This document shows, in pieces, positions 1 through 37,782 of a stretch of DNA of 37,782 nucleotides. A program made the translations under genes and the position numbers. The stretch is from Candidatus Dadabacteria bacterium (GTDB lineage: Bacteria; Desulfobacterota_D; UBA1144; Nemesobacterales; Nemesobacteraceae), in assembly GCA_009840385.1 (NCBI GenBank), contig VXNX01000008.1, forward strand, positions 1 to 37,782. Direction: 5' to 3'. Position 1 is the first letter of the stretch. The number at the start of each line of letters is the position of its first letter. The notes beneath the pieces are model-generated. The model ran no database searches and was not told the origin of the DNA. It saw only the letters and a list, made by a program, of their open reading frames with translations.

Positions 1-55
1 CGTTCCCACTCCCATTATTACAAGAAAAAGAACCGTGGCAACCGATATAGTTTTA
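1..55 (-). pseudogene. C-terminal continuation of the IS-split M50 site-2 protease
   Basis: This is the far side of the insertion in the protease gene at 2515-3144. Read on the minus strand from 55 to 1, it continues the protease frame without a stop. Joined at the duplicated target (TAAAACTA on this strand), the protein reads ...AEWHKT then ISVATVLFLVIMGVGT, a hydrophobic stretch expected for the last membrane helix of this family. The gene runs off the left edge. The join is seen directly in the sequence; that the downstream part is intact beyond the window is unknown. Confidence 0.8.
48..55. repeat. Left copy of 8-bp target site duplication
   Basis: TAGTTTTA at 48-55 is repeated exactly at 2520-2527, flanking the two inverted-repeat ends. 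Eight base pairs is the duplication length known for the IS1595 family. Confidence 0.88.
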
Positions 56-80
56 CGCAATTATCCCTTTGACATACTTA
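56..80 (+). repeat. Left terminal inverted repeat of the IS1595-family element
   Basis: The 25 bases from 56 match the reverse complement of 2495-2519 except at positions 3 and 13. The repeat contains an inward-facing TTGACA at 69-74 that can serve as a -35 box. Confidence 0.88.
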
Positions 81-98
81 AAGGTTGAATGATATGAT
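69..98 (+). promoter_or_regulatory. Inward promoter within the left TIR
   Basis: TTGACA (69-74) is followed after 18 bases by TATGAT (93-98). The ATG of the next gene begins at 105, six bases after the -10 box, and there is no Shine-Dalgarno sequence. Transcription would therefore start at or next to the start codon, giving a leaderless mRNA. The promoter is inferred from consensus only. Confidence 0.6.
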
Positions 99-104
99 AA
101 TTGT

Positions 105-515
105 ATGGAGTTTCTCACTGTTTTAAAAGAAGCTATGGATGCAATAAAGAAACGGGTTGGAAAAAACAACGTCGAATTAATATATTTGGTTTTAGGTGCA
201 TATGTTGTTCTTTGGGTTATAAAACACCTGATAACCGACATGATTTTTCCTGTTATCAATTTCTTAGATGGAAAAGGTTTTAGTCCTGATAATGTGAGTG
301 TAGTTGCTATTATTGTATGCTTCTTTTTTCTTTTGATTACGAGCTTCGGTCTTCTTAGGATCAAGTGGTTGGATTGGCGACTTAAACAGGTGCTCAAGAG
401 GTCGAGAGAAAAGGAAAAAATGTTAGTAACAGGTCTCGAAGAACTTGAAGAGCTAACAGAAAGAGCTGAAAAGATTGCCGAGAAAGTTAAGAATGAGAAA
501 AATACCGACTCTTAG
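105..515 (+). CDS. IS cargo: small two-helix membrane protein with C-terminal coiled coil
   Basis: This 136-aa protein of unknown function has two hydrophobic segments (about residues 22-45 and 63-84). They are followed by a basic turn and a charged, Glu/Lys-rich tail (about 90-136) likely to form a coiled coil in the cytoplasm. It is the first gene inside the left TIR and lies just downstream of the TIR promoter. The ATG at 105 has no ribosome-binding site but sits six bases from the -10 box, consistent with leaderless translation. It ends head-on against the minus-strand lipoprotein gene, with their stop codons seven bases apart around a hairpin. No family recognised; a role in regulating or accompanying transposition, or as host-benefit cargo, would be speculation. 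Confidence 0.65.
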   Translation: MEFLTVLKEAMDAIKKRVGKNNVELIYLVLGAYVVLWVIKHLITDMIFPVINFLDGKGFSPDNVSVVAIIVCFFFLLITSFGLLRIKWLDWRLKQVLKRSREKEKMLVTGLEELEELTERAEKIAEKVKNEKNTDS

Positions 516-532
516 CCCAACTTAATTTGGGC
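515..532. terminator. Hairpin between convergent cargo genes
   Basis: GCCCAA (515-520) and TTGGGC (527-532) form a perfect 6-bp stem with a CTTAAT loop. It overlaps the stop codon of the plus-strand gene and spans the stop of the minus-strand gene, so it could end transcription in both directions. There is no long U-run, so it is a weak candidate. Confidence 0.35.
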
Positions 533-671
533 AATGGCATTCGAGAACCAGTCCGTTCGGTGAAATTGTTTTGGCAGTACAATTCACCGGACATTCTGGT
601 TCATCGTATACGTCACAACTGGTAAGAACTATTGTCAAGAAAACAATACAAAGCAAACGAAAGTAAATCAT
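522..671 (-). CDS. IS cargo: 49-aa small lipoprotein
   Basis: From the ATG at 671 the product begins MIYFRLLCIVFLTIVLTSCD. This is a short hydrophobic signal ending in the lipobox LTSC, so the mature protein would be a lipid-anchored peptide of about 31 residues starting at Cys19, with three further cysteines (CPVNC and CHC). A longer upstream reading frame exists, but the internal ATG makes an ATGA overlap (668-671) with the stop of the preceding gene and has AGGGA upstream. The pair is thus likely translationally coupled. Function unknown. The lipobox reading is firm; expression is inferred. Confidence 0.55.
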   Translation of the reverse strand: MIYFRLLCIVFLTIVLTSCDVYDEPECPVNCTAKTISPNGLVLECHCPN

Positions 672-1147
672 GGCAAATCCCTGCAAGCATCTCGCCGCTT
701 CCTCGGCGGTATTCCTTTCTTTCCACCCTCTTCCCACAGTTTTCTTGCCTGCCTGTGGGTATCTCGATAACATTCAATCCAGAAATGTTTTTTAAACAAT
801 GGCTTATGATAGTTAATGTTGTAGTAGTATCCACCATGTCTACAGCGAGGGTTGAGTTTCACCAACACTACTTGTGGCGAAATTTGGTTGTCCAAGTCAG
901 AAAGGCAAAACAATGCTTCTACACTTCCTTTCTGGTGACCTCCTTTCCATGCAATCATTTCTACCAATTCCGCCCCCTTGGTAGTTCTGTAAACAACATC
1001 GTTAATCAGATAACTGATATGTTGGTTACAGTATTTCCCTTTTGGTTTTCGGAATTCTTCAAAACAAGTCTCTCCCAAGGCCGAGAGAGTTCCTATAGGC
1101 AGGAATATAAAAACAAGACAAAACACAAGACAAAATCTTCTCACCAT
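668..1147 (-). CDS. IS cargo: secreted cysteine-containing protein of unknown function
   Basis: The start at 1147 (MVRRFCLVFCLVFIF...) gives a 159-aa protein with a clear N-terminal signal peptide (hydrophobic residues about 5-24, small residues near SALGE). The mature part contains several cysteines, a GGYYYN motif, many His/Tyr residues, and a basic C-terminus (GKKGIPPRKRRDACRDLP). The frame is open farther upstream, but that extension crosses an inverted repeat and would bury the signal peptide. The start at 1147 follows GGGGTG. It overlaps the lipoprotein gene by ATGA, so the two form a coupled pair that would act outside the cytoplasmic membrane. I recognise no family. Lying inside the element, it is cargo rather than chromosomal sequence. 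Confidence 0.55.
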   Translation of the reverse strand: MVRRFCLVFCLVFIFLPIGTLSALGETCFEEFRKPKGKYCNQHISYLINDVVYRTTKGAELVEMIAWKGGHQKGSVEALFCLSDLDNQISPQVVLVKLNPRCRHGGYYYNINYHKPLFKKHFWIECYRDTHRQARKLWEEGGKKGIPPRKRRDACRDLP

Positions 1148-1216
1148 GCCACACCCCGCTTTGTGTTTGGCAGTAGAAGTGACACCATGGGTGCCGGGCG
1201 CATAGGCGCCGGGTCT

Positions 1217-1313
1217 TGTTGGCTTCAGTACGATTTTGAAGTTGCGTCTGTTTCCCAGATGGGTCTTATATTCCACGCAAACCCGGCAGAGCGGGTTCGT
1301 ACTGAAGCCAACA
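1217..1313. repeat. 17-bp perfect inverted repeat with TGT/ACA ends
   Basis: TGTTGGCTTCAGTACGA at 1217-1233 has its exact reverse complement at 1297-1313, separated by 63 bases. The interval contains a small hairpin AACCCG/CGGGTT (minus strand). It lies between the transposase stop and the cargo pair. It may be a long transcription-terminator structure or the footprint of a 97-bp miniature element nested in the IS. No target duplication is visible around it. Confidence 0.6.
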
Positions 1314-1385
1314 GTTTCAATAGTAACAAATTACAATTAAAATTACTAGTAAGGAGAAGATTTAACGCCTTGCTTGATGCAATGG

Positions 1386-2237
1386 CTAAAGGTTCTCCAC
1401 CAGATCAGAGAAAATCGAAGCGGGATCCTTCCGCCGGTTGTAGCGATACTCGAACTCCTTTACATACTTCCAAAGGTGTTTCGGGGAAACATGAACATGC
1501 GTCCCCTGAATCGAAAGCTTCAAACGAGACCAAAAACCTTCAAGAGAGTTAACATGAGAACCATCTTTGACATATTCGCCAGCACCGTGGTTAACCGTCC
1601 TATGCTCATATCCGGCACGGGCAAGCCCCATGTAAGAACGGAGTTCGTCGGTATGAACAGTGCTTCCCGGAAGGATGTTCTCATAGATGATAGGCTGGAG
1701 AGTGCGTTTGCGGACATTGGGAACGACCTTCGCCATAAGTTCACCGCCTCGCTCCATCATTCCGAATACAACGGCTTTTCCGTCAGCTCCCCGACCCCTC
1801 TTTCCGGGGCGCTTGCCGCCGATATAGGTTTCATCGGCCTCTACTTCTCCGTCAAGCGGGTTTTCATCATCCACCTGGGCCATGTACTTTCTTATCTCAT
1901 GCGCCATTCTCCAAGCCGTCTTGTAAGTAACTCCAAGCTGTCTCTGAAGCTCCTTTGCGGAGATTCCGTGTCGGGAAGCGGAGAACAGATACATTGCGTA
2001 AAACCATTTATGAAGTGGCGTGCGGGAACGCTCAAACGGAGTTCCGGCGCACGGGTAAAGATGGTGCCCGCAGAACTGGCAAACATAGTTAGGCTGTTTC
2101 TTCATTTTGTGGAACTTGCTGTCTCGTTTACACTTCGGGCATTCAAGCCGAGTTCCGCCATAGCGGGAAACCATGATCTGGTGAAGGCAAGCGTCATCAT
2201 CAGGAAACATTTCTTGAAACTGGTAAAAATTAATCAT
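1386..2237 (-). CDS. IS1595-family (ISXO2-like) DDE transposase
   Basis: The 283-aa protein catalyses cut or copy of its own element. It has an N-terminal zinc ribbon with Cys33-x2-Cys36 and Cys53-x2-Cys56, then the ISXO2-like catalytic fold. Acidic residues are visible at D136 (EADETYIGG), D197 (VHTDELRSY) and E233 (NSLEGFWSRLK), the family's usual spacing. The length is normal and the frame is intact. The ATG at 2237 is preceded by AAGGAG on the minus strand. Its probable promoter lies in the right TIR, leaving a leader of about 230 nt that is antisense to the 60-aa gene at 2266-2448. This suggests control of transposase expression by antisense transcription. Confidence 0.93.
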   Translation of the reverse strand: MINFYQFQEMFPDDDACLHQIMVSRYGGTRLECPKCKRDSKFHKMKKQPNYVCQFCGHHLYPCAGTPFERSRTPLHKWFYAMYLFSASRHGISAKELQRQLGVTYKTAWRMAHEIRKYMAQVDDENPLDGEVEADETYIGGKRPGKRGRGADGKAVVFGMMERGGELMAKVVPNVRKRTLQPIIYENILPGSTVHTDELRSYMGLARAGYEHRTVNHGAGEYVKDGSHVNSLEGFWSRLKLSIQGTHVHVSPKHLWKYVKEFEYRYNRRKDPASIFSDLVENL

Positions 2238-2242
2238 TTATG
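2214..2242 (+). promoter_or_regulatory. Possible promoter for the 60-aa gene, inside the transposase 5' end
   Basis: TTGAAA (2214-2219) and TTTATG (2237-2242) are 17 bases apart and precede the GGAGGTG ribosome-binding site at 2254-2260. Agreement with the -10 consensus is moderate, so this is tentative. Confidence 0.3.
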
Positions 2243-2265
2243 CATTGCTCCTTGGAGGTGAATTT

Positions 2266-2448
2266 ATGGGAACTGTTCCCTACAAAGTAGTTTTTATAGA
2301 CATCGAGGAACCTCTTATTGTTAACGCCTCGGAAATTGTTGAAACTGATACCGGGTTTGTCGTCTTTTATGATGATGCCAACGTGAAAATTGCAAGCATC
2401 CCGAAAGACAAGGTACGTTACGTTAAGAAAGTTAACAATGGCAAATAA
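2266..2448 (+). CDS. IS-encoded 60-aa protein antisense to the transposase leader
   Basis: The product starts MGTVPYKVVFIDIEEP and ends KDKVRYVKKVNNGK. It has alternating hydrophobic and charged residues as in a small beta-rich fold (a VFYDD turn near the middle) and no signal or membrane helix. The ATG at 2266 has the best Shine-Dalgarno in the element (GGAGGTG with a 5-base spacer). An in-frame ATG 21 bases earlier lacks one. The gene is divergent from the transposase, with 28 bases between start codons, and is covered by any transcript from the right TIR promoter. Function unknown; its position makes a regulator or accessory factor of transposition plausible, but nothing proves it. The opposite-strand frame 2230-2472 is less protein-like. 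Confidence 0.6.
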   Translation: MGTVPYKVVFIDIEEPLIVNASEIVETDTGFVVFYDDANVKIASIPKDKVRYVKKVNNGK

Positions 2449-2478
2449 ATTTAATACCCATGTTTTCTTCATGGTAAT

Positions 2479-2506
2479 AATATAACCACCAAACTAAGTA
2501 TGTCAA
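2479..2506 (-). promoter_or_regulatory. Inward promoter within the right TIR, for the transposase
   Basis: On the minus strand TTGACA (2506-2501) lies in the TIR and is followed after 16 bases by TATATT (2484-2479). It mirrors the left-end promoter and points toward the transposase. An ATG lies six bases after the -10 box (2472), opening an 80-codon frame that ends just inside the transposase start. This could be a leaderless leader peptide, or chance. Confidence 0.55.
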
Positions 2507-2519
2507 GGGGATAATTACG
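2495..2519 (-). repeat. Right terminal inverted repeat of the IS1595-family element
   Basis: The reverse complement matches the left end in 23 of 25 positions. The outermost base, 2519, abuts the target duplication. Confidence 0.88.
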
Positions 2520-3144
2520 TAGTTTTATGCCACTCTGCAGGGAAGACGCAGTATACGATATGCCCTCCGTCGAGTTGTCCCGCAGGCATGAGATTCAAGA
2601 CGGTTACAAAAAGACCTATCCATCCTGCAAACGCGACTGGATGCAGCAAAAGCTCGTATCCCTGGGCAACTTCCCCAACGGCCACTTTAGAAAAAAGAGC
2701 GAATACGAGGGAATTACCAAGAGACATGGCCGTCTGCATCTCGGAAAACCTCTCGGAATCCAAAGCGACCACATCTGAGAAAAGCAGCCCGATAAATAAG
2801 ACGGGAAGAGCTACCACCACGCCGGCTATGGGACCGGCAACCCCGATGTCAAAAAGCTCCTTCCGGCCGCGTATCTGGGATTTTATCCGTATAAACGCTC
2901 CGAACGTCCCGATCGGGGAGAGAAAAGGAGGGGCGGGGATAAACCAGGGAAGAGTTATTGAAACCCCGTATTTCCTGCCGTAAAAGTAATGCCCCATCTC
3001 ATGGGCTCCAAGGATAGCCACCAGGGAAAGCGAGAAAAGAATCCCGCCGGTATAAGTTCCGCTTATCATGTAGCCGGAGAGAAAAGTGGTAGCAGCTGTA
3101 AGGACAAAAAGTACCAGCGGAATGGCGGTAGATCTCGTGATCAT
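2515..3144 (-). pseudogene. Site-2 protease (M50 family), C-terminus cut off by the IS element
   Basis: Residues 1-209 of an intramembrane zinc metalloprotease. The signature HEMGHY is near residue 49 and the distal motif NLMPAGQLDGGHI is near residue 184; hydrophobic helices surround both. Family members normally continue for one or more helices after that motif. Here the protein ends ...AEWHKTT because the stop codon (2515-2517) lies inside the right TIR of the inserted element. The lost frame resumes at 55-1. The ATG at 3144 follows the ptsP stop by two bases, so it was co-transcribed with ptsP. The catalytic motifs are all present, so residual activity is possible, but the last membrane segment is missing. 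Confidence 0.88.
2520..2527. repeat. Right copy of 8-bp target site duplication
   Basis: TAGTTTTA, identical to 48-55, immediately outside the right TIR. Confidence 0.88.
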
Positions 3145-3146
3145 GG

Positions 3147-5441
3147 CTACTCTGCTTCGAGCAACATAGGGTTTATCGAGTTAACAACGTCCTTTAAGTA
3201 CCTTTCTATATCAGACTCCTTTTTGAGAAGCAATACGTGCGACCTGATCTCCTCAAGCATCTGCTCAGAAAGTCTGTCTGAAAGAAATTTTACGTATGGA
3301 AACCGAAGCGGCGAAACGCTCAGGTGACGGTAACCAAGAGCCAGTATCAACAGGGTGCCGGAAGGAACTCCCGCTATTTCTCCACAGATGTTAAGCTCCT
3401 TTCCGCTTGAGATAACCTGCTCCCTTGTAAAATCCAGCATTCTCACCACTGAAGGATGAAAAGCCGAGTAAAGATGTCCGACCGCGTTTGAATTTCTATC
3501 AACCGCGAGCAGATACTGTATAAGGTCGTTTGTCCCGATGGAAACGAAATCTATTAAATCCGCGTAATCCCCGAACTGATACGCAAGGGCCGGAACCTCC
3601 ATCATTATTCCGAGCTTCGGTATGTCATGCCGGTGAAGACTCACTTCGGCGGACAGTTTTTCAATTATCTGCGCCGCGGTCTCAACTTCCCAGACATTTG
3701 AAACCATGGGCAGAAGGATCTTGAAATTTCCCCCTTTTTTCGCCGCCAGCAAAATGGATTTCACCTGATCTCTGAAAAGATCCAGATACTCCATTGAAAA
3801 GCGGATTGACCGAAGGCCAAGAAGGGGGTTTTCTTCCTTGGGCATTTTGAGGTAGGAAAGTATCTTGTCAGAACCCACATCCAGTGTCCTGATCGTCACT
3901 TCACCCTCAAAATTCCCTGAGATTTCCTTGTATATCTTCAGTTGGGATCTCACGCTCGGCCATTTTTTAAACCGCGCGAAGGCAAACTCTGTTCTGAAAA
4001 GTCCCGCACTTCTTATTCCGTAACGCTTAGCCACCTCGACATCGGCCGGAATCCCGACATTCGCTGTTATTTTCACATCAATACCTGTAGCGGTACTTTT
4101 TATAGCTTCGGTCTCTATGAAGTGCCGGAGCTTAACCGCTCTTTCATGCATAGCCAGATACTCATCCTTTAACACCTGGTCAGGATTTGTGAAAATGAAG
4201 CCGCTTCTTCCGTCAACTATCATATCCTCACCGGGATGCACCAGGTTCACGATGTTGTCTATTCCCACAACCACCGGGATCCCAAGCGATTTCGCTATTA
4301 TGATCGCATGAGAGGTCTCTCCGCCTTTTTCAAGCACTATCCCACCGACTTCTCCCTCAACGGCCGTAACGAAAGACACTCCTATCTCTCTTGCGACAAG
4401 TATTAAGGGTTCTCCATCGGCGGAAGCGGGGATATTTTCATTTTTTGAATGAGTAAGGTCCCGGAGAATTCTTTCGCCTATATCCCTGAAATCATGGGCC
4501 CGTTCCCTCATATATGAATCTGGAAGAGACTCGAAACGCGATGCCTGTAATTCAAGATACTCGACCACCGCGGCTTCGGCCGAAACTCTCTTCTCATCTA
4601 TAAGCTTGCCGGTTCCTTTCTCCATGTCGCGGCTGTCAACTATCATCAGGTGTGAGCGGAAAATATCCACTTCGTTTTTCGAAAGCTTGCCCTCAGAATC
4701 CATTTTTTTAATAGTCTTTTTAAGGTCTTGTGATATATTCTTTATAGAATTTCTAACTCTTCTTTTCTCGATTCTGGGAGTGTGTGCCGTCATTTCCATC
4801 GTAGACATCCGGCGGAAAAGCCCGCGGAAGGTAACCGCCTTTCCAACGGCTATCCCCTCAGAAACTCCTTTTCCCTGATAGGTTGTCGTCTCGTGTTTTA
4901 CCATGGATGGAGGTTTCAGCCGGTCCAAGGTGTTCGCGACTTCAAGGACCCCGGCAAGTCGCAAAGCTACAATCTGAAAAAGAGTCTGCTCGGCCGGGGT
5001 TATCTGCATCGGGGTCTTGTTCTGGCCCACAAGCACCCCGACGCATATGTCGTGGAGCATTATGGGAACACCTATGTAGCTTTCGTATTCCTCTTCGCCT
5101 ATTTCGGGGAAATACTTGTAATTCGAATGCTCCGAAGCCGGCATGGCGATCAGAGGAACTTTGGTTTTATGAACCGTTCCGGTAAGACCTTCATCCGAAC
5201 GCAAAAGGATGTCACTTTTCGATTTAACTTGGAGACCCCTGTTAGCCACAAGCCTGAGAACTTCCCTCAGATCATCCCAGACGTATATGGAGACGACATC
5301 GTAGTGAAGCGAGGAGGAAATCTTTCTTACTACCCTGCCCAAAACGGTGTTAAGGCCCACGGACTTGTTGATCAAGTCGCTTATCTCGTGGACCACTTTT
5401 AGATGGAAATGCTCCGGTTCTGTGCGATCTTTGGTAATCAT
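3147..5441 (-). CDS. ptsP: PtsP, GAF-domain phosphoenolpyruvate-protein phosphotransferase (EI-Ntr)
   Basis: The 764-aa protein is enzyme I of the nitrogen-type phosphotransferase system: it takes phosphate from PEP and passes it to an HPr/NPr-type carrier in the cytoplasm. A GAF sensor domain fills about residues 10-165. The EI N-terminal helical domain and swivelling phosphohistidine domain follow, with GGETSHA placing the active His at about 378. The C-terminal PEP-binding barrel shows LFRTEFAF, RTLDVGSDK, GIMMEVPA, SIGTNDLIQ and the catalytic Cys in NICGEIAG (about 686). No other PTS component is in the window. GAGTG precedes the ATG, and an extended -10 promoter lies just upstream. It is followed by the disrupted M50 gene. 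Confidence 0.95.
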   Translation of the reverse strand: MITKDRTEPEHFHLKVVHEISDLINKSVGLNTVLGRVVRKISSSLHYDVVSIYVWDDLREVLRLVANRGLQVKSKSDILLRSDEGLTGTVHKTKVPLIAMPASEHSNYKYFPEIGEEEYESYIGVPIMLHDICVGVLVGQNKTPMQITPAEQTLFQIVALRLAGVLEVANTLDRLKPPSMVKHETTTYQGKGVSEGIAVGKAVTFRGLFRRMSTMEMTAHTPRIEKRRVRNSIKNISQDLKKTIKKMDSEGKLSKNEVDIFRSHLMIVDSRDMEKGTGKLIDEKRVSAEAAVVEYLELQASRFESLPDSYMRERAHDFRDIGERILRDLTHSKNENIPASADGEPLILVAREIGVSFVTAVEGEVGGIVLEKGGETSHAIIIAKSLGIPVVVGIDNIVNLVHPGEDMIVDGRSGFIFTNPDQVLKDEYLAMHERAVKLRHFIETEAIKSTATGIDVKITANVGIPADVEVAKRYGIRSAGLFRTEFAFARFKKWPSVRSQLKIYKEISGNFEGEVTIRTLDVGSDKILSYLKMPKEENPLLGLRSIRFSMEYLDLFRDQVKSILLAAKKGGNFKILLPMVSNVWEVETAAQIIEKLSAEVSLHRHDIPKLGIMMEVPALAYQFGDYADLIDFVSIGTNDLIQYLLAVDRNSNAVGHLYSAFHPSVVRMLDFTREQVISSGKELNICGEIAGVPSGTLLILALGYRHLSVSPLRFPYVKFLSDRLSEQMLEEIRSHVLLLKKESDIERYLKDVVNSINPMLLEAE

Positions 5442-5473
5442 TGGGTCACTCCACTACACACTAAGAAACTAAT

Positions 5474-5482
5474 ATTATACCA
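5474..5482 (-). promoter_or_regulatory. Extended -10 promoter of ptsP
   Basis: On the minus strand TGG-TATAAT (5482-5474) is a perfect -10 box with the TGn extension, about 32 bases before the ptsP ATG. No good -35 box is seen, as is common for extended -10 promoters. Confidence 0.6.
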
Positions 5483-5584
5483 GCATCAGGTACAGTCAGC
5501 GGAAAAAAGAAAAGCTGAAGAATATCTGTAGAAAACCGAAAGAAGAAAAGTTTTTCCGGGAATAGATTTATAATATATTGTGTA

Positions 5585-5590
5585 TATAAT
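5585..5590 (+). promoter_or_regulatory. -10 box directly before the ferredoxin reductase gene
   Basis: TATAAT at 5585-5590 leaves nine bases before the ATG at 5600. A second TATAAT lies about 15 bases further upstream. There is no Shine-Dalgarno sequence, so a leaderless or near-leaderless transcript is likely. Confidence 0.45.
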
Positions 5591-5599
5591 TCCCACGGC

Positions 5600-6979
5600 A
5601 TGAATCTTAAAACAGTAAAAGTTGCCATCGTCGGATCGGGACCCGCAGCTTTCTACGCGGCCGATCATCTGCAGAAGAAACTCGGCGACCGCGTCTTCAT
5701 GGACATGTTCGAGAAACTCCCGACTCCCCACGGTCTCGTGAGAAGCGGCGTGGCTCCCGACCACCAGAAGATAAAGAGCGTAGCCAGGGTTTATGACAAA
5801 ATCGCGTCAAATCCCCAATTCAGGTTTTTCGGGCTTGTAGAGTTCGGAAAACACTTAACACTTGAGAACCTACGCAGGCGTTACCACCAGATAGTCATCG
5901 CGACTGGAGCCCAGACCGACAGAAAAATGGGCATACCCGGAGAGAACCTGATTGGAAGCCACACGGCAACGGAATTCGTAGGCTGGTACAACACCCACCC
6001 GGACCACATGGGCCTTGGTTTTGACTTTTCGGGGAAAAGAGTCGTTATAGTCGGAGTTGGAAACGTTGCGGTGGATGTCGCGAGAATTCTCTCTCTAACA
6101 AGAAGCGAAATGGAAAAGACGGATATTGCGGACTATGCACTTGAGAAACTGGCCGAAAGCGGAATAAAGGAGATACAGATGCTGGGAAGAAGGGGACCCG
6201 CGCAGGCGGCTTTCACTAATCCCGAGCTGCGGGAACTTGAGAAGCTCGAGGACGCAGACCTTCTCGTCCTGCCGGACGAAGCGGAACCGGACTTCCTTAC
6301 GCTTGAGGAACTTGAACGCAAGCCGGACAGGGCAGCCCAGACGAAAATAGAGCTTATAAAAAAAGCTTCCGAAAGGGTTCCATCCAAATCGAAAAAAATC
6401 ATCATAAGGTTCCTGGTTTCTCCAACAGAGATAATCGCCGGGGAAAACAATAAGGTAAAAAGCGTCAAGGTCGTTAAAAACAGGCTTTACAGATCCGATG
6501 ACGGTTCCCTTCGGCCCAAACCCACGAACGAAACTGAAGAGATCCCCACCGATCTGGTCTTTCGTTCCGTCGGGTATCGGGGAATACCCCTTCCGGACGT
6601 GCCGTTTGACGACAATTCGGGGGTAATCCCCAATGAAAAAGGAAGAGTGCTTGACGAAGCTGGCGGAAACCCGATTCCGGGACTCTACACCACCGGGTGG
6701 ATAAAACGCGGGCCGACCGGGGTTATCGGCACGAACAAGACCGACTCCGGCGAAACCGTAAGCTGCATGGTCGAGGACATTGAGGAGAAAAATACGCTGC
6801 GTCCCGAACTCATTTCGGCTGAAAGCATAAAGGAACTGCTTGATGAAAAACATATTTCCTATAATGAATGGCTGCGGGTTGACTCGTTTGAAAAGAAAGA
6901 AGGGGAAAAACGGGGAAGGCCGAGAGTAAAGGTCTCGAGGCTTGAAGAAATTCTCGAGATCCTTGAAAAAGAACACTGA
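5600..6979 (+). CDS. FprA-like ferredoxin/adrenodoxin-type NADP+ reductase
   Basis: This 459-aa flavoprotein moves electrons between NADPH and a ferredoxin-type carrier. The FAD-binding GSGPAAFYAA is at residues 12-21, PTPHGLVRSGVAPDH (family signature) at 41-55, and the NADP-binding VGVGNVAVDVAR at 151-162. A C-terminal GWIKRGPTGVIGTNK, typical of adrenodoxin reductase homologues, lies near residue 370. Length matches the FprA family. The glutamate-synthase small subunit shares the fold but lacks the PHGLVR and GWIKRGP signatures. It stands alone, divergent from ptsP and convergent with the RNase gene. A 6-bp inverted repeat at 7027-7048 sits at the convergent junction. The start lacks a ribosome-binding site (see the -10 box at 5585). 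Confidence 0.9.
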   Translation: MNLKTVKVAIVGSGPAAFYAADHLQKKLGDRVFMDMFEKLPTPHGLVRSGVAPDHQKIKSVARVYDKIASNPQFRFFGLVEFGKHLTLENLRRRYHQIVIATGAQTDRKMGIPGENLIGSHTATEFVGWYNTHPDHMGLGFDFSGKRVVIVGVGNVAVDVARILSLTRSEMEKTDIADYALEKLAESGIKEIQMLGRRGPAQAAFTNPELRELEKLEDADLLVLPDEAEPDFLTLEELERKPDRAAQTKIELIKKASERVPSKSKKIIIRFLVSPTEIIAGENNKVKSVKVVKNRLYRSDDGSLRPKPTNETEEIPTDLVFRSVGYRGIPLPDVPFDDNSGVIPNEKGRVLDEAGGNPIPGLYTTGWIKRGPTGVIGTNKTDSGETVSCMVEDIEEKNTLRPELISAESIKELLDEKHISYNEWLRVDSFEKKEGEKRGRPRVKVSRLEEILEILEKEH

Positions 6980-7045
6980 AGCGGGCGGCTCTCCCCAGTC
7001 GAGAAACGCATACTTGCTTGAATTCAGTTTCCGACGCGCCTGAAA

Positions 7046-9049
7046 CTACGCCGGACTCACGCGTATCCTTCTCCTGAGAGGATCTGATCCCCAAACAGAG
7101 AGGGAGAGTTCGCTTCCTATATCAAAAATCCTGCCACCGGCATTAGAAAGCGCAAGTTCGATCAGGAACTCAGGTATATAAACGTTAAACCCGTTATATC
7201 CCTTGGAACTCACGTAGCCTGTCGCCCCCTTTATATCCTTTTCCAGAAGATAGCGGATAAGCCAGTACCTGTGTCTGCTTCTCTGCGCGTTTTTTATTTC
7301 TCTGGTGGCAAGGCTAACCCGCGTGTTTATGTTTTCAAGCTCGCTCTCCGAGTAGCAAATCTTCTGTTCCCCGAGCCAAGATATAAGCTGGCGCTGCATG
7401 AGAAGGTCCGTATACCTTCTGATCGGAGAAGTCATCTGTACATAACAGGCAACTCCCAGCGACTTGTGGATTTCGGGAGCAAAAGTAACAAAGGAGGGTT
7501 TTAAGTGCTTTATTACCCTTACCGGAAAAAGAGCATCTCCGGGGTCAAGTTCTCTGGCTTCAGGATCAATCTCCTGGGTTTGGGAACGAAAGAGAGCAGG
7601 AATTTCATTTTTACCGAAGAAGTCTGCTGAAAGCCGGTTCATAAGTATCATGCATTCGGATACGACGTCGTGAGCGGGAGAATCCATGTAGTCCTTGCTG
7701 ACCGAGATTTCTTCCCGGTCTCGGACCCTGATTTTAAGTTCCGGGAGTTGAACTATAAAAGCTCCATTCTCGACTCTTTCGCTTCTAAGCGAATCAGTAA
7801 GGCTTACAAGCAAGTTCCCCCATTTCGTCTGGTCAAATATTTCGGTTGCTTCGGTGTAGCTAAGATTTTTTGAAACCCTTATGACTGTCGTATCAAAGCG
7901 ATAATCGATCAAAGTAGAGTCTTCTTTCTTAAAAGTGGCGAAAAGGGAAAGTGCAGGTCGGAGGTCGCCGGCGGTTAGACTGAGTTTCTGACTCACGAGT
8001 TCCTGGGGAAACATATCCACGCGCTGCTCGGGGAAATAAACCGTTTCGGCGCGCTCAAGAGCCCCTTGATCAAGAAAAGATCCCCTGTTTACAAAATGGG
8101 CGACATTCGAGATGTGGACCCCCAGAATTACCAAGTCTCCGCGCGTTTCAAGGGAGATGGCATCATCAATGTCCTGCGTTGTCTCGCTGTCAACGGAAAA
8201 AGCATCAAGATCCGTTCTGTCAGTAAGACCCGCAAAGTCTTCCTGAGCGTTCAAAATAGCTTTGACCTCTTCGAGCATTCTTTGCGAGTGTTTGAAATGA
8301 AAGGAGATTTTTTTCGATTCCGGGTCATCGTCTTTCTTCCAAAAACCCGTCTTTATAAGAAATTCAACTGCCAATTCCACTTCCTTAACCCCCGCCTCGT
8401 AAAGAAAAGCCTTGGCTTCCTTAGCTCTCTCGTAGCCGTCAAGATCCATAACGTACCTCTCAATCAGTTCAAGAAATTCTCTGTGGTTCTCATCAACCAC
8501 TGAAGGAATTTCACCGCTCAGAACGGAACGCACCCAGTTTACTGCAACCTGCGCTTTTTGCTCTCTTTCTCTTCTGAGTTCAAGGGCACGGAGAGTCTTG
8601 GAAACATCCTCCTGTGAACGGACGAGGTAACCGTCTTCTGCTCTTGCCAAGTAAACAGTGTTTTTATCTACTGCCCAGAAAAGCAGGAGCCTTTGCTCTG
8701 AAGAAACCTGCTCTGTCCCCGACGAATACAGATCAAGGATCTCCGCAAAGCTCACAATCTCCTGTTCCCCCACGACGCACTGCCACAAAGTCTCCAGATC
8801 AACTGACTCCTTTTTTTCCTCGAGGTCTCTCCTCCACTTCCTCATTTCGAGTTTTTTCTCAGATTCGGTCAGGGTTTCGGGAACAGTTATTCCGGTGAGC
8901 AGTGCAACTTTTTTCGGTTCAACATCGTAGCGCTTTCCGTCCTCTGAGAAAACAGAGAATTTGTCGGGATGAACAGAAAGAACGACTCCGAGGGTAGGTT
9001 CCCTCCTTTTTCTGTAGGCAATAAGTTCGTTTATGCTGGGGAAATTCAT
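7046..9049 (-). CDS. RNB-domain exoribonuclease (RNase II/R family)
   Basis: This 667-aa protein degrades single-stranded RNA 3' to 5'. The catalytic RNB domain begins near residue 275 with SVDSETTQDIDDAIS, which carries the magnesium-binding aspartates. It ends with TSPIRRYTDLLMQRQL, containing the conserved arginines. A short OB-like C-terminus follows. The N-terminal 270 residues are helical and charged, unlike the cold-shock domains of full RNase R, so it resembles the shorter RNase II-like forms common outside gamma-proteobacteria. I leave rnb/rnr unassigned. It starts 17 bases after the pyrG stop and is probably co-transcribed with it. Confidence 0.9.
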   Translation of the reverse strand: MNFPSINELIAYRKRREPTLGVVLSVHPDKFSVFSEDGKRYDVEPKKVALLTGITVPETLTESEKKLEMRKWRRDLEEKKESVDLETLWQCVVGEQEIVSFAEILDLYSSGTEQVSSEQRLLLFWAVDKNTVYLARAEDGYLVRSQEDVSKTLRALELRREREQKAQVAVNWVRSVLSGEIPSVVDENHREFLELIERYVMDLDGYERAKEAKAFLYEAGVKEVELAVEFLIKTGFWKKDDDPESKKISFHFKHSQRMLEEVKAILNAQEDFAGLTDRTDLDAFSVDSETTQDIDDAISLETRGDLVILGVHISNVAHFVNRGSFLDQGALERAETVYFPEQRVDMFPQELVSQKLSLTAGDLRPALSLFATFKKEDSTLIDYRFDTTVIRVSKNLSYTEATEIFDQTKWGNLLVSLTDSLRSERVENGAFIVQLPELKIRVRDREEISVSKDYMDSPAHDVVSECMILMNRLSADFFGKNEIPALFRSQTQEIDPEARELDPGDALFPVRVIKHLKPSFVTFAPEIHKSLGVACYVQMTSPIRRYTDLLMQRQLISWLGEQKICYSESELENINTRVSLATREIKNAQRSRHRYWLIRYLLEKDIKGATGYVSSKGYNGFNVYIPEFLIELALSNAGGRIFDIGSELSLSVWGSDPLRRRIRVSPA

Positions 9050-9066
9050 CGAACGGAATAATTCGA

Positions 9067-10680
9067 TCAGTTAAGAGAATCCTTGTAACGAAGCGCCCCT
9101 TTTATGAAATCCCTGAAAAGCGGGTGGGCGCTTAGGGGCTTTGACTTGAATTCGGGGTGAAACTGACAGCCGACGAACCAAGGATGATCCTTAAGTTCCA
9201 TGATTTCGACCAGATTCCCATCCGGTGAAAGGCCGCAAAGAATCATTCCCTTAGACTCAAGGATTTCCCTGTAGCTGTTGTTCACTTCAAACCGGTGACG
9301 GTGTCTTTCGGAGATTTCGGAAGCCCCGTAGATGCTGCTTGCCAGGGTCTTGGGTTTTAAGACGCAAGGATAGGCCCCGAGTCTCATTGTCCCGCCCTTC
9401 TCGTTTATGTTCTTTTGCGATTCCATTATGTCTATAACGGGATTCTCCGTACCGCTGTTATTCTCGGTAGTATCTGCGTCACTCATGCCGCACACGCTTC
9501 TTGAAAACTCAATAACGGCAAGCTGCATTCCGTAACAAATCCCGAAGAAAGGAATCTGATTTTCCCTTGCATACTTCGTGGCGCAGACTTTGCCGTCAAT
9601 TCCTCTCTCTCCGAAACCCCCGGGAACGAGTATGCCATGGACATCGGAGAAGTAGTCCTGAGGGCATGTTCTGTCCATTTCCTCCGAATCCACATATTTT
9701 ATTTCAACGGTTGAATCATTGGCTATGCCACCGTGGTAGAGGGCTTCGTGAAGACTCTTGTAAGCATCTCCGTGTGAAACATATTTTCCGACAACGGCTA
9801 TGCGCACGGTCTTTTTCACACTTTTTATTCTTCGAACCAGATCTTCCCACTCCCCCATGTCGGGTTTTTTGGTCCACATGCCAAGATACTCAATGATTAT
9901 CTCGGCAAGTCCTTCCTTCTTGTACATAAGCGGAACTTCATATATGTGCTCAACATCCTTAGCCGTAATCACCGCTTTTTGTTCAACGTTGCAGAAAAGA
10001 GCTATTTTTCTCTTAACGTCTTCCGGAAGGAACTTGTCCTCGGTGCGACACAGAAGTATGTCGGGCTGAATTCCTATCTGGAGAAGCTCCTTTACGCTGT
10101 GTTGCGTAGGTTTTGTTTTCAGTTCTCCGGCGGCGGCCACGTAGGGAACATAAGTAAGATGGATGAAAAGCGTGTTCTGTTTACCAAGATCCGACCTTAA
10201 CTGCCTCACAGCCTCAAGAAAAGGGAGACTTTCTATATCTCCCACCGTACCGCCTATCTCAACTATGATAACGTCGTTACCGTCCTCAAGGGCGCGCACG
10301 CGGGATTTTATCTCATCCGTTATGTGAGGGATAACCTGGACCGTTTTGCCGAGGAACTTACCCTCTCTCTCTTTGGAAATAACGGAATCGTAGACCTTGC
10401 CGCTTGTGAGATTATTTTTCTTGCCGAGATGGGCTTTGGTAAATCTTTCGTAGTGACCGAGATCGAGATCCGTTTCGGCCCCGTCATCGGTAACAAACAC
10501 CTCCCCGTGCTCAAAAGGATTCATCGTGCCCGGATCGACGTTTATGTAGGGATCAAGCTTCTGAAGAGTGACTCGAAGACCGCAACATTCAAGAAGGAAG
10601 CCTATCGAAGAAGCGGAGATACCCTTTCCCAGAGAAGACATAACTCCGCCGGTAACAAAAATAAATTTCGCGCTTTTCAC
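9067..10680 (-). CDS. pyrG: CTP synthase
   Basis: The 537-aa enzyme makes CTP from UTP, ATP and glutamine. The synthetase domain starts [16 protein letters not shown] with the P-loop, and has [11 protein letters not shown] and [11 protein letters not shown]. The glutaminase domain has the nucleophile Cys382 in FFGICYGMQ and QFHPEF near residue 506. Length is normal. Translation starts with GTG at 10680, supported by AAGGGG about eight bases upstream. It is the first gene of a probable pyrG-RNase transcript. Confidence 0.97.
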
Positions 10681-10885
10681 GCAGAAAACCCCTTTATAAA
10701 GTTAAAGCAGCCGCAATAAACAAAGGTCGGAATTTAAATATATTCAATTGCGAGGCAGCTTACAATTAAAAACGGAAATTTCATATAATTTTGGGGAGAT
10801 AGAACCGGGAAAATCTTGATATTGAACAAGCCTCTTAAGAGAATAAAAACAGATGTGAAGGAGCAAAGGCCGTTTGTTAAAGCAA

Positions 10886-11488
10886 CTATTTCAAGCCTGA
10901 AAAATATGATAGGAGTTTTCCTGAGGCAATAGCTCTGTGACTTATCCTGTTTTTTATCTCGGGACCAAGTTCAGCCATGGTTTTCCCGTACTGAGGAACA
11001 TAAAAAACTGGGTCGTAACCAAAACCGCTTTCGCCTCTTTTTTCCTGGATAATCTGTCCGCTACATTCGCCTTCAAAAAATTCCTGTGCCCCATCCGCAC
11101 GTACTAAAGCAATACAGCAAACAAATTTGGCTTTTCTGTTGTTCTCTTCTTTGAGTTCGGACAGAAGCTTTTCGTTGTTATCATCATCGGATGCCCCCTT
11201 CCCCGCGTACCTAGCTGAATAAATCCCAGGAGCTCCCCCCAAAGCATCAACAACCAATCCTGAATCATCTCCAATAGCATCCATTCCAAGAAAATCAGAG
11301 GTTGTCTTCGCCTTGATAAAAGCATTTTCCCTGAAAGAAAGACCTGTCTCCTCTATATCAGGAATATTGTTAAAGTCAGAAAGAGAAAGAATATCATCGT
11401 AAGCATCGGCAAGAATCGATCTGAATTCTCTCAGCTTTCCTTTGTTTTTAGTGGCAATTACTATGGTTCTACGTTTTATATTGACCAC
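10886..11488 (-). CDS. rdgB: RdgB/HAM1 XTP/dITP diphosphatase
   Basis: The 200-aa protein hydrolyses non-canonical purine nucleoside triphosphates to monophosphates, keeping inosine and xanthosine out of nucleic acids. N-terminal TKNKGKLREF matches the substrate-binding motif; DDSGLVVDALGGAPGIYSARY and SGFGYDPVF are the other family signatures, and SHRAIA is near the end. The start is GTG at 11488 with AAGGA close upstream. It stands alone between pyrG and the phage scar; 10681-10885 holds no convincing gene. Confidence 0.95.
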   Translation of the reverse strand: MVNIKRRTIVIATKNKGKLREFRSILADAYDDILSLSDFNNIPDIEETGLSFRENAFIKAKTTSDFLGMDAIGDDSGLVVDALGGAPGIYSARYAGKGASDDDNNEKLLSELKEENNRKAKFVCCIALVRADGAQEFFEGECSGQIIQEKRGESGFGYDPVFYVPQYGKTMAELGPEIKNRISHRAIASGKLLSYFSGLK

Positions 11489-11591
11489 TAGTCCTTGAAG
11501 TCCTTTTCACTATCCTTGGTTTTATCGTTTTTAGCGTTACTTGGTTAAAAGTTGACCAAAATATCTCTGGGGTTAGAACGTGCGTATGTGA

Positions 11592-11843
11592 AGATACCAT
11601 ATTCTAGTAATTAGAGAAGAACGTCAGCGATTCCCTCATGCGACAATTGATCCGCTCGAGAAACTTGTCGCAGAAGAACTCACGGAAAAGTTTGAATTTC
11701 CCGTGTCCCTGAATTTCGATTCCCTGATGGTAAGCGATATTTCAGGGCGTGCAAGGGCTTTTCAAAGCATGGTAGGTGGTGGCATGGATATAGAAAAAGC
11801 AGCTGCCCTTTCAGGATTAATGGTGGAATCTGACAGTGATTGA
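11592..11843 (+). pseudogene. C-terminal remnant of a phage portal protein
   Basis: The open frame, preceded by a stop at 11589-11591, encodes about 83 residues without a plausible start. They include HATIDPLEKLVAEEL, FDSLMVSDISGRARAFQSM and GGGMDIEKAAALSGLM. The last two resemble the C-terminal region of HK97-type phage portal proteins, where a similar RARAFQ...GGM...AAALSGLM pattern occurs. The N-terminal several hundred residues are missing, so this is a relic. The family call rests on memory of the motif and needs a profile search. Confidence 0.5.
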
Positions 11844-11988
11844 TGGACAGAAACTTTCGGAACTTCCGGAGATCCCGGTCTTGGAAATAAAACTTGATGA
11901 CGTGCTTTACATTGTCAAGACATCGAACCCGAAAGTCTCTTATAAAATTACATTACAACGGCTAAAAGAATGGTTAGACAGTCAATGA
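11836..11988 (+). CDS. Small phage protein with a KISELP-type domain
   Basis: From the GTG at 11836, overlapping the end of the portal remnant, 50 residues read QKLSELPEIPVLEIKLDD, then LYIVKT, then KITLQRLKEWLDSQ. This ISELP ... D-D-hydrophobic ... KITL-x-LKEWL pattern is common in short phage structural-region proteins. The gene overlaps the next frame by ATGA. GTG is the only usable start; GGTGG lies about nine bases upstream. Part of a phage relic; whether it is expressed is unknown. Confidence 0.45.
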   Translation: MIDGQKLSELPEIPVLEIKLDDVLYIVKTSNPKVSYKITLQRLKEWLDSQ

Positions 11989-12074
11989 AAAAGAAGAGCA
12001 AAGTTTACCGGTGTCAATACTGCGGAGCCATGAAGAAACATCCAGATCAGAAATGTAAGGAGTGCGGATTATAA
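11985..12074 (+). CDS. 29-aa zinc-ribbon microprotein
   Basis: The frame starts with an ATGA overlap with the preceding phage gene. It encodes a basic peptide with two CxxC pairs (CQYCG and CKECG) spaced as in a zinc ribbon. The translational coupling and the terminator just downstream support it as a real last gene of a small phage-derived operon. Function unknown. Confidence 0.45.
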   Translation: MKKKSKVYRCQYCGAMKKHPDQKCKECGL

Positions 12075-12095
12075 TTCCCCGATCTGTTCTAGTAG

Positions 12096-12152
12096 CCCCG
12101 CCGGTGTCGGGGAAGCCTACCCCAGGGCAGCTAATCACTGGCGGGGGTTTTT
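12096..12152 (+). terminator. Strong terminator with a hairpin nested in its loop
   Basis: CCCCGCCGGTG (12096-12106) pairs with CACTGGCGGGG (12136-12146), an 11-bp stem with one G-T pair, followed by a run of Ts (12148-12152). The 29-base loop contains GGGG/CCCC (12109-12112 with 12120-12123), and its loop GCCT could pair with GGGC just downstream, forming a pseudoknot. It directly follows the zinc-ribbon gene and probably ends that transcript; the extra structure is unusual. Confidence 0.65.
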
Positions 12153-12256
12153 CTTGTTGCGCCGTTTGCGCTTATGAAAAAATCCCGGCTGGTTTCCCCC
12201 TGTGTGGACTTGAGGCGCGTGGCCGGGTATTTCTTTTAACAGTCTAAAAGCAGACT

Positions 12257-12303
12257 AAGGTTCTTGTGGTAATTCTCCCGAATCGGCACAAGAACCTTTT
12301 TTT
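12257..12303 (+). terminator. Rho-independent terminator
   Basis: AAGGTTCTTGTG (12257-12268) and CACAAGAACCTT (12287-12298) form a perfect 12-bp stem, followed by five further Ts. A small AGTCT/AGACT hairpin (12241-12256) abuts it on the left. It lies upstream of the membrane-protein gene, with no recognisable gene directly before it. Confidence 0.75.
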
Positions 12304-12351
12304 ATCCCACCTGTATGATGGTTGGCGACGGGAACAGGTAGAATTAATTTT

Positions 12352-12888
12352 ATGGAAGAAACCAAAACTGCTCTAATTAAATCACTAACTGAATCAAGTA
12401 AAGCAAAAATTCTTATTTCTTTGTTCTTTTTGCTTCTTTCCCTCATAATAGCCTTCAATTTCAAAGAAAGTCAGACCGAAATGACTCCCGAAGTTTTAAA
12501 ATACTTTGTTCCTGCTTCCTACGCAGGAATAGTGGTTTTTCTTTTCTGGTTTTTATATGAAGCCGTTTGGCAACAACTTCCAGAGCAAAAGTTTGCTTCA
12601 CGTTATGAGGAAATACACTCTTGTCTTGGCAAGATTCAAGAGTATCTTCGCTCCCCGAACCCAATGATCTCTCCAATAAGTCCTCTCGAAACTCAGGCTT
12701 CCTTTCTGGTACTTGGAAATATGCTTGAGAAGAGATTTGGTATTGCTTATCCTTTATATTCTGAAGGCGAAGAGCAAAGAAGTTACTTCGTGATATGCTC
12801 TTCATTCTTAATTGCGATGCTGAAGTATGCCGAGACAGGTGACTTGAAAGGAGCTAAAGAATACTCTAAAGCTTTCAGAAATTCTTAG
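12352..12888 (+). CDS. Two-helix membrane protein of unknown function
   Basis: The 178-aa protein has a short polar N-terminus and two membrane segments (about residues 20-36 and 56-77, the second Trp/Phe-rich). A cytoplasmic or periplasmic helical region of about 100 residues follows, with PISPLETQASFLVLGNM and an Ala/Lys-rich end. I recognise no family. The ATG at 12352 is chosen over an upstream in-frame TTG (12322); AGGT lies 12 bases before it, a weak site. It sits alone in the accessory stretch between rdgB and ssrA, after a strong terminator, so it probably has its own promoter. Likely part of horizontally acquired material. Confidence 0.6.
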   Translation: MEETKTALIKSLTESSKAKILISLFFLLLSLIIAFNFKESQTEMTPEVLKYFVPASYAGIVVFLFWFLYEAVWQQLPEQKFASRYEEIHSCLGKIQEYLRSPNPMISPISPLETQASFLVLGNMLEKRFGIAYPLYSEGEEQRSYFVICSSFLIAMLKYAETGDLKGAKEYSKAFRNS

Positions 12889-13055
12889 AGCCTACAGATT
12901 TTTAAAAAGTTATACTAATCTCGAAATGGCAGGCTTGAAACTCTAGCCCTGAGATTCGGGTTTATAGCTACAACTTTCACGTTAAGTCTTGGAACTCCAG
13001 CAGTTAGAGTAAGTTTGACTTTAACGTCACGTGGTTTTCTATTACCAAAGTTCCG

Positions 13056-13278
13056 AAATCTTTCACTAATATCAAAAAAGGCTTTATCGGTGAGAACGTA
13101 TCCCGCAAAGCGATGGTCTATACGGATGACCACAGAAGCTATATAGGACTTCCCTTTGAACATGAGAGCGTAAACCATAGCGTAGGGGAGTATGTGAGGG
13201 ATATGACTCATACGAATGGAATAGAGAGCTTTTGGGCAGTATTAAAGCGTGGGTACTATGGAACCTATCACCGCATAT
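13056..13278 (+). pseudogene. IS1595-type transposase fragment (catalytic C-terminal part)
   Basis: The frame from about 13056 encodes VYTDDHRSYIGLPFEH, NHSVGEYVRDMTHTNGIESF and WAVLKRGYYGTYHRISP. This matches the second Asp and the N..IESFW..LKRG..GT.H..SP block of ISXO2-like transposases. It differs clearly from the intact copy at 1386-2237, so it comes from another subgroup. The N-terminal zinc ribbon and first Asp are missing, and the frame breaks after HRISP. No inverted ends were found. A decayed IS copy. Confidence 0.75.
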
Positions 13279-13381
13279 CCCCGACACGCCGGAGAATGTA
13301 GCTAAGGCTTTGTTCTCTACTCCGCCCAAAGAATATAATGAGTGGAAATATCTTAAGAAACTGGCTGGTTCCGAGGAGTGA
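13278..13381 (+). pseudogene. C-terminal fragment of a small unidentified protein fused to the IS scar
   Basis: In a different frame from the transposase fragment, the sequence reads TPENVAKALFSTPPKEY followed by EWKYLKKLAGSEE and a TGA at 13379-13381. The composition looks like a genuine small-protein C-terminus rather than a random frame. It is joined to the transposase fragment at about 13278, which marks a deletion or insertion boundary. The rest of the gene is missing. Confidence 0.35.
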
Positions 13382-13520
13382 AATCACGGAGTTTGGTTAG
13401 GATTGTATATAATTCCTTTCCAATTATAGATATCCCATTTCAATAGTGGGACGGAAAGGGAGATAAGACTACCACTCTTTCCGAAAAATTCTTTATCTTC
13501 AGTGAGTTATAAAAATACTG

Positions 13521-13871
<351 letters not shown>

Positions 13872-13878
13872 ATGTTTA

Positions 13879-14334
13879 CTATGAACGTTTCAAAGATCGT
13901 CTGACGGCTTTTTGCATATCCCTCTGGGCCTCACGACGCTTGATATCCTCTCTTTTATCTCTCGTCTTCTTACCTTTGGCAAGGGCCAGTTCGAGTTTTG
14001 CTATGCCGCTCTTAAAATAAATCCTAAGAGGAATTAGAGTGTACCCTCTGACGCTAGTTTTTCCAATCAGCTTCCTTATCTCATGAGAGTTGAGCAGAAG
14101 CTTTCTCTCTCTCGTCGGTTCATGGTTAAGCCCGCTGGCGGCGTCATAAGGAGCTATGTAACAGTTAACGAGCCTTGCTTCTCCCTCTCTTATGAGAGCG
14201 AAGCTCTCCTTTACGCTCGCGTTCCCATTCCTTAGGGATTTAACCTCGGAGCCTCTGAGAACCAGTCCCGCTTCGTATTTCTCCTCGAATATATAATCCC
14301 TGTGGGCAGTAGGGTGACTGCATACGGTCTTCAT
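13879..14334 (-). CDS. smpB: SmpB, tmRNA-binding protein
   Basis: The 151-aa protein binds tmRNA and places it in stalled ribosomes. It shows DYIFEEKYEAGLVLRGSEVKSLR and NGNASVKESF of the oligonucleotide-binding barrel, LLLNSHEIRKLIGK, and the basic C-terminal tail GKKTRDKREDIKRREAQRD that enters the empty mRNA channel. Length is typical. It lies 43 bases after dtd and seven before ssrA, so partner protein and RNA are probably made from the same transcript. Confidence 0.96.
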   Translation of the reverse strand: MKTVCSHPTAHRDYIFEEKYEAGLVLRGSEVKSLRNGNASVKESFALIREGEARLVNCYIAPYDAASGLNHEPTRERKLLLNSHEIRKLIGKTSVRGYTLIPLRIYFKSGIAKLELALAKGKKTRDKREDIKRREAQRDMQKAVRRSLKRS

Positions 14335-14377
14335 CTACCTAATGATAATCCGCCCCGGCGAAATAACCAGTATGAAC

Positions 14378-14827
14378 TCAAAAATCCTTGGAACTGTCAA
14401 CAAGAAGCGTAACAGGCCCGCAATTAACCATACTGACATCCATGTGAGCCCCGAAAACGCCAGTTTCCACCGGGATTCCGCGCTCCGTAAGCTTAGTGAT
14501 GAAAAGTTCGTAAAAGCGTCTCGCGGAATCTCCCCCCGCGGCCCGTACATAAGAGGGTCTTCTGCCCTTCCTTGTATCACCGTAGAGGGTGAACTGGGAG
14601 ATGGCCAAGATTTCTCCTCCCGTGTCCTCGATACTGAGGTTCATTCTGCCTGAGGAGTCCTCAAATATCCTGAGACCCGATATTTTCTCGGCGACATAGG
14701 CAACTTCTTTTTCCGAGTCATTCTCTCCAACTCCGAGAAGAACCACCATCCCTGGACCAATTCTGCCAACTACTTTGCCGTCAACGCTTACCGACGCCTC
14801 GGTTACTCTCTGTATAACAGCTCTCAT
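14378..14827 (-). CDS. dtd: D-aminoacyl-tRNA deacylase
   Basis: The 149-aa enzyme removes D-amino acids (and glycine from tRNA-Ala) wrongly attached to tRNA. It begins [37 protein letters not shown] and the Gly-cisPro motif in NCGPVT (about 135-140) form the active site. Most family members have Asp where this one has Cys in NxGPVT. It lies between alr, which makes D-alanine, and smpB, in one operon. Confidence 0.95.
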
Positions 14828-14864
14828 CTCAAGATACTTGTAACGAAAAGCTCATAAAAACAGA

Positions 14865-15953
14865 TCACACGTAAAGCCTAGGAACTCTAGGCGAGATTCT
14901 TGACAAAATTTCGTAGGATATGCTCTCCGCCCAAGAAGAAACATCCTCAACACTCACAAGTTCGTCTCCAAAAAGCATTACCTCGTCTCCCACACGGACA
15001 CCCGGAACGTCCGTTGCATCAACCATTATAAAATCCATGCAGACAGATCCTATAAGCGGGACGAGTCTTCCTCCCAAGGAAACTTTCGCCTTGTTTGAAA
15101 GGGCTCTTGGGTAGCCGTCCGCATAACCAATCGGAAGGGTCGCGACCAGCGTTTCCCTCCCCGTAACGAAACTGCATCTGTAGCCAACCGAAGTGCCCGG
15201 GGGCACCTTTCTTAGCTGCACTATCCTTGTTTTTAGTTTCATAACGGGCCTTAGATCAACTTCCCCCATGTTGCCTGAACCGTAGAGCATTATCCCGGGC
15301 CTCACGATGTTCATGTGGGAGTTCGGAAATCTCTGGATGGATGCACTGTTTGCAGAATGCGCGTAGCTGTATTTAACGCCTAGATCGTCGAGAAAAAGGA
15401 GGCCTTCGCGGAAAACCCCTAGCTGGTAATCCGTGTAATCGCTTTGGTTACTCTCGGAAAAAGCAAGGTGGGTAAAAACTCCTTCAAGCATCACCCCGGG
15501 AAGCGAGGCGGCCGAAGCGAAGAAATGTTCCATGTCGCCCACCCCCACTCCAAGCCTGGTCATACCCGTGTCGACTTTCAGGTGATAACCTACTGTTTTT
15601 CCGTGCTGAACTGCAGCGTCAGAAAGAGCCTTAAGCACATTTAGGGAATAGCAGGCAGGAGTAAACGCATTTTCCGCAACGACTGGAGCCTCCTGCGGGT
15701 CAATACTTCCAAGAAGGAATATTTCGCCTTTTATTCCGGCTTGCCTGAGTTCCATCGCCTCCGGCACGGTAGCTACTCCAAGAATGTCCGCTCCATTGCT
15801 AAGAGCTACTTCGCTTAGCCTTACCGCGCCATGTCCGTAAGCGTCGGCTTTCACAATTGCCATGATACGGACATTCTCCCCTACAAGCTTTCTTACTTCG
15901 CCAAGGTTTGATTTAAAGGAATCAAGACTGATTTCAGCCCAAGTAGGTCTCAT
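14865..15953 (-). CDS. alr: Alanine racemase
   Basis: The 362-aa pyridoxal-phosphate enzyme interconverts L- and D-alanine for peptidoglycan. The PLP lysine is in AIVKADAYGHGAV (about residue 35), the catalytic tyrosine is in GYRCSF, and YGSG, DTGMTRLG, LPIGYADGY and VCMDFIMVD are family blocks. It is the first gene of the alr-dtd-smpB-ssrA operon. GGAG lies 13 bases before the ATG, rather far. Confidence 0.96.
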   Translation of the reverse strand: MRPTWAEISLDSFKSNLGEVRKLVGENVRIMAIVKADAYGHGAVRLSEVALSNGADILGVATVPEAMELRQAGIKGEIFLLGSIDPQEAPVVAENAFTPACYSLNVLKALSDAAVQHGKTVGYHLKVDTGMTRLGVGVGDMEHFFASAASLPGVMLEGVFTHLAFSESNQSDYTDYQLGVFREGLLFLDDLGVKYSYAHSANSASIQRFPNSHMNIVRPGIMLYGSGNMGEVDLRPVMKLKTRIVQLRKVPPGTSVGYRCSFVTGRETLVATLPIGYADGYPRALSNKAKVSLGGRLVPLIGSVCMDFIMVDATDVPGVRVGDEVMLFGDELVSVEDVSSWAESISYEILSRISPRVPRLYV

Positions 15954-16165
15954 TGCCCGGGAATTTCTCCAAAAGCCGAGTGAAGCAGTTCGTTCGAATT
16001 GCTTGTTTGCCGGCTCCGCATTTCTTCAGGTCAGCTAAAGGTAAATATACCATTACCCAAGACAAGTTTCAGGCCTGCCTAACATCAGAAACGAAAAAGA
16101 CCACCCATAGCAAAGTTCAGCCATGGTCAAAAGTGATAAATACCCGATTGCCATTTATTTAGGTA

Positions 16166-16226
16166 TATAATTCCCCTATCTTTCATTGGACCGGTTTTTT
16201 TAACTGTCTTTTTAAGTTGAAACCGG
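16166..16226 (+). promoter_or_regulatory. -10 box and leader hairpin before the MFS transporter gene
   Basis: TATAAT (16166-16171) sits in the string GTATATAATTCCC, which also occurs before the FprA gene. Downstream, CCGGTTT (16191-16197) pairs with AAACCGG (16220-16226), extended by AACT/AGTT (16202-16205 with 16215-16218), forming a long leader hairpin about 25 bases before the ATG. No clear -35. The rest of the 298-base gap back to alr shows nothing recognisable. Confidence 0.35.
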
Positions 16227-16251
16227 AACGGAAGATTCTGGGAAAAACGGC

Positions 16252-17418
16252 ATGAAATTGAACAGATATGAACTTCGCTGCGTTCTCGTAATAGGAACGA
16301 TAATCGCGCTTAGGCTTCTGGGAATATTCCTGATAGTACCCGTTTTCAGCATATACGCCGTAAACTACGAGGGAGCAACTCTCTCATCCGCGGGAGTAGC
16401 GTTTGGAATATACGCACTTACCCAGAGCCTGCTTCAGATACCTTTCGGCATGGCAAGCGACAGGTTCGGAAGAAAGCCGGTAATAGTGTCGGGACTCATG
16501 ATCTTCTGCCTGGGAAGCGTTCTCTGCGGTTTCGCGGATAACATCTGGGAACTCATAATAACTAGGGCACTCCAGGGAAGCGGCGCGATAGGCGCGGTCG
16601 CCCTGGCCACCCTCGGAGATTCCACAAGAAACGAGGTAAGAGCACAGTCTTTTATGCTGACCGGAATAATAGTCGGGATTGCATTTATAACTTCACTCGT
16701 AATCGGCCCGGTACTTGCAACGAAATTCGGTTTCGAGAGCCTTTTCTTCATACTCGCGGCCCTAGGTTTAGTGGCGATTCTAGTTGCTCTTCTCATGTTT
16801 CCCGAACTTCCAAAGAAAAAAACAAGGGACAGGAAAGAACTTCTTCTCAAACTCAGGGAACCGGAAATTGGAAAAATTCTTTCCTCAACCTTCATAACCT
16901 CCCTCACCCTTAACCTTATTCTGTTCATCTATCCATTAGACTGGAAAAATCACGGTACCGGACCTGAAGACCTGTGGTTCGTCTACCTGGTAATACTCGC
17001 CCCGAGTGCACTTCTGGTTAATCTCTACATCAGGTTCTCCGAGACAAGAAAAACTCTCAGACAGGCAACTCAGTTCGGGCTTTTCTTTCTAGTGGCCGCT
17101 TTTTTAATCTATCTGCTTCGGGAATCCGACAGCATCACTCTCTACGTCGCTGGAGGAGTGTTCTTTTTCGGGTACACCATATTTCAGTCCATACTCCCCG
17201 CGTTTGTTACGCAGAGAGTTTCCTCGGAGAACAGGGGCTTTCTCTCCGGTTTTTTCAATCTGGCGAATTTCATGGGAGCCTGCGTGGGTGGAATGTCCTC
17301 CGGCATACTTTACCAGACCCACGAGTCCCTGCCCTTGATATTCGGTCTCCTGTTCTTGGTACTGTGGAAATTTATCGGACTTCCCAGTCCGCCGCTGGAA
17401 CAGACTGAAAAGAAATGA
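16252..17418 (+). CDS. MFS transporter (YajR-like drug/H+ antiporter group)
   Basis: The 388-aa inner-membrane protein has about 12 membrane helices. The loop 2-3 motif GMASDRFGRKPVI (near residue 63) is the major-facilitator signature. ALQGSGAIGAVALATLGDSTR and GIIVGIAFITSLVIGPVL match the helix 4-5 antiporter motif of the proton-driven exporters. N-terminal LRLLGIFLIVPVFSIYA resembles YajR, but the C-terminal ferredoxin-like domain of that protein is absent. The substrate cannot be read from sequence. It overlaps the next gene by ATGA. Confidence 0.9.
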   Translation: MKLNRYELRCVLVIGTIIALRLLGIFLIVPVFSIYAVNYEGATLSSAGVAFGIYALTQSLLQIPFGMASDRFGRKPVIVSGLMIFCLGSVLCGFADNIWELIITRALQGSGAIGAVALATLGDSTRNEVRAQSFMLTGIIVGIAFITSLVIGPVLATKFGFESLFFILAALGLVAILVALLMFPELPKKKTRDRKELLLKLREPEIGKILSSTFITSLTLNLILFIYPLDWKNHGTGPEDLWFVYLVILAPSALLVNLYIRFSETRKTLRQATQFGLFFLVAAFLIYLLRESDSITLYVAGGVFFFGYTIFQSILPAFVTQRVSSENRGFLSGFFNLANFMGACVGGMSSGILYQTHESLPLIFGLLFLVLWKFIGLPSPPLEQTEKK

Positions 17419-17873
17419 AGATATGGACGCTTGAGAGAACAGAGTTTCTGCCGGTTTCTCTTGAAACGGCCTGGGATTTTTTCTCCGACCCGAACAATCT
17501 TCCTAGAATCACTCCCCCTGAGCTACACCTGCGCATAACATCTGAGACGGACAGGGAAATATATCCCGGCATGATAATTACCTACACCGTAACGCCCATA
17601 CCCTTTTTCAGAAGCGCTTGGGCAACAGAGATAACCCAGGTGGACTCACCAAGCTATTTTGTTGACGAGCAGCGATTCGGACCCTACAAGTTCTGGCACC
17701 ACAAGCATTTTTTCACTGAAGCCGGAGACAAAACAGAGGTCCGGGATCTCGTTCACTACTCCCTGCCGTTCGGCCCGATCGGAAGGTTGGCGAATCTGTT
17801 TTTTGTAAGCAGAAAACTGGATTTCATATTCGATTACAGAAGCATTCGTCTTCGAAAAATATTTGGGAATTGA
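17415..17873 (+). CDS. SRPBCC (START-like) domain protein
   Basis: The 152-aa protein has the helix-grip fold that makes a hydrophobic ligand pocket. It begins with RTEFLPVSLETAWDFFSDPNNLPRITPP and has FVDEQRFGPYKFWHHKHFF and a YSLPFGPIGRLANLFFV C-terminus. This subtype is often fused to, or encoded beside, TIGR01777 epimerases such as the one at 20551. It overlaps the transporter by ATGA. The ligand is unknown. Confidence 0.85.
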   Translation: MKIWTLERTEFLPVSLETAWDFFSDPNNLPRITPPELHLRITSETDREIYPGMIITYTVTPIPFFRSAWATEITQVDSPSYFVDEQRFGPYKFWHHKHFFTEAGDKTEVRDLVHYSLPFGPIGRLANLFFVSRKLDFIFDYRSIRLRKIFGN

Positions 17874-17911
17874 CAAAAAGATCGCTAATTTCTTCCCACC
17901 GTGGCGCCGGC

Positions 17912-17940
17912 TTGAAGCGTGATATGGTGCAAGGTATATT
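17912..17940 (+). promoter_or_regulatory. Sigma-70-type promoter
   Basis: TTGAAG (17912-17917) and TATATT (17935-17940) are 17 bases apart, about 75 bases before the small membrane-protein gene. Confidence 0.5.
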
Positions 17941-18015
17941 TGGGAGATACATTATCCTGAACTCGCATGAAGACTGCTTTGCGGCGATGCGTATCACAAG
18001 GCCGAAGAACGCATT

Positions 18016-18213
18016 ATGCATCCGCTTGAACAGTTTTTTAACGCCGTATACGAGAGGACAGCTAAAGAGGTCGAACGCTACAAGAAAAAAAGAGAAATGA
18101 TGGTCTTCCTGCTGATCGGAGCAACCTTCCTCGCAGCCTTGCTCTCCATTGTTTCTATCGTAATGATGGCTGGTTCTGCAAAAAATATAGAGGTGTGCAC
18201 ACTTGCCGGATGA
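18016..18213 (+). CDS. Small single-helix membrane protein
   Basis: This 65-aa hypothetical protein has an amphipathic, charged N-terminus (EQFFNAVYERTAKEVERYKK) followed by one strong membrane helix (about residues 29-51) and a short tail. It follows a good promoter. The ATG has only a weak AAGAA upstream, and the frame is open a little farther back, so the start is uncertain. No family recognised. Confidence 0.45.
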   Translation: MHPLEQFFNAVYERTAKEVERYKKKREMMVFLLIGATFLAALLSIVSIVMMAGSAKNIEVCTLAG

Positions 18214-18324
18214 AGTAGAACGTAGAACGGACTTCATTTCTGATCGCAGCAGGCCCGGGCTTTGAGAACCTCTTAAGAATTGAGGGAAATCCGGCCCGTA
18301 AGGCGTAACTCTCGGGGGAAAACC

Positions 18325-19203
18325 GTGAATTTTTCTGAATACAAGAACAAAAAAAAAGATGCTCCTTTCATATCCTTTGAGGTCTTTCCTCCAAAAGACG
18401 ATCCTGAATTTGAAAAGCTCAAGGACACTCTTGCAAGGCTTGCTGAATTCTCACCCAGCATTATAACGGTAACCCACGGTGCCATGGGAAAGGGGCGGAA
18501 AAGAACCCTCGAGGTCGCCTCCTACGTAAAAAACGTTATCGGGACGGAGAGCGCCTGCCACCTGACCTGCATAGGATCTTCCGAGAAAGAAATAGATCTG
18601 ATGCTTGAAGGAATAGAGCGGGAGAAGATAAGTAACATAGTGGCACTCAGGGGAGATATTCCTGAGAAAGACGGTGAAAACCTGCTGTCCCGCGGAGCTT
18701 TTCAACACGCAAACCAACTCGTTGAACACATAAGAAAGTATGAAAAAGGAAAGCCGCAACGCTTTTCCATAGCCGTTGCCGGCTACCCGGAAAAACATAT
18801 CGAATCCCCGAGCTTCGAGGAGGATATAGCCAATCTTAAAAAAAAGGTGAACGCGGGAGCCGACATCATAATCACGCAGCTTTTCTTTGATAACAGTTAC
18901 TATTTTGACTTCCTTGGCAGGGTGAGAGCAGCGGGAATAGATATTCCCGTTATCCCGGGTCTTATGCCCGTACTTTCATCAAGACAAGTGATAAGAATAT
19001 CGTCCCTTTGCGGAACTGATATACCAGCGCCACTGAAAAAGAAGCTTGAGAACGCAGGAGACGATAACCGCAAAGCAGTGGAAATAGGGATCGCCCAGTG
19101 CAGAGACCAAGTAAGGGAACTTATCGCTGAAGGAGTACCGGGAATTCATTTCTATGTTCTTAACAGAACCTCTCATATAGAAAAGATTCTGAAATCCGTC
19201 TGA
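18325..19203 (+). CDS. metF: 5,10-methylenetetrahydrofolate reductase
   Basis: The 292-aa FAD enzyme reduces methylene-THF to methyl-THF, the methyl donor for methionine synthesis. FISFEVFPPKDD, ITVTHGAMG, HLTCIG, IVALRGDIP, ADIIITQLFFD and PVIPGLMPV are the family blocks in order. I choose GTG at 18325, five bases after GGGGGA, over an upstream in-frame TTG (18280). GVPGIHFYVLNR ends the barrel. The stop overlaps the ubiE start (TGATG), so the two are coupled. Confidence 0.94.
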   Translation: MNFSEYKNKKKDAPFISFEVFPPKDDPEFEKLKDTLARLAEFSPSIITVTHGAMGKGRKRTLEVASYVKNVIGTESACHLTCIGSSEKEIDLMLEGIEREKISNIVALRGDIPEKDGENLLSRGAFQHANQLVEHIRKYEKGKPQRFSIAVAGYPEKHIESPSFEEDIANLKKKVNAGADIIITQLFFDNSYYFDFLGRVRAAGIDIPVIPGLMPVLSSRQVIRISSLCGTDIPAPLKKKLENAGDDNRKAVEIGIAQCRDQVRELIAEGVPGIHFYVLNRTSHIEKILKSV

Positions 19204-19880
19204 TGCCTGAGACGAAGAAAATCTTTGATGAAGTGGCACGCCACTATGACTGGCTGAATACCCTGTTCAGCCTCGGAATCCACAAACTCTGGAGAAAAAA
19301 GCTGGCGGAACAACTGCGTGGAGCCGAGTACAATCTGGACATAGCAACCGGGACGGCAGAAGTTGCGATTGAAGTGGCAAAAAAACACCCTGCCACCAAA
19401 ACGGTTGGAATTGATCCCAGCATGAACATGCTTCGGATAGCGAAAAAGAAAATCGAGGATCTTGATTTAGGAGAGAAAATAGCGCTTGTATCAGCTGCGG
19501 CTGAAAACCTCCCCTTTGCGGAAAAGCAGTTTGACTCGGCCACAATAGCATTCGGTATAAGAAACACTGTCGATTACGAACTTTCCCTGAAGGAAATAAG
19601 AAGGGTTCTAAGGGAAAGCGGAAAACTACTCATCCTTGAATTCGCAATTCCAAGAAATCCTGTTTTCAAACCGCTTTACATGTTTTATTTCAGAGTTCTG
19701 ATGCCTCTTGTCGGAAGCATCTACGGCAGGGGTAAAGAATATAGGTATCTGGCTGAATCCGCCGCCTCGTTTCCTCAGAGAAGAGAATTCATACAACATC
19801 TTGAAAACGCGGGGTTTCGTGATTGCCGATACTCAGAACTCACTATGGGAGTAGTAGCGCTTTACAGCGCAACCAGATAA
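19203..19880 (+). CDS. ubiE: UbiE/MenG quinone C-methyltransferase
   Basis: The 225-aa SAM-dependent enzyme methylates the benzoquinol or naphthoquinol ring in ubiquinone/menaquinone synthesis. It has FDEVARHYDWLNTLFSLGIHKLWRKK (UbiE N-terminal block), the SAM loop LDIATGTAEVAIE, TVGIDPSMNML, and AENLPFAEKQFDSATIAFGIRNT (UbiE signature). Whether it serves ubiquinone, menaquinone or both cannot be told here. It overlaps metF by TGATG and meets pdxH head-on 24 bases later. Confidence 0.92.
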   Translation: MPETKKIFDEVARHYDWLNTLFSLGIHKLWRKKLAEQLRGAEYNLDIATGTAEVAIEVAKKHPATKTVGIDPSMNMLRIAKKKIEDLDLGEKIALVSAAAENLPFAEKQFDSATIAFGIRNTVDYELSLKEIRRVLRESGKLLILEFAIPRNPVFKPLYMFYFRVLMPLVGSIYGRGKEYRYLAESAASFPQRREFIQHLENAGFRDCRYSELTMGVVALYSATR

Positions 19881-19904
19881 CCGGGCTGCTTCTCTTTGCA
19901 AAGA

Positions 19905-20549
19905 TTATGGATAAAGCCTGTCTATGACCCAGCCGCCGTCAGGGGAAGGAAGGTACCTGAAACGGTCGTGAAGCCTGTTTTTCCTTCCCTGCCAGAACTC
20001 AAAGCGAAGAGGGTTCACCACGTATCCTTTCCAGAAGTCGGGTCGCACTATACTTTTCCCTTTCCACTCAGAGCGAAACTGGGCGTATTGATCTTCAAGC
20101 AACCGCCTGCTTGCAAGGACTTCGCTCTGTCTTGAAACACATGCTCCTATGCGACTTTGACGAGGCCTTGACGCAAAGTACTCATCGGCTTCCCGTTCGG
20201 GCAGAATGGAAACCTCGCCGTCCACTTTTACCTGCCTTTCAAATTCAGGCCACCAGAAGCAAAGCGAAGCGACCGGGTTCTCGGCTACATCTCTTCCCTT
20301 GCGACTAAGGGAATTTGAATAGAAGGAAAAACCTCTTTCGTCATAACCCTTGAGGAGCACCACTCTTGAGGACGGAATGCCGTTGGCTCCCACCGTAGAA
20401 AGAATAAAAGCGTTTGGAAAATCGATTTCCGCTTTGAGAACCTCACCGTACCAGAAGTGAAACTGGACAAACGGATCTTCATCAAGATCTTTTCTCTCAA
20501 GCTTCAGTTTCAGGTACTGGCGTGAATGGAACTTATCTTTCTTCGACAT
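19905..20549 (-). CDS. pdxH: Pyridoxamine 5'-phosphate oxidase
   Basis: The 214-aa FMN enzyme oxidises pyridoxamine/pyridoxine phosphate to PLP. It shows PNAFILSTVGANGIPSSRVVLLKGYDERGFSFYSN, SLCFWWPEFERQVKVDGEV, SRPRQSRIGACVSRQSEVL and the C-terminal PLRFEFWQGRKNRLHDRFRY with the substrate-binding Arg. The tail ends WVIDRLYP, as in the family. It starts one base after the stop of the epimerase gene, probably one transcript. Confidence 0.96.
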   Translation of the reverse strand: MSKKDKFHSRQYLKLKLERKDLDEDPFVQFHFWYGEVLKAEIDFPNAFILSTVGANGIPSSRVVLLKGYDERGFSFYSNSLSRKGRDVAENPVASLCFWWPEFERQVKVDGEVSILPEREADEYFASRPRQSRIGACVSRQSEVLASRRLLEDQYAQFRSEWKGKSIVRPDFWKGYVVNPLRFEFWQGRKNRLHDRFRYLPSPDGGWVIDRLYP

Positions 20550-20550
20550 T

Positions 20551-21447
20551 TTATCTCAAAACAACATCCTCAAGCGTTGGTCTCAGATCTTTGTGTAAGA
20601 ACTCGTAACCGGAGGAAAGAAGTTTCTCAGGGAAAACCATACTGCCGGCAAGCATCGTGCTGCGACCCATCTCTCCGAAGAAAAGCCGTACGGCAAACGC
20701 GGGAATTGTAAGCAATGCAGGCCTTCGCAGAACCGTTGCAAGCGCAGTGGTAAATTCCCTGTTAGTCACCGGATTCGGGGATACCGCGTTGACGGGTCCT
20801 CTTACCTCCTCACGTCCCAACAGATAAACAATTATCCGTGAAAGATCTTCTATCGATATCCAGCTTAGGTATTGGTCCCCGCTTCCGATAACTCCTCCAA
20901 GGCCCATCTTAAAGGGAAGCAACAAGGAACTCAACATGCCGCCTTCGGGACTTAGGACAACACCCATACGCAGATTTATGACCCTTACGCCAAGATCAGA
21001 GGCCCTGTTGGCCTCATTTTCCCACTCCAGGCAAGTATCGGGAAGAAAACCCGAGCCGACCTTGGAGCGCTCAGTGAGTCTTTCTTCTCCCCTGTCTCCA
21101 TAATATCCGACCGCCGATGCACAGATAAAGCTTTTGGGGGGATCTTGAAGTCCGGAGAAAAGACTCACCAAATAGCGGGTACTGAGTACCCTGCTCCGCC
21201 GTATCGAGTTCTTTTTCTTTTCGGTCCATCTGCACACTATATTCTCTCCCGAGAGATGAACAACGGCATCAAAACCCTCAAGCAAAGATGGATCATCGAC
21301 ATGGCCCCCCTCTGGATCCCAGAAAATTAGATTCTCTCCTTCCGTGCGCGACCTTACAAGACGCCATATATCAGATGAATCCGAGGAAAGAACTCTGAGA
21401 AGATGAGTTCCCACGGTTCCACTAGATCCTGAGATAAGTATTTTCAT
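20551..21447 (-). CDS. TIGR01777-family NAD(P)-dependent epimerase
   Basis: From ATG 21447 the protein has 298 residues, an SDR-type Rossmann fold beginning MKILISGSSGTVGTHLLR. VVHLSGENIVCRWTEKKK, the catalytic YYGDRGEE region, LRMGVVLSPEGG and GQYLSWI-like motifs place it with TIGR01777 (YfcH-like). A longer start at TTG 21480 would overlap the LLM gene. The SRPBCC domain often fused to this family is a separate gene at 17415. The exact substrate is unknown for the family. Confidence 0.88.
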   Translation of the reverse strand: MKILISGSSGTVGTHLLRVLSSDSSDIWRLVRSRTEGENLIFWDPEGGHVDDPSLLEGFDAVVHLSGENIVCRWTEKKKNSIRRSRVLSTRYLVSLFSGLQDPPKSFICASAVGYYGDRGEERLTERSKVGSGFLPDTCLEWENEANRASDLGVRVINLRMGVVLSPEGGMLSSLLLPFKMGLGGVIGSGDQYLSWISIEDLSRIIVYLLGREEVRGPVNAVSPNPVTNREFTTALATVLRRPALLTIPAFAVRLFFGEMGRSTMLAGSMVFPEKLLSSGYEFLHKDLRPTLEDVVLR

Positions 21448-21469
21448 ATTCCTAGCTGAAAAGACCGGG

Positions 21470-22483
21470 TCACGAGGCAAAAGCCTCGATCAGTCGCTCC
21501 TGGTACTCCCTTACCTCCCTGAAATCGAGAAAATAATGCGGGGCGCTCAACACAGGGAGGTCAATATATTCTCTGTATTTTTCAACCTTCTCCCTGCAAT
21601 GTTTCGCATCTCCGACAACGGCAAACGCCTCAACCATTTCATCACTGACACCCTCTATCATCGCGCGGACGTCTTTTCTGCGAAAAGCGTCCCTTATCCC
21701 TTTCACCTCTTCCGTAAAACCGTGAAGCCTGAAAGGAGGATCGTAAGCCTTTACCGTGGCATAAAAAGCTACAGTCGCCCGGGCGGCTTCCCTGGCCTTC
21801 TCCCAGTCATCCGAAACGGCGCAGGTAATTATCGAGCACTTCATAAAATCCCCGTTTTTTCTCTGCCTCTCCAGCTTCTCTTCGAGCGAAGGTGAAACTA
21901 TTTTTTTTATGTACTCAAGTGAACAGACAACATGCCCCATATAACCATCCGCGATTTCGGCCGCAGCGCCAACCATGTTGCTCCCTATGCCGGCCACGAA
22001 TATCGGTATCTTTCTTCTTACGGGTTTAAAAGCTCTCTTGTAGCCCCTTGTGTTTATATGGTAAAACTGCCCTTCAAAAACAATTTCCTTGCCGGTATGG
22101 GCCTCAGAAATAATTTCCCTTACTAAACCCACGCATTCCCTTATTCTCGCAACCGGCCTGTCTCCATAGAAAACACCGTGAAAATTCTCGTTTGTTCTTT
22201 TTGCTCCCGTACCGAGACCCAGTATAAACCTCCCCGAACTTATTTCGTCAAGATCAAGAGAAGTAATGGAAGTAATGAGCGGGCTTCTAACAAAGGCAAG
22301 GGCAACGGCGGTACCAAGTTTTATTTTAGAGGTAGCAGAAGCAACAACCGAAAGCTGCTGAAAAGAGGTCCTGTAAAGTTCCGTGGCCCAGACGGAGTGA
22401 AAATTCGCTTTTTCTGCGGCAACCGCAAGATCCTTGAGTTCTTCTATTGACCCCGCATCAAGTATAAACCCGACTCTTTTCAT
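21470..22483 (-). CDS. LLM-class flavin/F420-dependent oxidoreductase
   Basis: The 337-aa luciferase-like barrel protein starts MKRVGFILDAGSIEELKDLA at 22483. It has AAEKANFHSVWATELYRTSFQQL, IKLGTAVALAFVRSPLITSITSLDLDEIS, GRFILGLGTGAKRTNENFHG and a C-terminal REVREYQERLIEAF, as in the F420-dependent methylene-H4MPT reductase-like subgroup. Use of F420 rather than FMN is inferred from subgroup resemblance; no F420 biosynthesis gene is in the window. A longer frame reaches 22528, but the -10 box seven bases before 22483 makes that start unlikely. Confidence 0.85.
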   Translation of the reverse strand: MKRVGFILDAGSIEELKDLAVAAEKANFHSVWATELYRTSFQQLSVVASATSKIKLGTAVALAFVRSPLITSITSLDLDEISSGRFILGLGTGAKRTNENFHGVFYGDRPVARIRECVGLVREIISEAHTGKEIVFEGQFYHINTRGYKRAFKPVRRKIPIFVAGIGSNMVGAAAEIADGYMGHVVCSLEYIKKIVSPSLEEKLERQRKNGDFMKCSIITCAVSDDWEKAREAARATVAFYATVKAYDPPFRLHGFTEEVKGIRDAFRRKDVRAMIEGVSDEMVEAFAVVGDAKHCREKVEKYREYIDLPVLSAPHYFLDFREVREYQERLIEAFAS

Positions 22484-22490
22484 CAGGTCT

Positions 22491-22496
22491 ATTATA
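22491..22496 (-). promoter_or_regulatory. -10 box abutting the LLM start codon
   Basis: TATAAT on the minus strand (22496-22491) is followed by AGACCTG and then the ATG at 22483. No ribosome-binding site exists, so a leaderless mRNA is expected. Confidence 0.5.
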
Positions 22497-22513
22497 AATA
22501 ATAAGGGACGCGG

Positions 22514-22538
22514 AAAAAACCCGTTCAAATTACGCGGG
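22514..22538 (-). terminator. Weak terminator after the ribosomal cluster
   Basis: On the minus strand CCCG and CGGG (22538-22535, 22523-22520) form a 4-bp stem followed by six Ts (22519-22514). It lies about 40 bases after the rplQ stop. The short stem makes it marginal. Confidence 0.35.
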
Positions 22539-22579
22539 GGGAAATGGAGAAATTCTGATAAGTGTGAGCGGGAGGAATT

Positions 22580-23188
22580 CTAATCCTCTGCCTTTTCTGG
22601 AGAATCAGCCTGTTCTTGCGGTTCAGGGGACTCGGCTTCGGCTACTTCAGGTTCAGCAACCTCAGCCTCAGCAACCTTGGCTTCGTCCTGTTCATCGGTC
22701 TGGCTCTTGGCAGCTTCCTCTTGATCGACCAGACCAAGTTCTTCTGCGGATTTTTTCTTCGAACTTTTCCTTGGCGCACTCTCGGCCTTCGCCTTGGGCT
22801 TTGCCTTTCGCCTTTTTCTTTTGGCCTTGTACTCTTCGGTTACAAGCTCAACAAGGGAAACAGGAGCGTTATCTCCTCTTCTGTAGCCGAGCTTGATTAT
22901 CCTCGTATAACCGCCGGGGCGCTCCATATACCTTTGGGCAAGTTCAGAGAAAAGTTTTTCCACAACTGCACGATCCCTTACATAAGCCAAGGCCTTTCTT
23001 CTTGCGTGAAGGCTGCCGTTTTTACCAAGAGTCACGAGCTTCTCCACAACCCTTCTTATCTCTTTGGCTCTCGTGTCCGTTGTGTTTATCTTGCCGTTAC
23101 GCAGAAGGTCGGTAGCCATGTTGCGGAACATGGCCTTTCTGTGCTTCGTTGTAACTCCCAGTTTCCTTCCCGATTTTCTGTGTCTCAT
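22580..23188 (-). CDS. rplQ: Ribosomal protein L17 with long C-terminal extension
   Basis: Residues 1-120 are ordinary L17 ([41 protein letters not shown]). About 80 further residues follow: first Lys/Arg/Pro/Ala-rich ([20 protein letters not shown]), then acidic and repetitive ([20 protein letters not shown]). L17 is usually 115-130 aa. Last gene of the cluster. The extension is probably disordered; its role is unknown. Confidence 0.97.
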
Positions 23189-23212
23189 TTCTCTACCGTA
23201 TACGGGTCCCGA

Positions 23213-24238
23213 TTACTGTTCGACACTCTCTGAACTCCGCTTCTCCTTTTCCTTCTCAAAAACTTCAGTGTCTATAGCCATCCCAAGGCTCAAGCCCATT
23301 TCCCTAAGCCTCGCGCTTACCTCTTCGAGGGAGGTTTTTCCGAAATTTTCAAGATCGAGAAGCTGTTGTTCTGTCTTCTGAACCACTTCTCCGATGTATT
23401 TTATTTCAGCTTTCTTAAGACAGTTTATAGATCTTACCGACAGTTCCACATCCTCTATGGGGACAAAAAGCTTGTCGTCGGTCCCGCTTATGCCCATGGA
23501 CTCTTCCTCTTCCACTTTGTCCACGAGTTCCTCATCAAAATCAATGAAAACGTTTAGCTGTTGCTTGATAATCTTTGCACTGTATGCAAGTGCCTCTTCG
23601 GGAAGAATCGTACCGTTTGTCCATATTTCAATGGTAAGTTTCTGGTAATCGGTTCTCTGCCCCACCCTGGCGTTGGTAACAGCGTAATTAACTTTCTTAA
23701 CGGGAGAGAAAAACGCATCAACATGTATGAGGCCTATTGACTTATGGGTCTCTCTTCTCGATACCGGCTCGTAGCCGCTTCCCATCTTCACAGTGAGTTC
23801 AATCTCAAGCTTAGCTTCATCCTCTAAAGTCGCTATATGCTGCTCACCATTAACCACTTCCACCATGTGGGTGGTATTTATATCGGACGCCTTGACCTCT
23901 GCCGGGCCCTCTATGCTTATAGTTACCGTCTGCGGGTCGTAGGTATGCATTTTGAGATCCACGCTTTTCAGGTTCAGTATGATCTCCGTAACATCTTCCA
24001 TAACTCCCGGTATGGTAGAGAACTCGTGCGATACCCCGTCTATCACGGCAGCAGTAATCGCAGGACCCTGTATTGAGGAAAGGAGAACCCTTCTAAGTGC
24101 GTTGCCAAGAGTAATTCCGTAACCCGGTTCTAGAGGTTCGCAGATAAATTTGCCGTAGAAAGGAGTCGATACCTGCTCGTCTTTTTCAAGCGCTTTGGGG
24201 TATTGTAAATCTCTCCAGTTTTTCTGAAAATTCTCCAA
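23213..24238 (-). CDS. rpoA: RNA polymerase alpha subunit
   Basis: The 341-aa subunit assembles RNA polymerase and contacts activators and UP elements. The N-terminal domain has GYGITLGNALRRVLLSSIQGPA. The C-terminal domain, with the helix-hairpin-helix LSVRSINCLKKAEIKYIGEVV, LLDLENFGKTSLEEV and LREMGLSLGM, is complete. Located between rpsD and rplQ, as usual. Confidence 0.98.
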   Translation of the reverse strand: MENFQKNWRDLQYPKALEKDEQVSTPFYGKFICEPLEPGYGITLGNALRRVLLSSIQGPAITAAVIDGVSHEFSTIPGVMEDVTEIILNLKSVDLKMHTYDPQTVTISIEGPAEVKASDINTTHMVEVVNGEQHIATLEDEAKLEIELTVKMGSGYEPVSRRETHKSIGLIHVDAFFSPVKKVNYAVTNARVGQRTDYQKLTIEIWTNGTILPEEALAYSAKIIKQQLNVFIDFDEELVDKVEEEESMGISGTDDKLFVPIEDVELSVRSINCLKKAEIKYIGEVVQKTEQQLLDLENFGKTSLEEVSARLREMGLSLGMAIDTEVFEKEKEKRSSESVEQ

Positions 24239-24268
24239 GTTTCATCCCTCCGTCTGTGCCAAGCTTTT

Positions 24269-24907
24269 TTAAACCCTTGAGTAAAACTCAACGATCAACT
24301 GTTCATCTATGGGAACCGTCACATCCTCTCTTTCGGGAAGTTTGGTTACAACCCCGCTGTAATTTTCCCTGTCAAGCTCAAGCCACTGGGGAAAGCCCCT
24401 TCTCTCAAGGCCTTCAAGGGACTGGTTTACATGCGAGTTGCTTCTGGTTTTTGCTTTGATCTCTATTTTGTTTCCCTGCTTCACGCTGAAAGAGGGAATG
24501 TCGACTCTTTTGCCGTCCACAAGAACATGCCCGAGCCATACCAAGTGTCTGGCCTCGTTGCGCGAACTTGCAAATCCTAGCCTGTAGATCACATTGTCAA
24601 GTCTTCTCTCAAGAAGCAGTATGAGCATTGCACCAGTTACCCCGCTTCTCCTGGCCGCCTCGGCAAAATAACGGCTGAATTGTTTTTCCGTCAGCCCGTA
24701 AATACGCTTAACTTTTTGTTTCTCTCTCAGCCTTATTCCATAGTCAGAGAACTTTGAACGGCCAATCGAAGCCCCGTGAACTCCAGGCCCGCGATTAGGT
24801 CTTTTCTGGATGGCGCATTTTGACGTATAACACCTAGCGCCCTTAAGAAAAAGCTGTTCGCCCTCTCTCCTGCAAAGCTTACACGATGGTCCTCTATACC
24901 TAGCCAA
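24269..24907 (-). CDS. rpsD: Ribosomal protein S4, zinc-binding form
   Basis: The 212-aa primary 16S-binding protein has an N-terminal zinc knuckle Cys-x2-Cys-x13-Cys-x4-Cys (C9, C12, C26, C31). An S4 RNA-binding domain follows (RRLDNVIYRLGFASSRNEARHLV, LVDGKRVDIPS). The zinc form contrasts with the cysteine-free paralogue found in some lineages. Confidence 0.97.
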   Translation of the reverse strand: MARYRGPSCKLCRREGEQLFLKGARCYTSKCAIQKRPNRGPGVHGASIGRSKFSDYGIRLREKQKVKRIYGLTEKQFSRYFAEAARRSGVTGAMLILLLERRLDNVIYRLGFASSRNEARHLVWLGHVLVDGKRVDIPSFSVKQGNKIEIKAKTRSNSHVNQSLEGLERRGFPQWLELDRENYSGVVTKLPEREDVTVPIDEQLIVEFYSRV

Positions 24908-24955
24908 TTACCTTTTTCCTCCTAGTAAACGTGAACATGGCCTCTCCCGTAACGT

Positions 24956-25339
24956 CTACACTCTTCTCCTTCCGGGAGGTCTGCAACCGTTATGGGGAAT
25001 CGGGGTGACATCCTTTATCATCGTCACTTTCACCCCGGCGGCCTGAACGGCCCTTATCGCCGGTTCCCTTCCGGGACCGGGACCGCTTACGTAAACATTC
25101 GCGGACTTAAGCCCGAATGTCTTTGCCTTTTTCGACGCGTCATCCGCCGCCACCTGGGCTGCAAACGGCGTCCCCTTTCTCGTACCCTTAAATCCCCTGT
25201 TGCCACCGCTTGACCAAGCTATGACGTTCCCCTTCATATCACTGACAGTGATTATGGTGTTGTTAAAAGTAGCCTGTATGTTGACCACTCCATGTTCAAC
25301 GAATTTCTTTGTTTTCTTCTTGGTGAATTTCTTGCTCAT
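24956..25339 (-). CDS. rpsK: Ribosomal protein S11
   Basis: The 127-aa platform protein shows [41 protein letters not shown] and a C-terminal [17 protein letters not shown]. It sits between rpsM and rpsD in the alpha-operon order. Confidence 0.98.
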
Positions 25340-25354
25340 CTGGAAAAACCCTTC

Positions 25355-25735
25355 TTATTTACCGGCTTTTTTCTTCTTCGCTATCGCAGTACCCCTGCGG
25401 CCTTTTCTGGTTCTCGCGTTCGACTTGGTTTTCTGTCCCCTTACAGGAAGCCCCGTCCTGTGCCTTATGCCCCTGTAGCATCCTATCTCTATGAGGCGCT
25501 TTATGTTAAGCTGAACCTCCCTTCTGAGGTCTCCCTCAACTGTGTACTCGCCTTCAATTATCGTCCGAAGTTTCGTTACTTCCTGGTCGTCAAGGTCTCC
25601 GGACTTTTTGTTTATGTCTATACCGGCTTTGGAAAGTATGACGTTTGAAGTTGCTCTACCTATACCGTAGATATACGTAAGACCTACCTCCACTCTTTTG
25701 TTAAGCGGTATGTCAACTCCTGCTATTCTAGGCAT
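25355..25735 (-). CDS. rpsM: Ribosomal protein S13
   Basis: The 126-aa head protein shows [30 protein letters not shown], and [20 protein letters not shown], with a basic Lys-rich tail. Follows rpmJ. Confidence 0.98.
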
Positions 25736-25756
25736 TAAGGCATATCCTCCTGCGCA

Positions 25757-25870
25757 CTATCCTTGTCTCTGCTTGTGTCTTTTGTTAACACAGATCACCC
25801 GCACGACTCCTTTGCGCCTGATGATCTTGCACTTGTCACATATCTTTTTTACTGATGCCCTTGTTTTCAC
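25757..25870 (-). CDS. rpmJ: Ribosomal protein L36
   Basis: The 37-aa zinc protein starts at GTG 25870 ([15 protein letters not shown]) and ends NKRHKQRQG, with the zinc ligands in CDKC and the C...H pair. The longer open frame upstream overlaps infA and does not match the family, so the GTG start is chosen; AGGGG lies about ten bases before it. Confidence 0.95.
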
Positions 25871-25889
25871 CTTGCTTCCGCCCCTGCCT

Positions 25890-26111
25890 TCACTTTTTGA
25901 GTCTGTAGGTGATTCTTCCCTTTGTAAGATCGTAAGGAGATATCTCAAGCTTTACCCTGTCTCCTGGAAGTATCCTTATGAACCTGGTTCTCATTTTGCC
26001 AGAGACATAGGCCAGTACTTCGTGGTTGTTCTCTATTTCAACCATGAACATCGCGTTGGGCAAAGCCTTCGTTATAGTTCCTTCAAACTCTATTTTCTCT
26101 TCTTTCTGCAT
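25890..26111 (-). CDS. infA: Translation initiation factor IF-1
   Basis: The 73-aa OB-fold protein binds the ribosomal A site during initiation. It has [30 protein letters not shown] and [12 protein letters not shown]. The family usually begins MAKE(D/E); here it is [11 protein letters not shown]. Placed between map and rpmJ. Confidence 0.97.
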
Positions 26112-26125
26112 TACCTACCCTGTTC

Positions 26126-26890
26126 CTAGTGAACCCTCTCGGTAAGAATCTCGGGACCGTTATCCGTAAGAGCCACAGTATGCTCAAAATGAGCGGAAAG
26201 TTTACCATCATAAGTAACAGCCGTCCACCCGTCTTCAAGTATCTTCGTTCTCTCAGACCCCTCGTTTACCATGGGTTCTATGGCAATTACCATTCCTGAA
26301 CGAAGCTTCACTCCCCGTCCCGAGCCATTCGGGGGAATAAAATTCGGGACCTGCGGTTCCTCATGGAGTTCCCTGCCTATGCCGTGACCGACAAAGTCCC
26401 TGACTATTGAAAAACCCTCGCCCTCAACATAGGTCTGTATCTCTTTTGATATGTCCATAACCCTGTTTGAACTTGTCACCATGTCTATTCCCCTGTAGAG
26501 GGAATTTCTGGTGACCTGAAGCAGTTTCTGCGCAATGGGCCCGATTTTGCCGATCGCAACCGTTATCGCCGAGTCAGCGTAATAACCGTCGAGTACAACT
26601 CCGAAATCTATTCCTACTATGTCTCCGTTCCTAAGCACCTTTTTCTTGGAGGGGATACCGTGCACTATCTCTTCGTTAAGCGCGAAGCATACCGACGCGG
26701 GATAATTCGCATAGCCCTTAAAAGCGGCCTTAAAGCCTCCCGCCGCACACATTCTTTCCGCGATCTCGTTAAGCTCCCAGGTAGTCACGCCTTCCCTTGC
26801 CTCTTCCTCAAGTCTCATAAGCACTTCGGAAACTACCCTGCCGGCGGTCCTCATCCGTTTTAACTCTTCTCTGTTCTTCAAGCGAATCAT
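26126..26890 (-). CDS. map: Methionine aminopeptidase, type I
   Basis: The 254-aa metalloenzyme removes N-terminal Met from new proteins. Metal ligands are seen in GIDFGVVLDGYYADSAIT, GHGIGRELHEEP, AIEPMVNEG and HFEHTV. Substrate motif FALNEEIVHGIP is present. The start codon overlaps the adk stop by ATGA. Confidence 0.97.
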   Translation of the reverse strand: MIRLKNREELKRMRTAGRVVSEVLMRLEEEAREGVTTWELNEIAERMCAAGGFKAAFKGYANYPASVCFALNEEIVHGIPSKKKVLRNGDIVGIDFGVVLDGYYADSAITVAIGKIGPIAQKLLQVTRNSLYRGIDMVTSSNRVMDISKEIQTYVEGEGFSIVRDFVGHGIGRELHEEPQVPNFIPPNGSGRGVKLRSGMVIAIEPMVNEGSERTKILEDGWTAVTYDGKLSAHFEHTVALTDNGPEILTERVH

Positions 26891-27456
26891 TGCTGCAACT
26901 GCCCGAGTACGCCGTCTATTCTCCCGGCGATATCCGATATTTCTCCCACTCCTTCGACCGTACGCAGAACACCGGCCTTCTCGTAGAAATCCTTAAGAGG
27001 AGAGGTCTGATCTTTGTAAACCCTCAGCCTGTTCCTTATAACATCCTCCGTGTCGTCCCGCCTGCCCTCTATTTTCTGGCGTCTGGTTATTCGCTCTACA
27101 ACCTCCTGGTCGGAAACTTCTAGGGAAATAACCGCGTCAATGCCGATTCCTGCATCGGCGAGAATATTGTTAAGAGATCTCGCCTGTTCCAGGGTCCTCG
27201 GAAAACCGTCAAGCATAAAACCTCCCTCGCCAAGAGCGGATATTTTCTGCCTTATTATTTCCGTTACGACCTCGTCGGGCACGAGTTCCCCCTTATCCAT
27301 AAACGATTTTGCGTAAAGTCCGACCTCGGTCTCATTTCTCATGGCTTCACGCAGCACGTCCCCGGTCGATATATGCGCAACTCCGTATTTCTCTTTTATG
27401 AAATCGGCCTGCGTTCCCTTTCCCGCCCCCGGCGGTCCAAACAGTATCAGTCTCAT
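26887..27456 (-). CDS. adk: Adenylate kinase, short-lid form
   Basis: The 189-aa enzyme interconverts ATP+AMP and 2 ADP. The P-loop GPPGAGKGTQ is at residues 7-16, and GFMLDGFPRTLEQA and RRDDTEDVIRNRL are clear. The LID is only RRQKIEGRRDD; the usual long bacterial form of about 215 aa has some 27 more residues there. Coupled to map. Confidence 0.97.
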   Translation of the reverse strand: MRLILFGPPGAGKGTQADFIKEKYGVAHISTGDVLREAMRNETEVGLYAKSFMDKGELVPDEVVTEIIRQKISALGEGGFMLDGFPRTLEQARSLNNILADAGIGIDAVISLEVSDQEVVERITRRQKIEGRRDDTEDVIRNRLRVYKDQTSPLKDFYEKAGVLRTVEGVGEISDIAGRIDGVLGQLQQ

Positions 27457-27481
27457 AATTCCTTTGATATTCTCCTTTTCG

Positions 27482-28810
27482 TCAGAACCTGTACCTCTGC
27501 GGTTCTTTCATGCCCCTCTTTTTCATAAATCCTTCGTAACTGTGAGTTATCAGAAAAGATTCGATCTGCTGCATGAAATCAAGCGTTACCCCTATTACAA
27601 TCAGAAGCGACACGCCCCCGAAGTAAAACGGCAGATTAAAAGGTTCTCTCTCAAGAAACGCCGGCAACACGCAGACCGCCGCTACGTATATAGCTCCTAT
27701 AAACGTAATTTTCCCGAGCACATTGCCTATGTATTCCGATGTTTTCCTCCCAGGTCTTATTCCCGGTATGTTCCCCCCGTTTTTCCTCAGGTTATCCGAG
27801 AGATCATCAGGGTCGTATATGATTGAGGTGTAAAAGAAAGCGAAAAATATTATGAGTATGGCAAAGATCAGGTTGTATACAAATACGTTCTGGAACACCA
27901 GGTCCGAGAAACTGCGAAGAGCCGGCAGATCAGCAAACGTAACAATCGTAGCGGGGAAGATAAGAAGCGAAGAGGCAAAAATCGGCGGGATGACCCCCGA
28001 AGGATTAGTTTTAAGCGGCAGATGGGAACTCTGCCCTCCCATTACCTTTCTTCCCACAACCCTTCTGGGATACTGAACCGGTATTTTTCTGTAGGAACGC
28101 TCAAAATAAACTATAAGACCCATAAGAAAGCCAAGGAAAACAAAAATAAGAAGAACTCCGAGAATACTAATGTCCCCGGTGCCAACAAGCCTCGAGAGGT
28201 TCCAGAACGCCCCCGGAATACTGGCAATTATCGATGCGGCAATAAGAAGAGACATTCCGTTTCCGATTCCGTTCTCCGTTATCTGCTCCCCAAGCCACAT
28301 AACGAAGAGTCCACCCGCGGTAAGGGTAAGAACAGCTGTGATCTTGAACATCAGCCCAGGATCCGTAACGGCGCTTGCGACGGTCGCCGCACCTACTCCG
28401 CCACGCTCAAGGGTTACGGCCAGCATAAAACCCTGAACGAGGCATATAAGAACGGTGCCGTATCTTGTGTACTGATTTATTCTTCTCCTTCCGGCATCGC
28501 CCTCTTTCTGCATGGCTTCAAGAGAAGGAAAGGCCTTTACCAGAAGCGACATGATGATTGACGCAGTAATGTAAGGCATCACTCCCAAGGCGAAAATCGA
28601 TGCCTGCTCAAGAGCGCCTCCGGAGAACATATTAAGTATGTCGAAGATCGTGCCGCGGGTCTGCTCGAACATCTTAGCAATCTGGTCCGGGTCGATTCCG
28701 GGGATCGGAACGAAAACCCCCGCCCTGTAAACAACGAGCATCGCGGCGGTAAAAAGAAGCTTCCTGTTAAGCTCGGGAATTCTGGGAAGTGACGCGACGT
28801 TACTGCTCAT
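27482..28810 (-). CDS. secY: Protein translocase subunit SecY
   Basis: The 442-aa membrane channel for protein export has ten helices. It has FVPIPGIDPDQIAKMF, NMFSGGALEQASIFALGVMPY, and PGIRPGRKTSEYI and KKRGMKEPQRYRF near the end. Its start overlaps the rplO stop by ATGA. Confidence 0.98.
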   Translation of the reverse strand: MSSNVASLPRIPELNRKLLFTAAMLVVYRAGVFVPIPGIDPDQIAKMFEQTRGTIFDILNMFSGGALEQASIFALGVMPYITASIIMSLLVKAFPSLEAMQKEGDAGRRRINQYTRYGTVLICLVQGFMLAVTLERGGVGAATVASAVTDPGLMFKITAVLTLTAGGLFVMWLGEQITENGIGNGMSLLIAASIIASIPGAFWNLSRLVGTGDISILGVLLIFVFLGFLMGLIVYFERSYRKIPVQYPRRVVGRKVMGGQSSHLPLKTNPSGVIPPIFASSLLIFPATIVTFADLPALRSFSDLVFQNVFVYNLIFAILIIFFAFFYTSIIYDPDDLSDNLRKNGGNIPGIRPGRKTSEYIGNVLGKITFIGAIYVAAVCVLPAFLEREPFNLPFYFGGVSLLIVIGVTLDFMQQIESFLITHSYEGFMKKRGMKEPQRYRF

Positions 28811-29238
28811 ACTATCTCCACTTTGCCTCCCGCGTCATTCACCTTGCGCGCGGCCGCATCACTACAGGCGTTAACCGTTATGGAAAGCGCCGAGGCAATC
28901 TCTCCAGTGCCTAGCAGCTTCACGGGCTTTTTGCCGCTTACTATTCCCGCATCTACAAGTGCCTGGATTGTCACCGACCCAGCGTCGGAAAAGCGCTCCA
29001 GATCCTTTAGGTTAACTATGTCGTACTGTTTTTTGAATATGTTGGTGAAGCCTCTTTTCGGGCTTCTCATTTTAAGCGGGGTCTGGCCACCTTCAAACCA
29101 CCGGGATACCCCTTTCCCCGAACGGGATCCCTGGCCCTTATGCCCCCTTCCGCTGGTTTTTCCTTGGGAACCCGCACCTCTCCCTACCCTTTTTCTTTTC
29201 GCTTTCGCTCCCTTGATCGGTGAAAGTTCGTTTAACAT
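28807..29238 (-). CDS. rplO: Ribosomal protein L15
   Basis: The 143-aa protein begins MLNELSPIKGAKAKRKRVGRG and carries KTSGRGHKGQGSRSG. It follows rpsE by 32 bases, with no room for rpmD (L30) between them. Confidence 0.97.
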   Translation of the reverse strand: MLNELSPIKGAKAKRKRVGRGAGSQGKTSGRGHKGQGSRSGKGVSRWFEGGQTPLKMRSPKRGFTNIFKKQYDIVNLKDLERFSDAGSVTIQALVDAGIVSGKKPVKLLGTGEIASALSITVNACSDAAARKVNDAGGKVEIV

Positions 29239-29270
29239 TTCCTTTTCCGCTCCGCTGTTAAGCGCGTGTT

Positions 29271-29801
29271 TTACCGCTCCGCGCCGTAGTAATTAGGAAG
29301 ATCGAGGTCCTTTATCTCTTTGTTCCTCGTCTTCGCAATTTCTTCGGGAACCTGCAGTTCCGAGAATCCCTTTATAACCGCCATAACAACATTAAGCGGA
29401 TTCCTTGATCCGACAACCTTGGAGAGAACATCATGTATTCCGGCAAGCTCAACCACCGCCCGCACCGCGCCACCGGCTATAACACCGGTACCAGGGGCAG
29501 CAGGCAGAAGCATAATCTTGCTTGATACGTATTGCGTGCGGACTCCATGGGGTATGGTGGTGCCGTTCCTCGGCACCCTTATAAGACTTTTCTTGGCTTT
29601 CTCAACTGCTTTTCTGACAGCGTCGGGAACCTCGTTTGATTTGCCGAGACCCGCACCCACTATTCCATCGGAGTTTCCGACCACGGCAAGAACGGTGAAG
29701 TGGAACCTCTTCCCACCCTTGGTCACCTTCGCGACCCTCCTTATGTGAACCACTTTCTCCTGTAATTCAAGTTCCGCCGGATTTATTTTCTCCTCTGCCA
29801 A
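29271..29801 (-). CDS. rpsE: Ribosomal protein S5
   Basis: The protein includes EKVVHIRRVAKVTKGGKRFHF, VGAGLGKSNEVPDAVRKA, GVIAGGAVRAVVELAG and GSRNPLNVVMA. I place the start at TTG 29801 (MAEEKINPAELELQEK, 176 aa): GGAGG is eight bases upstream, and another TTG at 29807 is too close to it. No ATG is available. Confidence 0.96.
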   Translation of the reverse strand: MAEEKINPAELELQEKVVHIRRVAKVTKGGKRFHFTVLAVVGNSDGIVGAGLGKSNEVPDAVRKAVEKAKKSLIRVPRNGTTIPHGVRTQYVSSKIMLLPAAPGTGVIAGGAVRAVVELAGIHDVLSKVVGSRNPLNVVMAVIKGFSELQVPEEIAKTRNKEIKDLDLPNYYGAER

Positions 29802-29827
29802 AACCAAAGCCTCCTTAAGTTTTTCTC

Positions 29828-30202
29828 CTAGAACTCCACTCCCGCCTCGCGGATTCCGTCGGCAAGCGACTTCACCCTTCCGTGGTAAGCGTAGCCCCCT
29901 CTGTCAAAACGCACCTTCTTTATACCTTTCTCAACGGCCATCTCTCCGAGATGCTTTCCAACCTCTTTGGCCACATCGGTTTTCTTCATATTTTCCCCGG
30001 AAAGCCTCTTCTTGGTTTCAGAAAACATTGTCGATGCCTGAAGAAGGGTGGTTTCCGCAGTATCGTCTATCAGCTGGGCATATATATGCTTTGCCGAACG
30101 GAAAACAGAAACTCTCGGCACCTCCACGGTACCGCTTATCTTCTTCCTAACGGTAAGATGTCTTCTTTTGCGCGCCAGATTTCTGCTCTTTTTCTTTATC
30201 AT
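29828..30202 (-). CDS. rplR: Ribosomal protein L18
   Basis: The 124-aa 5S-RNA-binding protein starts [19 protein letters not shown] and has [20 protein letters not shown] and [18 protein letters not shown]. Its start overlaps the rplF stop by one base (TAATG). Confidence 0.97.
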
Positions 30203-30750
30203 TACTTAGCCGCTCCAGCTTTTCCGGGTTTAAGTCTTAGTTTCTCGCCCTCGTAACGAACGCCTTTACCTTTATAGGAATCAGGCGGCCTTATTTTCCT
30301 TATGCGAGCCGCGGTCTCTCCCACAACCTGCTTGTCTATTCCGTAAATCGAAAGCAGTGTGCCCCGTTCCTCCACAGTAGCCTCCACACCTTGGGGAAGG
30401 GGGAAATCAACCGGGTGGGAATAGCCAAGCGAGAGCCTAAGCCCCGTTTTGCCCACAAGATCCGCCTTGTAACCCGTACCGGTTATGCGAAGCACCTTTT
30501 TAAATCCTTCGCTCACCCCTATCACGGAATTGTTAATGAGGCTTCGCGTAAGACCGTGAAAAGACTTTATTCTTTTCTCATCGCTCTGCCTGGAAACAAC
30601 TATTGCTCCGTCCTGAAGCGTGGCTTTTATGCCCTCAGGCACAGAGACCTTAAGGCTTCCTTTAGGTCCCTTGATCTCAACAGACCCCCTTCTGGACGTC
30701 GCCGTCACTCCATCGGGAACAACCACCGGTTTTATTCCTATTCTTGACAT
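30202..30750 (-). CDS. rplF: Ribosomal protein L6
   Basis: The 182-aa protein starts [44 protein letters not shown] and [14 protein letters not shown] are the L6 blocks. Normal length and place. Confidence 0.98.
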
Positions 30751-30760
30751 CCGTTTGTCC

Positions 30761-31153
30761 TCAGATCACCGTGCAGAGGATCTCCCCGCCTATGTTCTGG
30801 CTCCTCGCAGCAACCCCGGTCATTATTCCGCTTGAAGTGGAAAGTATTGAAATTCCCATTCCTCCCCGGACCCTCGGAATATCATCCTTGCCTACGTAAA
30901 CCCTTCTCGATGGCTTGCTTATCCTTTTTATCTCCTCTACGGCCGCCTTGCCGTCAGGACCGTATTTCAGCTTGACAGTTATGGTCTTCTTTACCCCTTC
31001 TTCGGTGATTTCATAACTCTCCACGTAGCCTTCCTCAGTAAGAACCCTGGCAATCTCGCCTTTTATAACAGAACCGGGAATCTCGACCTGATCGTGACCG
31101 ACCATAAAGGCATTCCTTATCCTGGTTAACATATCTGCAATCGGATCCGTCAT
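30761..31153 (-). CDS. rpsH: Ribosomal protein S8
   Basis: The start at 31153 (MTDPIADMLTRIRNAFMVGH) gives 130 aa, matching the family. The frame is open 66 bases farther, but that would run into rpsN. The C-terminal STSSGIMTGVAARSQNIGGE block is present. Confidence 0.97.
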   Translation of the reverse strand: MTDPIADMLTRIRNAFMVGHDQVEIPGSVIKGEIARVLTEEGYVESYEITEEGVKKTITVKLKYGPDGKAAVEEIKRISKPSRRVYVGKDDIPRVRGGMGISILSTSSGIMTGVAARSQNIGGEILCTVI

Positions 31154-31172
31154 TTTTTCTCCAACATCTATC

Positions 31173-31358
31173 TTAGAAACTCGCCTTTCTAACGCCCGGA
31201 AGATGTCCCTTACTGGCAAGAGACCTGAAGCAAATCCTGCAAATGCCGAATTTCCTCATGAAACCTCTAGGTCTTCCGCAAAGCGCGCAACGGTTAACCG
31301 CGCGCACGCGAAATTTTGGCTTTCTCTTCGATTTCTCAAGTAACGCTTTTCTTGTCAT
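31173..31358 (-). CDS. rpsN: Ribosomal protein S14, zinc-binding short form
   Basis: The 61-aa type-Z S14 has two CxxC pairs (CALCGRP and CRICFR) and ends [11 protein letters not shown]. The long zinc-free form is about 100 aa. Confidence 0.97.
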
Positions 31359-31370
31359 AATCCCTCTCTC

Positions 31371-31925
31371 TTAATTCTTCGAAAACGGCACCCCGAGACA
31401 AGCGAGAAGCTCCATAGCCTCAGCGTCCGTTTTTGAAGTCGTAATCAGACTCACGTTCATACCCTTGTTGTACTGAACCTTGCTGTAATCTATTTCAGGA
31501 AAAACCAGATGCTCTCTTATTCCCAGAGTATAATTGCCCGAACCGTCAAAAGCCCGGGGTGAAAGGCCCTTAAAATCTCTTACCCTTGGAAGAGCCAGAT
31601 TCACCAGACGGTCGAAAAACTCATACATCCTCTCCCCCCGAAGCGTGACCATGCAGCCTATCGGCTGACCTTCCCTGAGCTTAAAACCCGCAACGGACTT
31701 GCGCGCCTTGGTAATCACCGGCCTTTGTCCCGTTATGTCCGCCAGTTCCGAGACAGCTTCATCTATTACCTTTGTCTGCCTGCCCGCTTCACTAAGCCTC
31801 CCAAGCCCCATGTTCACAACAATCTTCTCAAGCCTGGGAACCTGCATGGTGTTTCCGTAGGAGAACTTCTCAACCAGTGCGGGCACGGCCTCGCGCATAT
31901 ACAGATCTTTTATTCTCGGAATCAT
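31371..31925 (-). CDS. rplE: Ribosomal protein L5
   Basis: The 184-aa 5S-binding protein shows [51 protein letters not shown] and [13 protein letters not shown]. Four bases separate it from rplX. Confidence 0.98.
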
Positions 31926-31929
31926 CTTC

Positions 31930-32265
31930 TCAGATTTCCTTTCCAGTTTTCCTGTTGTATCTTACTTTTCCGCCATCCTCTCCAATCCTGTAACCGACCT
32001 TTGCGGGCTTTCCGCTCTCAGAATCGTAGAGCATCAGGTTTGAGACGTGGATTCCTGCCTCTTTCTCGATAATTCCACCACCTGGGTTCTTCTGGGTCGG
32101 TCGGCTGTGCCTCTTTATGATGTTGAGCTTTTCCACAAAGGCCTTTTCTGCATCCCTGTCAATTCTCAGCACCTTACCGGTTTTCCCCTTCTCCTTGCCC
32201 GCAACCACATAGACCGTATCCCCGGCCTTTATGTGAAACTTTCTTTTCCCAGCAGACATGTTCAT
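31930..32265 (-). CDS. rplX: Ribosomal protein L24
   Basis: The 111-aa protein has the KOW motif in [20 protein letters not shown] and [18 protein letters not shown]. Its start makes an ATGA overlap with the rplN stop. Confidence 0.97.
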
Positions 32266-32630
32266 ACAACCTCCGGGGCAAGCGAGATAATTTTCATGAA
32301 ACCCTTGAACCTCAGTTCACGCGCGATCGGCCCGAAAACCCTCGTGCCTATCGGCTCGTTCTCCTTGTCTATAATAACGGCGGCGTTATTATCAAAGCGC
32401 ACATAGGTACCATCGGGCCTTCTCTGCTCCTTTCTCACCCTGACTATTACCGCCTTGTGAACAGAACCTTTGTCCACCTTGGACTTCGGAATGGCCTGCT
32501 TGACCGAAACCACAACCACATCTCCAAGCCGCGCGTATTTTCTCCCGGAACCTCCAAGGACCTTTATGCAGAAAAGTCTTTTGGCTCCGGTGTTATCCGC
32601 CGAATCCAGATATGTGCTTGACTGAATCAT
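32262..32630 (-). CDS. rplN: Ribosomal protein L14
   Basis: The 122-aa protein starts [39 protein letters not shown] and [10 protein letters not shown] are conserved. Thirty-nine bases after rpsQ. Confidence 0.98.
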
Positions 32631-32669
32631 TTCTTCTCTCCCGTCGTCCGTGGAGTCAAAAAACCCGCC

Positions 32670-32930
32670 TTATGCGCCTGCGCCTTGGCTGACCACCTTG
32701 CCCAGCCTCCACCTTTTGGTCTTGCTGTGGGGTCTTGACTCTATTATTACAACCTTGTCCCCGATGTTGCACTCGTTGCGTTCGTCATGGACCTTAAATT
32801 TCCTGCTCACTCTTATCTGCTTTTTGTATCGGCCGTGACTCTTGGTCCGCTGCACTTCCACAATCGCGGTCTTGTCCATTTTGTTTCCCACCACAACCCC
32901 CGTTCTCGTCTTTAACTTTCCTCTTTCCAT
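32670..32930 (-). CDS. rpsQ: Ribosomal protein S17
   Basis: The 86-aa protein has TRTGVVVGNKMDKTAIVEVQ and CNIGDKVVIIESRPHSKTKRW, the S17 OB-fold signature. Confidence 0.97.
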   Translation of the reverse strand: MERGKLKTRTGVVVGNKMDKTAIVEVQRTKSHGRYKKQIRVSRKFKVHDERNECNIGDKVVIIESRPHSKTKRWRLGKVVSQGAGA

Positions 32931-32934
32931 ATAA

Positions 32935-33141
32935 TCAACTCCCTGAGACGATATCCCGCTGCTTCTTTATGGTAAGTATTCTTGCAATTTCTCTTCTCAG
33001 TTGTTTTATTCTTGCGTTATTTGAGTTCTGTCCGGTAGCGACCTGTATCCTGACGTTGAAAAGCTCTTCTGCCGCATCACGGTGGCGTTTGCTCAGTTCC
33101 TCGGGCGTGAGGTTTCTTAGTTCTTCGGTATTTGTCGCCAT
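32935..33141 (-). CDS. rpmC: Ribosomal protein L29
   Basis: The 68-aa helical protein shows LRNLTPEELSKRHRDAAEEL, ATGQNSNNARIKQLRREIAR and ILTIKKQRD. Starts at the rplP stop (one-base overlap). Confidence 0.96.
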   Translation of the reverse strand: MATNTEELRNLTPEELSKRHRDAAEELFNVRIQVATGQNSNNARIKQLRREIARILTIKKQRDIVSGS

Positions 33142-33563
33142 CAGACAAGCTCCTCCTCGCTTCTGGTTACTATCCTGGTTTTAAGAGGAAGCTTGTAGGA
33201 AGCAAGTCTTAAGGCCGAGCGCGCAAGTTCTTCACTTACTCCGGATATCTCGTAAAGGAATTGTCCTCTTTTTACCGGAGCTACGTAGCTGTCAACATCC
33301 CCTTTACCCTTTCCCATCCTGGTCTCGGCGGGTTTTTTGGTAATGGGTTTATAGGGGAATATCCTTATCCAGAGATTTGCCCCTCTTTTTACATGCCTAG
33401 TGATAGCAATACGGGCGGCCTCTATCTGTCTTGATGTAATCGTCCCGTTTTCCACGGTCTGAAGCGCGAGATCCCCGAAAGCGAACTTCGTCCCCCGAGT
33501 CGCAGCTCCCCTGTTTCTTCCCTTGAACTGCTTTCTGTACTTCATCTTTTTAGGCTGAAGCAT
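33141..33563 (-). CDS. rplP: Ribosomal protein L16
   Basis: The 140-aa protein starts [58 protein letters not shown] are conserved. The ATG overlaps the end of rpsC by 14 bases. Confidence 0.97.
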
Positions 33564-34242
33564 CGGTATCTACACCCTCATGGGCCTCACTTGCCCGTTC
33601 TTTTGTCTTTTTCTGTATTATCTCGCCCTTGAATATCCAGACCTTCACACCTATCACTCCGTAGGTAGTCGACGATTCGGCAACCCCGTAGTCAAGGTCC
33701 GCTCGGAGCGTTCCCAAAGGCACTCTTCCTTCCCTATACCATTCCCTTCTCGCTATCTCGGCTCCGCCCAGACGGCCGGAGACCATGACTTTTATTCCCA
33801 AAACTCCGGCTCTGATGGAGGAAGAAAGCACTCTTTTCATGGCTCTTCTGTACGCAACCCTTCTTTCAAGCTGAAGAGCAAGGTTCTCCGCAACTAGCTG
33901 CGCGTCGGTTTCGGGTCTTTTTACTTCCCTTATATCGAGAAATATGCCTTTTCCGGTCATCCCCTGAAGTTTTTTCTTCAGTTGCTCTATTTCCTGACCC
34001 TTTCTTCCTATGATGATCCCGGGCCTTGCCGCGTACACAAGAATTCTGACCTTGTCCGCCGCAGCCCTTTCAATCTCAATGTTCGAGATAGCGGCCTGAT
34101 AAAAGGTCTTTTTTATGTAGTTGCGGATTTCTATATCCTCTTTGAGTAAAGACCTGTACACCTGCTTCTCGGCAAACCACTTGGAATCCCACGACCTGGT
34201 TATTCCAATGCGAAGTCCTATAGGATTAATTTTCTGGCCCAA
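33550..34242 (-). CDS. rpsC: Ribosomal protein S3
   Basis: The protein begins [20 protein letters not shown] from TTG 34242 (230 aa). AGAGGGGA lies about eight bases upstream; an earlier in-frame TTG (34263) would place that site inside the gene. The KH domain [20 protein letters not shown] and [20 protein letters not shown] are clear. The C-terminal tail is acidic. Confidence 0.96.
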
Positions 34243-34243
34243 T

Positions 34244-34582
34244 TCAGAATCCCCTCTGTTCAAGTACTATCGTTATATGACTCATCTTGCTCTTACGGGC
34301 AAAAGCCCTTCCCATCGCCCTGGCCCGAAAACGTTTGAGCGTCGGGCCCTGCGTCGCGTAGACTTCCTTTACGTAAAGGGAGTCAATGTCGCTGTATCCT
34401 TTCTCGGAGGCGTTGGCTACCGCCGACTTCAGCACCTTCGAGATCAGCGGCGAGACCCTCTTGCGGGCGGAGAGCAGAATCGAGGAAGCCTCTTCAACGC
34501 CCTTGCCCCTTATGAGGTCAAGAACCACCCTAGCCTTTTTCGGCGACACCCTAGCATATTTATGTACTGCTTTAGAAACCAT
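34244..34582 (-). CDS. rplV: Ribosomal protein L22
   Basis: The 112-aa protein has [37 protein letters not shown], and the tunnel-lining loop [20 protein letters not shown]. One base separates its stop from the rpsC start. Confidence 0.98.
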
Positions 34583-34601
34583 CTGTTATTCTCTGTTATT
34601 A

Positions 34602-34880
34602 TTATCTTTTCCTAGCTTTTCTGTCACCCGCATGACCGTGGTAAGTTCTCGTGGGAGAGAACTCGCCCAGTTTATGTCCGACCATCTGTTCAGACACAAA
34701 CACGGGGATAAATCTCGTTCCGTTGTGAACCGCGAAAGTCATTCCTATCATCTCCGGTATTATCATTGAGGCTCTTGACCAGGTCCTGATGATTTTCTGG
34801 CTTCCGGAACTCTGCGCCTGCTCAACTTTCTTCATAAGTTTTTCGTGTACGTACAGTCCCTTTTTGCTCGATCTTGCCAT
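34602..34880 (-). CDS. rpsS: Ribosomal protein S19
   Basis: The 92-aa protein shows [40 protein letters not shown] and [17 protein letters not shown]. Confidence 0.98.
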
Positions 34881-34895
34881 CTGAAGCTCCCGCGA

Positions 34896-35738
34896 TTAAT
34901 CCATTCCGTAGCCAATTCTTCTCGGCTTAACTATGTACTTGTCCATTCTCTTGTTGTTTCTTGTCTTTTTCCCTATCGTAATCCATCCCCAAGGTGAAAC
35001 CGGATGGGGATTTCCCTTGGTCGCCTTGCCTTCTCCTCCCCCATGGGGATGATCGACCGGATTCATTGCCACCCCGCGAACCGTGGGCCTCATGCCCTTG
35101 TGGCGTGACCTCCCGGCCTTGCCCCAGACTATGAGTTCGTTTTCGGTGTTGCCGATTCTTCCCACGGTAGCCATGCACCGCAGGTGAATAAGTCTTATCT
35201 CTCCGGAGGCAAGCTTTATCTGGGCATAGTTACCGTCTTTTGCGACAATCTGCGCTGCCGAACCGGCGGAACGAACCAACTTCCCCCCGCCTCCAGGTCT
35301 CATTTCTATGTTGTGAATAACCGTACCCACAGGAATATTCTCTATGGGAAGAGCGTTTCCGGCCGAAACTTCCACCCCGGGTCCGGAGTTCAATTCATCA
35401 CCCACTTTAAGACCAGCAGGAGCTATAATATATCTTTTCTCACCGTCAGCATAGGCAAGAAGCGCTATTCTGGCTGAACGGTACGGGTCATACTCAATCG
35501 AGATGACTCTGGCTGGGACTCCGTGCTTGTCCCTTTTGAAATCTATTATCCTGTAGCGTTTTTTGTGACCGCCACCTTTTCTGAAGCTTGTAATTCTTCC
35601 GTTTGAGTTGCGGCCGGAGTTTTTCTTAAGCGAAACGGTAAGGGACTTGTGGGGCTTTTTGGAGGTTACTTCCTCAAAATCAAACCCGGACATGAACCTT
35701 CTTCCCGGAGATGTGGGGTTATATTTCTTTACTCCCAT
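34896..35738 (-). CDS. rplB: Ribosomal protein L2
   Basis: The start at ATG 35738 ([14 protein letters not shown], 280 aa) follows GAGGGAG. An upstream TTG (35744) is less likely. [17 protein letters not shown], with the peptidyl-transferase histidine, and [19 protein letters not shown] are present. Confidence 0.97.
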
Positions 35739-35740
35739 GA

Positions 35741-36028
35741 TCAAACTCCCTCAAACAAGTTGATTTCTCCTTCCCTGAGCTTCACGTAAGCCTTTTTAAC
35801 CGCAGATCTCTTTCCTACAACCCTGCCGAATCTCTTCACCCTTTTCCCAGGAAGCACAAGCGTTCTCACCTTGTCCACTTTGACACCGAAGATCTTCTCG
35901 ACTGAGTCCTGTATCTCCTTTTTGTTGCATCTTCTGTCAACGGAGAAAACATACCAGCCATCCTCTCTGGCTTCGGTGCTTTTCTCAGTAATTATAGGAA
36001 GCTTTATGATTGATCGTGGATCTTTCAT
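35741..36028 (-). CDS. rplW: Ribosomal protein L23
   Basis: The 95-aa protein, docking site for trigger factor and SRP at the tunnel exit, has [40 protein letters not shown] and [11 protein letters not shown]. Its start overlaps the rplD stop by ATGA. Confidence 0.97.
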
Positions 36029-36645
36029 GAGAGTCTCTCCTGAATTCTTTCAACAGAATCCCGCACCATGACTATATTTTTGTGTTTAAGCAGGTCGTAT
36101 ACATTAAGTCCTTCATCTCTCAGCACCTTTACGTCAGGGATGTTCCTGGCAGATTTGTGAAGATTTTCATTATCCGAACCGACAACCACAAGGGCTTGGG
36201 AAAATTCAAAATCCTTCATGAATTTCGCTACCTGTCTGGTTTTTATTTCCGGAAGCTCAAAACTGTCAAGCACGACTATAGCCCCCTCACTGAAGCGGCT
36301 TGAAAGAGCTGAGACAAGCGCCCCCCTCCTGACTTTCTTCGGAATCGGGTAAGACCAGTCTTTCGGCTTCGGTCCGAAAACCACGCCACCTTTGCGCCAG
36401 ATCGGGGAACGTCTGGACCCCGCCCTCGCGCGACCCGTGTGTTTCTGTTTCCAAGGCTTTGCCCCGCCACCGCGGACTTCGCCTCTTGTTTTGGTGGACG
36501 CAGTTCCAGCCCTTCTTTTGGCAAGCTGCCAGTTGACAACTTCATGAAGCAGGTGTTTTTTCACCGGAGCTTCAAAGATCTCGGAGCTAAGCTCCATCGT
36601 CCCCACTTTTTTCCTGGCGATGTCGTAGACGTCAACTTGAAGCAT
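36025..36645 (-). CDS. rplD: Ribosomal protein L4
   Basis: The 206-aa protein has the tunnel loop TKTRGEVRGGGAKPWKQKHT and RAGSRRSPIWRKGGVVFGPK, then VRRGALVSALSSR. It overlaps rplC by 14 bases. Confidence 0.98.
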   Translation of the reverse strand: MLQVDVYDIARKKVGTMELSSEIFEAPVKKHLLHEVVNWQLAKRRAGTASTKTRGEVRGGGAKPWKQKHTGRARAGSRRSPIWRKGGVVFGPKPKDWSYPIPKKVRRGALVSALSSRFSEGAIVVLDSFELPEIKTRQVAKFMKDFEFSQALVVVGSDNENLHKSARNIPDVKVLRDEGLNVYDLLKHKNIVMVRDSVERIQERLS

Positions 36646-37276
36646 CTTTCGCCCCCTTTGACGTGTGCCGGAGAAAGACAGTTCCTCCCACCGGGCCCGG
36701 AACTGATCCCTTTACAAAAAGAAGATTTTTCTCAACATCTATATCAACAACCTTTACACCCTGAACCGTTACATTCTTTCCGCCCATGCGCCCCGGCATC
36801 TTAATGCCTTTCCATACCTTGGCCGGATACGAAGCCTGCCCTATGGAACCGGGTCTTCTGTGAGCCATGCCACCGTGGGACATAGGCTGTCTTGAGAAAT
36901 TATGGCGTTTTATGGTTCCGGCAAACCCCTTGCCTTTGCTCTTAGCGGTGACATCAAGGACATCTCCTACCTTAAAAACATCAACTTTTACCACATCCCC
37001 TATGTCGTAATCATCAACCGTGGCGGAGAACTCTTTGAGCTTTGCTGTGGGACTCACTCCGGCTTTTGCGAAATGTCCCTTCATGGGACGCGTAACTCTC
37101 TGGGGCTTTACCTCTTCAAAACCGAGCTGAACGGCGTCGTAGCCGTCTGTATCCTTGGTTTTCTTCGAAACCACCAGGCATGGACCCGCTTCAACAACGG
37201 TAGTGATGACCTTCACCATGTCGTCGTTGAAAAACTCGGTCATTCCCCTTTTTTTTCCTATAAGTCCCTGAATCAT
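36632..37276 (-). CDS. rplC: Ribosomal protein L3
   Basis: The 214-aa protein starts MIQGLIGKKRGMTEFFNDDM; GTIKRHNFSRQPMSHGGMAH and RRPGSIGQASYPAKVWKGIK are conserved, with the methylated-Gln region present. Confidence 0.98.
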   Translation of the reverse strand: MIQGLIGKKRGMTEFFNDDMVKVITTVVEAGPCLVVSKKTKDTDGYDAVQLGFEEVKPQRVTRPMKGHFAKAGVSPTAKLKEFSATVDDYDIGDVVKVDVFKVGDVLDVTAKSKGKGFAGTIKRHNFSRQPMSHGGMAHRRPGSIGQASYPAKVWKGIKMPGRMGGKNVTVQGVKVVDIDVEKNLLFVKGSVPGPVGGTVFLRHTSKGAKDASS

Positions 37277-37280
37277 TTTT

Positions 37281-37601
37281 TTACGAGCCCGTAAGTTTTA
37301 TCTCCACTTCCACACCCGAAGCAAGGTTTAGTTTCATCAGTTCGTCTATTGTCTGCTGTGTAGGTTCAAGTATATCCACAAGCCTTTTGTGCGTTCTTAT
37401 TTCGAAATGCTCTCTTGAGTTCTTGTTCACGTGGGGACCACGCAGCACGCAGTACCTGTTTATACTGGTTGGAAGCGGCACCGGACCGGCTATTCTCGCA
37501 CCGGTTCTCTTGGCGGTATCGACAATTTCCTCCGTGGAATTATCAAGAAGCCTGTAGTCAAAAGACTTAAGCTTTATTCTTATTTTCGAAGCCTTACCCA
37601 T
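37281..37601 (-). CDS. rpsJ: Ribosomal protein S10
   Basis: The start at ATG 37601 ([20 protein letters not shown], 106 aa) overlaps the tuf stop as TGATG, so S10 is probably coupled to EF-Tu translation. [35 protein letters not shown] and [13 protein letters not shown] are conserved. A GTG one codon upstream is less likely. Confidence 0.97.
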
Positions 37602-37782
37602 CACTCAATAATCTTAGTTACTACCCCTGCCCCCACTGTTCTTCCACCTTCTCTTATCGCAAACCGAAGCTGCTCTTCCATCGCCACCGGCGCTATCAGC
37701 TCTACGTCCATGCTCACATTATCCCCTGGCATTACCATCTCCACTCCCTCAGGCAATACCACCGCCCCTGTCACATCCGTCG
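37601..37782 (-). CDS. tuf: Elongation factor Tu, 3' end only
   Basis: The last 59 codons of EF-Tu lie here: [59 protein letters not shown], then TGA (37603-37601). This is domain III. The 5' part is beyond the right edge. The str-to-S10 junction (tuf-rpsJ) is typical of many bacteria. Confidence 0.97.

Follow-up and report, generated by a model that had tools for sequence, protein, structure and literature searches.

Genomic islands at ssrA, the tmRNA gene, are as such long known, and those of the Islander type and of Dehalococcoides are described as carrying a regenerated ssrA and a displaced fragment of the gene at their ends (PMC4383910, PMC3146451). Among satellites, in which a replication gene such as a primase is described as common (PMC10803314), two further groups come close to the locus reported here. 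The capsid-forming phage-inducible chromosomal islands (cf-PICIs), whose gene set is given in PMC13230959, work with their own heads and foreign tails; their capsids have been divided into three clades (PMC11389934), and the hosts listed in PMC10803314, where an average size of 14 kb is given, do not include Dadabacteria. The PICMIs of the Vibrionaceae are portrayed in the same paper as small elements with an integrase and AlpA, with a primase and without capsid genes, located at fis. We found no report of satellite-like elements with their own heads in Dadabacteria in the open-access literature (one library, in which absence is unproven). Here we present an interval between rdgB and ssrA in a genome of Candidatus Dadabacteria which is very probably a scar left at the ssrA 3' end by the entry of an integrative, satellite-like element with head genes.

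The window, by which we mean the whole stretch of DNA analysed (37,782 nucleotides), is one whole contig (C8) of a genome of 1.66 Mb in 14 contigs. The gene rdgB, whose name comes from the original prediction and agrees with its translation, lies on the minus strand at 10886-11488, and ssrA, the integration target, on the same strand at 13521-13871, with its 3' end facing rdgB. The tag encoded by this tmRNA has 9 residues only, AEPINALAA, and is identical in the loci of eight relatives with a whole ssrA by ARAGORN. Between the two genes the original prediction had seen a phage and IS graveyard with five items, namely a portal C-terminus, a "KISELP-type" protein, a zinc-ribbon microprotein, an orphan membrane protein and a broken transposase; all five are present in the sequence, two of them under weak labels.

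The first item is the C-terminal end of a phage portal gene (11627-11843, plus strand, in a frame open from 11592). The phage profile search of 11592-12074 that had been proposed did find portal similarity, albeit weak: the frame from 11592 scores below the curated cut-off against Pfam Phage_portal (E = 0.00099) and reaches a portal PHROG at E = 0.18 only. What supports the portal label is homology to the portal of an IMG/VR element (L050/L055, described below), with 84% amino acid identity over 70 residues and, for 11627-11823, 77% DNA identity to L055; the full-length portal of L055 itself stands above the Pfam cut-off (E = 2.7e-10, 40.4 vs 39.1 bits). Neither the window's portal end nor the L055 capsid had a match at E<=0.01 among 50,697 phage records. 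An ORF at 11836-11988 (plus strand) overlaps the portal stop by 8 nt; the ORF is real and without family, and its KISELP-type label finds no support in Pfam, PHROGs or NCBIfam, nor does it have a match in IMG/VR. It overlaps in turn, by ATGA, a 29-aa zinc-ribbon-like ORF (11985-12074, plus strand), which is where it was said to be, with a Zn_ribbon_3 match that falls below the cut-off (E = 0.00034). The overlapping series of portal stop and two small ORFs reads like the end of an operon. A strong hairpin followed by a T run at 12257-12298 (plus strand, fold -20.9 kcal/mol, z -6.09, equalled in stability by 0 of 200 shuffles) is the likely terminator of these portal-side genes; it is absent from the list of the consensus promoter and terminator scan, whose counts were at or below the shuffled means. 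A GC-rich hairpin, also followed by a T run, at 12096-12146 (plus strand, -31.8 kcal/mol, z -1.98, 6 of 200 shuffles equally stable) is a possible terminator, and a third candidate at 12174-12242 was dropped, as it did not stand out from the shuffles (z -0.60, 52 of 200).

With the portal end as query, one contig was retrieved from IMG/VR (IMGVR_UViG_3300002734_000009, hereafter L055; 11,531 bp), which starts in the pyrG-rdgB region and ends within ssrA. The 14-mer TGGTGGAGGCGCCG, which is the ssrA 3' end, occurs in it at 954 (rdgB flank) and at 11279 (ssrA start), and identity between the two core sites extends over exactly 14 bases; the ssrA 3' end is rebuilt at the ssrA side of the element. 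In a GTDB scan with rdgB, 80 loci were retained, the eight best being Candidatus Dadabacteria MAGs. One of these eight, L065 (CATOTB010000005.1), is the empty site of L055, which it matches at 97.6% over 968 bp on the left and at 99.2% over 253 bp on the right, with an overlap of the two matches by the same 14 bases. With one core counted, the element measures 10,325 bp. Beside the insert the window is 85-87% identical to L065, and the host of L055 is therefore a relative belonging to another species than the window's. L055 is the only intact copy known and comes from a metagenome contig, and searches of IMG/VR with its TerL, capsid and full portal, which reach close relatives only, returned L055 alone.

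From rdgB to ssrA, L055 contains the displaced core, a tyrosine integrase (PF00589, PF22022, PF13356), a 196-aa ORF with weak helix-turn-helix matches, AlpA (PF05930, E = 9.9e-22), a 168-aa ORF on the minus strand with no function assigned, TerL (PF20441), an HNH protein (PF01844), a major capsid protein of the HK97 type (PF05065; TIGR01554 above cut-off), a prohead protease of family S78 (PF04586), a 103-aa ORF, the portal (PF04860), which is the last head gene, three opposing ORFs on the minus strand with no confident family, and ssrA. The 103-aa ORF has no profile match in Pfam, PHROGs or NCBIfam; from its position, we label it a putative connector. Fold predictions were of low confidence both for this connector-like protein (mean pLDDT 51.1) and for the 196-aa protein (36.7). 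Pfam, PHROGs and NCBIfam assigned none of the 13 main ORFs to a tail, primase or small terminase family, a result that is qualified, for the tail, by three ORFs upstream of the portal without clear function and, for the small terminase, by the match of the HNH ORF to phrog_4581 (2.9e-15), a family that bears the name terminase small subunit, so that this absence rests on names. L055 TerL matched 433 of the 50,697 phage records with a best identity of 27.3% among the best 25 of them, its 50 pattern matches in GTDB r220 contigs yielded none that was confirmed, and the integrase had matches in 13 of 60 genomes, none of them of the window's genus, at 22-32% identity.

In its integrase, AlpA, HNH, TerL, HK97 capsid, protease and portal, in its att-bounded length of about 10 kb and in its lack of a recognised tail, L055 resembles the cf-PICIs. 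It has head genes of its own (capsid, protease and portal), and PHROGs assigned no tail family to the 13 main ORFs. It differs from them in its gene order (TerL-HNH-capsid-protease-connector-portal, with the portal last) and in that neither a separate small terminase nor a replication gene such as a primase was recognised in it. On this gene content we regard L055 as a satellite-like element which is not filed as a cf-PICI but which, as we hold with moderate confidence, works like one, with heads of its own and foreign tails; for the latter it would depend on a helper phage. From the PICMIs, with which it shares integrase, AlpA and small size, it is set apart by its head module, the lack of a recognised primase and its location at ssrA. 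Bordered on either side by a copy of the ssrA 3' end in direct orientation, with a matching empty site and an integrase gene inside, L055 is comparable to the ssrA islands, from which it differs by the phage-head module; the island of the window differs from them in having lost the displaced fragment and the integrase. A search of IMG/VR with the L055 integrase gave ten loci including L055, L166 being examined by family search and nine loci by comparison with the L055 proteins. L166 (IMGVR_UViG_2831285802_000001) is a compact element whose integrase is 41% identical to that of L055 and whose order is integrase, AlpA, capsid, protease, portal, HNH, small terminase, TerL and adaptor, with a tRNA-Ser near the end of the stretch; these are the genes given for cf-PICIs in PMC13230959, and L055 has the beginning and most of this set in common with L166. 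Another locus, L167, had AlpA and TerL matches to L055, and the other seven had no TerL, capsid or portal match to its proteins.

The map of L055 gives the window's interval its bounds and a probable history. BLAST homology to two congeners (G005 and G006), to L055 and to L065 stops at 11617; the stretch 11480-11617 is chromosomal flank upstream of rdgB, common to congeners without the insert and shortened by deletion. Portal DNA homology begins at 11627, which places the deletion joint at 11618-11626. At the other side, the remaining attachment site is the 14-bp core formed by the ssrA 3' end (13521-13534), duplicated exactly in L055 and forming the overlap of the flank matches in L065. The insertion is thus 11618-13520, better bounds than the 11592-13381 given at first. 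We propose that integrase-mediated recombination on the core would have placed the element in the ssrA 3' end, and that a deletion, which we infer to have been a single event, would have fused the rdgB flank, which ends at 11617, with the portal gene, around codon 287 of the 356 in L055. On the L055 map the lost part would correspond to 920-9712, about 8.8 kb, including the last 34 flank bases before the displaced core, this core itself, the integrase, AlpA and the other head genes. The ssrA-side end would have stayed, with the portal tail, the two coupled ORFs, the terminator, perhaps cargo, and a broken IS1595; devoid of displaced core and integrase, this remnant would have lost the capacity for self-excision.

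The two absences noted at the outset fit such a history. No second ssrA end was found in the scar, a search of the full window for the 14-mer, which tolerated 2 mismatches on the plus strand and 1 on the minus strand, gave a single copy, a general repeat scan of the window gave short chance-like pairs only, and no integrase family was found among the scar ORFs tested against Pfam and PHROGs. The window would lack both because the deletion removed them: the displaced attR, for which a search had been advised, is present in the relative L055, whose map puts that copy inside the deletion. Same site, same orientation, att duplication, empty site and portal homology are established in relatives, and the window portal has the same strand and the same neighbours, rdgB and ssrA, as in L055; the attachment event is thereby read from relatives, the window's own sequence having a single core. 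Judged by its sequence, L055 is not the direct parent of the window's element, and the missing length in the window's lineage may therefore differ from 8.8 kb; neither the two small ORFs nor the membrane protein nor the IS could be matched in L055 at the DNA level or by tblastn.

It could be argued that the interval held an ordinary tailed temperate prophage at ssrA, whose genes for tail, lysis and replication disappeared along with the integrase. Only the portal end was kept, so that the deleted content is not visible, and L055, not being the direct parent, does not speak for it directly. However, the element that a relative carries at this site has heads only and lies complete between two att copies, the portal of the window is followed within 460 bases by the strong hairpin with no tail gene, and in L055, likewise, the head genes end with the portal. 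We therefore consider a tailed prophage improbable. The original prediction of a residue of integration at the ssrA 3' end is borne out by the att repeats of L055 and the empty site of L065, and its graveyard is very probably an integration remnant, but the source was probably a head-only satellite-like element and not an ordinary prophage. The scar of the window represents decay of a common sort, and it is the intact relative that holds the interest.

Remnants of the same kind are found at tRNA genes. The portal end was sought in 60 genomes, the window's own included, and matched in three: G002, G007 and the genome of the window, which has it both in this interval and on contig C5. The C5 scar contains a TerL piece (76% identity over 219 residues, with one stop), an AlpA-like ORF and the portal end, followed by tRNA-Ser; this genome is also the only one of the 60 with a match to L055 TerL, on C5. 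The scar lies at 8390-13347 of L056, and a match to the candidate defence family PDC-S02 (E = 1.6e-128) stands just upstream. G002 and G007 yielded nothing of the element but the portal end, which lies near tRNA-Leu in the former and near tRNA-Asn in the latter; the portal-like DNA of these two genomes was also considered as whole prophages, a reading that was dropped, as only short fragments are present. In all three tRNA scars the portal end is separated from the 3' end of the tRNA by an ORF, that of G007 slightly overlapping the portal match. The ORFs of C5 (L056 12465-13139) and G007 (L045 3017-3709) have no confident family in Pfam, PADLOC or PHROGs and are 36% identical over 127 residues, a kinship which suggests that they may be accessory genes of the element family. 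No exact att repeat of at least 12 bases was found at the three tRNA scars, and their mode of entry is therefore inferred from position.

We also compared the rdgB-ssrA interval across 40 genomes, made up of that of the window, 12 further members of its genus and 27 others. In G006, homology leaps from 11617 to 13498 with 12 bases between, that is, without an insert, and in G005 from 11617 to 13484 with 267 bases between. In the other congeners it ends earlier, near the rdgB start (11461-11479), and does not return towards ssrA until after 109 unmatched bases in G002, 113 in G003, 780 in G011, 803 in G007 and 1,411 in G008; G004, G010 and G012, with rdgB and ssrA on different contigs, and G001 and G009, with one of the genes only, were not scored. 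The comparison in relatives, which the original prediction had called for, shows that the window genes are not syntenic across the lineage and that contents differ; the two outcomes it had named against itself, lineage-wide synteny and no phage similarity, did not come true. Four congeners (G007, G010, G011 and G012; loci L026, L027, L030 and L033) have between rdgB and ssrA a STAS-type ORF that we take, reading by eye, to be anti-sigma antagonist-like. By eye, too, we read a presumably methyltransferase-like ORF in the interval of G008 and presumably RNase PH-like and CBS-type ORFs in that of G013, which belongs to another genus.

A 473-bp stretch of G008 lies between two exact 14-bp cores beside ssrA (L028 2766-3239), with no head genes in the stretch examined. 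It looks like a tiny or decayed second insertion, and would again point to use of this site. When the last core base is read with it, the sequence after the displaced core is GAC(C/T)ACC in G008 as well as in L055. Independently, pieces of the rdgB 3' end (61-158 bp; window 10888-11045) recur elsewhere in G002, G003 and G008, none being found in the window's own genome. All five copies examined (L038-L042) break at the base matching 11045, where a common stretch of about 80 bp begins that also stands alone in G001, G002 and G011; they look like a dispersed repeat that captured a gene end.

The remaining two items of the interval have no counterpart in L055. The membrane-protein-like ORF at 12322-12888 (plus strand), a possible cargo gene, deserves the epithet orphan given to it: no family was found at E<=0.1 in Pfam and PHROGs or at E<=0.01 in PADLOC, IMG/VR had no match, and a single distant relative (27%, in G001) was found among 56 other genomes. 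In G001 this relative lies close to a 1172-residue open frame (L177 10762-14277, contig C156), which we take, reading by eye, to be a SIR2-domain-like defence protein. The membrane ORF may have been part of the mobile element; that its product may serve as defence cargo is a hint, no more, its own match to a defence profile being absent. The broken transposase is confirmed as a remnant of the IS1595 family (13080-13381, plus strand), with its N-terminal part missing and its frame broken: DDE_Tnp_IS1595 matches 13113-13298 at E = 4.1e-15, over profile positions 80-140 of 153 only, that is, the C-terminal part. It has DNA relatives elsewhere in the congeners G008, G011 and G012. A probable IS end lies at 13391-13416, with matches of 23-35 bases in other places of G001 and G005, 96-100% identical except for one at 89%; it is the only probable end, and the repeat scan found no inverted pair around 12890-13420. 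The original prediction had counted this piece with the rest of the graveyard; it is a separate passenger.

The IS1595 remnant, together with an interval that varies within the genus and holds unrelated contents, might suggest that unrelated fragments collected in a neutral, IS-rich gap and that the portal piece arrived by chance, unconnected with ssrA. Yet the same portal type is found in the same gap and on the same strand inside the att-bounded element of a relative, and the other portal ends are close to tRNA 3' ends, and such a chance collection is very unlikely. An assembly or binning artefact, which a fragmented assembly of 14 contigs might invite, deserves hardly any credence, as flanks and insert stand on one contig in the order of the congeners and an element of this kind occupies the site in a second, independent contig.

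Reading the interval as the scar of a satellite-like element turns odd fragments into a sequence of events, an integration at ssrA on a mapped 14-bp core followed by deletion of the mobile half. The intact relative points to Dadabacteria as hosts of satellite-like elements that encode heads of their own. As a tentative generalisation, which we put forward with less than even confidence, Dadabacteria may have their own lineage of head-making satellites (TerL first and portal last, with no recognised small terminase, primase or tail, at ssrA and several tRNAs) that decay one way, the integrase side being deleted and the RNA-gene side kept with an accessory gene, whereby cargo that was once mobile ends up fixed in the genome. 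If this is true, domestication events could be counted by their fossil, the portal end that survives. A portal 3' end beside an RNA gene also provides a marker for such scars in other small genomes.
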